Part shown: piece after piece, positions 1 through 64,000 of the stretch
Position numbering within the stretch: the stretch's first letter is position 1
How the letters are laid out: every line of letters begins with the position of its first letter
Assembly: GCA_937125455.1 (NCBI GenBank)
Contig: CAKZLK010000043.1
Span: 310,001 to 374,000, forward strand
Length of the DNA: 64,000 bases
Direction: 5' to 3'
From: an uncultured Aequorivita sp.
GTDB taxonomy: Bacteria; Bacteroidota; Bacteroidia; Flavobacteriales; Flavobacteriaceae
Notes under the pieces: model-generated
What the model was told of the DNA's origin: nothing
Seen by the model: the letters and a program-made list of their open reading frames with translations, nothing else
Databases searched by the model: none
Translations under genes and position numbers: made by a program

Positions 1-1
1 T

Positions 2-49
2 AAAGTAAATATCAAAATTCCTGAAGACTTACCTATAGAATATTCATAA
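2..49 (+). CDS. 3' end of an upstream coding sequence (...KVNIKIPEDLPIEYS*), unidentified
   Basis: Open frame from the window edge to TAA at 47-49; too short to classify. Confidence 0.3.
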   Translation, partial: KVNIKIPEDLPIEYS

Positions 50-123
50 TGATTAAAACGTCTTTAAATAGTAAAATGATTTCATAATGATTAATTTTAT
101 TATCTAAAGAAAATCCTTACTCT

Positions 124-3100
124 ATGAAGTCTAATAAGAATAGTAAAATACTGAGCCCTGCTGAATTCTATAGACAACTTCGTCCTGAAAATTTTTCGGA
201 TTCTACGATAATAGATACCATTACGCTGCCTAAAGAAGTATTAGCGTTGGAAATAGAAAAGATTACTACTAATCAAAAGGAAAATGAATTTGAAACCTTA
301 GCCAGAAAAATGTCTGAGGAATTAATCACACCGAACTTGATTCCGCAAGTGGGCCCTACAGGAGGAGGAGATGGAAAAACCGATTCCGAAACATACCCAG
401 TTTCCGAGAGTATTTCCATTCGTTGGTTCGTACCTGAAAATGGTTGGAAAAAAGACGAGAAATGGGCATTCGCATTTAGTGCTAAGAAAGATTGGAAACC
501 GAAATTAAAAAAGGATATTGAAAATATTCTTTCGACTAAAAGGGATTATACCCGTATTTATTTTATTACAAATCAAACACCATCAAGTAAAAAGAAAAAA
601 GATGCACAGGATGAATTTATTAAACTGTTTAATATCGATATAGTCATTTTAGATGGAAAATGGATTCTTGAAAAAACATATTCTAATGACCTCATTAACT
701 TAGTGGTAGAATCACTCAATCTTTCTGAAGTATATAAAAAGAGTAACAAAGTTATTGGTTCAAATGATATTCGAAGAGAACAAAAACTAATAGATATTGA
801 AGAACAGATAAAAAATCCAAATCGTTACTTGGAATACGATTTTCAATTAGTAGAAGATGCTTTAGAATCGGCTATCCTAACCCGTAAACTTGAAAAACCT
901 AGAGATGAATTAGAAGCAAAATTTGATAGAGTCGAGAGACTTTTAAAAAAATTTAGTAATAAGGGCCAATGGGTTAGATTTCTCTATCAAAAAGCGTGGA
1001 CTTATATTAATTATTATGATGATTATGACAATTTTTTTACTCAATTTGAAAATTTTAAAAAGGAAATCAATGATGACATCACCGTTATTAGTTTAGAATA
1101 TTACACGACTCTTTTTACTCTATATAGAACACTTTATTTTTATGAAACGGGCAATATTGATATAAAAGATTACGAATGTGAACGTCAAATGATATACGAT
1201 TATCTAACTAAAATTATTTCAAAAAAACCTCAATCGAATCTATCCTTAACTGCACAAACTCATCTTGCTCACTTAAAACTTTTTGAAACATTAGAAAGTG
1301 AAGAAGAGAGTGATAAGCTTTTTTTAGAGATTAAAGTTATTCTTTTAAAATCTGAAGGACGTTTGGAGTTTCCTTTTGAATCTTTTGAAAAAATGATTCT
1401 ACTAATGGGAGATGTTTATGTAGCATCTGAAGCCTATGACGAGTTATTTGATACCCTAACGAGAATATCGGAGAAGCGAAGCTCACACCTACAGGCTGGA
1501 GAACTATACATTAGAAGAGGTGGACAAAAGATGTCCCACAAGAGATATAAGGACGGTTTAATTTATTTCGGTAAAGCTGTTGTAAAATTATCAAAAGAAG
1601 AAAGCCAGTATGGTTTCTATTTAGCACAGATAGGGTTGAGTGAAGCATATCGGAAATTGGGTTTATTCAATGCTTCATATTCTAGTAAAGTGAGCGCAAT
1701 TTCTAGCCTAATGAAATCTTGGATTGATGATGGTAAAATCGACACTCGAATGTTGAATCTATTATTTACTACTTTAAGTGAAGAAATACTTTATGGGCGT
1801 CTTCCCCATATCCTCACGTGGCACGAGTTATATAGAGTTATCCACTATCAACAAGCCCGAGTCAATCCAGAAAATATTCCAAATAAACTAATTCAATTAG
1901 ATTCATACTTAACCGTTAGGTTAATTAATGGGAAGGTTCCACCAAAGGTATTAAGGGTTTTGCCTTCAATCTGTGAAAGAGAAGGACTAGAACTTTCGGA
2001 AGATGTATCTCTTTTTCTTTTAGGGCATATTGATGAAATTATCGAAAACTATAAAAAGATAGGGATTTCAACTAATGATGGTGTTGAAGAATTTTTTCAT
2101 ACAACTTCTAATCAACCATTAGTCGGACAGTTTGTTAATAAAATGAATTGGTTTCATTCAGAAAACTCGATTCTTACCACTACAATATTAGGAACTGAAA
2201 TAGAGGTGTATTTCAAAACCTCTAATCCACTCATTATTGTTGCTGAAACTATACTTGCAATTATTGAGGGCTTCTTAGGTACATCATTAGAAAATATTTT
2301 CCCTAATACTGAAAAAATTATCTTCAAAATTGAAGATGTAAAAGATAAATTTTATGTTAGAAAAGAAAAAGACTCAAATAATTACACGATTGAATGGGAC
2401 TCGTCTTTCGACCCGATTCAGGATTACAGAAAAATATGGGATGTAAGTATGTATTTACTGACTCATCTGTGTACCTATCACTTTCTTTTGGAAGATCCAA
2501 AAAAGTATTTAGAGATGCTTTTTAAACAAGAGGAAGTAAACGAAAGGCTATCAATACTTTTAAATCATAAAATATTTTTAAAAAATATTTTGGGAGCGGA
2601 ACCAAAACTAACGCTATCAGATTGGATAACTTCTCACACAACAGAAAAGAAAATGCTGAGAAAAGAAATATTTGTTCCTCGTCTTACGGACAAGACTTCA
2701 GAATTTAAAGATTCGAATGAAAAGCAAGCACACAACGGTCTGCCCCCACTGGATGAAATACCACATAATAAAAGAAAAGTAGTATCCATAATTGACAATC
2801 ATTTATGGGATAATGCAAAATGGAAAGGAGTTGCGGTTTTGGCTTTTCAAGATGGTGTAGGAATAGTGTTAGGCTTTGAAGATATTTCGTATGGTAATAA
2901 GATTTTTGAAAATTGGATTAGTCGATTTGGCAATACCGATTCAGAAAATCAAATAAAAATAAGTGTCATAACCGAAGTGAGAAAGGATAATCCATTTGCA
3001 TATAAGGTTATGATTTCCAGTAATATTGAAAATCGAAAAATGGATAAAAATTCGATTTTTGTGACCACAATGAGATTTCACGAGATGGACGCAAAGAACG

Positions 3101-3297
3101 CCCAAACTATAACAATCCTTAAACAAGGATTTAATTACTTTAATAAGTTTAAAATGTGTCCTGGGAGAATTACAGATGATCTAAAAGTTGAAGCAAACAC
3201 AAATCTCTTTATTGAAAAAAAAGATATTACGTTTATTAAGGCAAGCGATGTGAAAGATACAGACATCGAAAGTGGAGCATTTATAAACCATAGATAA
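124..3297 (+). CDS. Large protein with N-terminal PD-(D/E)XK-like nuclease motif and helical/TPR-like middle; putative defense component
   Basis: 1057-aa ORF. N-terminus has GPTGGGDGKTDSETYPV...WAFAFSAKKDWKPKLKKDI (D-x(n)-SAKK pattern). The middle is rich in helical repeats. Located directly upstream of hamA/hamB. Confidence 0.6.
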   Translation: MKSNKNSKILSPAEFYRQLRPENFSDSTIIDTITLPKEVLALEIEKITTNQKENEFETLARKMSEELITPNLIPQVGPTGGGDGKTDSETYPVSESISIRWFVPENGWKKDEKWAFAFSAKKDWKPKLKKDIENILSTKRDYTRIYFITNQTPSSKKKKDAQDEFIKLFNIDIVILDGKWILEKTYSNDLINLVVESLNLSEVYKKSNKVIGSNDIRREQKLIDIEEQIKNPNRYLEYDFQLVEDALESAILTRKLEKPRDELEAKFDRVERLLKKFSNKGQWVRFLYQKAWTYINYYDDYDNFFTQFENFKKEINDDITVISLEYYTTLFTLYRTLYFYETGNIDIKDYECERQMIYDYLTKIISKKPQSNLSLTAQTHLAHLKLFETLESEEESDKLFLEIKVILLKSEGRLEFPFESFEKMILLMGDVYVASEAYDELFDTLTRISEKRSSHLQAGELYIRRGGQKMSHKRYKDGLIYFGKAVVKLSKEESQYGFYLAQIGLSEAYRKLGLFNASYSSKVSAISSLMKSWIDDGKIDTRMLNLLFTTLSEEILYGRLPHILTWHELYRVIHYQQARVNPENIPNKLIQLDSYLTVRLINGKVPPKVLRVLPSICEREGLELSEDVSLFLLGHIDEIIENYKKIGISTNDGVEEFFHTTSNQPLVGQFVNKMNWFHSENSILTTTILGTEIEVYFKTSNPLIIVAETILAIIEGFLGTSLENIFPNTEKIIFKIEDVKDKFYVRKEKDSNNYTIEWDSSFDPIQDYRKIWDVSMYLLTHLCTYHFLLEDPKKYLEMLFKQEEVNERLSILLNHKIFLKNILGAEPKLTLSDWITSHTTEKKMLRKEIFVPRLTDKTSEFKDSNEKQAHNGLPPLDEIPHNKRKVVSIIDNHLWDNAKWKGVAVLAFQDGVGIVLGFEDISYGNKIFENWISRFGNTDSENQIKISVITEVRKDNPFAYKVMISSNIENRKMDKNSIFVTTMRFHEMDAKNAQTITILKQGFNYFNKFKMCPGRITDDLKVEANTNLFIEKKDITFIKASDVKDTDIESGAFINHR

Positions 3298-3469
3298 TTT
3301 ATTCTTTGTATTCAATACTTTAATTTTATATCTTTAGTTTTTTCACTTCAGCTTCAACTCCCCCAGTTTATTTTAAAGGTTACTGAAATTCATAAACAAC
3401 TGAGTATCTTTTGCTAATTGTAATTAATTTTCGTTTATAGTTTATGAACTAAAAGGATATAATAAACTT

Positions 3470-4300
3470 ATGGCTAAACAAGATACATTAATAGGTAAGC
3501 ATCCAATTTCTCCAGATATTTTTGGAGAATGGCTTAATGGATTGGATCACCCCGATTCTGCGACTCAATGTCATAGAAGCCTTTCCGAAATTGATACGCA
3601 AGATGAAAATAAATTACTCGATTGGCTATCCAATGAAATAATAAAATACCATTATGATGAGGATAGGATTGGAAAACTAAAGGCTCGTTATAACTCATTA
3701 GGTTTTGAAGATTATGCTGAACAATACAGAATGATTCCTAATAATGAGGATACACGCAAGGGCAATATGGCAGAAATTATAATGTGTGAATACGTCATTA
3801 GTTCTACACAAAAACAACTTATTAAAACATTTCGATTTAGGTTCAGCACTAATGTAGACCAATCCATGAAAGGTGACGATATGCTAATGGTTGATTATAA
3901 TGAAGACGAAGATGATATTGAAGTTTATTTGGGAGAGGCAAAGTTTAGACAGGAACCAACCCCTAAATCAGTAAGGGACATTGCTAATTCACTTTCCAAA
4001 GATACCAAACCCCTTTCATTTACTTTTTTGGTTGATCGATTAAGAGAGCAACCTGCAACAAAAGCACTTGCGGATAGATTAGATAAATTCATTATCGAAA
4101 CGGTAAAAAGAAATGATAAATTGACCTATACAGGATTCCTTTTCAGTAATGAAGACACCTCTGAAAAGGTACAGGCTAATTTGGATAGTGATAATCCTCG
4201 TCTTGTTTTTATTTCATTGGGCGTAAATGATCCGTCTGATTTTATGCAAAAGGTTTTTGCTTTAGTTGAACAGAAAATTGCTAATCCTTCAACAATATGA
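3470..4300 (+). CDS. hamA: HamA-like (DUF1837) nuclease subunit of a Hachiman-type system
   Basis: 276 aa. RKGNMAEIIMCEYV ... KGDDMLMVDYNEDEDDIEVYLGEAKFR (E/D/ExK pattern of DUF1837). Overlaps the next helicase ORF by ATGA. Confidence 0.75.
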   Translation: MAKQDTLIGKHPISPDIFGEWLNGLDHPDSATQCHRSLSEIDTQDENKLLDWLSNEIIKYHYDEDRIGKLKARYNSLGFEDYAEQYRMIPNNEDTRKGNMAEIIMCEYVISSTQKQLIKTFRFRFSTNVDQSMKGDDMLMVDYNEDEDDIEVYLGEAKFRQEPTPKSVRDIANSLSKDTKPLSFTFLVDRLREQPATKALADRLDKFIIETVKRNDKLTYTGFLFSNEDTSEKVQANLDSDNPRLVFISLGVNDPSDFMQKVFALVEQKIANPSTI

Positions 4301-7300
4301 GTATAGAAAGAATATTGGCAGAAATAAATATTTTAAACGAGGACAAATATCTTCAAGATAGAGTCGCACAATTGAATGCTAGGTATATTCTTTTCAATAC
4401 TGATGAGAGTAGAGAAAATTTTCCCAATTATAGTGTTCGCGATGAAGAAATGACCCTATTGGCGTTTCAGTATTTAACACTTGGGTGTCAACTTGCAGAC
4501 AGAGAGCTTATCGATGAAGCTTCGGGAGCATTGGAAAGAGGAGCTCAAATATTAGAATACATATATGGTTCTAAAAATAATGAAGTCAATTTTCGCAGGT
4601 ATTATGTTTTAATATCCTCATTAGCATACTATTCGGCTTTTCAATATTCAAAATCATTCATTTTAATAAACAAGGCAGAAAATGAAACCACAATTGCAGG
4701 GTTGCTATCGCTATTTTTAAAAAGAAGATTCTCTGACCTACAAAACACCATTAACGCAATTTTGGTGGATGAAGAATACACAAGCATTAAAAGAAAAGAA
4801 GGGCATGGTGGGGAGGAGTCAGAGAGGATTTATGAAATAGTCATAGCGAGATCTTTAGGCAAAATAATTAGCTACCTTAATTTTGGTGATGAAAAATTAA
4901 TCAAAGATGCAAAGTCTGAATTGGAGACGCTAAAGGAAATTGCAGAATTAAGAGAGGATGTCGATGTTTGGTGGGTCATTAGGTTAATACTGATTATCAT
5001 TTTTGGAATAGAAAAATCCTCATTGTGGAGTGTACTACGAAGTCATTATGCAGATCTTCCTGAATTGGGAAGTCGTTTTATCTATTCCCATGTTTTTGCA
5101 AGACAAACTAAAATCCATGAGTTTTTTACTACCCAACGAAACGCACTACCGAAAGTCATTGGAAATGAATCAGGTGTTATTATTAGTATGCCAACAAGTA
5201 GTGGAAAAACACGTATTGCTGAAGTCTCTATTTTGGATTGTAAAATTCAAAATGAAAACTCTAAAATACTTTTTATTGCTCCCTATAGATCGTTAGCTTT
5301 TGAAATAGAAAATGATTTAGACAAGATTTTCAATCCTATTGGTGTTTCAGTATCACAATTATATGGAGGAAGTCTTTTTAGCAAAATTGATGAAAAACTA
5401 ATTCAGGATACAGACGTAATTATTGCTACACAAGAAAAGGCGAAGGCTTTATTTAGAAGTGATTCAGAAATTATTAAGACAATAAAATTAGTAGTACTTG
5501 ATGAAGGACACATGCTAGGTGCAGATGATAGGCTCATTAGGAATGAGCTTTTTATGGAAGAACTTCGTTATCATATTCAAAAGAACAAGGGGAAATTTGT
5601 AGTTCTTTCAGCTGTACTACCAAACCCTAAAGATCTTTCTAGTTGGTTAACAAACTCAGCAGATAATATTTATAAAAGCGACTGGCGACCGTCTGAAGAA
5701 CGAATAGGAACTTTGGAGTGGACTGGTAAAAATGTGAATTTAAATTGGGAAAGCGCAGATGATGAGAGAGACTCTTTCAATAACCGGTTTGTATTCGCAG
5801 AAAAACAGCCTAAAAAACCTAGAGAACGAATTGATAAATATTTACCTAGTAATTTAAATGAAGCTGTTTGCGCTACTGCTTTAAAGTTATTCTCATTTGG
5901 ACCTGTTTTAATTTTTGTTGGTCGAAAAGCTTCAGTTTTTACTATGGCGAGAGCATACGCACTAATTTTAGGTGAGGTAGAAGATTTTAATTGGAAAAAC
6001 AAAAATAACTGGAAGGCTTTTGAATTAGCCTGTGTTGAATTTGATGGTGTTGATTCTGAATGGCTAGCCTTTGCAAAAAAAGGTATTCTTTGTCATAACG
6101 CCAATCTACCTTCTGATGTTAGAATCCCCTTAGAAAGACTAATGCGAACAGAAAGACCAAGGGTTATTATTGCAACATCAACTTTAGGTCAGGGAGTAAA
6201 CTTAGGTGTATCATCGGTTATATTTTCAACATACTATCAAGCAGGAAAACCATTACCATTTAGTGATTTTTGGAACATCGCAGGACGAGCTGGAAGGGCA
6301 TTCGTTGACCAAGAAGGTAAAATATTAGTAGCATTAGATACTTCTGTTCGAGGTACTTTTAAACAAAGGAAGAATAATAGTTATAAGCAAAAACAGATTT
6401 TAAAATATTTTGATAAATCCAGTATTCAAAATGCGGAAAGTGGCTTGCTATGGATGATTCGAGCAATGAAAGTTTTTGCAAGGGATTTGGAAGGTATTCC
6501 TTTTGAAAAACTACTCGAACTTATAGCTGAAAATAGTTTTGAGAAACTTGAGAATAGCAAAGCATTTGTTGACGGTATGGATTTGATTGATGATACTCTT
6601 TTGGCTTTACATCAATTGGCATATAGAGATAACGTCCTTGACATTTCTTGGGTGGAAGATTTCTTCAGAAAATCCTTGGCTTATGTTCAATTACAAAATA
6701 ATCCTGATGAAGATATTGAAGTTGATCATATTATATCCTTTGTTCAGGCTAGGGTAAAAGGAATTATTAAATCCGTTGGAGAAAACATATTAGATTGGCA
6801 GAAGCATATAAAATCAGGAATTCCATTGCAGAGTGATCTTATGTTAGAAGAGGTTATGGAAGAAATATTAATAGTTCTTTTAGAGTATTTTGAACAGGAA
6901 GATAGTTCTGTGGAGGCTAAAATTAAACTTTTGGCTAACATTGAGGCACTTATAAATCATATCCCTGTACTCCAAGAAGATTATCTAAAAAGTAAAGACT
7001 TAAATGAAATTAGATGGTTATGGTTATCAGGGGAATCGATGACCAAGATTAAGTTGCTAGAGGATGCGCATCAAATAATAAATAAACATTACTCTTTTCA
7101 ATTACCGTGGGTACTAAATGGGATTGCAAAAAAATTAGAGGCTATGGAATATGAAGACGATGCTAAACTACTACAGGAGTTGGCAATTCTATCTGAAACA
7201 GGATTACCTAATTTAATGTCAGTAAAAATATATCAAGCGGGAATTAGATCAAGAGAATCTGCTATTGAAATAAGCGATAGTTTTGGAGGCGATTCTTGGG

Positions 7301-7695
7301 ATAAAGGAATTCAATATTATAAAAATATGATTTTAGAAAACGCTCAAAAGTTAAAGATTCTATTATCTGAAACTACGTCTAATTGGATTGAACTATTCTT
7401 ACTTTACAACGAAAAGGTGACCAAAACAGTTAATTATATTGAACCATTTGCTATTGAAGGATTAAAACATCAAGAAGAGCTTATTTTATTACCCAAGACT
7501 ATTAACGCTAAAGAATATCTTGTGAGTTCAGATTTTAAAGTAATGAAGCCCGTGAGAGAAGTTGGAGGTCTTTATGTTTCTGAAATTATAGATTTAGACG
7601 GTATCTTTTTTAGGAATAGAGCAGTAGACAATTTATGGGAATTAATTGTTATAAACCCAAATATTTATCTAAATATTCCAAATAATGAAGAGTAA
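4297..7695 (+). CDS. hamB: HamB-like superfamily 2 DEAD/DEAH-box helicase of a Hachiman-type system
   Basis: 1132 aa. MPTSSGKTRIAE (Walker A), VVLDEGHMLG (motif II), ATSTLGQGVNLG and FWNIAGRAGRA (motifs V/VI). Translationally coupled to hamA. Confidence 0.8.
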   Translation: MSIERILAEINILNEDKYLQDRVAQLNARYILFNTDESRENFPNYSVRDEEMTLLAFQYLTLGCQLADRELIDEASGALERGAQILEYIYGSKNNEVNFRRYYVLISSLAYYSAFQYSKSFILINKAENETTIAGLLSLFLKRRFSDLQNTINAILVDEEYTSIKRKEGHGGEESERIYEIVIARSLGKIISYLNFGDEKLIKDAKSELETLKEIAELREDVDVWWVIRLILIIIFGIEKSSLWSVLRSHYADLPELGSRFIYSHVFARQTKIHEFFTTQRNALPKVIGNESGVIISMPTSSGKTRIAEVSILDCKIQNENSKILFIAPYRSLAFEIENDLDKIFNPIGVSVSQLYGGSLFSKIDEKLIQDTDVIIATQEKAKALFRSDSEIIKTIKLVVLDEGHMLGADDRLIRNELFMEELRYHIQKNKGKFVVLSAVLPNPKDLSSWLTNSADNIYKSDWRPSEERIGTLEWTGKNVNLNWESADDERDSFNNRFVFAEKQPKKPRERIDKYLPSNLNEAVCATALKLFSFGPVLIFVGRKASVFTMARAYALILGEVEDFNWKNKNNWKAFELACVEFDGVDSEWLAFAKKGILCHNANLPSDVRIPLERLMRTERPRVIIATSTLGQGVNLGVSSVIFSTYYQAGKPLPFSDFWNIAGRAGRAFVDQEGKILVALDTSVRGTFKQRKNNSYKQKQILKYFDKSSIQNAESGLLWMIRAMKVFARDLEGIPFEKLLELIAENSFEKLENSKAFVDGMDLIDDTLLALHQLAYRDNVLDISWVEDFFRKSLAYVQLQNNPDEDIEVDHIISFVQARVKGIIKSVGENILDWQKHIKSGIPLQSDLMLEEVMEEILIVLLEYFEQEDSSVEAKIKLLANIEALINHIPVLQEDYLKSKDLNEIRWLWLSGESMTKIKLLEDAHQIINKHYSFQLPWVLNGIAKKLEAMEYEDDAKLLQELAILSETGLPNLMSVKIYQAGIRSRESAIEISDSFGGDSWDKGIQYYKNMILENAQKLKILLSETTSNWIELFLLYNEKVTKTVNYIEPFAIEGLKHQEELILLPKTINAKEYLVSSDFKVMKPVREVGGLYVSEIIDLDGIFFRNRAVDNLWELIVINPNIYLNIPNNEE

Positions 7696-7817
7696 ACCAA
7701 CAATTTATATATTAAGCTATTTATGAATTACTGTGTTCAATACATAAGTAAAAACGTTTTTTATACGAATTCTATTATTTATAATAATAAAAGGTCAATC
7801 AAATGAAATTTAGTTTT

Positions 7818-7845
7818 AAAAAACACCATTATAGGTGTTTTTATA
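7818..7845. terminator. Rho-independent-like hairpin between convergent hamB and RuvC-like genes
   Basis: AAAAACACC-ATTATA-GGTGTTTTT with flanking A/T tracts on both sides; plausible bidirectional terminator. Confidence 0.6.
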
Positions 7846-8355
7846 TTATGCCTGATAATAATGAGTAATGGCTAGCGATACTGCATCAAAAATCGAAATG
7901 GCGTAACTTTCCGCCTCATGAGATTTTCTTTTTTCGGGAAGTTTCGGTTTAAGTTCTGGAATATTCTCTGAAATAATAGTTGCAATCTCATATTTGCTGT
8001 GCGCATTAAACGCACTAAATACAAAACGGATATCATTTCGAGAATATTGATGGACTTCCAATTCTTTAGATTGAGCAAAAGCCGCAATCTTCTTAATGAG
8101 TTCCTGCACACGCTTGGACTTTCGTGAACCATAACCTTTAGGTTCTTCCAACACGACAACTGATGGTAAATAATAGGATACTTTCTCTTTAATACGCTCT
8201 AACACTTCCTTATTTGAAATGGGATATTTACGTATAGTTACATTGTAGGCGCTAATGACCGTCAGCGCATCTTTCATCACCGCAAGACCAAAACCTCGAC
8301 CATTAGCAAAGATTGCTAAGACAACTTTCGCCTCTTTTTTACTTGTTTGACCCAT
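7846..8355 (-). CDS. RuvC/RNase H-fold resolvase-like protein
   Basis: 169 aa. VVLAIFANGRGFGLAV ... VVLEEPKGYGSRKSKR ... HEAESYAISIFDAVSLAI resembles the RuvC architecture; first acidic position atypical. Confidence 0.55.
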   Translation of the reverse strand: MGQTSKKEAKVVLAIFANGRGFGLAVMKDALTVISAYNVTIRKYPISNKEVLERIKEKVSYYLPSVVVLEEPKGYGSRKSKRVQELIKKIAAFAQSKELEVHQYSRNDIRFVFSAFNAHSKYEIATIISENIPELKPKLPEKRKSHEAESYAISIFDAVSLAITHYYQA

Positions 8356-8692
8356 ACGGTGTGACTGTATTTAACCTATTGACAATTTCGTTCAGATAAT
8401 GTAATTTATAGAGGCTCTTTGGTGATTGCTGGACTTCCAGTTCGGCAATGAGCTTCTTGCTCCGTGTTTTTAGGGTATCGGCAACGTGCTTGTAAGAAGG
8501 TGCTAAAATGTCTAAGAGCGAGGTATCAAAGAGCATATGATAAGTCAGGAGTATTTCTGGTGGTGGATTCCGATGTCCCTGCTCATAGCGGATAAGATTG
8601 CTCGCTTGCATATCAAGTAAGACGGCAACGTCTTTTTGATCCAGCGGTGATTCTTTCCGTAATTGTCGTAAAAGATGATGTGAGTTTGTCAT
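8339..8692 (-). CDS. XRE-family helix-turn-helix transcriptional regulator
   Basis: 117 aa. LRQLRKESPLDQKDVAVLLDMQASNLIRYEQGHRNPPPEILLTYHMLF; overlaps the start of the RuvC-like ORF. Confidence 0.75.
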   Translation of the reverse strand: MTNSHHLLRQLRKESPLDQKDVAVLLDMQASNLIRYEQGHRNPPPEILLTYHMLFDTSLLDILAPSYKHVADTLKTRSKKLIAELEVQQSPKSLYKLHYLNEIVNRLNTVTPYGSNK

Positions 8693-8701
8693 AATAAAAT
8701 T

Positions 8702-8726
8702 GTCAGCGGGGTTAGGCTCCGCTGAC
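8702..8726. promoter_or_regulatory. Stem-loop immediately upstream of the XRE gene
   Basis: GTCAGCGG...CCGCTGAC inverted repeat, flanked by A-rich DNA on the left and T-run on the right. Confidence 0.45.
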
Positions 8727-8781
8727 TTTTTTATTGTATTAAATTATCACCCCTATTGACTAGTACCCGCTGTGTATACTC

Positions 8782-8805
8782 AAAATTATCCATATGGATA
8801 ATTTT
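8782..8805. promoter_or_regulatory. Perfect 24-bp palindrome, candidate XRE operator
   Basis: AAAATTATCCATATGGATAATTTT, about 90 bp upstream of the XRE start. Confidence 0.45.
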
Positions 8806-9056
8806 TTTCGCGGTCGCTCGATGTTTTGTGAATAATGAGGGGATAAAATGCTTCGGCCAGTATTATTTAAGAAGTTTCAAGACTTATATTCATATACTTA
8901 TTTAAATTTTGAAACATTAGAAATAGAAAAGCATAAACATCATTTTCTGAAATAGATGATTGAAAATTGCCATAAAATAAAATTATAAAAGCAACATCTA
9001 GGGATTGTAATTTGTAGTGATGAGAGGGATTGAGCCAAAGGCTCAAATTCAAAGCG

Positions 9057-9560
9057 CTATGTATCTTTTAATTTAAGAATCTCTTGCATTCGCTCCCAGT
9101 CCGATTGACGTTGAAAGCCCTTTTGATTATTTAGTTTTGTCTCTTTAGTTTTGTTATAGAGACCTATTTGCACTGGTTTCTGCTTCTGTTTGCGCACGTT
9201 GATGCTGTCATTTGCACAGGAATGGAACAGAGGTGCGTAAAAGATGCCTATCTTACCTTTACGAGATTCAGGTGTGTGCAGTAATCCACCTTGGTAATCA
9301 GTCACCTTAATTAATTGTTTGAGGATTAATGATTGGATTGTTGAAGGAAGGCTTCTTCTAGATATTCCAGTTGCCTTAATATATTGACTATGTGCTATTC
9401 GATCTCTTTGTTTTCGATTTCCGTTTTTCAATTTCCAACCGTATGTTTTTCGTATAATGAAGAGCAATAGCTTAAGCTCTGAATGGGTAAGGTTTGATAA
9501 TTGTTCGTCAAATAACTTATTGGGAACTTGAGTGGTTTGTTTGTATATCATGGTAAGCAT
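9057..9560 (-). CDS. Replication protein O-like winged-helix/HTH protein
   Basis: 167 aa. VPNKLFDEQLSNLTHSELKLLLFIIRKTYGW...ISRRSLPSTIQSLILKQLIKV resembles the phage replication protein O N-terminal domain. Confidence 0.5.
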   Translation of the reverse strand: MLTMIYKQTTQVPNKLFDEQLSNLTHSELKLLLFIIRKTYGWKLKNGNRKQRDRIAHSQYIKATGISRRSLPSTIQSLILKQLIKVTDYQGGLLHTPESRKGKIGIFYAPLFHSCANDSINVRKQKQKPVQIGLYNKTKETKLNNQKGFQRQSDWERMQEILKLKDT

Positions 9561-9679
9561 TAGAATTTTTTCAATTGGATAATATATAAGGACTTTATTT
9601 ATGCGCCATTTTGTCAGGTAAATTTCTTGGCAAAGTTATTGGCTTCACAAATCTTAAATTTTAAGACATAATTAACAGT

Positions 9680-10750
9680 ATGGATTTAGGAAATCAGTTT
9701 GAAATAGACTTTCTCCCTGTAGGAGAGGGAGAAAAAAGCGGGGATGCTATTGCTATGAGATTCGGCGATTTTAGCGAGGAAGGCAGACAGTTTGTGGTTG
9801 TCATTGATGGTGGTGATAAAGAGACAGGAAATAGATTAGTGAAGCATATTAGAGAGCACTACAATTCAGAAACAGTGGATTTAATTATCTCAACCCATCC
9901 TGACAGCGATCATACTTCAGGATTGAGAATCGTAATGGAAGAATTAAATGTGAAAGGATTATGGATGCACTTACCATGGGAACACTCAGACCGAATCTGC
10001 GATTTATTTACCGATGGCCGTATAACTGATGAAAGCTTAAAGAAACGGTTGAGAAAAGCATATCGCTATGCATATGAACTTGAGCAACTTGCTATTGAAT
10101 ACAAGGTGCCTATTACCGAACCCTTCGCTGGTAATGAAAGCAAATGGGGGATTTTTAAAATTTTAGGACCTCAGGAAGATTACTATCGAGAATTGCTAAC
10201 CGATTCTGCTAAGACTCCGGAAAAAAAAGAGGGTCTGCGAGGTGCTACAATATTTGAACAAGTAAAAACATTTGCGAAGTCTGTTGTTAATTGGGTTTCA
10301 GAAACCCTAGAACAAGGATTACTTGATGATTCAGGCGAAACTTCTCCAGAAAACAACTCAAGTGTCGTTACCTTATTTCAATTTGATGGTAAGAAAATTC
10401 TATTTACTAGTGATACTGGTATGCCAGCTCTGAATCGTGTGATTGAATATTGCGACTTAAATGGAATTGATTTATCTGACTTAAATTTGGTCCAAATACC
10501 CCATCACGGAGCAAAGCGAAATATATCTCCTGATATAGTAAAATCAATCAGTGCGTCAACTGCAATTGTATCAGCATCTAAAAATGCTCCGAAACACCCT
10601 TCTTACCAAGTAACTAATGAGTTTCATAGAAATGGTTCAAATGTAGCAACTACTGAAGGGTCTATATTCTGTTACCATAATAATGTTGCTTCACGCCCAG
10701 GTTATACATCATTCATCCCACTAGGTTTTAAACCAAAAGTACAAGAATAG
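9680..10750 (+). CDS. Metallo-beta-lactamase-fold hydrolase (ComEC/Rec2-like MBL)
   Basis: 356 aa. VVIDGGDKETG, IISTHPDSDHTSGL (HxDxDH variant), FTSDTGMPAL, QIPHHGAKRN. Confidence 0.75.
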   Translation: MDLGNQFEIDFLPVGEGEKSGDAIAMRFGDFSEEGRQFVVVIDGGDKETGNRLVKHIREHYNSETVDLIISTHPDSDHTSGLRIVMEELNVKGLWMHLPWEHSDRICDLFTDGRITDESLKKRLRKAYRYAYELEQLAIEYKVPITEPFAGNESKWGIFKILGPQEDYYRELLTDSAKTPEKKEGLRGATIFEQVKTFAKSVVNWVSETLEQGLLDDSGETSPENNSSVVTLFQFDGKKILFTSDTGMPALNRVIEYCDLNGIDLSDLNLVQIPHHGAKRNISPDIVKSISASTAIVSASKNAPKHPSYQVTNEFHRNGSNVATTEGSIFCYHNNVASRPGYTSFIPLGFKPKVQE

Positions 10751-10751
10751 T

Positions 10752-11459
10752 ATGATTTCAAAATACAAATTAAACGCTAGAATATACCCCACACTTATAC
10801 TACTGCTACCAGTATTATTAATCGCCATTTATTTCTCTATAGATTATGAGAGTATCTACACTGCAATTGGAGGATTAGGACTATTTGCGCTTTTACAATT
10901 CGTTTTAAGTGAAGTTGGTAGGGATCGAGGCAAGAAGGCAGAAACAAAACTTTGGGAGGAATGGGGTGGTACTCCTAGTGCCCAAATCTTACGTCATTCG
11001 GATCAGATAATTGATCCACATACAACGAGTCGCCTCCATAAAAAACTTTTTGAAAGTACAGGTATTGGTTTTGAAGATATGTCTGAATTAGAAGTTTCTG
11101 ATCCTAAAAATGCAGATACTATATATGCAGCTTGGTGTGGGCACCTTCGTGAGGCAACAAGAGATACTTCGAAACATAGACTACTCTTTCAAGAAAATAT
11201 TAGTTACGGATTTCGTAGAAACCTATGGGGGTTGAAAAAACCAGCAATAATTCTCATTGCAATAACAGCCTCTACAATTGCTTTTGCTGAATATCTACAA
11301 ATTCAATCAAATGGAAATCTGCCCTCACTTATAAGTGCTCTTTGTTTCATCGGTCTTCTGTTAATCCTTTTATTCTGGTTACTAATCATAAAGAAATCTT
11401 GGATAAAATCTGTTGCATTTGCTTATGCTGAAAGATTAACCAGATCAATAAACTCTTAA
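10752..11459 (+). CDS. Membrane protein (about four TM segments in two hairpins) with central soluble domain, paired with MBL hydrolase
   Basis: 235 aa; hydrophobic segments near residues 13-50 and 165-210; starts 2 bp after the MBL gene stop. Confidence 0.6.
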   Translation: MISKYKLNARIYPTLILLLPVLLIAIYFSIDYESIYTAIGGLGLFALLQFVLSEVGRDRGKKAETKLWEEWGGTPSAQILRHSDQIIDPHTTSRLHKKLFESTGIGFEDMSELEVSDPKNADTIYAAWCGHLREATRDTSKHRLLFQENISYGFRRNLWGLKKPAIILIAITASTIAFAEYLQIQSNGNLPSLISALCFIGLLLILLFWLLIIKKSWIKSVAFAYAERLTRSINS

Positions 11460-11519
11460 TAATTTTCATTAACTCATTAGATTTACCGGTTCTGCTTCGA
11501 TAAGAATTGAGCCCTTCTT

Positions 11520-11609
11520 CTATCGAAGGTTGAGATTTAAGGATAGTCGTTCAGGTATCGTGTAATCTTCATCAATAAAAATCAATTCTCCTGTTTCTGG
11601 GTTATACAT
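11520..11609 (-). CDS. Micro-ORF or gene remnant MYNPETGELIFIDEDYTIPERLSLNLNLR
   Basis: 29 codons translated manually on the minus strand downstream of the serine recombinase; protein-like composition but no recognised family. Confidence 0.2.
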   Translation of the reverse strand: MYNPETGELIFIDEDYTIPERLSLNLNLR

Positions 11610-11680
11610 ACTATGGTTAAGGTATCTAGGGTTACTGATTATCTAGATTCCTCTCAACAATGTATCGTTATTTAAAATAT

Positions 11681-13318
11681 TTAGGGATCGTGGTCGGGAT
11701 AGAGAAGCTCATCCAATTTTGGAACATACTCATATTTATGATCTACAAAATTGCACCACTCCCTAAGCTCTTCATTACTTAAAGATGTCCGATCGAGCAA
11801 GGTCGTCCATTCATTAGCGATAACAAAGTCATAATTATCCGAGTGGAGAATATGTTGTGGGGAAGTTCGTGAGGTGTCCCGAGAATGGCAGCATTTTGAT
11901 GAATTCGATACTTTTAGCAACTCTTTAAAGGGAGAACGTAGTGAAAAATATAGAGATTTTTCAGAAACAGCAAAGTTCGAGGTTACTATTTCCAGTAATT
12001 TTCGTTTTTCTGTTTTATTTCCTGATTCATACGTATTTAAAAGGGATTTAGAAAGTTCGAGGAAATTTGTAATTTTCTCAGAAAACGACTGTTTTGGATT
12101 GGAAAGTTGCATTAATGATTGATCTAAAGAATGAATTGAATCTACAAGAGAATTCTTTTTCTTTTGATAATCTTCGGCACTTAAGAGATTCTCTAAGTAA
12201 GCTTCCAATAGTTTGTCCTCTTTGATTCTGAGTTTTCCAATATCTAGTTTTATTTGCTGGCGGATATTATCTGTTGACTCTTCTTTGAGAAAGTCGTCCT
12301 CAAGAATTATTTCCTCCACTTGTTTTTCTTCATTTGGATTGAGGGAAATAAATTTGATGGTATTTATAACGGATTTTTCTATAAAATCTTCTCGTCTTGA
12401 TTTTGTAGGACATCCTTTAGTCGCACAGCGGTAATAGACCATTCCTTTCTGATTTTCTCCCGACATAAAGTAGTCGCAGAGCTTACATTTAATTCGCTTT
12501 CTAAAGGTATAATCGTGTATTATACCTTTATGCTGAATCCTTCCTGTGAGTACTTCTTGCACTCTATGAAAAATATTTTTGGGTACAATTGCCTCGTGAA
12601 TTCCCGAAAAGAGTTTCCCATTCACTTCCATTAAACCTATATAAAAAGGATTCTTTAATAGTCGCAAGAGAGAATTTTTGTTGACGATATTTCCTTTAAA
12701 GTTTCTTAAGCCCTTTTCATACATTACTTTAGAAAGCATTTTTGCGTTATATTCTCCAGAAGCATAGAGCTTGAATAATTCTTGTACCAATTCATATTTT
12801 TTTGGGTCTTTGGTTTTGACTTTTCCTTTCCCCGTATTTAAATACCCAATGGGTGCACAAAAGGGATATAGTCCCTGATTCAATCTCCCGTAAATTCCTT
12901 TGATAGTTTCTTGTCTTAAGTTGCGCACATAATCCGAAGCCATCACTGCTTGAATATCTGCCGATAATCGCCCCCCACGTTCCGTCATATCCAAGCTTTC
13001 GTGTGCAAAATGGACTTGGATGCCATTATCAATTAAATCTCCCACTGCGGCCCAATCGTGAAGGTTTCGGGCGCTACGATCGATCTTATGCATAATGACT
13101 CCTTGAGATTTGCCATCTTTCAAAAGATTCATCATATCCGTGAATTTAGGTCGACCTTTTTTTGCCGCTGTTTGCGTTTCTTCAAACCATTTAATAATAT
13201 TGAGACGGTTCTTTGTGGCGTATTCAATGATTGAGCGTTCTTGCTCTGATAAAGATGCCCCATCTACTTGTTTTGTATCCGATACCCGTATATATCCAAA
13301 TACGTCATTTTTTCTCAT
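11681..13318 (-). CDS. Large serine recombinase (resolvase N-domain, recombinase domain, zinc ribbon)
   Basis: 545 aa. FGYIRVSDTKQVDGASLSEQ, MHKIDRSARNLHDW, GRLSADIQAVMASDYVRNLRQE, CKLCDYFMSG...CATKGCPTKS. Confidence 0.9.
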   Translation of the reverse strand: MRKNDVFGYIRVSDTKQVDGASLSEQERSIIEYATKNRLNIIKWFEETQTAAKKGRPKFTDMMNLLKDGKSQGVIMHKIDRSARNLHDWAAVGDLIDNGIQVHFAHESLDMTERGGRLSADIQAVMASDYVRNLRQETIKGIYGRLNQGLYPFCAPIGYLNTGKGKVKTKDPKKYELVQELFKLYASGEYNAKMLSKVMYEKGLRNFKGNIVNKNSLLRLLKNPFYIGLMEVNGKLFSGIHEAIVPKNIFHRVQEVLTGRIQHKGIIHDYTFRKRIKCKLCDYFMSGENQKGMVYYRCATKGCPTKSRREDFIEKSVINTIKFISLNPNEEKQVEEIILEDDFLKEESTDNIRQQIKLDIGKLRIKEDKLLEAYLENLLSAEDYQKKKNSLVDSIHSLDQSLMQLSNPKQSFSEKITNFLELSKSLLNTYESGNKTEKRKLLEIVTSNFAVSEKSLYFSLRSPFKELLKVSNSSKCCHSRDTSRTSPQHILHSDNYDFVIANEWTTLLDRTSLSNEELREWCNFVDHKYEYVPKLDELLYPDHDP

Positions 13319-13381
13319 AATTCTTTATTGCTTAATTCGAATAATCTCTATTTATCATGCTTACTTGGAAATCAAAAGGTG

Positions 13382-13549
13382 TCAAGCGGATGAATCTTTT
13401 TCAGATTGAATTCTTCGTTGCATATCTCTCACTAATTCTAAGTAGGCATAAAAGTTTTGTTCGGCTTCAATAATTTCTTCTTGGTTTTTTCCTTGCATTA
13501 AGTTGCTGACAAAGGTTCTTAATTTTGATTGTTCTCTTTTATTGCTCAT
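13382..13549 (-). CDS. Small 55-aa protein upstream of serine recombinase, missing from ORF track
   Basis: Manual translation: MSNKREQSKLRTFVSNLMQGKNQEEIIEAEQNFYAYLELVRDMQRRIQSEKDSSA*. Full ORF, same strand as the recombinase. Confidence 0.6.
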   Translation of the reverse strand: MSNKREQSKLRTFVSNLMQGKNQEEIIEAEQNFYAYLELVRDMQRRIQSEKDSSA

Positions 13550-13588
13550 AGAACATCAAGAATACTATTGGACTGAAGACAAAAAAAG

Positions 13589-14821
13589 GTGTCACAGTAT
13601 ATGCCACACCTAGATTGTATTTTCGATGCGAGTCATACTACTCGCATTATGAAATTTCGCAATCCCGAAATCAGCTATTTTGCCAAAACAAATTTTCGTT
13701 CTGACGGAAAGGTTTTTGGGATATTCCAAAAGGATCGTTTGATGCATACGTATATTTTAGGAAAGACCGGTGCTGGTAAAACAAACCTTCTCACAGCCCT
13801 CATTCTCCAAGACATCCTTCACGGGAGAGGATGTGCTGTTTTTGATGTACACGGTGACCTTTTGAATAACATTCTTAATAATATTACTGATGATAGAGTA
13901 AAAGATGTTATTCACTTAGATATTGCAAACCCACTCTTAACATATCGGTATAACCCCTTAAAAAAGGTAAGTGAAGAAAAAAAATCCCTTGTAGTTGGAG
14001 GATTACTCGATGCTTTTCATAAGCTATGGCGTGGAGCTTGGGGCGTAAAACTTGAACATATCTTACGGTACATTCTGCTTACGCTGTTATCACTTCCAAA
14101 ATCTGACCTCAGCGACATACCAAGAATTATTCACGATAGTAATTTTAGGGAACGGTGTGTAAGAATGGTTGATAATGAAGAAATCATTCGGTTTTGGAAA
14201 AGTGAATTCCCAAAATACACCAAAAACGATATCGTTCCCATTCTCAACAAAGTCGGAGCATTTCTAGCGCACCCATCTATTAAAAGATTTTTAATAACCA
14301 ACGAAAAAGACATTTCATTAAGACAGTGTATAGACCAATCCAAAATACTGTTGATTGATATTAGTAAGGGACGAATAGGTATAGATGCTTCTCACCTCAT
14401 TGGCTCTATTCTCATAACGTCTTTTGCCAATGCTTCCTTTACGCGGATTGATACCGAGGAAACGAAACGTGTTCCATTCCACATTTTTTTGGATGAGTTT
14501 CAAAATTACACCTCACCAAGTATTTCAGGAATATTAAGCGAGCTTCGAAAATTCAAAATTTCTTTAACCCTTGCTAATCAATATCTGTATCAGCTTGATA
14601 CGGATATTAAAAATGCCGTTCTGGGAAACGTTGGAACAATCATCGCCTTTAGAACGGGTCAGGCTGATGCCAAATATCTGGCACAAGAATTCTACCCAAT
14701 ATTTGAAACTTCAGACTTTACCAGTCTTGATAATTATGAGATTTATTTGAAGTTGATGATTTCAGGAAAACCGAGCAGACCATTTTCAGCCAGCACCATT
14801 CCATATCACAAAGTTCTGTGA
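13589..14821 (+). CDS. HerA/TraG-like ATPase (type IV coupling protein-like / TraM-recognition domain)
   Basis: 410 aa. ILGKTGAGKTNLL Walker A, FHIFLDEFQNYTSPS Walker B; GTG start. Confidence 0.75.
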   Translation: MSQYMPHLDCIFDASHTTRIMKFRNPEISYFAKTNFRSDGKVFGIFQKDRLMHTYILGKTGAGKTNLLTALILQDILHGRGCAVFDVHGDLLNNILNNITDDRVKDVIHLDIANPLLTYRYNPLKKVSEEKKSLVVGGLLDAFHKLWRGAWGVKLEHILRYILLTLLSLPKSDLSDIPRIIHDSNFRERCVRMVDNEEIIRFWKSEFPKYTKNDIVPILNKVGAFLAHPSIKRFLITNEKDISLRQCIDQSKILLIDISKGRIGIDASHLIGSILITSFANASFTRIDTEETKRVPFHIFLDEFQNYTSPSISGILSELRKFKISLTLANQYLYQLDTDIKNAVLGNVGTIIAFRTGQADAKYLAQEFYPIFETSDFTSLDNYEIYLKLMISGKPSRPFSASTIPYHKVL

Positions 14822-14904
14822 CATAGATGGAGCATACAACGACGTACCTTTTTTGGTTTTGAGGATTCTGTAATACTGCTGTTGAAACCACAATTCAATA
14901 CATT

Positions 14905-15363
14905 ATGAAAACACAACAGAATCTTTGTATTTGCCACGAAGTACAGATACATTATAAGCGTCCACTCTTTGAAACACAGCAAAAAATATCATCTTCGGAA
15001 TCAGTCGATGCGCTCTTGCGGGAATTTATTGATTTGGAACGTATCGACCATAAGGAATTCTTTTGGCTCATTCTCCTTAACAATAGCAACTACGTCATTG
15101 GGATGAGCGAAATCGGAGTGGGAAACACTACGGGAGTATGCGTAAACTTTAAAGAAATTTTCCAGTTGGCAATCCTTACCAATGCAACAGGCATTATCGT
15201 AGCCCACAACCATCCGAGCGGAAACCTGAAGGCATCCACATCGGATCTTCAGATCACCCAAAAACTGAAAGAATCAACCAAGCTTTTGGATATCATATTA
15301 CTCGACCATTTAATCATTACCTCAGAAGGTTTTCTCTCCCTATCGGATAATGGGGAACTATAG
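14905..15363 (+). CDS. RadC/JAB-domain protein
   Basis: 152 aa. GVCVNFKEIFQLAILTNATGIIVAHNHPSGNLKASTSDLQITQKL...DHLIIT. Confidence 0.9.
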   Translation: MKTQQNLCICHEVQIHYKRPLFETQQKISSSESVDALLREFIDLERIDHKEFFWLILLNNSNYVIGMSEIGVGNTTGVCVNFKEIFQLAILTNATGIIVAHNHPSGNLKASTSDLQITQKLKESTKLLDIILLDHLIITSEGFLSLSDNGEL

Positions 15364-15377
15364 CCTTTTAATTACCT

Positions 15378-16172
15378 ATGCCCAAGACCCCCATCACCTA
15401 CTACGGAGGAAAACTAAATATGCTCAAACATATCCTTCCAAATATTCCAGAGCATACCATTTATACAGAATCATTCTTTGGTGGTGGTGCGGTGTTTTTT
15501 GCAAAAGAGCCATCGGAATCTGAAATTATTAATGATGCCAATGCGATGGTGGTAAATTTTTTTGAAGTCTGTACCACAGATTTTGAAAGTCTGAGGATGA
15601 AAATTGAAGCAACCCTCTTCTCAAGGGCAACCTATTCAGTTGCTTATGCAATGTACCGAATGCCCCATTTGTTTGATAAAATCCAACAGGCGTGGGCATT
15701 TTATGTTGCAACGAATATGGGATTTGGGTGTCGGATTGGTTCGTGGGGATTTGATAAGTATGGAAAGCGATTAAAAGCATTTCAGAATAAGAAAATGCTA
15801 TTCGATGGAACAATTTTCAAACGTCTCTTACAAGCACAGATTGAACATAACGATGCGTGCAAGATCATTGAAACCTACGATACCAAGGATACCTTCCATT
15901 ACGTTGACCCGCCATATATCAATACCAATCAAGGTCACTATCAGGGATATAGTGAGGCAGATTATAAACGTCTATTAACTATTCTCTCACTGGTAAAAGG
16001 AAAATTTCTTTTAAGCAGTTTTCCTTCTGAAATTCTCGACAGCTTTATCAAAAAATTTGGTTGGCATACTCTTGAATTTTCTAAACCATTGACGGCTAAT
16101 AAAGCCACGCTTGGAAAAGCAAGAACAAGCCGAAAGACGGAAGTTCTTACGGCAAACTATCCATTAATTTAA
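15378..16172 (+). CDS. D12-class N6-adenine DNA methyltransferase (Dam-like), orphan
   Basis: 264 aa. ITYYGGKLNML, ESFFGGGAVFF, HYVDPPYINTNQ. Confidence 0.9.
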   Translation: MPKTPITYYGGKLNMLKHILPNIPEHTIYTESFFGGGAVFFAKEPSESEIINDANAMVVNFFEVCTTDFESLRMKIEATLFSRATYSVAYAMYRMPHLFDKIQQAWAFYVATNMGFGCRIGSWGFDKYGKRLKAFQNKKMLFDGTIFKRLLQAQIEHNDACKIIETYDTKDTFHYVDPPYINTNQGHYQGYSEADYKRLLTILSLVKGKFLLSSFPSEILDSFIKKFGWHTLEFSKPLTANKATLGKARTSRKTEVLTANYPLI

Positions 16173-16190
16173 CCTTTAAAATTAAATATT

Positions 16191-16400
16191 ATGAAAAAAG
16201 TAATAGACAAATCGGTCAATCTCGATTTGGTTGGCCACAACGGAAATGCATTCGCAATTATGGGTGTATTCCAAAGACAAGCCAGAAAAGAGGGCTGGAC
16301 GCAGGAAGAAATTGATATGGTGCTTGAAGAGGCTAAAAGTGGGGATTATAACCACTTACTCGCTACAATAATGAACCATTGTGAACCCGAGGAATTATGA
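16191..16400 (+). CDS. Small conserved-looking protein of mobile element
   Basis: 69-aa ORF in a tight co-directional cluster; overlaps the next ORF by ATGA. Confidence 0.55.
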   Translation: MKKVIDKSVNLDLVGHNGNAFAIMGVFQRQARKEGWTQEEIDMVLEEAKSGDYNHLLATIMNHCEPEEL

Positions 16401-16999
16401 ATATCAAGCAAAGAAAACTCGTCCTGCACTTCCTGCAACAATTACGGGATGGGTTGGTAAAAGAAAGAAATCAAGATATTAACGAACTATTCAACGAATT
16501 TTTTAACCGTGATGAACTCATTGATATTCTGGAGCATTCTTTTGCTGTTCAAGACCTTGAGGAGCATCAAATTGAAACTCTGGATAACGAAAATCTTTTA
16601 GAACTTATAGGTGAGGATTATTATATCCTCTCGTATCTGATAGAAAAGATAGAGGCAGGTATTACATCTGTTCCAAAAAAAAGTCAGTCCGAAATACATA
16701 ATTTCTTTGACCAGATCCAAATTGATCCCCACTATCTGCGGGACAAACCTGTAGAGGAGTGGGACGAGTATGATACGAGCAACTATTACTCCATATTATT
16801 TAAACACGGAAAGACAAAACGTGTCTTTGCCATTTTTACCTCTGATGTGAAATCGGAGGACAAGTATGTGGTAACGACCAAGCCCTCTTATTTCTTTGAT
16901 ACCAAAGAGGAAGCTAAAAAGGAAATTGATAACATTATCGTCGAAAACAAATTTTCCAGAGAAGATCTGGTGATTCATAGCCTTTGGCAGATAACTTAA
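16397..16999 (+). CDS. Hypothetical protein (200 aa)
   Basis: ORF in tight co-directional cluster. Confidence 0.6.
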   Translation: MNIKQRKLVLHFLQQLRDGLVKERNQDINELFNEFFNRDELIDILEHSFAVQDLEEHQIETLDNENLLELIGEDYYILSYLIEKIEAGITSVPKKSQSEIHNFFDQIQIDPHYLRDKPVEEWDEYDTSNYYSILFKHGKTKRVFAIFTSDVKSEDKYVVTTKPSYFFDTKEEAKKEIDNIIVENKFSREDLVIHSLWQIT

Positions 17000-17030
17000 A
17001 ACTGAATATTAACTTTAAATTTTAGAAACT

Positions 17031-17546
17031 ATGAACAATGCAAGTATTGTTGATGTTCTCATTGAGAACATCAAAACAGACCAAGGGCTGTTGGAAACAA
17101 CAGAGACCAAAATCAGTGAAGCCAAAGAAGAAAAGCGGGCTATTGCTGATAGACTGAAGGACTATAGGAGGGATGTCTCTGTATTGCTGAAATACGCAGA
17201 TGACCAGCACCGTAAACAGATTGAGGAACTCGGTTTCAACTTTTCGGAATCGGAACAGGGGCTGAACCCCGTTGCCCAAACAGCACTGGACCTTATCCTT
17301 GCCGCAAAGGGCAACCAGATGACGAACGAGAAACTGTATAACGCATACGCGAATACCTTTAAGAAAAAGGAGGATGCGTTCAATTACACCGAGTTCAATA
17401 TCAAGACCCGTTCTCTTTTCAACACGCAACGGTTGTTGCGCAAGAAAGGCAAGGATCCTAAATCATCAAGGGATGATGTTATTTCCTTAAACGGTCGGGT
17501 AATGAAAAAAGAAGTTCCCGCTATTGAGGAATCTAAAAGCAAATAA
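17031..17546 (+). CDS. Hypothetical coiled-coil protein (171 aa)
   Basis: ORF in cluster, higher GC than surroundings, heptad-like N-terminus. Confidence 0.6.
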   Translation: MNNASIVDVLIENIKTDQGLLETTETKISEAKEEKRAIADRLKDYRRDVSVLLKYADDQHRKQIEELGFNFSESEQGLNPVAQTALDLILAAKGNQMTNEKLYNAYANTFKKKEDAFNYTEFNIKTRSLFNTQRLLRKKGKDPKSSRDDVISLNGRVMKKEVPAIEESKSK

Positions 17547-17550
17547 TTAT

Positions 17551-17979
17551 ATGGACACCTTTTTAGATTTGTTTAACGATAGACAGAAAGCTATTGACCA
17601 CGCATTGTGGCTCAACTTCAAGTACCGTATCGCCAATATCAAGTTCGGGGTCATTCACGGCCCCGAAAATGATTGGGCGGTATGTGAAAAAGCTACTGCC
17701 GATGAAATGGGACAAACTTTTTTGAATGTAATGCCAGATGACCATTCCACAATGAGCTATCGTGACATCCGACACATTAGGATGGATCGGGAGCCACTTC
17801 TACATTGGGAAGCCATTACAGGAATGTTCTCAGTTGCCGATGGTGAGATACTTCGGTATTTATTGTACGCTAAAATCCCGATTGAGAAGTTCATTCGATA
17901 TGAACTTGCTTCTCGTGGATATGACAAGAGCCACCGCTGGTGTGGTTTTGATAAAGCCGAGGAGATTTGGCTAAAATGA
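17551..17979 (+). CDS. Hypothetical protein (142 aa)
   Basis: Start reassigned to MDTFLDLFNDRQKAIDH, just after the upstream ORF stop. Confidence 0.6.
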   Translation: MDTFLDLFNDRQKAIDHALWLNFKYRIANIKFGVIHGPENDWAVCEKATADEMGQTFLNVMPDDHSTMSYRDIRHIRMDREPLLHWEAITGMFSVADGEILRYLLYAKIPIEKFIRYELASRGYDKSHRWCGFDKAEEIWLK

Positions 17980-17993
17980 CAATTGAAATACAT

Positions 17994-18020
17994 AAGCATC
18001 CAAATATTGGATGCTTTTTT
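17994..18020 (+). terminator. Rho-independent terminator closing the radC-dam cluster
   Basis: AAGCATCCAA-ATA-TTGGATGCTT followed by T tract. Confidence 0.75.
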
Positions 18021-18081
18021 ACGTGAATGTGAAAATCGTAATTAAAGCCTATTTTAAAACGGAATCCTCGATATGTAATGG

Positions 18082-18738
18082 TTATCCCCAAAAATAGATT
18101 CTTAAATGCGCTTCAAGATATATCTGGTTTTTTGAAAAACATATTGTTTTCCTACTTAACCTTTTGTAATGGGTTCTGAGCGTTAAGTTCATCCTTTCTA
18201 TTTTGTTCGTACAATATTGAAATCGTTTGTGAATTGCTTTTGGAATAAGCGAAGGATAAATATTTAATCGATCAGTATAAATACTATTGGGTTGGAGTAA
18301 GAGTACCTTATTGATTAAAGGTCGTATTGCCTCTTTTGTTTTTCTGCCAACAAAAAAATCAATCACGCTTTTTGTTTCTCTTTCTATGGCATAGGTAATC
18401 CAAGTGAAGTCCTCTTTTCGTTTTATATATGTCCATAGCTCATCAACTTCATATTTACAGCCAAGCTTATTAAAATATGGAGCTTTAATCTGTTTACTGA
18501 TCTTTAGCATTCTTGATAGAACAGTGTTCTTGGAAATACCAATAATTCTTGAAATACTTAAAATACCACAGCCTTCTCTTAACAGATTTTTAATCAAAGT
18601 ATTCGTTGTGTCTTGGTAAGCAGTATATGAATAGGATTGTTGAAAACAAGCATTACAACTTTTACAAAAATAACGTTGGATCCCATTTCGCTTTCCCCGT
18701 TTTATACAATTTGGTTCTTTACAATTTTTACATTTCAT
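18082..18738 (-). CDS. IS1-family transposase
   Basis: MKCKNCKEPNCIKRGKRNGIQRYFCKSCNACF (zinc finger/HTH), YEVDELWTYIKRKEDFTWITYAIERETKSVIDFFVGRKTKE, NKIERMNLTLRTHYKRLSRKTICFSKN. Confidence 0.85.
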   Translation of the reverse strand: MKCKNCKEPNCIKRGKRNGIQRYFCKSCNACFQQSYSYTAYQDTTNTLIKNLLREGCGILSISRIIGISKNTVLSRMLKISKQIKAPYFNKLGCKYEVDELWTYIKRKEDFTWITYAIERETKSVIDFFVGRKTKEAIRPLINKVLLLQPNSIYTDRLNIYPSLIPKAIHKRFQYCTNKIERMNLTLRTHYKRLSRKTICFSKNQIYLEAHLRIYFWG

Positions 18739-18888
18739 AACACAAATATAATCAAGCACCAATTTGACTCACGTAGCAATATAAAAACCTTATGCTATGG
18801 GTTCTAATAAACTGTCATTATTTCGAAGAACGAGAATGAGCCTTTATTAAGGGACTCATTATCTATTTAATTTGTTGATAATCAATCT

Positions 18889-18914
18889 TAAAATGCTGTT
18901 TTTTTTCAACAGCA
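18889..18914 (-). terminator. Probable terminator of the minus-strand RHS operon
   Basis: Read on minus: TGCTGTT-GAAAAAA-AACAGCA-TTTT. Confidence 0.45.
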
Positions 18915-18986
18915 CCAGTTTGACCCATTACCTCGGTGGGCGGTTTATGTATTTTTGTTGTTGATATAAGCTTGATATTCTTCTTT

Positions 18987-19508
18987 CTATTCAACCTTAA
19001 ATGTCTCAAAAACTTCGTTTGCAGAATTGAGAAGAGTGGCAAAGTCATCCATTTTAGCGGTATAAGTAATTAGATATGCCTTATTATTTTTAATAAAATA
19101 TACCTGCTTTAATTTTAGCTCTGGTGTATCAGCCATATTGATATTTTGAGGCATTGTATAGACTATCTCCTTGGCCAAGTTACCAGATATTCTTACCTCT
19201 TTGTCGCTCTGAACGGTGTTCCTGCCCAAAGCTTGCTCCATTTGATTTAAGGTAAGGCGATGGTATTCTTCCAACGAAATCGGTTGGGCCGCCAGATCTT
19301 GAACCATGATGTTTATGTTGGGGCTAAAGCTGGATTTATTTCCTTCTTTATTAACGAGCAATGTAACTTCTTGACCACTTTTCAAATCCCAATTATTTGA
19401 GTTGTAATGGAAAGAATATCCTTTTTGAGATTCATATTTTATGGAAGAATCATCCGAACAGCTTATAAAAACAGATAGGAAGAAAAATATATTTAATATC
19501 TTTTTCAT
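18987..19508 (-). CDS. Putative lipoprotein at end of RHS operon
   Basis: 173 aa. MKKILNIFFFLSVFISCSDDS lipobox-like N-terminus. Confidence 0.6.
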   Translation of the reverse strand: MKKILNIFFFLSVFISCSDDSSIKYESQKGYSFHYNSNNWDLKSGQEVTLLVNKEGNKSSFSPNINIMVQDLAAQPISLEEYHRLTLNQMEQALGRNTVQSDKEVRISGNLAKEIVYTMPQNINMADTPELKLKQVYFIKNNKAYLITYTAKMDDFATLLNSANEVFETFKVE

Positions 19509-19523
19509 TTTAAATAAATAAGT

Positions 19524-20018
19524 TTAACTTTTGAAAATACAAATCAAAATCAAAATAATAACAAATACTATATAAAGAAAAGAAAAAAACATATTTCCCC
19601 TTCTTTTTTTAATATTCCAAAATTGGTATTTTTCAAAATAGCTTAAATACTTATATCCCTTAAATACAAGCACGTAGCAAACAATATAACCTAAAATACC
19701 ACTTATAAGTATAAAATAAATAGGTATATTCTCATATATTTTAAATATATTATTTATTAAAAAAACCAAGCTGATAAATATTCCTACAAGTGATGCAGCT
19801 AATACTCCACCTGCAATAATAATATTGAAGCCATATTTTTGATCGTTCCAGACTTTTCTCCGCTGATCGTACGGATTCCAATTATGTTTTCGATGATACC
19901 TTTTTATAAATGGTATTTTATATATTAACAAAAAGGGGTTTGCCTTGTTAAACCAATAATCTAATTTGACAAAAAAAAGGTAAAAACAATAATGTATAAT
20001 ATTAAGAAAATCTGACAT
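19524..20018 (-). CDS. Multi-TM membrane protein, candidate immunity to RHS C-terminal toxin
   Basis: 164 aa with several hydrophobic segments; begins 2 bp after the RHS stop. Confidence 0.5.
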   Translation of the reverse strand: MSDFLNIIHYCFYLFFVKLDYWFNKANPFLLIYKIPFIKRYHRKHNWNPYDQRRKVWNDQKYGFNIIIAGGVLAASLVGIFISLVFLINNIFKIYENIPIYFILISGILGYIVCYVLVFKGYKYLSYFEKYQFWNIKKRRGNMFFSFLYIVFVIILILICIFKS

Positions 20019-20019
20019 T

Positions 20020-23000
20020 TTATTCTTTATTTACCCATTGAACAAAGGATTCTCCCCACTGCGCGCCATAATACCCCCCAACAGCTGCTCCTGCAAAACC
20101 TACTCCTGCTGCAGTAACAGGGTTAAGTCCTAACGATCCAGCAAGTGTTCCTAATTGTCCGCCTATATATGCTCCAACTAATCCCCCAATTACTCGTCCT
20201 GCTGCCAATTGTGTGTTTCTGCCTATCACATTTCCATCGGCTCGATAGCCATTATATAGATCAACACCGCTCAGTATAGCGACTAAAGCTATATTTGCTT
20301 TACCTAAGGCCGCACTCGTACCTTTGAGGTTTAATCTCGTTTGAGCAGTCCTTTCTACCGCGGAAAATTCTGTATTGGCATATTTATATGTATAATTTTC
20401 TGAATTGTATTTTACTCTTCTTTTTAGAGCATCCATAGTGAGGTTAATCGTGTTACTCGATAAATCATTATCGTTATGATATTGAGTCTTTGACCCTGTT
20501 ATAATAACTTCATCAAGTACCTCAGGATTATTTGGATTTATCACATCTCCGCCTCCGGGACCACCGCCAGAAGATGCCATTCCATCAGCTGCTCCATTGG
20601 ACATATTTACACCTCTACCTGTGTTATCTAACCCTGCATCTTCAACACTATTAAAATTTAGAGACCCGCTACTTCCGCCTCCGCTATTGCTACCACCACT
20701 GCTTGAAAATCCACCAGTAGAAGTATCGGATGTTCCCAATGCATTGGTATCCATAACCAAAAGGCCACTTCCCCCGGCCCCGGGTATTGGTGTCATCCCA
20801 TCAGGGTCAACGAAGAACACGGGATTATCAAAGGCATAATTGTAAGGACTATGCCTTCGCATCGCCTCCGCCAAGGGATCGATGTTCATCCATCTGCCAA
20901 GGGCGGGATCATAATTGCGGGCCCCAAAATCATAACTGTTTATATCAAATTCTGTTTGGTACTCCTTGCCGCCAAACTTATACTTGTAGCTATCACCCAG
21001 AAAAGGATTAACAGGGGTAAGCACAATGCCACCAATAGGCCCATCTTCCCCCTTAAAAACTTTGTGGCCAGTATTGTAGCCCTTGTGCTTCAGCCCGTAG
21101 GGATAATAATGGTCCTCCTCCAAGATAGTGGTCTGGTTGTTGTTGCTGGGGTCCTGAGCATATTTTAGGCGTATGTTGCCCAAATGATCGGTATAGTTAA
21201 ATACGTAACGAAACCCGTAACTGTTCTCCCCGCCAAAGCTAGCCAATACTGCTTTGACATATCCCTCGGCGTGGGGGAAGAAATCCAAAATGTTATTTAT
21301 ATATTGAAAGCCGTCCATATAGTCGGTGGTAGTTATGGTTGTGCCGTCCGTTACCTTTTTCTTTAACTTTATGCCCGTGGCATCGTAAAAATACTCAATT
21401 TTTCCTCCACTTGAAAAAAGAATTTTTGTGGGCAAATTCAAATGGTTATATTCCACAGCCGTAATATTTTTATCGCGATCAAGAATAAGGTTGCCGTAAG
21501 TATCGTACCCAAAGTCATCCGTACTGTCGTTATGGGTGTCATTATAACCCGCGGGGCTTACTTCTAGGTCTTCCACTTTTTTAAGCTTGTTGCCAGTGTC
21601 ATAGCTATATAATAAATCGTCTATCGCTATTACACTGCTGGCACCATCCTCTTCTCCGTTTCGTTCCAAGGAAAGAATATTTCCGTTGCGGTCGTAGCTA
21701 TAATTGGTACTATAGGAATCTGTACGCGGAACGGAGCTGGTAGGCTTTTGGTAGTAGGCAGCCAAAAGCCGATTTTGGTAATCATAGGCATAGCCATACT
21801 TGCGCTGTATGTTGTCGCTACTGGTACGCCAAAAGGTCTCGGAGATGTTGCCGTTGTAGAGTGGCGTTACTGCTCCGTTTATATCATCAGCAACGGTAGT
21901 ATAATTTATCTTAAAGGCAAATAGATCCTGTGGCCCACCGCCAGGCTGGGCAAGGTTCACGATGTTGTTGATGTCCGTGAGCCAGCCACGGACGTTGTAT
22001 TTATAATCCACGATTTGCAGTGGTGCAGCCCCAGAGATATCGGTGCCGCCCACTTTTTTGTTTTTAAGGCGACCAAGTGCGTCATATTCGTTTAATGACA
22101 AGAGCTGTTCGGCACCGTTGCCTATTTTGTGGGTGTGCTTTAAGGGTCTGGATTGGTCTGTATAAGTAAAGACATCCTTAATTGTAAGTACTGAAGCTTG
22201 GGCATCCTTTTTGTGCTGGGTGATGGTATATTTTGGGTTGCCGATAAAGTCGAAGTTGGTATCTGTTTGGGTAAAACCAGAGGTAGCATTAGAGCTTTTT
22301 ACACGCACGGGACGTGCTTTTTTGTCGTACAGGGAGTAAGAGCTGATGCCATTTGTCTGTCCTGCTGTTTCGAGTTCCCTGACCCAACTGCCTGTTGGCA
22401 GGCCTTTGGGTTTTATAGAGTTGTTGTAAAGTACGTAGATATCACCTTCACCAACGGTGGTGGGGATAGTTGAGGGCGCACCCGTATAATCATAATCGTC
22501 ATAATAGTTTATGGTAAGCACGTGGTAGCCCGAGGTTGGCGGTACTTGGTTTGAGTAGCTGAAATTAACATTGTTTACGCTGCTGTTCCCGGGGATGCGC
22601 ACCTCTGAGATATAGGTAGGCAAGGCATTTGCCAGAGCCTCCCGTTGTGAAGGGTTTACCGTGCCCTGTTTCCAAAGGGTATAAGCCACGCGGTTAAAAA
22701 TGTCATATTTGGTATGGAGCCAGCCCTCGGCCTGGTCGCCAAAAGGGGAAAGGGCGGGGCCAGTGGCGATGAGACGGTCCAAAGCATCATAGACCATATA
22801 TTCCCAGTGCTTGCCGGGTATTTTTTTGGCTATCAAACGGTTGCGGTGGTCGTATTGGTATTGGTAGCCCAGCTCGCCCAAGAGTGTTTGGTTGAACGAA
22901 CCATTGGAGGCTATCTGAGCCGAAAGTTTTGGGGGCAGTACAAAGGTAAGGTTGCCATAGGTATCATAGATGTAATAGGTGTCCATCGTTATTGACCCCG

Positions 23001-23766
23001 TGGAGCTCTTGGTTTCGCCAATGGGAATGTCAAAAGTTCGTTTGAGAACCATCCTGCCCATTTTGTCCTTGAACTGGGTCACCGTTCCCTTGTTGCCATC
23101 GCCAGACTGCCAGTTTTCGTCCTTGGTTACGGTTTTGTAGAGCTGGCCCTCTGGATATTTCTGTTCATAGGTGAGCGTAGGTGTGCTGCCACTGAGCGAT
23201 ACTGAGAAATGGTGTGCCTCGGTGGCGTTATTTGTTTCGTAGGCGAATTTTATTTCGTGACCAGTACCCATATACCATTCATCTCCTGGGGCTGCCTGTT
23301 TCAAAATCCTGTTGAGCGGAGACTCCTCGAATAGTTTTTCACTCCAGGGGTATTGGGTATGACTCGGTGCATTGGTGGTATAAAAGTTCATTGTATTTGC
23401 TTCACCATCACCTGGATCAAGGGCAAGGGAGGCACTCCCCCGTTCATAGGGAAGGTATTCTTTTGGTTGTCTACCGAAACCATCATATTTTAGGGCCGTT
23501 ATAAGATCATCGCCATTGCCCGATTGTTGGTGGGATATTTTTTGCTTGGGGCGACCCAGACCATCTATGTAGGTTACTTCTACAACTGCCTCTTCTGCTA
23601 AGGGGGTTGTAATTGAATTTTCTGTTTCCACTTTATAAGTAGTGGTCTTTACATAGTTTTGGTCAGAATCTTGCCCATAAACAGTATATGAGAGAATAAC
23701 AAGCACTGGAAGAATTAATATTTTAATTCTTGAATCGAAAATTTCTGTGAATTTATTTTTTCCCAT
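20020..23766 (-). CDS. RHS-repeat protein (DUF6443-type N-region, RHS core) with variable glycine-rich hydrophobic C-terminus
   Basis: 1248 aa. VTYIDGLGRPKQKISHQQSGNGDDLITALKYDGFGRQPKEYLPY; core LGNIRLKYA...YDFGARNYDPALGRWMNIDPLAEAMRRHSPYNYAFDNPVFFVDPDGM. Confidence 0.9.
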   Translation of the reverse strand: MGKNKFTEIFDSRIKILILPVLVILSYTVYGQDSDQNYVKTTTYKVETENSITTPLAEEAVVEVTYIDGLGRPKQKISHQQSGNGDDLITALKYDGFGRQPKEYLPYERGSASLALDPGDGEANTMNFYTTNAPSHTQYPWSEKLFEESPLNRILKQAAPGDEWYMGTGHEIKFAYETNNATEAHHFSVSLSGSTPTLTYEQKYPEGQLYKTVTKDENWQSGDGNKGTVTQFKDKMGRMVLKRTFDIPIGETKSSTGSITMDTYYIYDTYGNLTFVLPPKLSAQIASNGSFNQTLLGELGYQYQYDHRNRLIAKKIPGKHWEYMVYDALDRLIATGPALSPFGDQAEGWLHTKYDIFNRVAYTLWKQGTVNPSQREALANALPTYISEVRIPGNSSVNNVNFSYSNQVPPTSGYHVLTINYYDDYDYTGAPSTIPTTVGEGDIYVLYNNSIKPKGLPTGSWVRELETAGQTNGISSYSLYDKKARPVRVKSSNATSGFTQTDTNFDFIGNPKYTITQHKKDAQASVLTIKDVFTYTDQSRPLKHTHKIGNGAEQLLSLNEYDALGRLKNKKVGGTDISGAAPLQIVDYKYNVRGWLTDINNIVNLAQPGGGPQDLFAFKINYTTVADDINGAVTPLYNGNISETFWRTSSDNIQRKYGYAYDYQNRLLAAYYQKPTSSVPRTDSYSTNYSYDRNGNILSLERNGEEDGASSVIAIDDLLYSYDTGNKLKKVEDLEVSPAGYNDTHNDSTDDFGYDTYGNLILDRDKNITAVEYNHLNLPTKILFSSGGKIEYFYDATGIKLKKKVTDGTTITTTDYMDGFQYINNILDFFPHAEGYVKAVLASFGGENSYGFRYVFNYTDHLGNIRLKYAQDPSNNNQTTILEEDHYYPYGLKHKGYNTGHKVFKGEDGPIGGIVLTPVNPFLGDSYKYKFGGKEYQTEFDINSYDFGARNYDPALGRWMNIDPLAEAMRRHSPYNYAFDNPVFFVDPDGMTPIPGAGGSGLLVMDTNALGTSDTSTGGFSSSGGSNSGGGSSGSLNFNSVEDAGLDNTGRGVNMSNGAADGMASSGGGPGGGDVINPNNPEVLDEVIITGSKTQYHNDNDLSSNTINLTMDALKRRVKYNSENYTYKYANTEFSAVERTAQTRLNLKGTSAALGKANIALVAILSGVDLYNGYRADGNVIGRNTQLAAGRVIGGLVGAYIGGQLGTLAGSLGLNPVTAAGVGFAGAAVGGYYGAQWGESFVQWVNKE

Positions 23767-23776
23767 CTATTAAAGA

Positions 23777-26644
23777 TTATTGTTGTCTATAATGGTATTC
23801 GTTCTCACTCAGTATATTACCATCCTTGTCCTCTACATAATCCAATCTTCCAAATTCGTCATAATGGTAGGTTATCTTTTCCCCCTTGGGGTCTGTTATG
23901 GTTTCAACGCCTGCAAGGGGCTTGTAGGTGTAGGTGGTTAGCATTGCTTTATCATTGATTAGTGATAAGCGCAAGTTATCTAGGGCTCCGGGTAAGGCGC
24001 TGTAAGTGGCGATCTCGACTGCCGCCAGTAGGTTTTGGTCAAGTGCGGCGCGTGTTTTTCCTTCTATCTTGGCCACGGGGTACTGGTTGTTGAGCCCCCA
24101 GATGTAGGTTGTTGCCTCACCGCTCTTTTGGAACACTTGGACGGGTTTGCCATTTTCGTAAAAAATGGTTGACATCTCTTCGTAATCATCAACATAGTTA
24201 AGAGAAGAATTATTACCTACCTCCCCTTTGTTGTACTGGAAGGTTTTTATAACATTGCCCACATTATCGTACTCCATAGCCTGCCCAAAAATCATTGTTT
24301 CTTCGCTCTTGTTGCTGGAAACCTCTTTTTTTATCAAAAGTCCTTTTGGAAAGTCAACGGGAAAACCATATGCGGTGGAAGGATATTTATAAGTCGTGGT
24401 AAGTACTTCTCCTGACTCATCACGATTTCCATAATCATTAAAACCGATACGTGTGTCACGGGTGTCAGTTATTTCTTTTGTTTTTAAAAGCGTATCTGGG
24501 TCATATTCTATCTTTTTTATCGTCGTAACTGGTTTACGGCTTGGTCCGAGATATTCCGTAGAGGCAATAAGTTTTGGCAATAATGCAGAATTGCCATAAT
24601 GTAACAATTTTCTGGGATACTCATTATAACCTAAATTAAAAGATGTATTTACTACGTCGGGAGAATAACATTTCATATCACCCAAAATGTTCCATTCTAC
24701 TGTAAATTGATTCTCTTCAATACCATTGACATAATCTTCAATTTTTATTGGGTTGGGCTGGTTTTCAACAAAAAACATTTTTTGTTTTAAGGCATAATCC
24801 ATTTTATGCTGGAGATCAAAATTCTCTTCATAATAATGTTCTTCTCTATAACTCTTGGAATTTTTAGTGTCTGTGGACGTAACGGTTACTTTATCATAGA
24901 AATAACCTGGTTTGTATTCAGGTGCCGCAGCTACAAAGCTGGCATAGTAAGAAGTTGTATTGCCTTCGATTTTACGTGTGAGGTCCCGATTGTTTAGGCT
25001 AGGGCCAGTAAGACCAGAATATTCATACGTTTTTTTGTTGTAGATTTCTGTACTATTAATGTTCTCTATCTTATGAATACGTAACCCTCCGCAGTATTTG
25101 CCATTCAATTCATTTGGTTCATAATCGAAGAGCGTTGAGCCACCGATAGGATATTGAATCCCTGTTAACATTCCATATATAATCGTTGATGGATTAAGAT
25201 CCCTATTAGTAGAGTTATCGGTAAAATATTGAATGAACGGCTCACCTGGATTTAGGTACGGCACTAATGTCTTTTTATAACCTCCGCTGTAATTATTATT
25301 GAAGTATCCGAAAAAGTCTTGGGAAAAGGAATCTTTTGGAGGCAGCGTTCCATTATTGTAAGAGAATTTATAGCTGGGCTTCTGTATAGAATTATTATAC
25401 TCGTCGTAAACTACCTCATAAAGTTCGTCCAGCCTTAACCGTGGATCCCCACCAGTGAAACGGTCATAGAGAAAATGAAATTCCTTTATCTTGGTTTTCG
25501 AATTATCTGTAAAATCCGAGACCACAATTTTTTCCAGCTTGGTCAACCAGACGCCCGGTGTTGTTATATTGGTGTCGGTGTCATACTCGAAGGTTATGAT
25601 TATATTTCCATTTGGGGATGAGATCGTATCAATCAGCTGTGTATTAAAATTATAGGTAATGTTGGTGTAACCGTAATTTTTAACTGGGGGAGGCGCAGGA
25701 GGACCAGAATCACAAGCATAACCAATTGTGATATGGGAATCCGCCTTTTCTATAACATAGGGATCAATATCAACACTGTGATAACTGAAATTTATTACCT
25801 TGTTGTTCTTGGTTGTAATCTTGGAAAGTTTCCACGCTGTTGGTGGTGTATTTCCATCATCATCCTCCCATATAATGGCCTGGCCAGCTACAAGATCGTG
25901 CTCTGTTCCAAAAGTATACATATTATTGCTTTTTTCGGTGTCTGATAAAAAGAATTCATAAGAATTTCCATACATATCCTTGGCGCCAAAATCGCTAGTA
26001 ATACTTTCATCCCAAAGAATTTTTATGCCATCGGTTTTGTCCTTAATAATTCCGGCGGCGTTAGGATTATAAATAAAACTTCCTGAATTGCCCAAAAAGG
26101 AATAGCCAAATTGGTCAGGGTAATGGTCCGCATTTCTGGCAAAACCATCGTCTACTAGGCTATAAGGGTTTCCTCTCATATCTTTTTGCCATTCCTCAAT
26201 ATCCATAGTAGTACCATAGCTAGCATACCAATTATACGAAAGTGGGCCAAGACCACTCCCGGCAAGAATCCCGTCAAACTCATCAGCTTGGGCCCGGACA
26301 GTGCGCGTAAATTGCCCACCTGCCTCAAGACTCCAACCCAATCCTACGGAAGTGGCCAGATCTCCTACCTTTATACCAGAAGCATTATAGCTTATTGATA
26401 TAGGTACGCTTACCCCATCCATTTCAAAAGTATAGAGCGGGATACTGATATTTGGAACTCCCGTTGCGGTATTAACACTAACCTCCTGGACCTTCCCGAA
26501 AGCAGCCGCGGATGGTGATTTTTGCATTGTTACATTGTTATAATCAATCGTCGTACCTGCTTTTATTTCTTCAAACTGCGCAGAGCTACTTACGCTTATC
26601 ACTAGAGTTCCTAAAAAAGTGAAGAGTATTTTTACTTTATTCAT
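23777..26644 (-). CDS. Large secreted RHS-associated protein (partner of RHS core protein)
   Basis: 955 aa. Signal peptide; SVNTATGVPNISIPLYTFEMDGVSVPISISYNASGIKVGDLATSVGLGWSLEAGGQFTRTVR; C-terminal ITYHYDEFGRLDYVEDKDGNI. Confidence 0.8.
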   Translation of the reverse strand: MNKVKILFTFLGTLVISVSSSAQFEEIKAGTTIDYNNVTMQKSPSAAAFGKVQEVSVNTATGVPNISIPLYTFEMDGVSVPISISYNASGIKVGDLATSVGLGWSLEAGGQFTRTVRAQADEFDGILAGSGLGPLSYNWYASYGTTMDIEEWQKDMRGNPYSLVDDGFARNADHYPDQFGYSFLGNSGSFIYNPNAAGIIKDKTDGIKILWDESITSDFGAKDMYGNSYEFFLSDTEKSNNMYTFGTEHDLVAGQAIIWEDDDGNTPPTAWKLSKITTKNNKVINFSYHSVDIDPYVIEKADSHITIGYACDSGPPAPPPVKNYGYTNITYNFNTQLIDTISSPNGNIIITFEYDTDTNITTPGVWLTKLEKIVVSDFTDNSKTKIKEFHFLYDRFTGGDPRLRLDELYEVVYDEYNNSIQKPSYKFSYNNGTLPPKDSFSQDFFGYFNNNYSGGYKKTLVPYLNPGEPFIQYFTDNSTNRDLNPSTIIYGMLTGIQYPIGGSTLFDYEPNELNGKYCGGLRIHKIENINSTEIYNKKTYEYSGLTGPSLNNRDLTRKIEGNTTSYYASFVAAAPEYKPGYFYDKVTVTSTDTKNSKSYREEHYYEENFDLQHKMDYALKQKMFFVENQPNPIKIEDYVNGIEENQFTVEWNILGDMKCYSPDVVNTSFNLGYNEYPRKLLHYGNSALLPKLIASTEYLGPSRKPVTTIKKIEYDPDTLLKTKEITDTRDTRIGFNDYGNRDESGEVLTTTYKYPSTAYGFPVDFPKGLLIKKEVSSNKSEETMIFGQAMEYDNVGNVIKTFQYNKGEVGNNSSLNYVDDYEEMSTIFYENGKPVQVFQKSGEATTYIWGLNNQYPVAKIEGKTRAALDQNLLAAVEIATYSALPGALDNLRLSLINDKAMLTTYTYKPLAGVETITDPKGEKITYHYDEFGRLDYVEDKDGNILSENEYHYRQQ

Positions 26645-26651
26645 AATGCTA

Positions 26652-28253
26652 TCAATTACTTTTTAAAATTTTAACCGATTCCGTGGACTCGTTGGTGGAC
26701 ACGGTAACAATATAGACCCCCACTGGAAGTCCTTGAAGGTCAATGGGCACAGTCCTGCTGTTTATCTCAAAGGACTGTATTTGTTTCCCAGTAATATCAT
26801 ATACGCTTGCATTTCCAGTTTCAAAGTCGTGGTTTACAATAACGTTGGTATATGTTTCCGTTGGGTTTGGAAAAGCTTCCAAACCAACATATCTATCAGC
26901 TTCATCTTCCTTGTCCTTGTCCCGCAGTTTGACCACCCAAAAATCACTGCGGCCATGTCCTGTATTTTTGTCGCGAGAAACCTTACCCTTGGAAGTACCT
27001 GCCAACAAATATCCTCCATCACGGGTCTCCACCAGTTTTTTAAGATTGTCCTCGCCCGCACTGCCCACGGTCTGTCGCCATTTTTCCTCGCCATCTGCAG
27101 CTATTTTCAAGGCAATGAAATCATCGATACCTTTTTTGTCCGAGCGCTTAAGCCCCGTGTTTTCAGTTTTTGCGTGACCGCCCAATAAAAGAGTGCCGTC
27201 CTCGTTTTCCGTAATTGAGGTCAGGATATCGGTTTTTCCAAAATCATAGGTTTGTTGCCAATCCACTTCGCCCGTTTCCGTTATTTTCAATATCCAGAAG
27301 TCGGTGCCCCTGCCGTTGGATCTTTTCTTGTTGCCGGAAGTACCCGAGCTTGAATCTCCGCCTATTAAATAGCCACCATCTTTTGACTCAATAATCGCAT
27401 ACAAATGATCGTCGTTCTCACCGCCAAGGGTACGTTGCCATTGGACTTCTCCATTTTTATCAAGTTTTAATATCCAGTAGTCCCCTTCGCCGAAGGCATC
27501 CTCAGATTTGTTGCCAGATTTAATGGAGTTTGACCAGCCACCAATAATATAGCCCTCGTCCTTGGTGGGCAGGATACTTTCCAGTCGGTCCATATATTGG
27601 CCACCGAAGGTCTTTTGCCATTCCACGTTTCCATTGTTGTCAAGTTTCACTACCCAATAATCAAGACTGCCATAATTGGTCTCGGACTTAAGACCGGAAA
27701 TGGTACTCTCGGAAGAACCTCCGACGATGAACCCATTATCTTTTGTTTGATATATTGCTTTTAGCTCATCCCTTCCCGTGCCTCCGATGGTCTTTTGCCA
27801 TTCCTCGTCTCCCTTGGCGTTTAGTTTGATAATCCAAAAATCCTCCTGCCCGAAATTGTCGTCTTTTTTATCCCCACTTTTCATAGAAGTGGAAGAGCCC
27901 GCGAGGATAAAACCACCATCCTTGGTGTTTTGGATGCTCTGTAAGAAGTCTGCACCTGTGCCGCCAAAATTCTTTTGCCAGTCCATATCGCCCTTCTCAT
28001 CCATTTTCCAGATCCAATAATCAAGGTCTTTTATGTTTTCCTGCTTTTTGTTTCCCGTTTTGCCGGAGAGGGAACTTCCGGCAAGGATAAAACCGTAGTC
28101 GGCCGTGGGCTGGGCATCGAAAAGATATTCGGACTGGATGCCGCCATAGGATTTTTCCCAGAGGATGTCCTGTCCGTAATTTTGGGTGGTGAGGAAAAAG
28201 GATATTCCTGCCAAAAAAAGGAAATACCTTCTGGGTGTACAGTGTTGATTCAT
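26652..28253 (-). CDS. Repeat-containing secreted protein with T9SS type A C-terminal sorting domain
   Basis: 533 aa with about seven copies of a W-Q-(K/R)-T-x-G-G...D-G-G-Y/F-I-x-G-G-S-S repeat; C-term GLEAFPNPTETYTNVIV...GLPVGVYIVTVS. Confidence 0.8.
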   Translation of the reverse strand: MNQHCTPRRYFLFLAGISFFLTTQNYGQDILWEKSYGGIQSEYLFDAQPTADYGFILAGSSLSGKTGNKKQENIKDLDYWIWKMDEKGDMDWQKNFGGTGADFLQSIQNTKDGGFILAGSSTSMKSGDKKDDNFGQEDFWIIKLNAKGDEEWQKTIGGTGRDELKAIYQTKDNGFIVGGSSESTISGLKSETNYGSLDYWVVKLDNNGNVEWQKTFGGQYMDRLESILPTKDEGYIIGGWSNSIKSGNKSEDAFGEGDYWILKLDKNGEVQWQRTLGGENDDHLYAIIESKDGGYLIGGDSSSGTSGNKKRSNGRGTDFWILKITETGEVDWQQTYDFGKTDILTSITENEDGTLLLGGHAKTENTGLKRSDKKGIDDFIALKIAADGEEKWRQTVGSAGEDNLKKLVETRDGGYLLAGTSKGKVSRDKNTGHGRSDFWVVKLRDKDKEDEADRYVGLEAFPNPTETYTNVIVNHDFETGNASVYDITGKQIQSFEINSRTVPIDLQGLPVGVYIVTVSTNESTESVKILKSN

Positions 28254-28728
28254 AAAATTGATTTACAATTAAAAAATTTAATATTCTAGTTCCATAATAA
28301 AGAAATGACTATTCCTTATAAGAAAACTATTATGCATATCAACCCTTAAAATATTAAGGGATTAAAAAACAAAAAAAATCTTATTGCTCTTGCGGGGCCA
28401 TAAAGACCGTATCGTGCAACATCATCATGTGATGGCACAGCGCAAGTTTTAACTGGGGAGAATAAACTTAGGCGTAAATATTAGAAAATTTAATTAGATT
28501 GCCAAAATTTTCTTAAAATTATTAATTAATTTTTTGAATTATTGTTTAAATATCAGGCTTAAGAACGTTTAAACGATGTAACTTAGTAAAGGTTTATTTA
28601 TTGTAATATCAAAAGAGTCGGAAATGACCTTGGAAAATTTTTCTAGGGGTGCGCTGATGGCCTTTAGAAACCATCCTTTGTGGCTCTCCACCTTATTTAT
28701 AGTTTATGAAGTGCCTTTTGGTATATAT

Positions 28729-29937
28729 TTATTTTTTTAAAATATTTACCTTTTTAAAATAATCAATTGTAATCTCATAATAGTTTTTATTTGGTGTGGG
28801 ATCTATGATATCAAAGATTTCTTTACCAACTTTTGTTAGACAAATTATTTCCAATTGATCCTTTTTTTTATTTGATTGTAGTTTGTGGTCGGTGTCAAAA
28901 AAACTTACTTTGTAGACTCTCTTTGGTTTCATATCTATAAAAGATTCATAAACTAAACCAATTGATTCAAGATGGGGTATATAGGAACTATCAAATCCCC
29001 AAGACTCATCAGAATACTCTTCAGCTTTATACATATCTTTAATCAAAACTTTTTCTTTTAAGTTGGTCGTATCCACCAAAGTCCATATACAATTACATAA
29101 AGCTGTAAATACCTGGGCTTCTTTTGGCTCTAATAGTTTTACCAGTGATAATGTCCTGCGGGAAATGGAATGGGGCTTATCAATTTCATTCGCCAATAAT
29201 TTGGCCCATAAATATTGCATTTCTGAATTTGAACAATCTTGTGCAATATTAAAAAATCCCACTATCCAATCTGGATTTACTGGATTGTCCGACCCCTCTT
29301 TTCTTCTAGCAAACTCAATAGCCTTTAAAACTATATTTTCAATGTTTGACTGCCATCGTTCCTCTCTTAACCATATACGATTGTCAATTCTTTTATTTGG
29401 AGATATTCCGAAATGTTGAGGGTTTTTATTAATCCTTTTAGTGAGTAAATCCCCAGTAACGACTGAAACTTCCTCTATAAGTTTTGAAACAAAGCCTTCA
29501 CCTAAGTTAAAGGATACTGGGATATTTCCTAAATCAACCTTAACATCGTGTGATATATAAACGGGAACATTCTTTTTTTGAAGAATATTGAGGATGCTCT
29601 CAACTTCTTTGTCAGTAATGAAATTCTGATTTATTTCATCATTCCTTTCCTGTAAAAATTTCTTAAAGCTAGCATAATCACCTTCAAAACACCATTGGGT
29701 AAATATATTAAGGCTTTTATAGCTTATACGTGTCGGTGTTGTTCTAAATGTACAGATTCTGCGAATAGTGCTTTCTTTAATATCAGAGCTATAGCCATCA
29801 TTAATTATAGATTCTATATCCTGAAACTGAGGTGTTCCCATATCTTCTCCATGGAAGTGTTTTGCATTAACATACTCAACCATAAAGATTATTCCTTTTA
29901 CATCCTGTGGGGTATGTACTGTTTTTACTTTGTTCAT
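28729..29937 (-). CDS. DUF2806-like protein
   Basis: 402 aa. NIAQDCSNSEMQYLWAKLLANEIDKPHSISRRTLSLVKLLEPKEAQVF resembles DUF2806/TIGR03899. Confidence 0.55.
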   Translation of the reverse strand: MNKVKTVHTPQDVKGIIFMVEYVNAKHFHGEDMGTPQFQDIESIINDGYSSDIKESTIRRICTFRTTPTRISYKSLNIFTQWCFEGDYASFKKFLQERNDEINQNFITDKEVESILNILQKKNVPVYISHDVKVDLGNIPVSFNLGEGFVSKLIEEVSVVTGDLLTKRINKNPQHFGISPNKRIDNRIWLREERWQSNIENIVLKAIEFARRKEGSDNPVNPDWIVGFFNIAQDCSNSEMQYLWAKLLANEIDKPHSISRRTLSLVKLLEPKEAQVFTALCNCIWTLVDTTNLKEKVLIKDMYKAEEYSDESWGFDSSYIPHLESIGLVYESFIDMKPKRVYKVSFFDTDHKLQSNKKKDQLEIICLTKVGKEIFDIIDPTPNKNYYEITIDYFKKVNILKK

Positions 29938-30129
29938 AATAATTAATTTTTTCGTGAAGTTTCGTGAAATAGCTTGATATGGTAAGACTAAACCCCTGCA
30001 CTATTTTTGGTTCACATTACAGCTACCCGTCGACAATAGTAGTGTAATGCAAAGTCTTGCAAGACATTTTGTGTAACACCCAAAAAGCCAAGAACCATGG
30101 CTCTTGAAATGGGAAAATACGAAAATGTC

Positions 30130-30276
30130 ATGAGAAAGTTCATATTTACTTTTTTGGTATTGCTGGCTTTAGGATTAACCCAATCCTGTATTCCAGATGA
30201 CAACCAATATCAAAAGGCTAGTTACTCAACTGGTGATGAAGTTGATGATCCTGCTGAGCCAGATGAAGATAATTAA
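30130..30276 (+). CDS. Small 48-aa lipoprotein-like peptide, missing from ORF track
   Basis: Manual translation MRKFIFTFLVLLALGLTQSCIPDDNQYQKASYSTGDEVDDPAEPDEDN*; signal with Cys, followed by strong terminator. Confidence 0.6.
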   Translation: MRKFIFTFLVLLALGLTQSCIPDDNQYQKASYSTGDEVDDPAEPDEDN

Positions 30277-30292
30277 ATTATCTTAGACTTTT

Positions 30293-30322
30293 GAATCCCC
30301 GTGCACGGGGATTCTGTTTTTT
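30293..30322 (+). terminator. Rho-independent terminator
   Basis: Perfect palindrome GAATCCCCGTGCACGGGGATTC then TGTTTTTT. Confidence 0.85.
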
Positions 30323-30368
30323 AAATATATGATTTATATATATTTGACAAAAACAAATTCACCAAACA

Positions 30369-32009
30369 ATGCAAAGAGGGAAGATTGCATTTGTATTTTT
30401 CATTATCCTTTTTGAAGGAATGGTGGGTATTCCCACTGCTCTCCATGCCCAATCAACTATTTCCAAAACTGGTTTAGATTCTCTATCCAAAAAATTTAAA
30501 ATTGACTCTATCTATTACCTTTCTAATGGTACTTCTGATGATGTATTGAAAAATAAGGCGTTATCACAATATATAAAGTATTATTACAAGGCCCAAGAGT
30601 GGAAACAATTCCATAAATATCGAAGAGAACAATTAAAGCTATCGCTAAAAATAAATGATTCCGTATCCTATGCAAAAGTACTTGAATACAGCGGTGCATA
30701 TTTTATGCACCAAAATATTCCCGATAGTGCCTATTATTACTTTAATAAAAGCTATAGTATTTATCATTTATTAGGTGACTCACTCAGTGCGGGAAAAGTA
30801 CTGCTCAACAATGCCATCATCCAAAAGAATGTAGCTGATTATGTGGGAAGCGAGGCAACATCATTTATGGCACTTAGCTATTTCGTACCTACAAAAAACA
30901 AGAGGAGGATTTCCTCTGTGTACAACAATTTGGGGATTATCTACAATCAGCTTGGGGATTTTGAAAACGCCATAAAATACCACCAATTGGCATTAGGATT
31001 AAGAAAAAACATTTCTGATTCCCATGTATATGCACTTCATTCGCTTAACAATATTGCCAAGGTCTACGCTGATAGCACGAATTATGACGTGGCTATAACT
31101 TACTATAAACAAATACTCGATTCTGATTCTCTATTACAAACCGATAGACTTTTCTATGCAGTTATTCTTGACAACTATACTTATTCTCGATTTAAGAAAG
31201 GTAAACTTTCTAACATTGAGAGTTCGTTTAAAGAAGCCCTGTCTATTCGGGAGGAAGGGGATGAAACAGATGGAATCATAATAAACTGTATCCACTTGGC
31301 GGAATATTATGAAACAATAAGTAATCTTCCATTGGCATTGGAATATGCAAAACGGGCTGAGCGATTATCCGATTCAATTAAAAACTACAGGGATTTCTTG
31401 GCCTCCCTCAAACTGATGTCCAGTTTATATGAAACCGAAGAGGCTAAGACCGTTTTTCAAAAATATATTCGTATCCGTGATAGTCTCGACAAACAGACAC
31501 GGAACTTTAAGGATCAATTTGCCAGAATACGCTATGGATCTGAGGAAAAAGAGAACATAATCCAAAATCAACAAAGCAATATTCTTAATCAAGAAAATCA
31601 AATTCAAAAAAGACAATACATTATTGCTTCTTTAATATCTATAATTCTTATAGCGATTATTCTCTTTATAGGACTAATTGTACGCAGAAAAAGAAAAAAG
31701 AAACAATTGGCGCAAGACTTAATGAAAGGGTTTAAACCTTATCTCAAAGAAAAATACAGTCTTAGCAATCACAATCTTGAGTTTTGGGAACTATGGGTTA
31801 CGGGGATTGACCAGCAGTCAGTAGCCGATAAATTATTCATAACGGTCAATTCGGTTAAATCCCGAAGAAAATCATTGCGAGAAAAAATAGAAAAAGTTAC
31901 TCCTATCGAAGGTAAATTTGACAAACCAAAGGCTATTCTTCTTTATAACGAGGAGCTAAATTTTTATAAACAAAACAGGGGAAAGAACACACCAAATTCC
32001 CAAACTTAA
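30369..32009 (+). CDS. TPR-containing membrane-anchored regulator with C-terminal HTH
   Basis: 546 aa. Signal, TPR units (SVYNNLGIIYNQLGDFENAIKYHQLALGL), TM segment, QQSVADKLFITVNSVKSRRKSLREKI (LuxR-like HTH). Confidence 0.75.
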   Translation: MQRGKIAFVFFIILFEGMVGIPTALHAQSTISKTGLDSLSKKFKIDSIYYLSNGTSDDVLKNKALSQYIKYYYKAQEWKQFHKYRREQLKLSLKINDSVSYAKVLEYSGAYFMHQNIPDSAYYYFNKSYSIYHLLGDSLSAGKVLLNNAIIQKNVADYVGSEATSFMALSYFVPTKNKRRISSVYNNLGIIYNQLGDFENAIKYHQLALGLRKNISDSHVYALHSLNNIAKVYADSTNYDVAITYYKQILDSDSLLQTDRLFYAVILDNYTYSRFKKGKLSNIESSFKEALSIREEGDETDGIIINCIHLAEYYETISNLPLALEYAKRAERLSDSIKNYRDFLASLKLMSSLYETEEAKTVFQKYIRIRDSLDKQTRNFKDQFARIRYGSEEKENIIQNQQSNILNQENQIQKRQYIIASLISIILIAIILFIGLIVRRKRKKKQLAQDLMKGFKPYLKEKYSLSNHNLEFWELWVTGIDQQSVADKLFITVNSVKSRRKSLREKIEKVTPIEGKFDKPKAILLYNEELNFYKQNRGKNTPNSQT

Positions 32010-32128
32010 AAATGATCTTCATTTCCTCCCACCCCTAGGGGTGAAATATGTATTTGACTTATTCAAAACTTTTAAACTTCTTTTATTAAACTAAAGGGTT
32101 CTATATTTTAGCTTAAAATTTTTGAATA

Positions 32129-35100
32129 ATGAGAAGATTATTTTCTGCTATTATATTTTTGTTATTTTTTTCAATAGGTTCAAGCTCAGGTGCTCAAATA
32201 TCTCGCGAAGCCTATGCGGAAATGGTTTTTGATATTCTTTATGAACAGAATAACAATCCAAATTCTTATATGGCATCTTCATACCCAAACCCATTTTTAG
32301 ATGTTAATCAAAATTCTACTTTAGGCAAAAAGATTATTTTACTCAGTTACTTAGATTGGGGTGGTGGTATTTCTGTCATTGACAGAGGGCCTAGTTTTTT
32401 TCCAAATTATACTCTTTCCAATGCCGAAGGTATTAAAATGATACTGGAGGGATATAGCATACCTCTAACATTTTCTGCTAATTCTCCATTCAATGATATA
32501 TTTCCGGGAGATCCGTATTACGAATACTTTTATACAGCGTGGGATATTGGGATGATACCTGGAGGAACAGTAAACCCTTATAATAGTTTAAGTGTCGCTG
32601 ATGCACAAGATAATATTACTTGGGCGGCAAACTCGGCTTGGCATCCAGTAACTGAGTTTGACTTGATGCAAGAAGGCAACTATTTTACACCCAATACATT
32701 TGACCCTACCAATATTGGTTTTCTAAGGGGGATTGAACAAGGGGTGTTTAGTCATTATGCAAAAAATAGCTTTGTAATTCCTGACATTAAATTCAACCTT
32801 AACTTTTCGCATTATTATAGTACACAACTTGTTGAACTTCCAGAAAGTTTATTTCCCATTAAACCACTTGGGAGAGGATGGACACATACCTACGATTCTT
32901 ACATAACAAGAGTCGAAAATGCCATAGGAAATGATGATCTTTTTTATATAAAATGGCCAGATGGAACCATAGATATTTATAACGATAGCCAAAATGAATA
33001 TTTAACCTTAGGGGTGTACGACGATTTTGATGAAGTAGACAATAATGACAATATAATCATCACGAAAAAAAATCAGGTACAATATTATTTTAATCGTATT
33101 GATAATGACATTGATATTCTTTATTTAGAGCGCATTGAAGATAGAAATGGAAACCAGATAAATATTGAATATGAAACGAGTGATGTAGATAATGACTTAC
33201 GCCGTATAGAATATGTCGAATCTCCTTCAGGGAAAAAACTCTTTTTTCATTATCAAAACAATACAGATTTCATAGAAGACATTGAAGACCCTATTCAGCG
33301 TAAAATCGAGTTTGAATATAACGAAGAACGACTTAAATATTTCTATGATGCCAAGAATCAAGAAACAAAATATTATTATGTTTCAAATGATGAAAATGCC
33401 CCAGAAGATCATCAATATAAAAGATTTTTGTTACGAAAGGTCAGGCTGCCTAAAGGAAATAGTATCGAGGCTGAGTATGATGAGGACAATAATGGAAAGC
33501 TTGAAGAATACACTATTAATAATAACGACCCCGTAGATATTGATTTAAATATAGATTTTACCTCCAATACACCTATTGTTGCCGACATAACCGTTCCTAT
33601 GCCAGGAGGAAATACACAAAACTATAATTATGAATTCGATGAAAATGGGTTGATGACTTTTTTCGAGAATGACATTAACCAAATAAACATTATCTATCCT
33701 TCACCAAACAATAACAATCCGTTACTTCCGAGCAACGTTGATATTAGTGGTTTGGATATAGATTATGGTTATGACGATAAAGGTAATGTAACTTCCATAC
33801 AGTTAGAAAATAACGAAGATGAGGACTTTTGGTACAATGATAATAACGACCTAATTCATTACAGAGATTCTAATAACAATGACACTTATTTCGAATATAA
33901 TAATATTGGAAATCTTGATTACATAGAAGATGCACTAGGAAATCAAATCAACTTTACCTACGATAATTTTGGCCAAGTTTTATCGGTCACTAATCAAGAA
34001 AATATTTCTATTGTTTACACCTATGAGGATGATGGTGTTGTTTCTACTATTAATGCTCCCGAAGATATATCCGCTTCATTTTTATATGACGGCATTAATA
34101 GAATGTTATCCAAAATAGTAAATGGGTTACCCTCATCATATACCTATGATCCAAACGATAATTTAAAAACAATGACCAACACGGGCGGTCTTGTTACTTC
34201 CTTTGATTATGATGAAAATGACAATATGGTTACTATAACCAATGCTAATTCGGTAAATACTGTTTTTACATATAACACAGAAGACCAATTGACGTCTGAA
34301 ACCTTTGGTACTCTTACAAAGGAGTATGAATATAATGATGACGGCACAATAGACAAATATATAAAGCCCAGTCAACAAACAATTGAATATGACTACACCG
34401 GAGATGGACAATTTAATGGTGCGGGAACAATCACAGATGTAGATTATTTTAACGATGGCAACAAAAAAGATGGACTAATAGAGAGCATTGCCACAGATGC
34501 AATACGTTACAATTTTGACTATGATTTTTTAAATAGGCTTGACGAAGTAATCAATGACGATACTGGAGAGGAAGTTAGTTATCAATATGATGCCGTAGGC
34601 AACATAACTCGAATATACTATCCCAATTTGTCATTACACGTGCGGTATAATTACGATGAAAAAAATAGATTAGGGCGTGTTCAATCAAACTTAAATGGAA
34701 ATTTAGAAACTATTGCAGAATATACATATAGGGCTGATGATTTAATTTCAGAAATCACCTATGGTAATAACATAACGACTCATTTTGCTTACGATGATGC
34801 GGGTCGTAAAACAGGGATTATACATTTAGATTCGAACAACGATATTTTATACTCAGAAAATTTGACATTAAATAATCGTGGCAACGTTTTAAATTCATCT
34901 ACGCAATATCTGGAAACTGGTGACCCATTGGAAGATTTTCTACCTAGCAATGAAGTCCAAAATTTTTCATATGATCAAAATAATCATATTCAAAGCTCAG
35001 GATATAATGTGAATTCCGATGGAAACACAACCTCGGGTAGTGGAGATAATTATTTATATAATATAGATGATCAACTTATTCAAAGAACCACTATTGAAAA

Positions 35101-36097
35101 TCAGTTTAATTATGAGTATGATGCTTACGGGAATAGAATAAAGAGAGAAAATGTTACCCAAGGACACTCAGACTTATATGTTTGGGATATTGTCAACCAG
35201 AATATCATACAGCAAGGGTATCCATCAACTTCTGAAACCCAAAACTTTATTTATGGATTAGGACTTGAAGCAAAAATAAACTCAAATGGTACTATTTGGT
35301 ACTACCACGGCGACACGAGAGGCAATGTTGTGCAAGTCACCGATTCCGATGGCCTTGTAATAAGAGATTATAATTATGATGATTTTGGCCTAGTTAGGAG
35401 AGTGAATGTCGGGCATAACCCAGATCATAATGAATTTACTTTTTTGGGGAAATATGGTATTATAGAAGACGACAGAGATAAATCTCTGTATTATATAAGA
35501 GCTCGGTATTATGATGCTAAAATTGGAAGGTTTTTTACCCAGGATCCTATTTGGAGTACAAATTTATATCCTTATTCTAATAATAATCCAATTAGTAAAT
35601 TTGATATAAACGGAAAATCAGAAGCTTTGGCATTAATAGGTTCAATTCCGGAAACAATTGGTTCATATTACGGTTTAGATGACTTTTTTTATAATAATGG
35701 ATATGGAGATGCTGCAAAAATTTTGTCACAAGAAAATCCGGCCTGGAACTTTGCTATTTCAAATCCTAAAATATCAGGTTTAATAGTTGGCTTTGCTGTT
35801 ACTGGTACCGCAACATCAGTAGCTGGCGGAATAACTACTTTAGCAAATTTATCAGGCACTGTTTCTACTGTAGGCACAAAATACGCTATAGCACAAGGAA
35901 TTATGGGGCTATCTGGTGTGTACTCTGGTTTTACGCTAGAAAATAAATTAACTGGCCTGTTTTCTGCCTTAGATGATATGCAAAAGAACGGGGTAAACAT
36001 TAATAATCTTTGGATAGTAAGTAGCAATGGGGTCAAAATATTAGCTCCAATTTTAATAAAACAATATGACAATTATAAGCCTTTATTTAGAAAATAA
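32129..36097 (+). CDS. RHS/YD-repeat protein with N-terminal SLH-like region and hydrophobic C-terminal domain
   Basis: 1322 aa with many YD motifs; core YYIRARYYDAKIGRFFTQDPIWSTNLYPYSNNNPISKFDINGK then unique C-terminus. Confidence 0.9.
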   Translation: MRRLFSAIIFLLFFSIGSSSGAQISREAYAEMVFDILYEQNNNPNSYMASSYPNPFLDVNQNSTLGKKIILLSYLDWGGGISVIDRGPSFFPNYTLSNAEGIKMILEGYSIPLTFSANSPFNDIFPGDPYYEYFYTAWDIGMIPGGTVNPYNSLSVADAQDNITWAANSAWHPVTEFDLMQEGNYFTPNTFDPTNIGFLRGIEQGVFSHYAKNSFVIPDIKFNLNFSHYYSTQLVELPESLFPIKPLGRGWTHTYDSYITRVENAIGNDDLFYIKWPDGTIDIYNDSQNEYLTLGVYDDFDEVDNNDNIIITKKNQVQYYFNRIDNDIDILYLERIEDRNGNQINIEYETSDVDNDLRRIEYVESPSGKKLFFHYQNNTDFIEDIEDPIQRKIEFEYNEERLKYFYDAKNQETKYYYVSNDENAPEDHQYKRFLLRKVRLPKGNSIEAEYDEDNNGKLEEYTINNNDPVDIDLNIDFTSNTPIVADITVPMPGGNTQNYNYEFDENGLMTFFENDINQINIIYPSPNNNNPLLPSNVDISGLDIDYGYDDKGNVTSIQLENNEDEDFWYNDNNDLIHYRDSNNNDTYFEYNNIGNLDYIEDALGNQINFTYDNFGQVLSVTNQENISIVYTYEDDGVVSTINAPEDISASFLYDGINRMLSKIVNGLPSSYTYDPNDNLKTMTNTGGLVTSFDYDENDNMVTITNANSVNTVFTYNTEDQLTSETFGTLTKEYEYNDDGTIDKYIKPSQQTIEYDYTGDGQFNGAGTITDVDYFNDGNKKDGLIESIATDAIRYNFDYDFLNRLDEVINDDTGEEVSYQYDAVGNITRIYYPNLSLHVRYNYDEKNRLGRVQSNLNGNLETIAEYTYRADDLISEITYGNNITTHFAYDDAGRKTGIIHLDSNNDILYSENLTLNNRGNVLNSSTQYLETGDPLEDFLPSNEVQNFSYDQNNHIQSSGYNVNSDGNTTSGSGDNYLYNIDDQLIQRTTIENQFNYEYDAYGNRIKRENVTQGHSDLYVWDIVNQNIIQQGYPSTSETQNFIYGLGLEAKINSNGTIWYYHGDTRGNVVQVTDSDGLVIRDYNYDDFGLVRRVNVGHNPDHNEFTFLGKYGIIEDDRDKSLYYIRARYYDAKIGRFFTQDPIWSTNLYPYSNNNPISKFDINGKSEALALIGSIPETIGSYYGLDDFFYNNGYGDAAKILSQENPAWNFAISNPKISGLIVGFAVTGTATSVAGGITTLANLSGTVSTVGTKYAIAQGIMGLSGVYSGFTLENKLTGLFSALDDMQKNGVNINNLWIVSSNGVKILAPILIKQYDNYKPLFRK

Positions 36098-36100
36098 TTT

Positions 36101-36349
36101 ATGAACTTAATTAAAACAATTGTAACATTATTATTAATTGTAAGTATAATTTCATTATGTATATCTATTCTTATGACAATACCGCTTACCAATAAAACAT
36201 TTAAAAGTAGGATAAATAATAATAATGCCTTGTTTGGCAGTTTAAAGAATTTAAAATTTCATTTTCATTACTTAGCGGTACGAAATTTTTTATTCCTATT
36301 AGGAGGAATGATGACTTGTGTATATTTATTTATAATGTCTTTAATTTAA
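36101..36349 (+). CDS. Small two-TM protein, candidate immunity to upstream RHS C-terminal domain
   Basis: 82 aa, two hydrophobic segments, starts 3 bp after RHS stop. Confidence 0.5.
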   Translation: MNLIKTIVTLLLIVSIISLCISILMTIPLTNKTFKSRINNNNALFGSLKNLKFHFHYLAVRNFLFLLGGMMTCVYLFIMSLI

Positions 36350-36356
36350 TTAAACA

Positions 36357-37574
36357 ATGAAAAAAATTATCCAGATACTGTTTTTTATCCCATTGACTTT
36401 TTTCGCTCAAGATTTGCACGAAGAGGAGCGGCTATATGAATATGACAACCTGAATCGCCTTTCACGGGTGGTTTTTTCAAATGGGACAATCTACGATTAT
36501 GTATATGATAATTTAGGAAATCGCATACAGCGCAATCTTTCCGAGTTAGAACTAACGTATGTGCCTGACGATGCCTTCGAACAGAAATTAATTGACCTTG
36601 GGTATGATAACACTATGAATGACTATGTGGTCACAGCTAATATTTCTGGGGTCACTTTTTTATTTGCTTCAGATCTCGGGATACAAGATGCAACAGGCAT
36701 AGAAGATTTTGAATCTATTCAAACGCTCTATTTTAACAATAATAATATAAGTGAAATTGATATTTCACAAAATACGCAACTCGAATTCTTCCAAATTGCG
36801 GGAAACAATCTTTCAAATATTGATTTAAGTAATAATACATTGTTAGAGAGCCTTGATATTAGTAATAATATACTGGCCTCAGTTGATATTGCCAACAATC
36901 AAAACTTATTTTTTCTTAGTTGTGATAATAATCAAATTTCAAATCTTGATTTATCAAATAATATTGCTTTAGGTCTTTTGAATGCCCATTATAACAATCT
37001 GATAGAACTAGATTTAAGCCAAAATATTAATCTTAGTTATATATGGATTAAAGGTAATCCAATAGAAGACTTAGATTTCAGTAATAACAGTAACCTAAAT
37101 GAAGTTAATGCTAGAGATTGTAACAATTTGACATCTTTAAATATGAAAAACGGAAACAATACTATTTTGACACAATTTCTTTCCGATAATTGTCCTAATC
37201 TATTCTGTATCCAAGTTGATGATGAAAATGCCGCAAATAATGGAACCGGAGTTTATGCTAGTTGGGTGGTAGATGCCCAAGTTCAATATAGTGAAGATTG
37301 TGAATTTTTGGGTGTTGATGATAATGATTTGAAGGGTATTTCTCTTTACCCTAATCCAACGGAAAACAACTTGTTTTTATCTTTACCAAAATACGTTGGC
37401 TTAAATTTAAAATACTCTCTCTTTGACTTGAATGGAAAATTGGTTAAACAGAATTTCGTAATAGTTGATAATATAAATTTAGACATAGATGTTTCATCTC
37501 TCTCTTCTGGAACATATATAATTCAAGTTTTAATTAATAATAGAGCTTGGTCATCAAATTTTATCAAAAATTAA
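36357..37574 (+). CDS. Chimeric YD-repeat + leucine-rich repeat protein with T9SS sorting domain
   Basis: 405 aa. EERLYEYDNLNRLSRVVFSNGTIYDYVYDNLGNRIQR then LRR array then ISLYPNPTENNLFLSLP...SSLSSGTYIIQVLINN. Confidence 0.8.
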   Translation: MKKIIQILFFIPLTFFAQDLHEEERLYEYDNLNRLSRVVFSNGTIYDYVYDNLGNRIQRNLSELELTYVPDDAFEQKLIDLGYDNTMNDYVVTANISGVTFLFASDLGIQDATGIEDFESIQTLYFNNNNISEIDISQNTQLEFFQIAGNNLSNIDLSNNTLLESLDISNNILASVDIANNQNLFFLSCDNNQISNLDLSNNIALGLLNAHYNNLIELDLSQNINLSYIWIKGNPIEDLDFSNNSNLNEVNARDCNNLTSLNMKNGNNTILTQFLSDNCPNLFCIQVDDENAANNGTGVYASWVVDAQVQYSEDCEFLGVDDNDLKGISLYPNPTENNLFLSLPKYVGLNLKYSLFDLNGKLVKQNFVIVDNINLDIDVSSLSSGTYIIQVLINNRAWSSNFIKN

Positions 37575-37586
37575 TAGAGTTTAGTA

Positions 37587-38171
37587 ATGAATGACGTTTT
37601 ATATTATATCACTATATATGGAACATATTTTTTATATGCGATTATTATATTCTATATACTAAGATCCATTTTTCGTTCATCATTTAAAAATTATCATTCC
37701 AATTGGAATACCCTCATTAATAATTTTGATTTTTCAACGGAAGCATTTTATAAGCATTTTAAAAAAGAACTATTGAGCCACGGCATTAGTGGTATTACTG
37801 CTGAAAGTGTATCCTTATTCGAAGGCAGTATTTTCTCAGCTCGTAGAAGATATATCCGTATCACGTGGAAGGATTATCAATATGATATTTGTGCCGCTCC
37901 TTTTGGTGATGGTTTTTTTATTTCGTGGTGGCTTCTCTATAAAAATTCTTTGGGACAATTGTTAGTTTCAATTATCCCTTTTGTAGGAGGTTGGTTGGCG
38001 AGAAAACTTTATCCTATAACCTACTACAAAATAGATACTGCATCAATGTTTATGACCTTTGCACAAACTGCTGTCCTCAAGGTAATTGATGATATTACAA
38101 ATGAAAAAGGAATACGTTCCTTATCCGAATCCCAACGAAAGCCTATTCTGAACGATATTTTTAAACGTTGA
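37587..38171 (+). CDS. Membrane protein coupled to HerA/TraG-like ATPase
   Basis: 194 aa; N-terminal TM; TGA overlaps TTG start of next ORF. Confidence 0.6.
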   Translation: MNDVLYYITIYGTYFLYAIIIFYILRSIFRSSFKNYHSNWNTLINNFDFSTEAFYKHFKKELLSHGISGITAESVSLFEGSIFSARRRYIRITWKDYQYDICAAPFGDGFFISWWLLYKNSLGQLLVSIIPFVGGWLARKLYPITYYKIDTASMFMTFAQTAVLKVIDDITNEKGIRSLSESQRKPILNDIFKR

Positions 38172-41155
38172 GTAAATTACAAGAACAAGCAACTATAAAC
38201 TTTTATCAATGGGAATCACGAGGACGAGGATATTTTCATTTTAATACTACTGTTCAGGTAGAACCACCCTACGCACCCTTTGTGCCTATCAATTATTCAG
38301 ACATCCCGAATATTGACGATGGCAGAGTTCCATCACTCCTTATACAACTTACCAACCTTCTCAGTCCTCCAAAAAAAGTAAAAGAAGACCCAAACATTGA
38401 TGAAATTGTTCCGGTTGAAGTAATCAGCCGCTTAAAACGGGAATGCATAACCATAGCCTTTCCCATGGGTACTGATATTTCTGCACTCTTGATGCACGAG
38501 ATGTTGAACCTTCTAAGTTTTTCAGAAGAATTTTTTTCCTTTGAAATACTAGCGCAGAATGGAGAAATGAGAATTCAGTTCACATCCAGCAAATCTGATA
38601 GTGTTCGCCTACAATCACACCTTCAAGCATTCTTCCCAACCATAATCATTCGAATCAAAGATGCGTTTGATATCAATTTTGATCTCAATGAAACGGTTGC
38701 GATAGCAGATTTTGGACTTGATAATGAATTTATGCTTCCTATAAACAGCACGGACAGCTTAACTATTGATCCCTTAACCTCAATCATTGCAACACTCGGA
38801 ACAATGGAAGAAAGCGAAACCGCCATCTTTCAAATCATCTTTAATGGCGTTACAGCCCCTTGGTCGAGGGATATGCTCTATGCAGTATCTGATGGTCGTG
38901 GGGGGAGTTTTTTTGAAGGATACCCAGAATTTGTAAAAGCTACTCAAGAAAAAGTTAGTTGTCCACTTTTTGGCGTGGTGATGCGTATTGGAGTTCAGGG
39001 TATCATTGAAGAACGAAGCCGCTCAATCGCACGTGATTTAACTAGAACCATAACCACCGTTTCAAGTTCAGAATATAATAGGCTCATACCCTTATCAAAT
39101 GAAGGCTATGAATACGATGACCACCTGCGGAATATCTATCACAGGACAACGAATAGGATAGGGTTTATTCTTAATTCAAAAGAACTTGCACATTTTGTCC
39201 ACTATCCTAATAAAACAGTCGTGAGCGATAAGCTTGGGTTAACTGGTGGTAAAACAAAGCGACAAGAACATCCATCTAATGAAGGCATACATATTGGAAC
39301 GAATATTCATCAAGGACAAGAATATCCAGTAACCCTTGATGCCGGATCGAGACTTTCCCATACCCATATTATTGGTGCTACGGGAGTAGGTAAATCGACG
39401 CTCGTCGCCAATATGATACTAAGAGATATTGAGGAGGGAAGAGGTTGTGCCATCTTTGATCCTCACGGAGATATTTGTGATGACATCCTCAAACGAATTC
39501 CTATCCATAGAATAAGTGATGTTATCCTCATTGATCCTTCGGATAGTGAATACCCTATAGGTTTTAATCTCTTAGAAGCTCATACCGAAGCTGAAAAAAT
39601 AGTACTCTCATCTGATCTTGTTTCGGCTTTTAAGCGTCACGCAACTGCTTGGGGAGATAATATGACGGCCGTCTTACAAAATGCGGTCAATACTATCTTG
39701 GATAGCACAAGAGGTGGTACGCTCATAGAGCTTAAACGTTTCCTTATTGAAGAATCTTTTAGAAACGAGTACCTCACATCAGTAGATGATCCTTCACTCC
39801 ATTACTATTGGCAAAACGAATACACTATGGTACGAAAGGGCATCGCTCCGCTCCTAACCCGCATCGATACCTTTCTCAGGCCTAAGCTTGTGCGGTATAT
39901 GTTGGCACAAAAATCAGGCGTGGATATTTCAGAATGTTTAAGGGAGAACAAAATCGTCTTATTGAAACTCTCCCAAGGTCTCATTGGAGAGCAGAATAGT
40001 TATTTGCTCGGTTCTCTTTTCTTGGCAAAGTTCAACCAAGCTGCACTCGCACGCCAATCTGAATCAAGGAATGAACGCTCCCCATATATGTTATATTTGG
40101 ATGAATTTCAGAATTTTATAACCCCCAGCATAGAACGAATTCTAAGTGGTGCGAGAAAGTATGCTCTTGGGATAACCATTGTTCATCAGGAGCTTGGGCA
40201 AGTTCAAGATAATTCATTATTAAACTCGATACTTTCAAATCCCAAAACCCGTATTTGTTTTAGGCTTGGAGATAATGATGCGAAACGCTTAGAGTCTGGT
40301 TTCTCTTATTTTGAACAATCGGATTTACAAAATCTTGGACGAGGGGAAGCCATTATGCGCATAGGTTCGAGCAATAATGATTTTAACCTAAATACCTTTC
40401 CGCTGTCTGAAGATATCGAAGATTGTTCGGAGGCTATTATTAAGAATGTTCGCTTGAAGTATGCTATTCCACGAGAAGAGGTTGAAGAATTACTTGTATC
40501 CATACTGCCAAAAATAGCATCAAAACCACGAACAAAACAAGAACGTATAATCACTGAAAAGAATGAACCTCAGGAAGCAATCATCAAGGAAAAGGAAGCC
40601 GAGGTTTCTCATTCCAAAATTTCAAAGGAAAAACGAAGTCAATTAATTGCTTCAGAAAATGAATCCTTAGAGATTAGAGCCCATACCTATTTGCAATCAA
40701 CTATTAAAAAACTCGGACAAGACCGAAACTTTATTGCAACCATTGAATCACCAACTAACTATGGAGGCAGAATTGATATCCTTTTGGAACGTGACGGAAT
40801 GAAAATTGGGTTTGAAATATCAGAAACCAACAAGCCAGCTTATGAAGTTGAGAATATTAAAAAATGTTTAAAGGTGGGTTGTATTCCCGTGGTAATGGTT
40901 TCAAAAAACAAAAAGCATTTGAATGCCATTGAGAAACTAGCTTCAGAAAAACTCTCAAAAAAAGCTATACAAATGGTAAAATTTATTCAACCAGATGCAA
41001 TAGCAGCACTTTTAGATTCATATATAACAATGCCACTTAAAAATGAAGAAATGGTAAAGGGGTTTAGGGTGGTAACTGAATTTGAACAATCGGATAATGA
41101 ACAAATAAAGGGTATTAAATCAAAGCTCAAAAGAATATTTAAGCCAAAAAAATAA
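38168..41155 (+). CDS. HerA/TraG-like ATPase with C-terminal PD-(D/E)XK-like domain
   Basis: 995 aa. IIGATGVGKSTLVANMI, LYLDEFQNFITPS; C-term TNYGGRIDILLERDGMKIGFEISETNK. Confidence 0.75.
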   Translation: MSKLQEQATINFYQWESRGRGYFHFNTTVQVEPPYAPFVPINYSDIPNIDDGRVPSLLIQLTNLLSPPKKVKEDPNIDEIVPVEVISRLKRECITIAFPMGTDISALLMHEMLNLLSFSEEFFSFEILAQNGEMRIQFTSSKSDSVRLQSHLQAFFPTIIIRIKDAFDINFDLNETVAIADFGLDNEFMLPINSTDSLTIDPLTSIIATLGTMEESETAIFQIIFNGVTAPWSRDMLYAVSDGRGGSFFEGYPEFVKATQEKVSCPLFGVVMRIGVQGIIEERSRSIARDLTRTITTVSSSEYNRLIPLSNEGYEYDDHLRNIYHRTTNRIGFILNSKELAHFVHYPNKTVVSDKLGLTGGKTKRQEHPSNEGIHIGTNIHQGQEYPVTLDAGSRLSHTHIIGATGVGKSTLVANMILRDIEEGRGCAIFDPHGDICDDILKRIPIHRISDVILIDPSDSEYPIGFNLLEAHTEAEKIVLSSDLVSAFKRHATAWGDNMTAVLQNAVNTILDSTRGGTLIELKRFLIEESFRNEYLTSVDDPSLHYYWQNEYTMVRKGIAPLLTRIDTFLRPKLVRYMLAQKSGVDISECLRENKIVLLKLSQGLIGEQNSYLLGSLFLAKFNQAALARQSESRNERSPYMLYLDEFQNFITPSIERILSGARKYALGITIVHQELGQVQDNSLLNSILSNPKTRICFRLGDNDAKRLESGFSYFEQSDLQNLGRGEAIMRIGSSNNDFNLNTFPLSEDIEDCSEAIIKNVRLKYAIPREEVEELLVSILPKIASKPRTKQERIITEKNEPQEAIIKEKEAEVSHSKISKEKRSQLIASENESLEIRAHTYLQSTIKKLGQDRNFIATIESPTNYGGRIDILLERDGMKIGFEISETNKPAYEVENIKKCLKVGCIPVVMVSKNKKHLNAIEKLASEKLSKKAIQMVKFIQPDAIAALLDSYITMPLKNEEMVKGFRVVTEFEQSDNEQIKGIKSKLKRIFKPKK

Positions 41156-41219
41156 AGTTCTGTATTTCCTTGAGAGTGCCCGATAAAGGAATTAACTTGA
41201 GGTATAAAACATTGAAAAT

Positions 41220-42770
41220 ATGAATGTTGCAATATTTATACGTGTAAGCACCTTAGACCAAGCAAACAACACCGACTCAGTTGAGACCCATATTGAGCGT
41301 GGCAAACTTTACGCCAAAGCACGGCAATGGAATGTGATCAAAATATACAATCTCGCTGGGGTATCGGGTAAAAGTACCATCAATCACAAACAGACGCATC
41401 AAATGTTTGATGATATCCGCTGTGGAAAAATTGAAGGAGTCATCATTAGTTCTTTAAGCCGTTTGGCACGAAACACTTCTGAGCTTCTTGAATACAGTAA
41501 ATTCTTTGAAGAACATAATGCTTCACTCATATCAATTAATGAATCCTTGGACACCTCGACAAGTGGTGGCAAGTTTTTTTACACCCTCCTTTCGGCACTC
41601 TCAACCTATGAAAGAGAAATTACCAACGAACGCCAAATAGCTAGTTTAAACTATCGTAGAAAACAAGGGAAGTTTACGGGCGGGATGGTAAGTTATGGAT
41701 ACAAAATTGAAGATGCGGAAGTTGTCATTAATGAAGAAGAAGCACCAGTCCGTAGATTGATCTATGATATTTTTCTGGAACATAGAAGAATGAGTACCAC
41801 AGCAAAAGAACTAAATAAAAGAGGATATGTAACAAGGAAAGGTAAAACTTGGACAGATACAACCATACGAAGATTACTTAAGAATACTGATGCAAAAGGA
41901 ATGCGCAAATGCAACTACCGAGGACAACTATCCAAAGATAATCCCTCTGGTCTTAAACCCCATTCTGAATGGCAATATCTTCCTTGTCCTGCACTTATAT
42001 CAGAAGAAAAATGGGATGAAGTCAATGCTATCATCCGTGACCAAGAGAAGGGAAGTGTATTTAAGCAACCCCTCAATCTGCGGGTACATCTATTCACAGG
42101 ATATTTGAAATGTGTGGAAGGTCATACCATGAGTATTCAATCCAAAAGCAACCGATATACTTGCAAGAAATGCAAATACGGAATTGGAAAGGATGATTTG
42201 GAAGAGGTTTTCTTGAGTAGATTAAAACAATTCCTTATTTCAGACCAAGAACTTTCAGAATATAACAAATCAAATATTCAAGAATTACAATTGAAAACTG
42301 ACGAAATTGAGTTTGCTCAAAATGAATTACAAAAACTTGAAGACAAGCTTGAAAGATTAGTTGACCTTAACATACAAGGTGAAATTCCAACCAAAGGATT
42401 TAAAAAACATTACGAACCCATTTATATTCGAAAGGAAAGTTTAGAAACCACTATCAAAGATTTGAAACGAGAATTAGAACAGATGCAACAAGCGAAAACA
42501 TCATTTGATGTTATTGCTAATAAATCATTAGATTTTTATAGCAATTGGAAAAATCTTGATAGAGGTGAAAAACGTTCTGTCGTAGAGTCTATAACGAATG
42601 AAATTATTTTTGATAACAAAAGTCTCGTATTTAAACTGAAACAGATAGCTCCACTATCTTCTTTGGAATTAACCGCAAATGGTCAACAACGAGGCACAAC
42701 ATTGTCGCCTGGGGAAAAACCGCTGAGATCATTGAAAATTATGTCACAAAAGGAAAAGAAGTGGCGATAG
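41220..42770 (+). CDS. Large serine recombinase/integrase
   Basis: 516 aa. VAIFIRVSTLDQANNTDSVETH, GVIISSLSRLARNTSELLEY, zinc-ribbon CVEGHTMSIQSKSNRYTCKKCKYG; C-terminal about 25 codons lie in ssb-derived DNA. Confidence 0.9.
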   Translation: MNVAIFIRVSTLDQANNTDSVETHIERGKLYAKARQWNVIKIYNLAGVSGKSTINHKQTHQMFDDIRCGKIEGVIISSLSRLARNTSELLEYSKFFEEHNASLISINESLDTSTSGGKFFYTLLSALSTYEREITNERQIASLNYRRKQGKFTGGMVSYGYKIEDAEVVINEEEAPVRRLIYDIFLEHRRMSTTAKELNKRGYVTRKGKTWTDTTIRRLLKNTDAKGMRKCNYRGQLSKDNPSGLKPHSEWQYLPCPALISEEKWDEVNAIIRDQEKGSVFKQPLNLRVHLFTGYLKCVEGHTMSIQSKSNRYTCKKCKYGIGKDDLEEVFLSRLKQFLISDQELSEYNKSNIQELQLKTDEIEFAQNELQKLEDKLERLVDLNIQGEIPTKGFKKHYEPIYIRKESLETTIKDLKRELEQMQQAKTSFDVIANKSLDFYSNWKNLDRGEKRSVVESITNEIIFDNKSLVFKLKQIAPLSSLELTANGQQRGTTLSPGEKPLRSLKIMSQKEKKWR

Positions 42771-42871
42771 AAGGAAAACTGACTTCCAGATCATATGATG
42801 ATAAAGAAGGAGTAAAAAGATACATTACAGAGGTTGTATGTAACGAGCTAGTCATGCTGGGGAGTAAATAA
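42692..42871 (+). pseudogene. ssb: 3' fragment of single-stranded DNA-binding protein gene, truncated by element insertion
   Basis: Alternate frame translates WHNIVAWGKTAEIIENYVTKGKEVAIEGKLTSRSYDDKEGVKRYITEVVCNELVMLGSK* (first W codon reads AGG); no start or N-terminal OB-fold half upstream. Confidence 0.85.
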
Positions 42872-42885
42872 ATGACTGGCTTACC

Positions 42886-42920
42886 AAACCCCCACTTTTA
42901 GTGGGGGTTTATTTTTTTTA
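42886..42920 (+). terminator. Rho-independent terminator of ssb
   Basis: AAACCCCCAC-TTTTA-GTGGGGGTTT followed by ATTTTTTTT. Confidence 0.85.
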
Positions 42921-42946
42921 AAGTTTGAATCGTTATTTTTACAAAA

Positions 42947-45028
42947 ATGGAAACAACATCCCAGCTAAATAAGTTCGATCTGCTCAAAACGCATTTCGGC
43001 TACGAGAAATTTCTTCCGAATCAGGAAGAAATAATAAATAATGTTTTAGAAAAAAAAGATACTATTGCCATTATGCCCACGGGCGGTGGTAAATCTCTAT
43101 GTTTTCAATTGCCTGCCTTGGCTTTGGAAGGAACTGCCATTGTTATTTCTCCACTAATTGCTTTAATGAAAGATCAAGTGGATGCATTAAAAGCAAATGG
43201 GATTTCAGCGACTTTTTTTAACAGTTCCCAACCGTACGAAGAGCAACAACAAGTTTTAAAAGATCTGCAAAATGGAAATTTAAAGTTATTATATGTAGCT
43301 CCCGAAAGTCTTCCACATTTGAATTTTATTCTGAATTCAATAAAAATAAGCCTTTTTGCAGTTGATGAAGCGCACTGTATTTCCAGTTGGGGTCACGATT
43401 TTCGTCCAGCTTATACGCAACTGAAAAGTTTGAAGGAACAATACCCAAACGTTCCGTTGATCGCATTAACCGCAACAGCAGATGGAGCTACTCGTGAAGA
43501 TATTGCAACGCAACTTGCTATTCCAAATGCCAAGACATTCATAGCTTCTTTTGATAGACCAAATTTGTATTTGGATGTTCGACCTGGCCAAAACCGTAAC
43601 AAGCAGATTTTGGATTTTCTGAAAAACCATTCTGATGAAAGTGGCATTATTTATTGTTTAAGCAGAAAAAGCACCGAAAAACTAGCGGCAACACTAAAAT
43701 CTAAAGGTTACAAAGCTGAAGCCTACCACGCGGGGATCACTTCCGAAGAAAGAAGTAATATTCAAGATAATTTCACGAATGATAGAACACCCATAATTGT
43801 GGCCACAATCGCATTCGGAATGGGCATCGACAAAAGCAACGTGCGCTGGGTAATTCATTATAATATGCCAAAAAATATTGAAGGCTATTATCAAGAAATA
43901 GGTCGTAGCGGAAGAGATGGTTTGCCTTCTCATACCATTCTTTTTTACAGTTTTGCCGATGTTATTATGCTTCGGAAGTTTGCTGAAGGTTCCGAAACCG
44001 AAGCTTATCAATTGGCAAAACTTGAACGTATGCAACAATTTGCAGAAGCTTTAAGCTGCAGAAGAAAGGCTCTTTTGGGTTATTTTGGGGAACACATCAC
44101 TGAAGATTGCGGGAATTGCGATATCTGCAAAACTCCTCCCAAATATTTTGACGGTACGCTTATCGCCCAAAAAGTCTGTTCCGCTGTGGCAAGACTACAG
44201 GAGCAAGAAGCATTAGGTATGGTTCTGGATGTACTTCGCGGTTCACAAAATGCTCAGGTTTACGATAAAGGTTACCAAAACATAAAAACTTTCGGCGTTG
44301 CAAAAGATGTTTCTTGGCGAGATTTGCAGCAATATGCCATTCAACTTTTAAATCAGGGAGTTTTACAAATCTATTTTCACGAAAACGGGCGGTTGTTGCT
44401 TACGCCTTTCGCAAAAAAAGTTTTATATGAAGGCAAAAAAGTTCGGTTGGCAAACATAATTCAAGAAGTGGAAAAAGTAAAAATAGAAAAAACGCCACGA
44501 AAACGTGCTGATCTGTTTGAAAAATTGAAAGCCCTTCGCCTAAAATTAGCACAGGAAGCTGGTATGCCTGCATATATAGTTTTCAGTGACGCCGCTTTGG
44601 AAGACATGGAATACAAAAAGCCGAGAAATCTAGAGGAGTTTGCAGATATTTCGGGGGTTGGAAAAGCGAAACTTGATAAATATGCAGATGATTTCCTAAA
44701 AGTAATCAATCGGCATTTGGACGGTTTGGAAAGCGACTTACCAACGCACGAACGCAGTTATAAAATGTTTACTGAGGGTGATATTTCACCTGAGGAAATT
44801 GCTAAGCAACGTGGCCTTTCCGAAGATTCGGTTTATGGACATTTCATAAAAATGCATCAATTAGGAAGTAAATTTGACTTTTCGGAATTCATTACTCCTG
44901 AAGAAATTCAACAAATAAAAAACGCTCAGAAAACGCTCGAAAATCCCGAGGCATTAAAACCGTATTTTGAATATTTCGAGGAGAAAATGCCGTATTGGAA
45001 GATAAAAATGGGCCTATATTTAGGTTGA
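42947..45028 (+). CDS. recQ: ATP-dependent DNA helicase RecQ
   Basis: 693 aa. [51 protein letters not shown], Zn-binding C-x(n)-CGNCDIC, HRDC-like region. Confidence 0.95.
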
Positions 45029-45150
45029 GGTTGAAATTATCTGAAGGAATTCAGGCCGAGATAAGTTTATTTTAAGTACTCACAAGTTTTCTAATTTTCA
45101 ATGAAAATTATTCATTAAAGGCCCTAAACAGTTTAATAGAAATACCTTCT

Positions 45151-46131
45151 TTAATACTTAATAATTCTTTCATTAAAAACCATTTCTCCATCTGAATTTT
45201 TTAGCGCTAAAATATAGAAGCCTGCTGAAAGATCTTTAAGAGATATTGAGTTGCTATTCAAAATATTCGTCTTTATAGTTTTTTCAGATAAATCCAGGAT
45301 GTAATATTGAATATTATCCAAGTTAATACTTGAGTTCAATATAACTTCGTCGCTTGTTGGATTTGGAAAAACGGTAACTGTTTTATAGGAAATATTGGGG
45401 TTTGAAAGCGAACATATTACAGTATTTAAATCTATTTGCGGACAATTTGACGACATATATTCTGAAGTGGTTGCCCCGCCAAAAATATTTCCTGTTAGTG
45501 GGCCAAGGCTAGCAACTTCTTCAACAGTTTCTAATTCCAGATCGAACAAAAATATTCTGGCAAAGGCATCAATTCCATAAACCCTTTCTGTTTCGCAATC
45601 TTCAAATACATTTACAAATGAATATAATTGATTTAGGGAGCAACCAATATTTTTTATTTCTGTACCATCAAAAGCTTTAATGTAGGTGTTTTCATAATCA
45701 GGGTATATTAAATTCCCTTTGTAGTATGTAAAATCGCCAGGAGTTGAAATACCGCTACTTAATATACTTAGCATTCCTGTATTAACATTGTATGCATATA
45801 AGTCTTCACTTGTTGTTGCACTTGTAATTAGTTCAAAATTATTATTTGATACAAGTCCGGTAAAAAAGTCTCCTCCTGGTATAGTTGTAACTACATTATA
45901 TGTTTCATTAGTTAGATCGATTTCAAATATTTGTCCGTTACTTGAAATTCCAAATAGCCTGCCATCAGGAGTAAAGGCCAAATCTTGAGTGTTTATATTT
46001 AAAGTAAATAGATTAGTTACTGCAAAGCTTTGTATATCAATAACCTTTAGCTGTGTTAAGTTATTGACAACGTAAATTTCCTGACCATAACAGCTACAGG
46101 TTAAAAGAAATAAAAAAAAGAGATTTTTCAT
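45151..46131 (-). CDS. Secreted protein with T9SS type A sorting domain
   Basis: 326 aa. VTVFPNPTSDEVILNSS...LKDLSAGFYILALKNSDGEMVFNERIIKY. Confidence 0.75.
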   Translation of the reverse strand: MKNLFFLFLLTCSCYGQEIYVVNNLTQLKVIDIQSFAVTNLFTLNINTQDLAFTPDGRLFGISSNGQIFEIDLTNETYNVVTTIPGGDFFTGLVSNNNFELITSATTSEDLYAYNVNTGMLSILSSGISTPGDFTYYKGNLIYPDYENTYIKAFDGTEIKNIGCSLNQLYSFVNVFEDCETERVYGIDAFARIFLFDLELETVEEVASLGPLTGNIFGGATTSEYMSSNCPQIDLNTVICSLSNPNISYKTVTVFPNPTSDEVILNSSINLDNIQYYILDLSEKTIKTNILNSNSISLKDLSAGFYILALKNSDGEMVFNERIIKY

Positions 46132-46259
46132 TATTTAAATCTTAACACTAACCTTATTCATGCTAAAAAAATAACCGATATATGATTTTTTTAATCCTCT
46201 CATTTATTTTTTTAAAATTACTAGAATTCTTAATTAAAATACTACGTCTTTGCAAGATA

Positions 46260-46376
46260 ATGCTGAAGAAAATGGAATTTGTAGAAAACATCGCCGACAA
46301 AATTGGCGAGATCACAGTTTACGGAAACGGAGGTATGGTTAAGCAGTTAAAGGAAATATTTGCTACTGGTAAATAA
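46260..46376 (+). CDS. Candidate 38-aa small protein MLKKMEFVENIADKIGEITVYGNGGMVKQLKEIFATGK
   Basis: In-frame ORF with amphipathic composition, immediately followed by a strong terminator. Confidence 0.45.
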   Translation: MLKKMEFVENIADKIGEITVYGNGGMVKQLKEIFATGK

Positions 46377-46385
46377 CCTACTATA

Positions 46386-46416
46386 AAAGGTCGTCCAAAA
46401 AGGGCGGCCTTTTTTA
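46386..46416 (+). terminator. Rho-independent terminator
   Basis: AAAGGTCGTCC-AAAAA-GGGCGGCCTTTTTT. Confidence 0.8.
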
Positions 46417-46572
46417 TGATCATATGTTGAAAGAAGGAAGAACATTAATTTTCGGAAGCCCATTTTTTAGATTATTGAAACGTTACCTCTAAAAAAACCA
46501 AACCTAACAATTATCATATTTTAAAAAGAAAACAAGTCGGAACTTTGTAGTCATTTTTCAATCTTTAAGCAA

Positions 46573-47814
46573 ATGACTTCCTCTGGAAAAATAGAATTAA
46601 TGGCCCCAGCGGGCAATTTTGAATCGTTACAGGCCGCTCTGGACAATGGCGCAGACTCCGTCTATTTTGGTGTTGAGCAATTAAATATGCGGGCTCGAGC
46701 AAGTATAAATTTCACCATTGATGATCTTTCGGAAATTGCAAAACGTTGTAAAAAGAAAAATGTACACACCTATCTTACCCTTAATACCATCATTTACGAC
46801 CACGATCTGTCATTGATCAAAACGCTTTTGGATGCTGCAAAAGCTGCTGAACTGACCGCCGTTATTGCAATGGACCAAGCTGTGATTGCGTATGCCAGAC
46901 AGATTGGAATGGAAGTGCATATTTCAACCCAAATAAATATTACCAATATTGAAGCGGTGAAATTCTACGCGCTTTTTGCGGATACCATGGTAATGAGCCG
47001 AGAATTAAGCCTGCGACAAATAAGGAAAATAACCGACCAAATAGAGAAAGAACAAGTTAAAGGTCCCTCTGGAAATTTGGTTGAAGTAGAAATTTTTGGC
47101 CACGGGGCACTTTGTATGGCTGTTTCGGGAAAATGTTATTTGAGCCTTCATTCGCACAATTCCTCGGCTAATCGTGGAGCATGTAAGCAAAATTGTAGAA
47201 AAAAATATACGGTAATAGATCAAGAAACTGGTTTTGAGATTGAATTGGACAACGAGTATATGATGTCCCCCAAAGATCTTTGCACTTTGGATTTTTTGGA
47301 TCAAGTGATTGAAACCGGCATAAAAGTCTTAAAAATTGAAGGCCGTGGGCGCGCTCCGGAGTATGTGGCTACAGTCACCAAAACCTATCGTGAAGCTATC
47401 GATGCTTATTACGATGGATCCTATTCTGAAGTAAAAGTGAAAAGGTGGATGACTGAGTTGGCAAAGGTTTACAATCGTGGTTTTTGGAGTGGCTATTATT
47501 TGGGCCAAAGGCTTGGGGAATGGAGCGATACGGATGGTTCACAAGCAACACAAAAGAAAGTGTATATCGGTAAAGGAGTACATTATTTTCCTAAAACCAA
47601 AATTGCAGAATTCAAGATTGAAGCCTATGATTTAAACTTAGGTGATAAAATTTTGGTTACAGGTCCTACCACTGGCTCCAAAGAATTTGATCTTTCTGAA
47701 ATGCTTGTAAATGACGAGGCACTTTCCACAGCAAAAAAAGGTGATTCCTGCACCATCCCCATTTCCTTTAGAGTGCGTTCTTCAGATAAATTATATAAAA
47801 TTGTAGCTTCATAA
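46573..47814 (+). CDS. Peptidase U32 family protein
   Basis: 413 aa. ELMAPAGNFESLQAALDNGADSVYFGVEQLNMRARA, EIFGHGALCMAVSGKCYLS, NRGACKQNCRK. Confidence 0.9.
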   Translation: MTSSGKIELMAPAGNFESLQAALDNGADSVYFGVEQLNMRARASINFTIDDLSEIAKRCKKKNVHTYLTLNTIIYDHDLSLIKTLLDAAKAAELTAVIAMDQAVIAYARQIGMEVHISTQINITNIEAVKFYALFADTMVMSRELSLRQIRKITDQIEKEQVKGPSGNLVEVEIFGHGALCMAVSGKCYLSLHSHNSSANRGACKQNCRKKYTVIDQETGFEIELDNEYMMSPKDLCTLDFLDQVIETGIKVLKIEGRGRAPEYVATVTKTYREAIDAYYDGSYSEVKVKRWMTELAKVYNRGFWSGYYLGQRLGEWSDTDGSQATQKKVYIGKGVHYFPKTKIAEFKIEAYDLNLGDKILVTGPTTGSKEFDLSEMLVNDEALSTAKKGDSCTIPISFRVRSSDKLYKIVAS

Positions 47815-48045
47815 ATGGTAGTGGTAACGCTACAACGGAACAAATGTATTGGCTGCAACTATTGTGTGGAGTTAGCTCCCAATTATTTCAGAATGTCAAA
47901 AAAAGATGGAAAAACAGTATTGTTGCATTCTGAAGAAAAACGTGGATTTTTTACCTTGAAAATTTCAGATAATACAACATTTAAAAACTGTGAACAGGCA
48001 GCAAAAGCTTGTCCTGTGAAAATCATTTCAACGAAATTAATTTAA
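47815..48045 (+). CDS. Ferredoxin
   Basis: 76 aa. NKCIGCNYCVELAPNYF...CEQAAKACPVKII; starts right after the U32 stop. Confidence 0.85.
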   Translation: MVVVTLQRNKCIGCNYCVELAPNYFRMSKKDGKTVLLHSEEKRGFFTLKISDNTTFKNCEQAAKACPVKIISTKLI

Positions 48046-48049
48046 TCTT

Positions 48050-48955
48050 TCAAACCACTTCTTCCCTATTTTTATTTCTTCCAAAAAAAGGAATTGATTT
48101 ATTGTAAAATGTGATCCGAATACCGAAAAGAAGAATAATTCCACCCAAAATCATTTGAAAACTTACTTCTTCACCTATAAAGAGCCATGCCAAAATAGTA
48201 GTTAAAATTGCTTGCCCTAAAAGACTCACGGAAACACGTGTTGCTCGCATATGTTTGGTTGCATACCCCAAAAGCAGCCAGGCAAGTAATTGGCAAACTA
48301 CGCCCTGAATAACTAAAACGACCCAGCCCATATTGCTAAATCCAGAAAAAGGCTGACCAATAAAATAGCTCAAAATTGCCAGTAAAAAAGCCGATGACAA
48401 TGTACTCAGTGTTATAAATGGCAGCACCTCAACTTCATAAAGCACGTATTTGCTGAGCAACATATAAATGGCGTAGAATATACCCGAAAGTATTGCAAAT
48501 ATAAAAGCAAGATCAAAATCCATTTCTAAGAAAAAACGAAAACCAACCAACGTAATCATTCCAAAAATGGCTATTGCGGTACCTATCCAAAAATTGACAG
48601 TCGGCTTATTTTTTAGGAAGAAAAATGCACCAACACCAACCCAAACAGGTGAAAGGTTTGTGAGCAACGTAGCCTGTGTAGCTGTCGATTCTTGGATTGC
48701 GATGTTCCAAACCGCTACATCAGAGGCAAAAAGAGCGCCACATAAAACGGTTAATAGAAAAACTTTCATATTAGGGAATTTCATTTTTCCCGTTAAAAGA
48801 CTAAATGGAACTAAAAGTGCCGATGCGATTGCCATTCTATAAAACGCAGAAATAACTCCTGGAGACAAACTGAGTTTTACCAAAATAGGAAAAATTGAGA
48901 TACAAATAATTCCAATAACGAGGGCGATGCGGGGCTTCGTCATAATTTTTTGCAA
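48050..48955 (-). CDS. EamA/DMT-family transporter
   Basis: 301 aa, about ten TM segments, LGQAILTTILAWLFIGEEVSFQMILGGIILLFGI. Confidence 0.85.
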   Translation of the reverse strand: MQKIMTKPRIALVIGIICISIFPILVKLSLSPGVISAFYRMAIASALLVPFSLLTGKMKFPNMKVFLLTVLCGALFASDVAVWNIAIQESTATQATLLTNLSPVWVGVGAFFFLKNKPTVNFWIGTAIAIFGMITLVGFRFFLEMDFDLAFIFAILSGIFYAIYMLLSKYVLYEVEVLPFITLSTLSSAFLLAILSYFIGQPFSGFSNMGWVVLVIQGVVCQLLAWLLLGYATKHMRATRVSVSLLGQAILTTILAWLFIGEEVSFQMILGGIILLFGIRITFYNKSIPFFGRNKNREEVV

Positions 48956-49257
48956 TTGTTATAGTTGAACAAAAACCGCAAAATTAGCCTTTAATAATTG
49001 ATAGAAACCTATTAAATTATACAATAAAAATTTATTAACGCATTCTGAAAATTATTTGTGAAGTTTCAATTGAATTCGTTTCCTTTCCACATCCACATTA
49101 AGCATTTTACTATTGGTTCAAATACAAGTACTCTACTCACAATAACCTTTAAAGGAATGATAAACCACTTTAATGGATTTACTATTTCAGAAAACTTAGC
49201 ATTGTAACAGATTTGTAACTAAAGCAAAAGGAAGTTTTTTACCTAAAAAAATAATTT

Positions 49258-52200
49258 ATGGAAGAAAAGTTAATCTTAAAGAAATTTATCATTTTACCAA
49301 TCCTTACTATACTGTTTTGTTTTTCCTTTTCCAAAAGTATAGCTCAACAAGAAACTATTCAAAACATAACTGGTGAAGCTACTATCACAAAATCAACAGT
49401 TCCAGTACCTTCAATCCCTACAGGAGAGCCATTTAGTTATAAAATTACATTTCAAAATTTAAATCAAACCAATACCCTATCTATGACAGACATTCTTCCT
49501 GCAGGTCTGTGTTATACCGCTGGCGATATTATTGCCGACCCTACTTTTATTGATTTTAACGGCAATGTTATTCCTAACCCTAATACTATTCCAGGACTTA
49601 TTGATACTAGTAGTCTTCCAACTGTTGTTTTTAATATTCCAAATAATATTCAGCGAGGATCTTTTACAATTACAGTCACTTTTTGTGCAGGAATAACTGC
49701 AGATGGATTTATGGTAACTAACCACATCTGCGGAGACTATGGAAATGGGACGAATAATGAAACTTTTTGCACAACAACGGGAATTACAAGTACTGCTTCT
49801 GCGGTAAACCCTTGGGGGGAAATAACAAAAGAGCCTTTATTCCCTGCTATTGCAGGGCCTAATGGAGACTATTATATTCCTACCTCGGGAGGATCATCTA
49901 ATTATAAAATACGCATTCAAAAAAGTCCGCCTTATGAGTCTTCCGTTTTTGGAATGTTGAATCTTACCAACGTAACGATTTCTGAAATGTTCCTCCCTTG
50001 CGCTTCTGTTTCTTTAATTAGTGGCCCAGGAACTTTAAATCCATCCACCAATACAATTACACTAAACAATGACTTGCAGGGGAGTGTTCCCTATGAATTT
50101 GCTGAATTTATAGTAAATGTTGATTATTCAGGCTGTGGCTCTTTTAGTAATAATCAAGTAATTACAAATACAGTAGAACTAAACGGTACTCCCGTGGGGG
50201 AAACCCCAATAATAAATATAGATTCTGATTCTGCAGATGTTATTGCGGTGGATAATTTACCCCTGCCTAATGGTTCCTCAAGTATTGTAAAAACAGTAGA
50301 AGTTTATAACCCTGTTCCAGGATGCCTTGGAAAGTACATTATTGATTTTAACAATACCGATAACAGGCCCATTTCTTTTACTGAAATAACCGATGTAATT
50401 CCTAACAATATCCTGCCTCAAAATATTTCGATTACGGGATTAATAAATTCTGCTTCAACTTCTGATACCTTTGATTTAATTATAAATAATGGAACACCAA
50501 CAGGGTTTTCAATGGCAACAGGGTTCTCTGGTAATCCCTGGACAGGAAATAATAATTCATTCCGCTTAACAGCAAATACTAATACTCTTTTATTTCCTGG
50601 GGATTACCTTCAAATAACCATTGAATTTATTATAGGTTCCAGTAACCCAATAGGATCCATCATAGATAATTGTGTAGATTTTGATGGTGCAATCATAGAT
50701 GTCCCCAATAATATTAATCTTCCTGTGCCAAGTAATAGTTGTGCATCATTTACAATAGAAACGCCTGAAGTAAAATTATGTGCTACCAAAGGGGTTAGAA
50801 AAGCAAATACTTCGAATCCATTTACAGATTTTATAACCAATATTGTTCCTACTGATGAACTAGAATTTCAAATATGTTTGCAAAATAATGGGAGTGTCGA
50901 TTATAATGGAGATCTAGTAGATGTGTTGGATACTAAATATGAATTTCTTTCTATAGTTTCAGACAATTTACCCTTGGGGACCACTTTTAATCAGAATGGG
51001 CAAACATTAACATGGAGCAACATCAACTTATTGCAAAGTTGTAGTGCCTTTACAGGAATTTATGGATGCCTAAATCCATCTAATCAATCGTATTGTGTAG
51101 TTATAAAAGTTAAGGTAAAACCTTTAACCCCTCCAGGAAATATAGATAATAGTGCCACAATAACAGGAGCTAATGCAAATCCAGAAACTACCGAGCCTGC
51201 CAAAGTAAATGTTATACAAGCTTCGGTGTTGAAATTAGATCAAGAAGTCTCTAAAGACCTTACAAATTATGGGCAGACAATTTCCTTAAACCCACTTTGT
51301 GATATCAAAGTTTATTATAAAATTACCATTACCAATTTAGGAAATATCCCTGTAGCCCAACACCAAATAATTAATGAATTTCCAAGTATTAATGACGTTT
51401 ACTATCCTACAACAATTCCACGAAATAGTAGCTTTTCCTATCAAATAGTAGCGGATTATAATTCGCCCGATTATATAGTTTCTTATTTAAATATTGTTCC
51501 ATCAGCAACAACAACACCTCCAAATTTTGATTGTAATACCGTTCCGCCTGGGAATCCATTTCCAAGTACATCTGATGCTTCAATGGTTTTTGATAGTCAA
51601 AATCCACTTGCTATAGGCGCAAGTAATACTATAATGATTGAAGCAACAATCGACGATCCATATGTTTTGAACTCAGGAGATCTAGCAGTTAACAGTGCTT
51701 ATTTTATTGACTGCGGAGCAAGTAACGGAAACATTATAGTACCCACAAATATGGCTCAAGTTACCATAGAATCTCCATTAGACACCTGTACTCCATTAGT
51801 TCTTGATCCATATGCAAATGCCGTTCCGGATGTTATAACAACCACGGTTCAACAGGAATTAACTTCAGGGGGCGTATCTATGAGAGATAAGGAATATGGT
51901 GATATTGATAATGATAATGACATAGATGTAATTTATACAAAAAACAATTACGAATTATTTGTACTTGAAAACACTGCGGGACCTGGGGTAATTCCAATAT
52001 ATAATACACCAGGAACTTCCTTGAACATTACAAATTATGCATATTCGTTTAGACTAATTGATTGGAATAATGATGGATGGCAAGACTTGGTTGTTTTTGA
52101 TTCTGACCCTGGACAAACTACGTATCAAATTTCATTTTATTTAAATAACGGAAATGGAACCTTTCCTGCAAATTCTTCTGCAACATTTCTTCAGGCCAAT

Positions 52201-53022
52201 GTAGATTTTCCATTAGACGATATGTTTATTGAATTGGGAGATCTCAATGGAGACAATCTTCCTGATTTATTGATGAGTAGTCAAGGGGCCAATTCTGGCA
52301 CAGCCTATTTTGAAAATACAGGTGGCTCATCACCTTATTTTATATTACCTGCTCCACAATCCTATACCTCTGGAGGGGGAGCAATAAACAATATTTTTAT
52401 TCCTGGAGACAATGGGAGCTTTCCAACACCTGAAATTTTTGATGCCGACTGCGATGGCGACAATGATATATTTCTTTCAGACCCATTATATAGCGGTCCA
52501 AGTTTTGGAGGTGGTAAAGTTTTCTATCATGAAAATAATGGCGCTCCAACCACTGGTACAGTCCCAGACATAAATACAACGGGGCTTGCAGGTCAATTTG
52601 GTTTTGTTGAAATCTTAAATAATGATTTACGGTGTGACTGGGTAATCATGAGATTTGTAGATTATCTAAACAATGGATGCCCAGTTGCGGTTTCATTTAA
52701 CCCATGCAATAACCAGTTTTTTTATTACAACAGAGAATGTTATACGTGTGACACCGTACTAGCTGTTTCAGATATTCAAGATGAACTTATTGAAGATGAT
52801 ATATTGCTTTACCCAAATCCTTCAGGTAACTTTATTACAATTGAAAGTAAAGAAAATAGAAATTTAGAGTCTGTTGAAATTTATGGTATCACTGGAGCTT
52901 TAATTCTTAAAACAAAGAAAACAAATGAGCCTATCTATGTAGGTGCTCTTAGCGATGGTATTTATTTCATTAAAATATACTCAGAAGGAAAATATATTTC
53001 TAAAAAATTAATTAAAAATTAA
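49258..53022 (+). CDS. Large secreted protein with DUF11-like and FG-GAP/VCBS-like repeats and T9SS sorting domain
   Basis: 1254 aa. EYGDIDNDNDIDVIYTKNN, IDWNNDGWQDLVVFDSD, LGDLNGDNLPDLLMSS; C-term ILLYPNPSGNFITIES. Confidence 0.8.
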   Translation: MEEKLILKKFIILPILTILFCFSFSKSIAQQETIQNITGEATITKSTVPVPSIPTGEPFSYKITFQNLNQTNTLSMTDILPAGLCYTAGDIIADPTFIDFNGNVIPNPNTIPGLIDTSSLPTVVFNIPNNIQRGSFTITVTFCAGITADGFMVTNHICGDYGNGTNNETFCTTTGITSTASAVNPWGEITKEPLFPAIAGPNGDYYIPTSGGSSNYKIRIQKSPPYESSVFGMLNLTNVTISEMFLPCASVSLISGPGTLNPSTNTITLNNDLQGSVPYEFAEFIVNVDYSGCGSFSNNQVITNTVELNGTPVGETPIINIDSDSADVIAVDNLPLPNGSSSIVKTVEVYNPVPGCLGKYIIDFNNTDNRPISFTEITDVIPNNILPQNISITGLINSASTSDTFDLIINNGTPTGFSMATGFSGNPWTGNNNSFRLTANTNTLLFPGDYLQITIEFIIGSSNPIGSIIDNCVDFDGAIIDVPNNINLPVPSNSCASFTIETPEVKLCATKGVRKANTSNPFTDFITNIVPTDELEFQICLQNNGSVDYNGDLVDVLDTKYEFLSIVSDNLPLGTTFNQNGQTLTWSNINLLQSCSAFTGIYGCLNPSNQSYCVVIKVKVKPLTPPGNIDNSATITGANANPETTEPAKVNVIQASVLKLDQEVSKDLTNYGQTISLNPLCDIKVYYKITITNLGNIPVAQHQIINEFPSINDVYYPTTIPRNSSFSYQIVADYNSPDYIVSYLNIVPSATTTPPNFDCNTVPPGNPFPSTSDASMVFDSQNPLAIGASNTIMIEATIDDPYVLNSGDLAVNSAYFIDCGASNGNIIVPTNMAQVTIESPLDTCTPLVLDPYANAVPDVITTTVQQELTSGGVSMRDKEYGDIDNDNDIDVIYTKNNYELFVLENTAGPGVIPIYNTPGTSLNITNYAYSFRLIDWNNDGWQDLVVFDSDPGQTTYQISFYLNNGNGTFPANSSATFLQANVDFPLDDMFIELGDLNGDNLPDLLMSSQGANSGTAYFENTGGSSPYFILPAPQSYTSGGGAINNIFIPGDNGSFPTPEIFDADCDGDNDIFLSDPLYSGPSFGGGKVFYHENNGAPTTGTVPDINTTGLAGQFGFVEILNNDLRCDWVIMRFVDYLNNGCPVAVSFNPCNNQFFYYNRECYTCDTVLAVSDIQDELIEDDILLYPNPSGNFITIESKENRNLESVEIYGITGALILKTKKTNEPIYVGALSDGIYFIKIYSEGKYISKKLIKN

Positions 53023-53026
53023 TCCT

Positions 53027-54385
53027 ATGAAAAATACCATACTTATTTTATTTATCCTTTTTAGCACAATATGTAATTCCCAGACCTATGTTCCTGACGA
53101 TGCTTTTGAGCAAAAACTAATAAATTTGGGATATGATACCGGCCCGCTTGATGACTTTGTGCCAACGGCAAACATTAATACAATATCTACCTTAAATGTT
53201 TCTAATTCTGGTATTTCAGATATGACGGGAATTGAAGATTTTACAGCATTAGTAAATTTATCTTGCCAATCAAACATCATAACCAACCTAGATATTACAG
53301 GGTTGACAAATCTAGAAATACTTTATCTTTATGATAATAATATATCGTCAATAGATTTAAGTACAAATACAGCCTTAATAAAATTTAATGGAGGGCTTAA
53401 TCCTTATATTTCACTAGATTTTAGCAATAACCATAATATTGAATGGGTAGGGAGCCCTAGTGGTAGTTTAACATCAATAGATCTTTCTGGGATAACAACC
53501 TTAAAAGAGGTGTATATTCAGGATAATCAAATTGTAGCTTTAGATGTTAGCGGCAATACTAATTTAAAATTTTTAGATGCTTTTAATAATAGCTTAACCT
53601 CCATAAATTTATCGGGAGACACAGCCCTTCAATATGCTAATATCTATAACAATCAATTACCTTCTTTAGATGTATCTACCAATACAAATCTTTTTGCATT
53701 GAACTGCTCATCAAATATATTGTCCACGCTAGATGTATCAGCAAATACTAGTTTGTTAAATCTTTCCGTTTCAAACAATAATCTTTCTAACCTTGACCTT
53801 AATGGAGTTAATGCACTGACAACATTAAATTGTGACAACAATCTATTAACATCATTAAATATAAGTTCTAATATTTTGATTAGCAACTTAGCATGCAATA
53901 ATAATAGTTTGACTCACTTGGATTTTTCGCAACATACTTTATTAAACTTTTTATTAATTAACAATAACAATCTGGTTGCTGTAGACCTTAAAAATGGGTC
54001 AAATACCTCAATAGTTTTATTCGATGCTAGAAATAATGCAAGCTTATTTTGTATTAAGGTAGATGATGAAGCATATAGTACTACAAATTGGTTAAATATT
54101 GATCCTCAGACCGATTTTAGTGAAGACTGTTTAATCGGGATAGGAGAAAATTCTTTTACTAATTTTAATATTTATCCCAACCCGGCTAATTCCTCTATTC
54201 ATATTACACCAAATAATAATATAAAATCCTTTTCTATAACAGATGTACAAGGAAGGTTGGTCTCCTCGAATATTATTTCAGATTCAACTACTATTTCGGT
54301 AGAAGGTTTAAGAACTGGGATATATTTTCTCAAAATTACAACAACTCAAAACCAAACCGTTACTAAGAAATTTATAAAGCATTAG
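53027..54385 (+). CDS. Leucine-rich repeat protein with T9SS sorting domain
   Basis: 452 aa. TYVPDDAFEQKLINLGYDTGPLDDFVPTANI, LRR array, FNIYPNPANSSIHITPN. Confidence 0.85.
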   Translation: MKNTILILFILFSTICNSQTYVPDDAFEQKLINLGYDTGPLDDFVPTANINTISTLNVSNSGISDMTGIEDFTALVNLSCQSNIITNLDITGLTNLEILYLYDNNISSIDLSTNTALIKFNGGLNPYISLDFSNNHNIEWVGSPSGSLTSIDLSGITTLKEVYIQDNQIVALDVSGNTNLKFLDAFNNSLTSINLSGDTALQYANIYNNQLPSLDVSTNTNLFALNCSSNILSTLDVSANTSLLNLSVSNNNLSNLDLNGVNALTTLNCDNNLLTSLNISSNILISNLACNNNSLTHLDFSQHTLLNFLLINNNNLVAVDLKNGSNTSIVLFDARNNASLFCIKVDDEAYSTTNWLNIDPQTDFSEDCLIGIGENSFTNFNIYPNPANSSIHITPNNNIKSFSITDVQGRLVSSNIISDSTTISVEGLRTGIYFLKITTTQNQTVTKKFIKH

Positions 54386-54424
54386 TTTTTAGAGTTAAAA
54401 AACTATATAATAGTATATTTAAAC

Positions 54425-57373
54425 GTGCTAAAACTCCTCTTCGCAGTAAGTTGCTTATTTTTTTGTGCAATTACATTTGCCCAAGAACCCATTCGCTATA
54501 CCACAAAACAAGGGTTGCCAACCAATCATATTTATGATATTGCAGAAGATAAAAATGGCTTTATGTGGTTTGCAACCAAACAAGGCCTAGTAAAGTATGG
54601 TGGTGAAACGTTTAAAACATTTACCATAAAAGATGGTTTGCCCAATAACGATACGTGGCTATTGGAAACCGATTTACAAGGTAGATTATGGTACTTTACT
54701 AAAAGTCTTTATCAAGGGTATGTTAAAAAGGATTCTATATACAAGTTTGCAAAAAAAAACAAGGAAGTCATTACTCCGCGTTTTGTTTATAAAACCAAAG
54801 ACAGCCTATGGTTTTATGACAATTCTGGCGTGCAAACTTTTAGTAAAACAAATATTATTAATACAGGGCCTTATAGCAAAGACGGGGAGCCCTATTTTAA
54901 TACAAAGTCACTTGCAATTCAAAAGCAATATGGGGCTAATCTGGGCAATATTATGCCCTTTTTTATAAATCCTGAAGCCAAAGAATATATTTTTATTAAT
55001 CAAAATCAATTATTTGTTTACGATTGGAGTTTAAAACTAAAAAAAGAAATTCCCATTCATATTCCATTAAAACATAATTTAGCTGAAATTCAAAACCAAG
55101 GCTTGCTCTATAACCAAATTGGGTTTTTTGCCATTAGTGAGGGAATATTATTTATCAATTTTAAATCTTATACTGCCACCTATAAATCATTTAAAAAAAT
55201 GGTTGGCGTGAATGAAGTTAAATATTTTAGATGTAGAGGTTTAAAAGATGAAATTCAAGTTAGTATTCCGGGACATTTAATGGTTTTTAATTATGATTTA
55301 AAACTAAAAAACACGTATGCTTTTTCAGAAGTATTAGGCCGGTCCAGCTATAAAGACCGTAATGGTAATATATGGTTAACAGATTTAGCAAACGGAATTT
55401 CTTTACTCCCAAATACCCAGCTCCAAACCCAGCAATATTTGCAAAACAAAAAAGTGCAAAAAATAAACAGTATTAAAGGTGATTTTTATGCAGGAATTAA
55501 TGATGATGGCTTTTATAGACTAAATACTAAAACAAATAAGTTTGAGCCTTTAAACCAATTTAATAGAGCCAATGCAGAAGTTTATCAAATAAAAGAAGAT
55601 ACTTTTTCGCATCAAAACTATTTTATAACTGCTAATAAGGTTTATTCTTTAAAAACCTCAAAGATTGAAAAATCAAAAATTAATTCTCTTGAATCCTATG
55701 ATCCTAAAGATTCGTTTTTAGAAGGCACCAAAGATATTATATCATATAATGGTTATAACTATTTTGTTACTAGTTCAAGTCTCATTAAAAACAAAAGTTC
55801 TTTAGAGCCATCGCTAAATATTGCTTCTAAATCTGGGTTGCTATTTGCGCAAGTTTTTAAAGGGCATGTATATATTGCTGGGAGTGATGGCTTGCACCAA
55901 GTTGTAAATGATAGTTTGGTTAAGCCAAATCAAAAAGATGAGTTGCTCAATGTTTCTATAACGAGTATAGCCACAAATCCTGATTTTTTATTTTTAGGAA
56001 CCGATGGGAGAGGGGTTTATTTATATAATGAAGACGCTCTTTTTTATCTAAAGGAAACTGATGGCTTGTCTGTACAACGCATACTTCTAAAAGATAACTT
56101 CCTTTGGTTAGCCACACAAAAAGGGGTAAAAAAAATTGAATTAAACCAAGAAAGCATAATAGATTCCAAAATTATAGATGCTTTTTATGATGCAGATGGT
56201 TTGTTGCAATACAATATCAATGATATTTATATTGAAGATCATTATTTATATGCCGCGAGCGATGACGGCTTATCTAAAATAGATATAAATAATTTAGTTT
56301 ATAAAAAACAACCCAACCTTTATTTTAAAACCCAAAACGATACTTTAAACTTTAAGGATGCTGAGAGAGATAATATAGCCATCACATTCGCATTACAAGA
56401 TTTTGTAGATCAAGAATACACCAATTATCAATATCGTTTAGCGCCAATACAAAACAAATGGATTGAAACCAATACAAAAACACTTAATTTCTCTAACCTT
56501 TCTCCAAAACAGTACACCTTAGAAGTTAAAGCCACGGACCAACACAATAATATTAGAGTTATAAAGCAATACATAAATGTGGTTCCAAAATGGTGGCAAA
56601 CCTCTTTGGCCAAAATAGGGTTTGTTATAATAGGTATTCTTGGATTATTTATATTATTTCAAACTACAAAAAAGCGTATTGAAAAAAAAGAAAAAAACAA
56701 AGCCCTACAAGAAAAACGTGTGGCTGGATTAGAACTACAGGCATTACGAAGCCAAATGAATCCACATTTTGTACATAATTCTTTAAATGCTATTCAGTAT
56801 TTTATTCAACGAAACGAGGTAGAGCTTTCTGAAAATTACTTGTCTAAGTTTTCAAAATTAATTCGATTGTTTTTTGAATTTTCTAGAAGACAAAACATAA
56901 CCATTAAAGAAGAATTAAACTTATTGAGAAACTATCTTGAAATTGAAAAACTAAGATTTGAAGAAAAATTAGAATATCACATTAATATTTCTAAAAATAT
57001 TGATATTGATGAGCAACTTATACCTTCTATGTTGTTACAACCTATTTTAGAAAATGCAATAAACCACGGGTTATTTCACAAGAAAGGAAACGGAAAAGTA
57101 ACAATTGATTTTGACCAAATTAAAAAAAATACTTTTCAGGTTTCAGTGAAAGATAATGGCATAGGCATTAACAAAGCAAAAGAAATTTTTAAAGTTTCTT
57201 CGAAAAACTATCAATCTAATTCGTCAGAAGTTCTTCGCGAGCGCTTAGATTTATTAAACAAAAGCAATGAATGGCTAATTGTATATACCATTAATGATCT
57301 TTCCGAATTAGATGTTAAAACAACAGGAACTTTAGTAACGCTAATTTTTACAAAAAAACATACTGCCAAATGA
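54425..57373 (+). CDS. Two-component sensor histidine kinase (beta-propeller sensor, LytS-like HisKA_7TM/YYY type)
   Basis: 982 aa. Regulator-propeller motifs (LPTNHIYDIAEDKNGFMWFATKQGL), TM, LQALRSQMNPHFVHNSLNAIQYFI, ILENAINHGL. Confidence 0.9.
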   Translation: MLKLLFAVSCLFFCAITFAQEPIRYTTKQGLPTNHIYDIAEDKNGFMWFATKQGLVKYGGETFKTFTIKDGLPNNDTWLLETDLQGRLWYFTKSLYQGYVKKDSIYKFAKKNKEVITPRFVYKTKDSLWFYDNSGVQTFSKTNIINTGPYSKDGEPYFNTKSLAIQKQYGANLGNIMPFFINPEAKEYIFINQNQLFVYDWSLKLKKEIPIHIPLKHNLAEIQNQGLLYNQIGFFAISEGILFINFKSYTATYKSFKKMVGVNEVKYFRCRGLKDEIQVSIPGHLMVFNYDLKLKNTYAFSEVLGRSSYKDRNGNIWLTDLANGISLLPNTQLQTQQYLQNKKVQKINSIKGDFYAGINDDGFYRLNTKTNKFEPLNQFNRANAEVYQIKEDTFSHQNYFITANKVYSLKTSKIEKSKINSLESYDPKDSFLEGTKDIISYNGYNYFVTSSSLIKNKSSLEPSLNIASKSGLLFAQVFKGHVYIAGSDGLHQVVNDSLVKPNQKDELLNVSITSIATNPDFLFLGTDGRGVYLYNEDALFYLKETDGLSVQRILLKDNFLWLATQKGVKKIELNQESIIDSKIIDAFYDADGLLQYNINDIYIEDHYLYAASDDGLSKIDINNLVYKKQPNLYFKTQNDTLNFKDAERDNIAITFALQDFVDQEYTNYQYRLAPIQNKWIETNTKTLNFSNLSPKQYTLEVKATDQHNNIRVIKQYINVVPKWWQTSLAKIGFVIIGILGLFILFQTTKKRIEKKEKNKALQEKRVAGLELQALRSQMNPHFVHNSLNAIQYFIQRNEVELSENYLSKFSKLIRLFFEFSRRQNITIKEELNLLRNYLEIEKLRFEEKLEYHINISKNIDIDEQLIPSMLLQPILENAINHGLFHKKGNGKVTIDFDQIKKNTFQVSVKDNGIGINKAKEIFKVSSKNYQSNSSEVLRERLDLLNKSNEWLIVYTINDLSELDVKTTGTLVTLIFTKKHTAK

Positions 57374-58113
57374 TTCTAAATGCAATATTAATAGATGATG
57401 AACGAAAAGCGCTGGCAATTCTAAAAAATAAATTAAACCGGTTGTGCCCCAATGTGTCCATTGTTGCAGAAACACAAGACCCAATAGAAGGATTAGCGCT
57501 TATTCAAAAATTAAAACCTCAATTAGTATTTCTAGATATTGCTATGCCAGAAATGAGTGGATTTGATCTATTGGCAAAAATAAAAGCTCCAAATTTTGAG
57601 ATTATTTTTGCTACAGCGTTTGACAACTATGCCATTGAAGCTATAAAACATTGTGCTATTGGTTACTTAGTAAAGCCTGTAGATAATCATGATTTGGTAG
57701 AAACCGTCAATAAAGCCATCCAAAATATTATTGATAAATCTGCTCTTAAAAAAAACAAACTTTTAATTGAAAACCTAGGGGTACAAACATTTCAAAACAA
57801 AAAAATTGTTATTCCATCTCAGGAAGGATTGGAGTTTGTGAAAATGTCAGACATTATTCATTTTGAAGGTGATAATGGATATACACTAATTCATATTATA
57901 AATAGAAAGCCCATTTTAAGTTCACATAGCATTGGCTATTTTAATAAGTTACTTGAAAATCAATCCTTTTATTTAATCCATAAATCCTACTTAATTAATT
58001 TAAGTCATATTGAAAAGTACTTAAATGAAGGATATGTAGTTTTAACAAATAATCATAAGTTGTCCGTTTCTAGAAATAAACGTTCTGATTTTTTAAATAT
58101 TCTTAAAAATTAA
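57370..58113 (+). CDS. LytTR-family response regulator
   Basis: 247 aa. LIDDERKALAIL, LVFLDIAMPEMSG, VKPVD; LytTR C-terminal domain; ATGA overlap with kinase. Confidence 0.93.
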   Translation: MILNAILIDDERKALAILKNKLNRLCPNVSIVAETQDPIEGLALIQKLKPQLVFLDIAMPEMSGFDLLAKIKAPNFEIIFATAFDNYAIEAIKHCAIGYLVKPVDNHDLVETVNKAIQNIIDKSALKKNKLLIENLGVQTFQNKKIVIPSQEGLEFVKMSDIIHFEGDNGYTLIHIINRKPILSSHSIGYFNKLLENQSFYLIHKSYLINLSHIEKYLNEGYVVLTNNHKLSVSRNKRSDFLNILKN

Positions 58114-58142
58114 AAATCGTTTTATTAGCAAAAACTAACTTA

Positions 58143-60293
58143 CTATGCTATTTCCTTTTTTTGAAGTTTCAATTGAATCCGCTTTCGTTCCACATCCACA
58201 TCAAGCACCTTCACTATGATTTGTTGGTGCAAATGCACGTGCTCACTAACATCTGAAACATATGCTTCGGCAAGATTGGAGACATGAATTAAGCCACTTT
58301 CCTTTATCCCAATATCCACGAAACAGCCAAAATTAGTGATGTTGTTCACAATTCCCGGCAGCAACTGGCCTTCCTGCAAATCTTTGATGGTCTTTATATT
58401 TTGGTTGAAAGTGAAAACTTTCGCCTCTTCACGAATATCAAGTCCTGGTTTTTCCAGTTCCTTTAAAATATCTTGCAAAGTGGGAAGTCCAATTTTTTCT
58501 GAAGTGTATTTTTCTAAATCTATTTTCTGAAGAAGAGCTTTGTTTCCAATCAATTCAGAAATTTTCACCCCTTCATCCTTCGCCATTTTTGAAACCACCG
58601 AATAACTTTCGGGATGCACGGAAGAATCATCTAGCGGGTTTTCGCCATTTTTTATTCGAAGAAATCCAGCTGCTTGTTCAAACGCTTTTCCGCCCAAACG
58701 CGGAACTTTTTTAACTTCTTCTCTCGAAGAAAATGCACCGTTTTCTTCACGATAATTCACTACGTTTTCAGCCAATTTTGGGCCGATTCCAGATACGTAA
58801 CTCAACAGTGGAACACTGGCAGTATTTATGTTTACACCAACGGCATTTACACATAATTCTACCGAAGTATCCAAAGAACTCTTCAGCTTTGTTTGATCTA
58901 CATCATGCTGATATTGGCCAACGCCAATGGATTTTGCGTCAATTTTTACCAGTTCCGCCAAAGGATCCTGCAAACGGCGGCCTATTGATACTGCGCCACG
59001 CACGGTAACATCGTAATTCGGGAATTCATCGCGCGCAATTTTTGAAGCCGAATATATAGATGCCCCAGCCTCGCTCACCACAAAAACCTGCATCGGGTTT
59101 TTAAAATGAATTCTTTTTATGAATTGCTCCGTTTCCCGTGAAGCAGTTCCATTTCCAATTGCAATAGCTTCAATTTTATAAGCATCTGCCAGCGAGCTTA
59201 TCTTTTTTATTGCGCCAGTGGTGTCGTTTTTTGGCGCATGTGGATAAATGGTTTCATTGTGTTGTAAGCCGCCTTGGGCATCCAAACAAACCACTTTGCA
59301 TCCAGTTCTAAACCCAGGATCAATGGCTAAGATACGCTTTTCACCCAAAGGCGAACCTAACAAAAGTTGTTTTAAGTTTTTGGCGAAAACATTGATTGCA
59401 GTTTCGTCTGCTTTCTCTTTTGCCGCAGAAAGTGCTTCGTTTGAAAGCGCTGGAAACAAAAGCCGTTTATAGCTATCTTCAATTGCAAGTTTTATTTGTT
59501 TTGAAGCAGCATCGTTCAGTTTTACAACGCGATCTTCAATTTTTGAGATTGCCTTTTCATCATCAATTTCTATTTTTTGGCGAATGAATCCTTCGGAAGT
59601 TGCGCGCAGAATTGCCAGCAATCGGTGTGAGGGAATTCTATTTAATGCTTCGTTCCAATCAAAGTAATCACGGAATTTCTGCGCTTTTTCGTCATCTTCA
59701 AGCTTCTTTACAACTTTGGTTGAAATCGCTGCAAAACGCTCCAATTGATTACGAAGCATATTCCGGATATCGGTGCGTTCGTTGATCCATTCGGCAATAA
59801 TGTGGCGTGCGCCTTCCAAAGCTCCTTCTTCAGAATTTACTTCGCCTTTTATATATTTTGAAGCAAGCGCAGCAATATCGGAACTCGAGATACTTCGGGT
59901 CTGCGCCATTAAAATTTTCGCCAAAGGCTCCAAACCGTTTTCGCGTGCTGTATCTGCCTTTGTTTTTCGCTTCTTTTTGTAAGGTAAATACAAATCTTCC
60001 AAAACGATTAAATCTGTTGCCTCCTCGATTTTCTTTTGAAGCTCAGCAGTCAAAACTTCCTGTTCTTGTAACGATTTTAAGATTGCAACTTTTCGCTTTT
60101 CCAGCGCTTCAAACTGCTCCTTGAACTTTACGATATCACCAATTTGAACCTCATCGAGATTACCCGTTAATTCCTTTCTATATCTTGAAATAAAAGGGAT
60201 TGTGCAATCTTCGTTTAAAAGCTTAACTGTGTTTTCAACACTTTTCTGCGGAAGTTGGGTTTGGGAGGTTATGTAGCGAAAAAGGTTGTTCAT
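58143..60293 (-). CDS. tex: Tex-family RNA-binding transcription accessory protein (S1 domain)
   Basis: 716 aa. DPGFRTGCKVVCLDAQG, GRRLQDPLAELVKIDAKSIGVGQYQHDVDQ, C-terminal S1 domain. Confidence 0.95.
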   Translation of the reverse strand: MNNLFRYITSQTQLPQKSVENTVKLLNEDCTIPFISRYRKELTGNLDEVQIGDIVKFKEQFEALEKRKVAILKSLQEQEVLTAELQKKIEEATDLIVLEDLYLPYKKKRKTKADTARENGLEPLAKILMAQTRSISSSDIAALASKYIKGEVNSEEGALEGARHIIAEWINERTDIRNMLRNQLERFAAISTKVVKKLEDDEKAQKFRDYFDWNEALNRIPSHRLLAILRATSEGFIRQKIEIDDEKAISKIEDRVVKLNDAASKQIKLAIEDSYKRLLFPALSNEALSAAKEKADETAINVFAKNLKQLLLGSPLGEKRILAIDPGFRTGCKVVCLDAQGGLQHNETIYPHAPKNDTTGAIKKISSLADAYKIEAIAIGNGTASRETEQFIKRIHFKNPMQVFVVSEAGASIYSASKIARDEFPNYDVTVRGAVSIGRRLQDPLAELVKIDAKSIGVGQYQHDVDQTKLKSSLDTSVELCVNAVGVNINTASVPLLSYVSGIGPKLAENVVNYREENGAFSSREEVKKVPRLGGKAFEQAAGFLRIKNGENPLDDSSVHPESYSVVSKMAKDEGVKISELIGNKALLQKIDLEKYTSEKIGLPTLQDILKELEKPGLDIREEAKVFTFNQNIKTIKDLQEGQLLPGIVNNITNFGCFVDIGIKESGLIHVSNLAEAYVSDVSEHVHLHQQIIVKVLDVDVERKRIQLKLQKKEIA

Positions 60294-60302
60294 TTGCGGG
60301 AA

Positions 60303-61766
60303 TTAATCTGAAAATTTAAAAAGTTGATACGTATCTTCTTTTGAATTATATCTTCCATAAATAAAATAGTCTTTCATTTTAAAAACATTTTCTGCCACCC
60401 CATTAGGGTTACGTAATGTGAAAATTCGAATTTTATCAAAAACATTTTGTGGAATTATACCATCTATGTGCTCAAAATCTTCATTAAACAAACATTCAAT
60501 ACGAGTGGATTTATTATATTGATAAGAGTTGAATGCAGTATAAGCTGGATTAAAATATGTTGTGCTATACCCAGAATTTCCAACTGTTCCGCCAATAGTA
60601 TATTGTCCCGCCAAAGTTCCGTGGGTATTAACATTTAGCGTTTTATTACCACCCATTGTTATTCTATAGCCTTCTTTAATTGGCATTACTGCAACGCCAA
60701 TATCTTCGTCACTAATTTTTCTGAGAAATTGGGATGTTTCGTCCAATTCCCTTCTTTCACCCGATGCCATAGCAGTTCCTTCCTGAATAATTGGACTATT
60801 TTTGAAATTGATTTCTTCATCTTTAGATAATTCAATCTGCTTGAGCACCTCCTCGGTTTCAAGATTTTTGACCGTAAAAAGCATTTTGTTGCTATTGGCC
60901 GTAATCTGAAAAATTTTATCCTCAAGTAAATATGAATTATTTATAGCAGGATTTCCATCATTCGGCAATTGCTTTTTTTGGAAAGTTTTTAATGCAACTG
61001 TAAGTTCTGGTAGCGTGAACTCAAAAAGATAAGTGTTTAAAATTCCTTCATCAATAGTTAAAACAAACTTGTTTCCTCTGTCATATATTTTACAGACATT
61101 GCTGGTAATTGCAATCGAGTTTGGATTGGTCTCCTCTATTTTAACTACAGATGTTTCCGTCTTTAGAGCTCGCGAGAACTCGGTTAGCAACTTATCCAAT
61201 CGCGTGGTTCTGTTGTCGCGATCACCAAAATTTTTATCGCTAAAATCAAATGATTTTTTTCCAAACTTTCCGTCGTGATCAAAGGTATATATATTTAAAA
61301 TTGAACTTCTTTTTGTAACGGTAAGTATGTAAAATTTATCTTTATAACTATGGGATTGTAGGTATACTTCATCATTTAATTTGAAGCCAAACTCTGTTTC
61401 TATAGTTGCCTCTCGTTCAAAATCAAACAGGACACTTCCAAAGTTTCTATTGTTTAAGTTTTTTAAAAACAATCGAATTTGTCCATTTTTTAAAGTTTGA
61501 CCAATTATTTCTGTATAAATTGTCGGTAAACCTTTAGAAACAAATTTGCCTAATGGCTGCAAATCTTGCGAATATAAGTATCCGTTCAGTGTTTTATCGT
61601 CATCTAGAAAAATCGCAAAGGTTTTGTTTTCATCATCCACCACTGCAAAAGCATCCCACGGGGAACGATTGCGGGTTTTTAGGTCGTTAGAAATCGATAA
61701 GAATGGTGCTTGCCCAATTGCTGAAAAGACACAAAAAATTGAAAAAAATAAAATTCTAAAAAACAC
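60303..61766 (-). CDS. Hypothetical secreted protein
   Basis: 487 aa with signal peptide MFFRILFFSIFCVFSAIGQ; no family recognised. Confidence 0.65.
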   Translation of the reverse strand: MFFRILFFSIFCVFSAIGQAPFLSISNDLKTRNRSPWDAFAVVDDENKTFAIFLDDDKTLNGYLYSQDLQPLGKFVSKGLPTIYTEIIGQTLKNGQIRLFLKNLNNRNFGSVLFDFEREATIETEFGFKLNDEVYLQSHSYKDKFYILTVTKRSSILNIYTFDHDGKFGKKSFDFSDKNFGDRDNRTTRLDKLLTEFSRALKTETSVVKIEETNPNSIAITSNVCKIYDRGNKFVLTIDEGILNTYLFEFTLPELTVALKTFQKKQLPNDGNPAINNSYLLEDKIFQITANSNKMLFTVKNLETEEVLKQIELSKDEEINFKNSPIIQEGTAMASGERRELDETSQFLRKISDEDIGVAVMPIKEGYRITMGGNKTLNVNTHGTLAGQYTIGGTVGNSGYSTTYFNPAYTAFNSYQYNKSTRIECLFNEDFEHIDGIIPQNVFDKIRIFTLRNPNGVAENVFKMKDYFIYGRYNSKEDTYQLFKFSD

Positions 61767-61810
61767 GGACTTAAACTTTATTGGAGAAATTTTTTAAAAT
61801 AAATTTCAAA

Positions 61811-63886
61811 TTAATTAATCGTCGCCCCGTTTTCAACCCCTTCTTCTCCTGGATTTACAAAAACAAGTTTTCCTTCCGCATTTTCAGTCATTAAAATCAT
61901 TCCTTGACTTTCCACGCCGCGAAGTGCGCGTGGCGCAAGATTTACCAAAACAGTTACTTTTTTACCAATTATATCTTCAGCTTTAAAACTTTGTGCAATA
62001 CCAGAAACAATGGTGCGGACGTCAATGCCTGTATCAATTTTTAAAACTAAAAGCTTATCTGCTTTGGGCATTTTTTCAGCTTCAATGATTGTCCCCACAC
62101 GCATATCAAGTTTTGCGAAATCATCGTATTGTATGGTTTCTTTCTGTGGTGTTACCTCTTTGTTCGCGGCTTCATTCATCTTTTTACTTGCTTGTAGTTT
62201 ATCTAATTGTTGTTGAATTTGTTCGTCCTCTATTTTGCTGAAAAGCAATTCGGCTTTGTCCACTTTATGGCCGGGTATCAATAATTCTGTGTGGGTAGAT
62301 ACGTCATCCCATTTCAAAGAGGTCTCGACCGCGTTCGAGCGGATATTGAGCATGTTTTTTAACTTATCTGAAGTAAATGGTAAAAACGGTTCACTCAAAA
62401 CTGCTAAGGCAGAAGCAATTTGTAACGCAACATACATCACGGTTTTGGTTCGCTCCTCATCGGTTTTGATAGTTTTCCATGGCTCTTCATCTGCAAGATA
62501 TTTGTTTCCGAGGCGGGCGACGTTCATCAATTCGCCCTGAGCTTCACGAAAGCGATAACGCTCCAGCGAACTTGCAATCACCGTTGGATAGGCTTTCAAT
62601 TCGCTTAAAGTCTGTTCATCAACTTCTGAAAACGCTCCTTTATTTGGTACAATTCCTTCGTAATATTTATCAGTTAAAACCATCACGCGGTTTATGAAAT
62701 TTCCGAAGATGGCAACCAATTCATTATTATTTCGGGCTTGAAAATCGGCCCAAGTAAAATCGTTGTCTTTTGTTTCTGGAGCGTTTGCGGTAAGTGTGTA
62801 TCGCAACACATCCTGCTGATTTGGAAAATCCTCCAAGTATTCGTGCAACCAAACCGCCCAGTTTTTACTTGTTGAAATTTTATTGCCTTCAAGGTTCAAA
62901 AATTCGTTTGCTGGAACATTATCAGGAAGTATGTAACTTCCTTCAGCTTTTAACATAGCGGGAAAAATAATACAATGGAAAACGATGTTGTCTTTCCCAA
63001 TAAAATGAAGGAGTTTGGTGTTTTCATCTTTCCAGTAATCTTCCCAATTTTTTCCTTCTCGCTCAGCCCATTCCTTGGTTGAAGAAATATAGCCGATGGG
63101 TGCATCAAACCAAACATAAAGTACTTTTCCCTCGGCGCCTTTTACGGGTACTGGAATTCCCCAATCTAAATCGCGGGTTACTGCACGAGGGCGTAAACCG
63201 TCGTCAATCCAGCTTTTGCATTGCCCGAGAACGTTGGTTTTCCAATCTTTTTTATGGTCAACTAAAATCCATTGTTTTAAGAAATCTTCATACTCATTCA
63301 AAGGCAAAAACCAGTGTTTTGTTTCCTTTAAAATAGGCTTATTTCCTGAAATTGCACTTCGCGGATTTATTAGATCGGTTGCATTGTGACTGGTGCCACA
63401 ATTTTCACATTGATCGCCGTAGCTTTCTTCAAAACCGCATTTTGGGCAAGTTCCCACAACAAATCTATCTGCCAAAAACTGATTGGCTTCTTCGTCATAA
63501 AGCTGTTCGGTTACTTCTTCAATAAATTTTCCATCCTCATAAAGTTTCTTGAAAAATTCTGATGCAGTTTTATGATGGATTTCCGCAGAAGTACGCGAAT
63601 AGTTATCAAAAGAAATTCCAAAATCGGCAAAACTCTTTTTGATGATAGCGTGGTATTTATCAACCACTTGCTGTGGCGTAATGCCTTCTTTCTTTGCTTT
63701 TATAGTGATTGGCACTCCGTGTTCATCACTGCCACAAATAAAGGCAACATCTTTGTTTTGAAGCCGTTGGTAACGTGCGTAAATATCTGCCGGCACATAA
63801 ACACCCGCCAAATGGCCAATGTGAACGGGACCATTTGTATATGGCAATGCGGCGGTAATCGTGTATCTAGTTGGGTTCTGCTCCAT
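61811..63886 (-). CDS. metG: Methionine--tRNA ligase
   Basis: [24 protein letters not shown], zinc-knuckle [26 protein letters not shown] (KMSKS equivalent), C-terminal tRNA-binding domain. Start moved to [10 protein letters not shown]. Confidence 0.96.
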
Positions 63887-63948
63887 AATTTTTTTTGAAA
63901 GCACAAAAGTACACATAAATGTAGTAATTTGTGGTTTTAAATAGATTC

Positions 63949-64000
63949 ATGATTACTCCAAACACACTTCAAAAGGGCGATACGGTTGCCATTGTTTCCA
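63949..64000 (+). CDS. 5' end of probable S66/LD-carboxypeptidase (MITPNTLQKGDTVAIVS...), truncated by window
   Basis: ATG at 63949 opening a frame with the typical S66 N-terminus. Confidence 0.6.
   Translation, partial: MITPNTLQKGDTVAIVS

Follow-up and report, generated by a model that had tools for sequence, protein, structure and literature searches.

Large serine recombinases (LSRs) that act as integrases are well known to insert their elements into protein genes, and many mobile elements limit the harm of insertion by choosing tRNA genes or the ends of genes. The target of the Mx8 prophage of Myxococcus is also tRNA genes, and we know of no replacement of the target in that case. The attP of Mx8 lies within int, which acquires a new 3′ end on integration, and this arrangement has been called a molecular switch (PMC6070905). 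In the archaeal elements SSV1, pTN3 and pT26-2, the recombination site lies within the gene of a tyrosine integrase, which is split on integration; a review termed this suicidal trait exclusively archaeal (PMC8371274). The islands in tRNA genes (tDNA islands) carry a fragment that restores the tRNA gene they split (Islander, PMC4383910), and the targets of LSRs were observed to be enriched in competence genes (PMC10083194).

Here we describe an integrative element in the genome of an uncultured Aequorivita sp. (Flavobacteriaceae; 3.73 Mb draft, 63 contigs), which splits an ssb gene and carries a second, complete ssb. The window, i.e. the whole stretch of 64,000 nucleotides that was analysed, is C43:310001-374000 of contig C43 (window base 1 = C43:310001). 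Like the phiC31/Bxb1-type integrases of phages and integrative elements, the enzyme of this element has Resolvase and Recombinase domains, a near-palindromic attP with a non-palindromic central dinucleotide and one conserved target. However, its attP lies inside the integrase gene itself, and the circular form has an extra C-terminal HTH that is lost on integration. Mx8 shares with it the attP inside int and a C-terminus that is swapped by integration while the enzyme is kept (PMC6070905), but the present element uses an LSR, its target is a protein gene that is hit in the middle, and what the integrase loses can be recognised as an HTH domain. With SSV1, pTN3 and pT26-2 it has in common a recombination site inside int and the splitting of that gene by integration. 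Those integrases, however, belong to another recombinase superfamily and their N-terminal part is split from the catalytic portion, whereas here the catalytic and DNA-binding LSR domains remain whole. As in the tDNA islands, the target is split, a compensating sequence is brought and a displaced fragment marks the other end; in contrast to them, a protein gene is split mid-way, and what is brought is not a matching fragment but a complete, separately evolved homologue. The shared core here is only 3–8 bp, and a whole carried ssb is present instead.

The split host gene, the island and the right flank were located as follows.

C43:309162-309320, + strand: 5′ half of the host ssb (Pfam SSB 2-53 match at C43:309177-309332)
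Window 1-42695, no strand: island body within the window; the left end is outside it, at C43:309321, 680 bp left of base 1
Window 42695-42871, + strand: 3′ half of the host ssb, residues 54-111 and stop (frame reading, Pfam SSB, rejoining)
Window 42947-45028, + strand: recQ, the host flank right of the island, adjoining the ssb 3′ half

The frame from 42680 reads ..HNIVAWGKTAEIIENYVTKGKEVAIEGKLTSRSYDDKEGVKRYITEVVCNELVMLGSK up to a stop codon and is the 3′ half of an SSB (Pfam SSB positions 44-103, 64 bits). A sequence-only reading of the window had inferred from this fragment that a mobile island of more than 42 kb sits inside ssb, with its right junction at about GGCACAACATTGTCGCCTGG and its left junction upstream of base 1. 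We observed that this is indeed the true right junction, with the ssb 3′ half at 42693-42871, and that this contig also contains the ssb 5′ half, 0.7 kb to the left of window base 1 and on the + strand like the 3′ half. The sequence GGCACAAC is present at both junctions (C43:309319 and window 42693), and the island measures 43,374 bp between these core copies. Joining the flanks in silico gave an intact SSB of 111 aa. The corresponding empty site in Aequorivita sp. MAG LH_M31 (L029) is collinear across the junction (94% over 2732 bp, 0 gaps), similar uninterrupted ssb loci beside recQ occur in many more genomes of the genus, and the host ssb region found a match in 28/28 genomes searched within the genus. 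That reading would have been refuted by an intact copy of this ssb elsewhere, or by related genomes having the fragment without the element. No such copy was found in the genome, where the other six SSBs are different proteins, and the relatives carry the intact gene instead. The anatomy of the insertion, an island inside ssb, is close to certain. The window genome also holds one 165-aa SSB and four small SSB paralogues; the latter (contigs C2, C30, C38 and C60; L130-L133) are 65–71% identical to the split ssb.

The integrase and its attachment site occupy the right end of the island.

Window 41220-42770, + strand: LSR (integrase), truncated form, 516 aa (Pfam, frame analysis)
Window 42671-42692, + strand: element half-site of attR (..AAATGGTCAACAACGA), one arm of the attP inverted repeat (attP symmetry; conserved in relatives)
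Window 42693-42700, + strand: shared core GGCACAAC, with the inferred crossover dinucleotide CA at 42695-42696 (junction comparison, relatives)

By inference from its anatomy, the island was inserted by the LSR encoded at 41220-42770, in which Pfam detected the Resolvase (PF00239, 1.6e-29) and Recombinase (PF07508, 2e-19) domains. The sequence-only reading had described a serine recombinase gene fused to an ssb fragment, and this ORF fits the description: residues 1-491 are coded by the element and the last 25 aa are ssb DNA read out of frame. Both the integrated form (516 aa) and the rejoined one (589 aa) have the domains and the size of an LSR (Resolvase plus Recombinase, about 450–600 aa), and the attachment sites are also of the LSR type, with inverted-repeat arms of attP, a non-palindromic centre and a short core common to attB and attP. 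After rejoining, attP reads CGCAAATGGTCAACAACG-AGG-CA-CAA-CGTCGTTGACCATTTGCG. Its inverted-repeat arms, common to the relatives, lie on both sides of the non-palindromic central dinucleotide CA and are symmetric at 18/24 pairs, and 7 of 20,000 random sites score as high. When inverted-repeat symmetry was tested for attB in ssb, it was not above chance. The bases shared by attL and attR are 8 bp in the window genome and go down to GCA in relatives (range 3–8 bp). We place the crossover at CA because the symmetry centre and these shared bases coincide there; by inference, it falls within the His codon of the conserved Trp-His-Asn motif of SSB.

Relatives of the element were searched via the integrase, and not via ssb. 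From the genome contigs we obtained six homologues (53–83% identity), and a search of the family added G284 at 80%. Including that of the window there are eight elements (53–100% integrase identity, Flavobacteriaceae), i.e. seven other sampled genomes share the arrangement. All eight split ssb at the same codon, the integrase being followed by an SSB 3′ half that starts near residue 54; the opposite end has, in all of them, the SSB 5′ half, then an HTH frame on the same strand and then a complete SSB gene. The ssb ORF was open after rejoining in 8/8 cases. The elements that could be followed contiguously measure about 30 kb (Zhouia), 33 kb (G031), 44.5 and 45 kb (two Kordia) and 43 kb (the window); only five are contiguous from end to end, because the ends of those in G028 and G029 are on separate contigs and that of G284 is partly inverted. 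In the latter (C1:2546517-2602736), the right end with int and the ssb 3′ half is on the strand opposite to the left end, pointing to an inverted segment that has one of its breakpoints within the element. G029 (Flavivirga aquimarina; contigs C115, C4 and C24; L105, L104, L106-L108) has two ssb 5′ halves and two 3′ halves, and therefore a stacked or repeated insertion at one ssb locus. A helicase is found at its outer right end where int would be, as in a relic in G713 (see below). A scan of viral contigs gave no relative of the integrase, and from plasmids and phages only distant LSRs (about 23–29% identity among the matches listed) and no circular form were found.

The body of the element carries the following genes in the window.

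37587-38171, + strand: 194-aa core protein without a Pfam match, 5′ of the ATPase gene, with homologues in other elements
38168-41155, + strand: HerA/VirD4-type ATPase, core gene adjoining int (Pfam TrwB_AAD_bind 1.8e-9, DUF87 4.9e-9)
13589-17979, + strand: core block of a VirD4/TraG-like ATPase, RadC, D12 DNA adenine methylase and three unknown proteins
11681-13318, − strand: second large serine recombinase, with a 54% identical homologue beside the same core genes in a related element that splits dprA
9057-9560, − strand: phage replication protein O-like protein, common to most elements
3470-7695, + strand: cargo, the Hachiman-type defence genes HamA and HamB

Homologues of the HerA/VirD4-type ATPase (50–66% identical) are found beside int in the relatives and in the element that splits dprA. 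Other cargo includes RHS-type proteins and proteins with Por secretion tails. Window positions 9680-10750 encode an MBL-fold protein resembling the defence candidate PDC-M48B / LmuA. Among the hallmarks of ICEs, Pfam gave two VirD4/HerA-like ATPases and neither a relaxase nor a T4SS channel, although several core proteins are without a known family. Therefore, we named it an integrative element, whose mode of transfer is unknown.

The 680 bp left of base 1 contain the attL arm and two coding parts.

C43:309322-309615, + strand: HTH part of int (HTH_3 domain, frame analysis)
C43:309599-309931, + strand: carried ssb, complete, directly behind the truncated host ssb

When the circle was rejoined in silico, the int frame remained open through attP into the HTH_3 domain in 8/8 elements, giving int-HTH proteins of 589 aa (window clade) or 581 aa (Kordia clade and G031). 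Once the element is integrated, int ends 3–25 residues past the crossover at residue 490/491; as attP is inside int, integration swaps the HTH domain for 3–25 arbitrary residues. The HTH frame has no stop, the other two frames being full of them, and is under purifying selection (dN/dS = 0.12–0.24 between near relatives). In the broad sense, this is a self-splitting (suicidal) integrase, with attP within the int ORF and int disrupted by integration. It does not belong to the archaeal suicidal tyrosine integrases, as its domains are those of a serine recombinase.

In all eight elements the carried ssb starts 437–445 bp after the host ssb start codon and on the same strand. The carried SSBs (110–111 aa) are intact in all cases and under strong purifying selection (dN/dS = 0.03–0.08). 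In the circle form, int-HTH and ssb either overlap by 14–17 nt or are separated by a gap of 11–12 nt. In the window genome, no terminator-like site was found in the stretch that leads from the host ssb start to the carried ssb; such a site is present directly after the carried ssb. The carried SSB of this genome shares 56–61% identity with the native kind found in empty sites. The native ssb-recQ loci of the genus (L063-L090) show two strongly diverged allele types, at one locus and in different species, and the carried genes occur in both types. In the window clade the carried allele is of the type opposite to that of the host; the carried genes of G031 and G032 group with the ssb of their own host. 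One common origin of the carried ssb was not supported: the tree requires several changes, with carried genes in both allele types, so the substitute ssb was exchanged at least once. Asn55, adjacent to the crossover, is changed to Pro or Ser in 7/9 carried alleles, in two lineages; variants of this residue number one (His) in the native panel of the genus and none among the eight split hosts. That such changes might block re-insertion is suggestive only, and the case is weak, since in two carried alleles the Asn is unchanged and the differences are confined to the surrounding DNA.

Next, we considered more distant and decayed elements. G317 has a related 48 kb element (C2:156739-204631; a relative of 36% identity) that splits dprA. 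It shares many core genes with the ssb elements and has an int-HTH fusion across attP (640 aa), and rejoining restores dprA. This element was checked for ssb and for a second dprA and carries neither, though the control consists of a single element. As this relative shares it, the int-HTH fusion probably predates the use of ssb as a target, judging from the sequences compared. The element of G120 (a 41% relative; ssb intact) has no carried ssb. Its target, and that of a 41% LSR in G713 (C1:736616), were sought and not resolved. G713 also has a decayed 5.1 kb relic between ssb halves (C1:2495125-2500610; L163:7125-12610), from which int is absent and in which the HTH frame is broken and the carried ssb intact. 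The relic consists of the ssb 5′ half, the broken HTH, the carried ssb, an AbiE-like pair and an IS200-like transposase (both by eye), a helicase fragment and the ssb 3′ half.

We consider it likely that the integrative element, which splits the conserved ssb, also supplies its replacement. The replacement function is inferred, and there are no expression or complementation data. Mechanistically, the LSR would recombine attP in its own gene with attB in the small ssb, crossing at CA of the His codon of Trp-His. By anatomy, integration splits the host ssb, cuts int from its C-terminal HTH and puts the carried ssb behind the start of the host ssb. The host ssb promoter is then predicted to transcribe the carried ssb, which would take over the job of the lost SSB, and the insertion would therefore be of little cost to the host. 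As its attachment site differs, the carried allele may be a poor target for re-insertion. The truncated integrase, having kept the canonical LSR domains, might still be able to excise the element if assisted by an unidentified helper, and excision would restore the host ssb as well as the complete int-HTH gene. Because the same arrangement recurs in the seven other genomes, it looks like a built-in limit on host damage. Against this reading stands the lack of expression or excision data for the element; moreover, the split ssb may be non-essential, because the genome keeps the 165-aa SSB and the four small paralogues.

The carried ssb could instead serve the element itself. An ssb for coating ssDNA is found on many plasmids, and the carried gene may be one for the element's own replication or transfer, its position being incidental to an int-HTH-ssb operon of the circle in which attP happens to lie in int. 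The overlapping or abutting of int-HTH and ssb in the circle agrees with this, as do the replication and VirD4-like genes of the elements. We nevertheless regard it as unlikely. No ssb is present in the dprA element, which shares many core genes and the int-HTH fusion, nor in that of G120. Target and carried gene both encode small SSBs of one kind, the carried gene of G031 and G032 groups with that of the host, and the relic of G713 retains the carried gene intact without int. The absence of ssb from these two elements, its persistence in the relic, the selection on it and the position of the terminator-like site favour a replacement over mere cargo.

It is still less probable that the element gains by inactivating an ssb of DNA uptake or recombination, an anti-competence effect that would block chromosomal curing, with a diverged or interfering carried SSB. 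The splitting of dprA by a related element, the enrichment of competence genes among LSR targets (PMC10083194) and the identity of only about 56–61% between the carried SSB and the native kind speak for it. However, purifying selection on the carried SSBs, all of them full-length, is strong, the same allele type is the native recQ-locus ssb in other species of the genus, and nothing in the analysis links the split ssb to competence. An assembly chimera or a decayed pseudogene without precise integration, which a draft of 63 contigs could have produced, is refuted by the independent genomes, since the same architecture is found in separate assemblies from other genera. In addition, a single contig of 442 kb contains both junctions, and the rejoined ssb is open in 8/8 cases.

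Returning to the reading of a replaced ssb, a more far-reaching form of it can be put forward only tentatively and with less than even confidence. One crossover would break the host gene, plug in a substitute that resists re-insertion under the host promoter, and strip int of its HTH, which would change its activity or direction; decay of the element would then leave the substitute behind, and ssb alleles would be replaced across the family. Such a substitute, altered at the attachment site, would resemble a recoded rescue copy.

A literature search, in which coverage was incomplete (most subscription journals lay outside it), gave no report of islands or of an element family in ssb, and none of an element family that brings along a complete homologue of the gene it splits. 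New LSR attB/attP pairs that may have a switch built in are of practical use. The element also provides a bacterial serine integrase that truncates itself on integration, a trait described in a review as exclusively archaeal (PMC8371274) even though Mx8 is a bacterial case (PMC6070905). In the Flavobacteriaceae, this is a family of elements that strikes the middle of a conserved protein gene and yet brings a complete putative replacement linked to the attachment site. This carried ssb is kept by selection even after the element has decayed, and the elements may have driven the exchange of ssb allele types in the genus.
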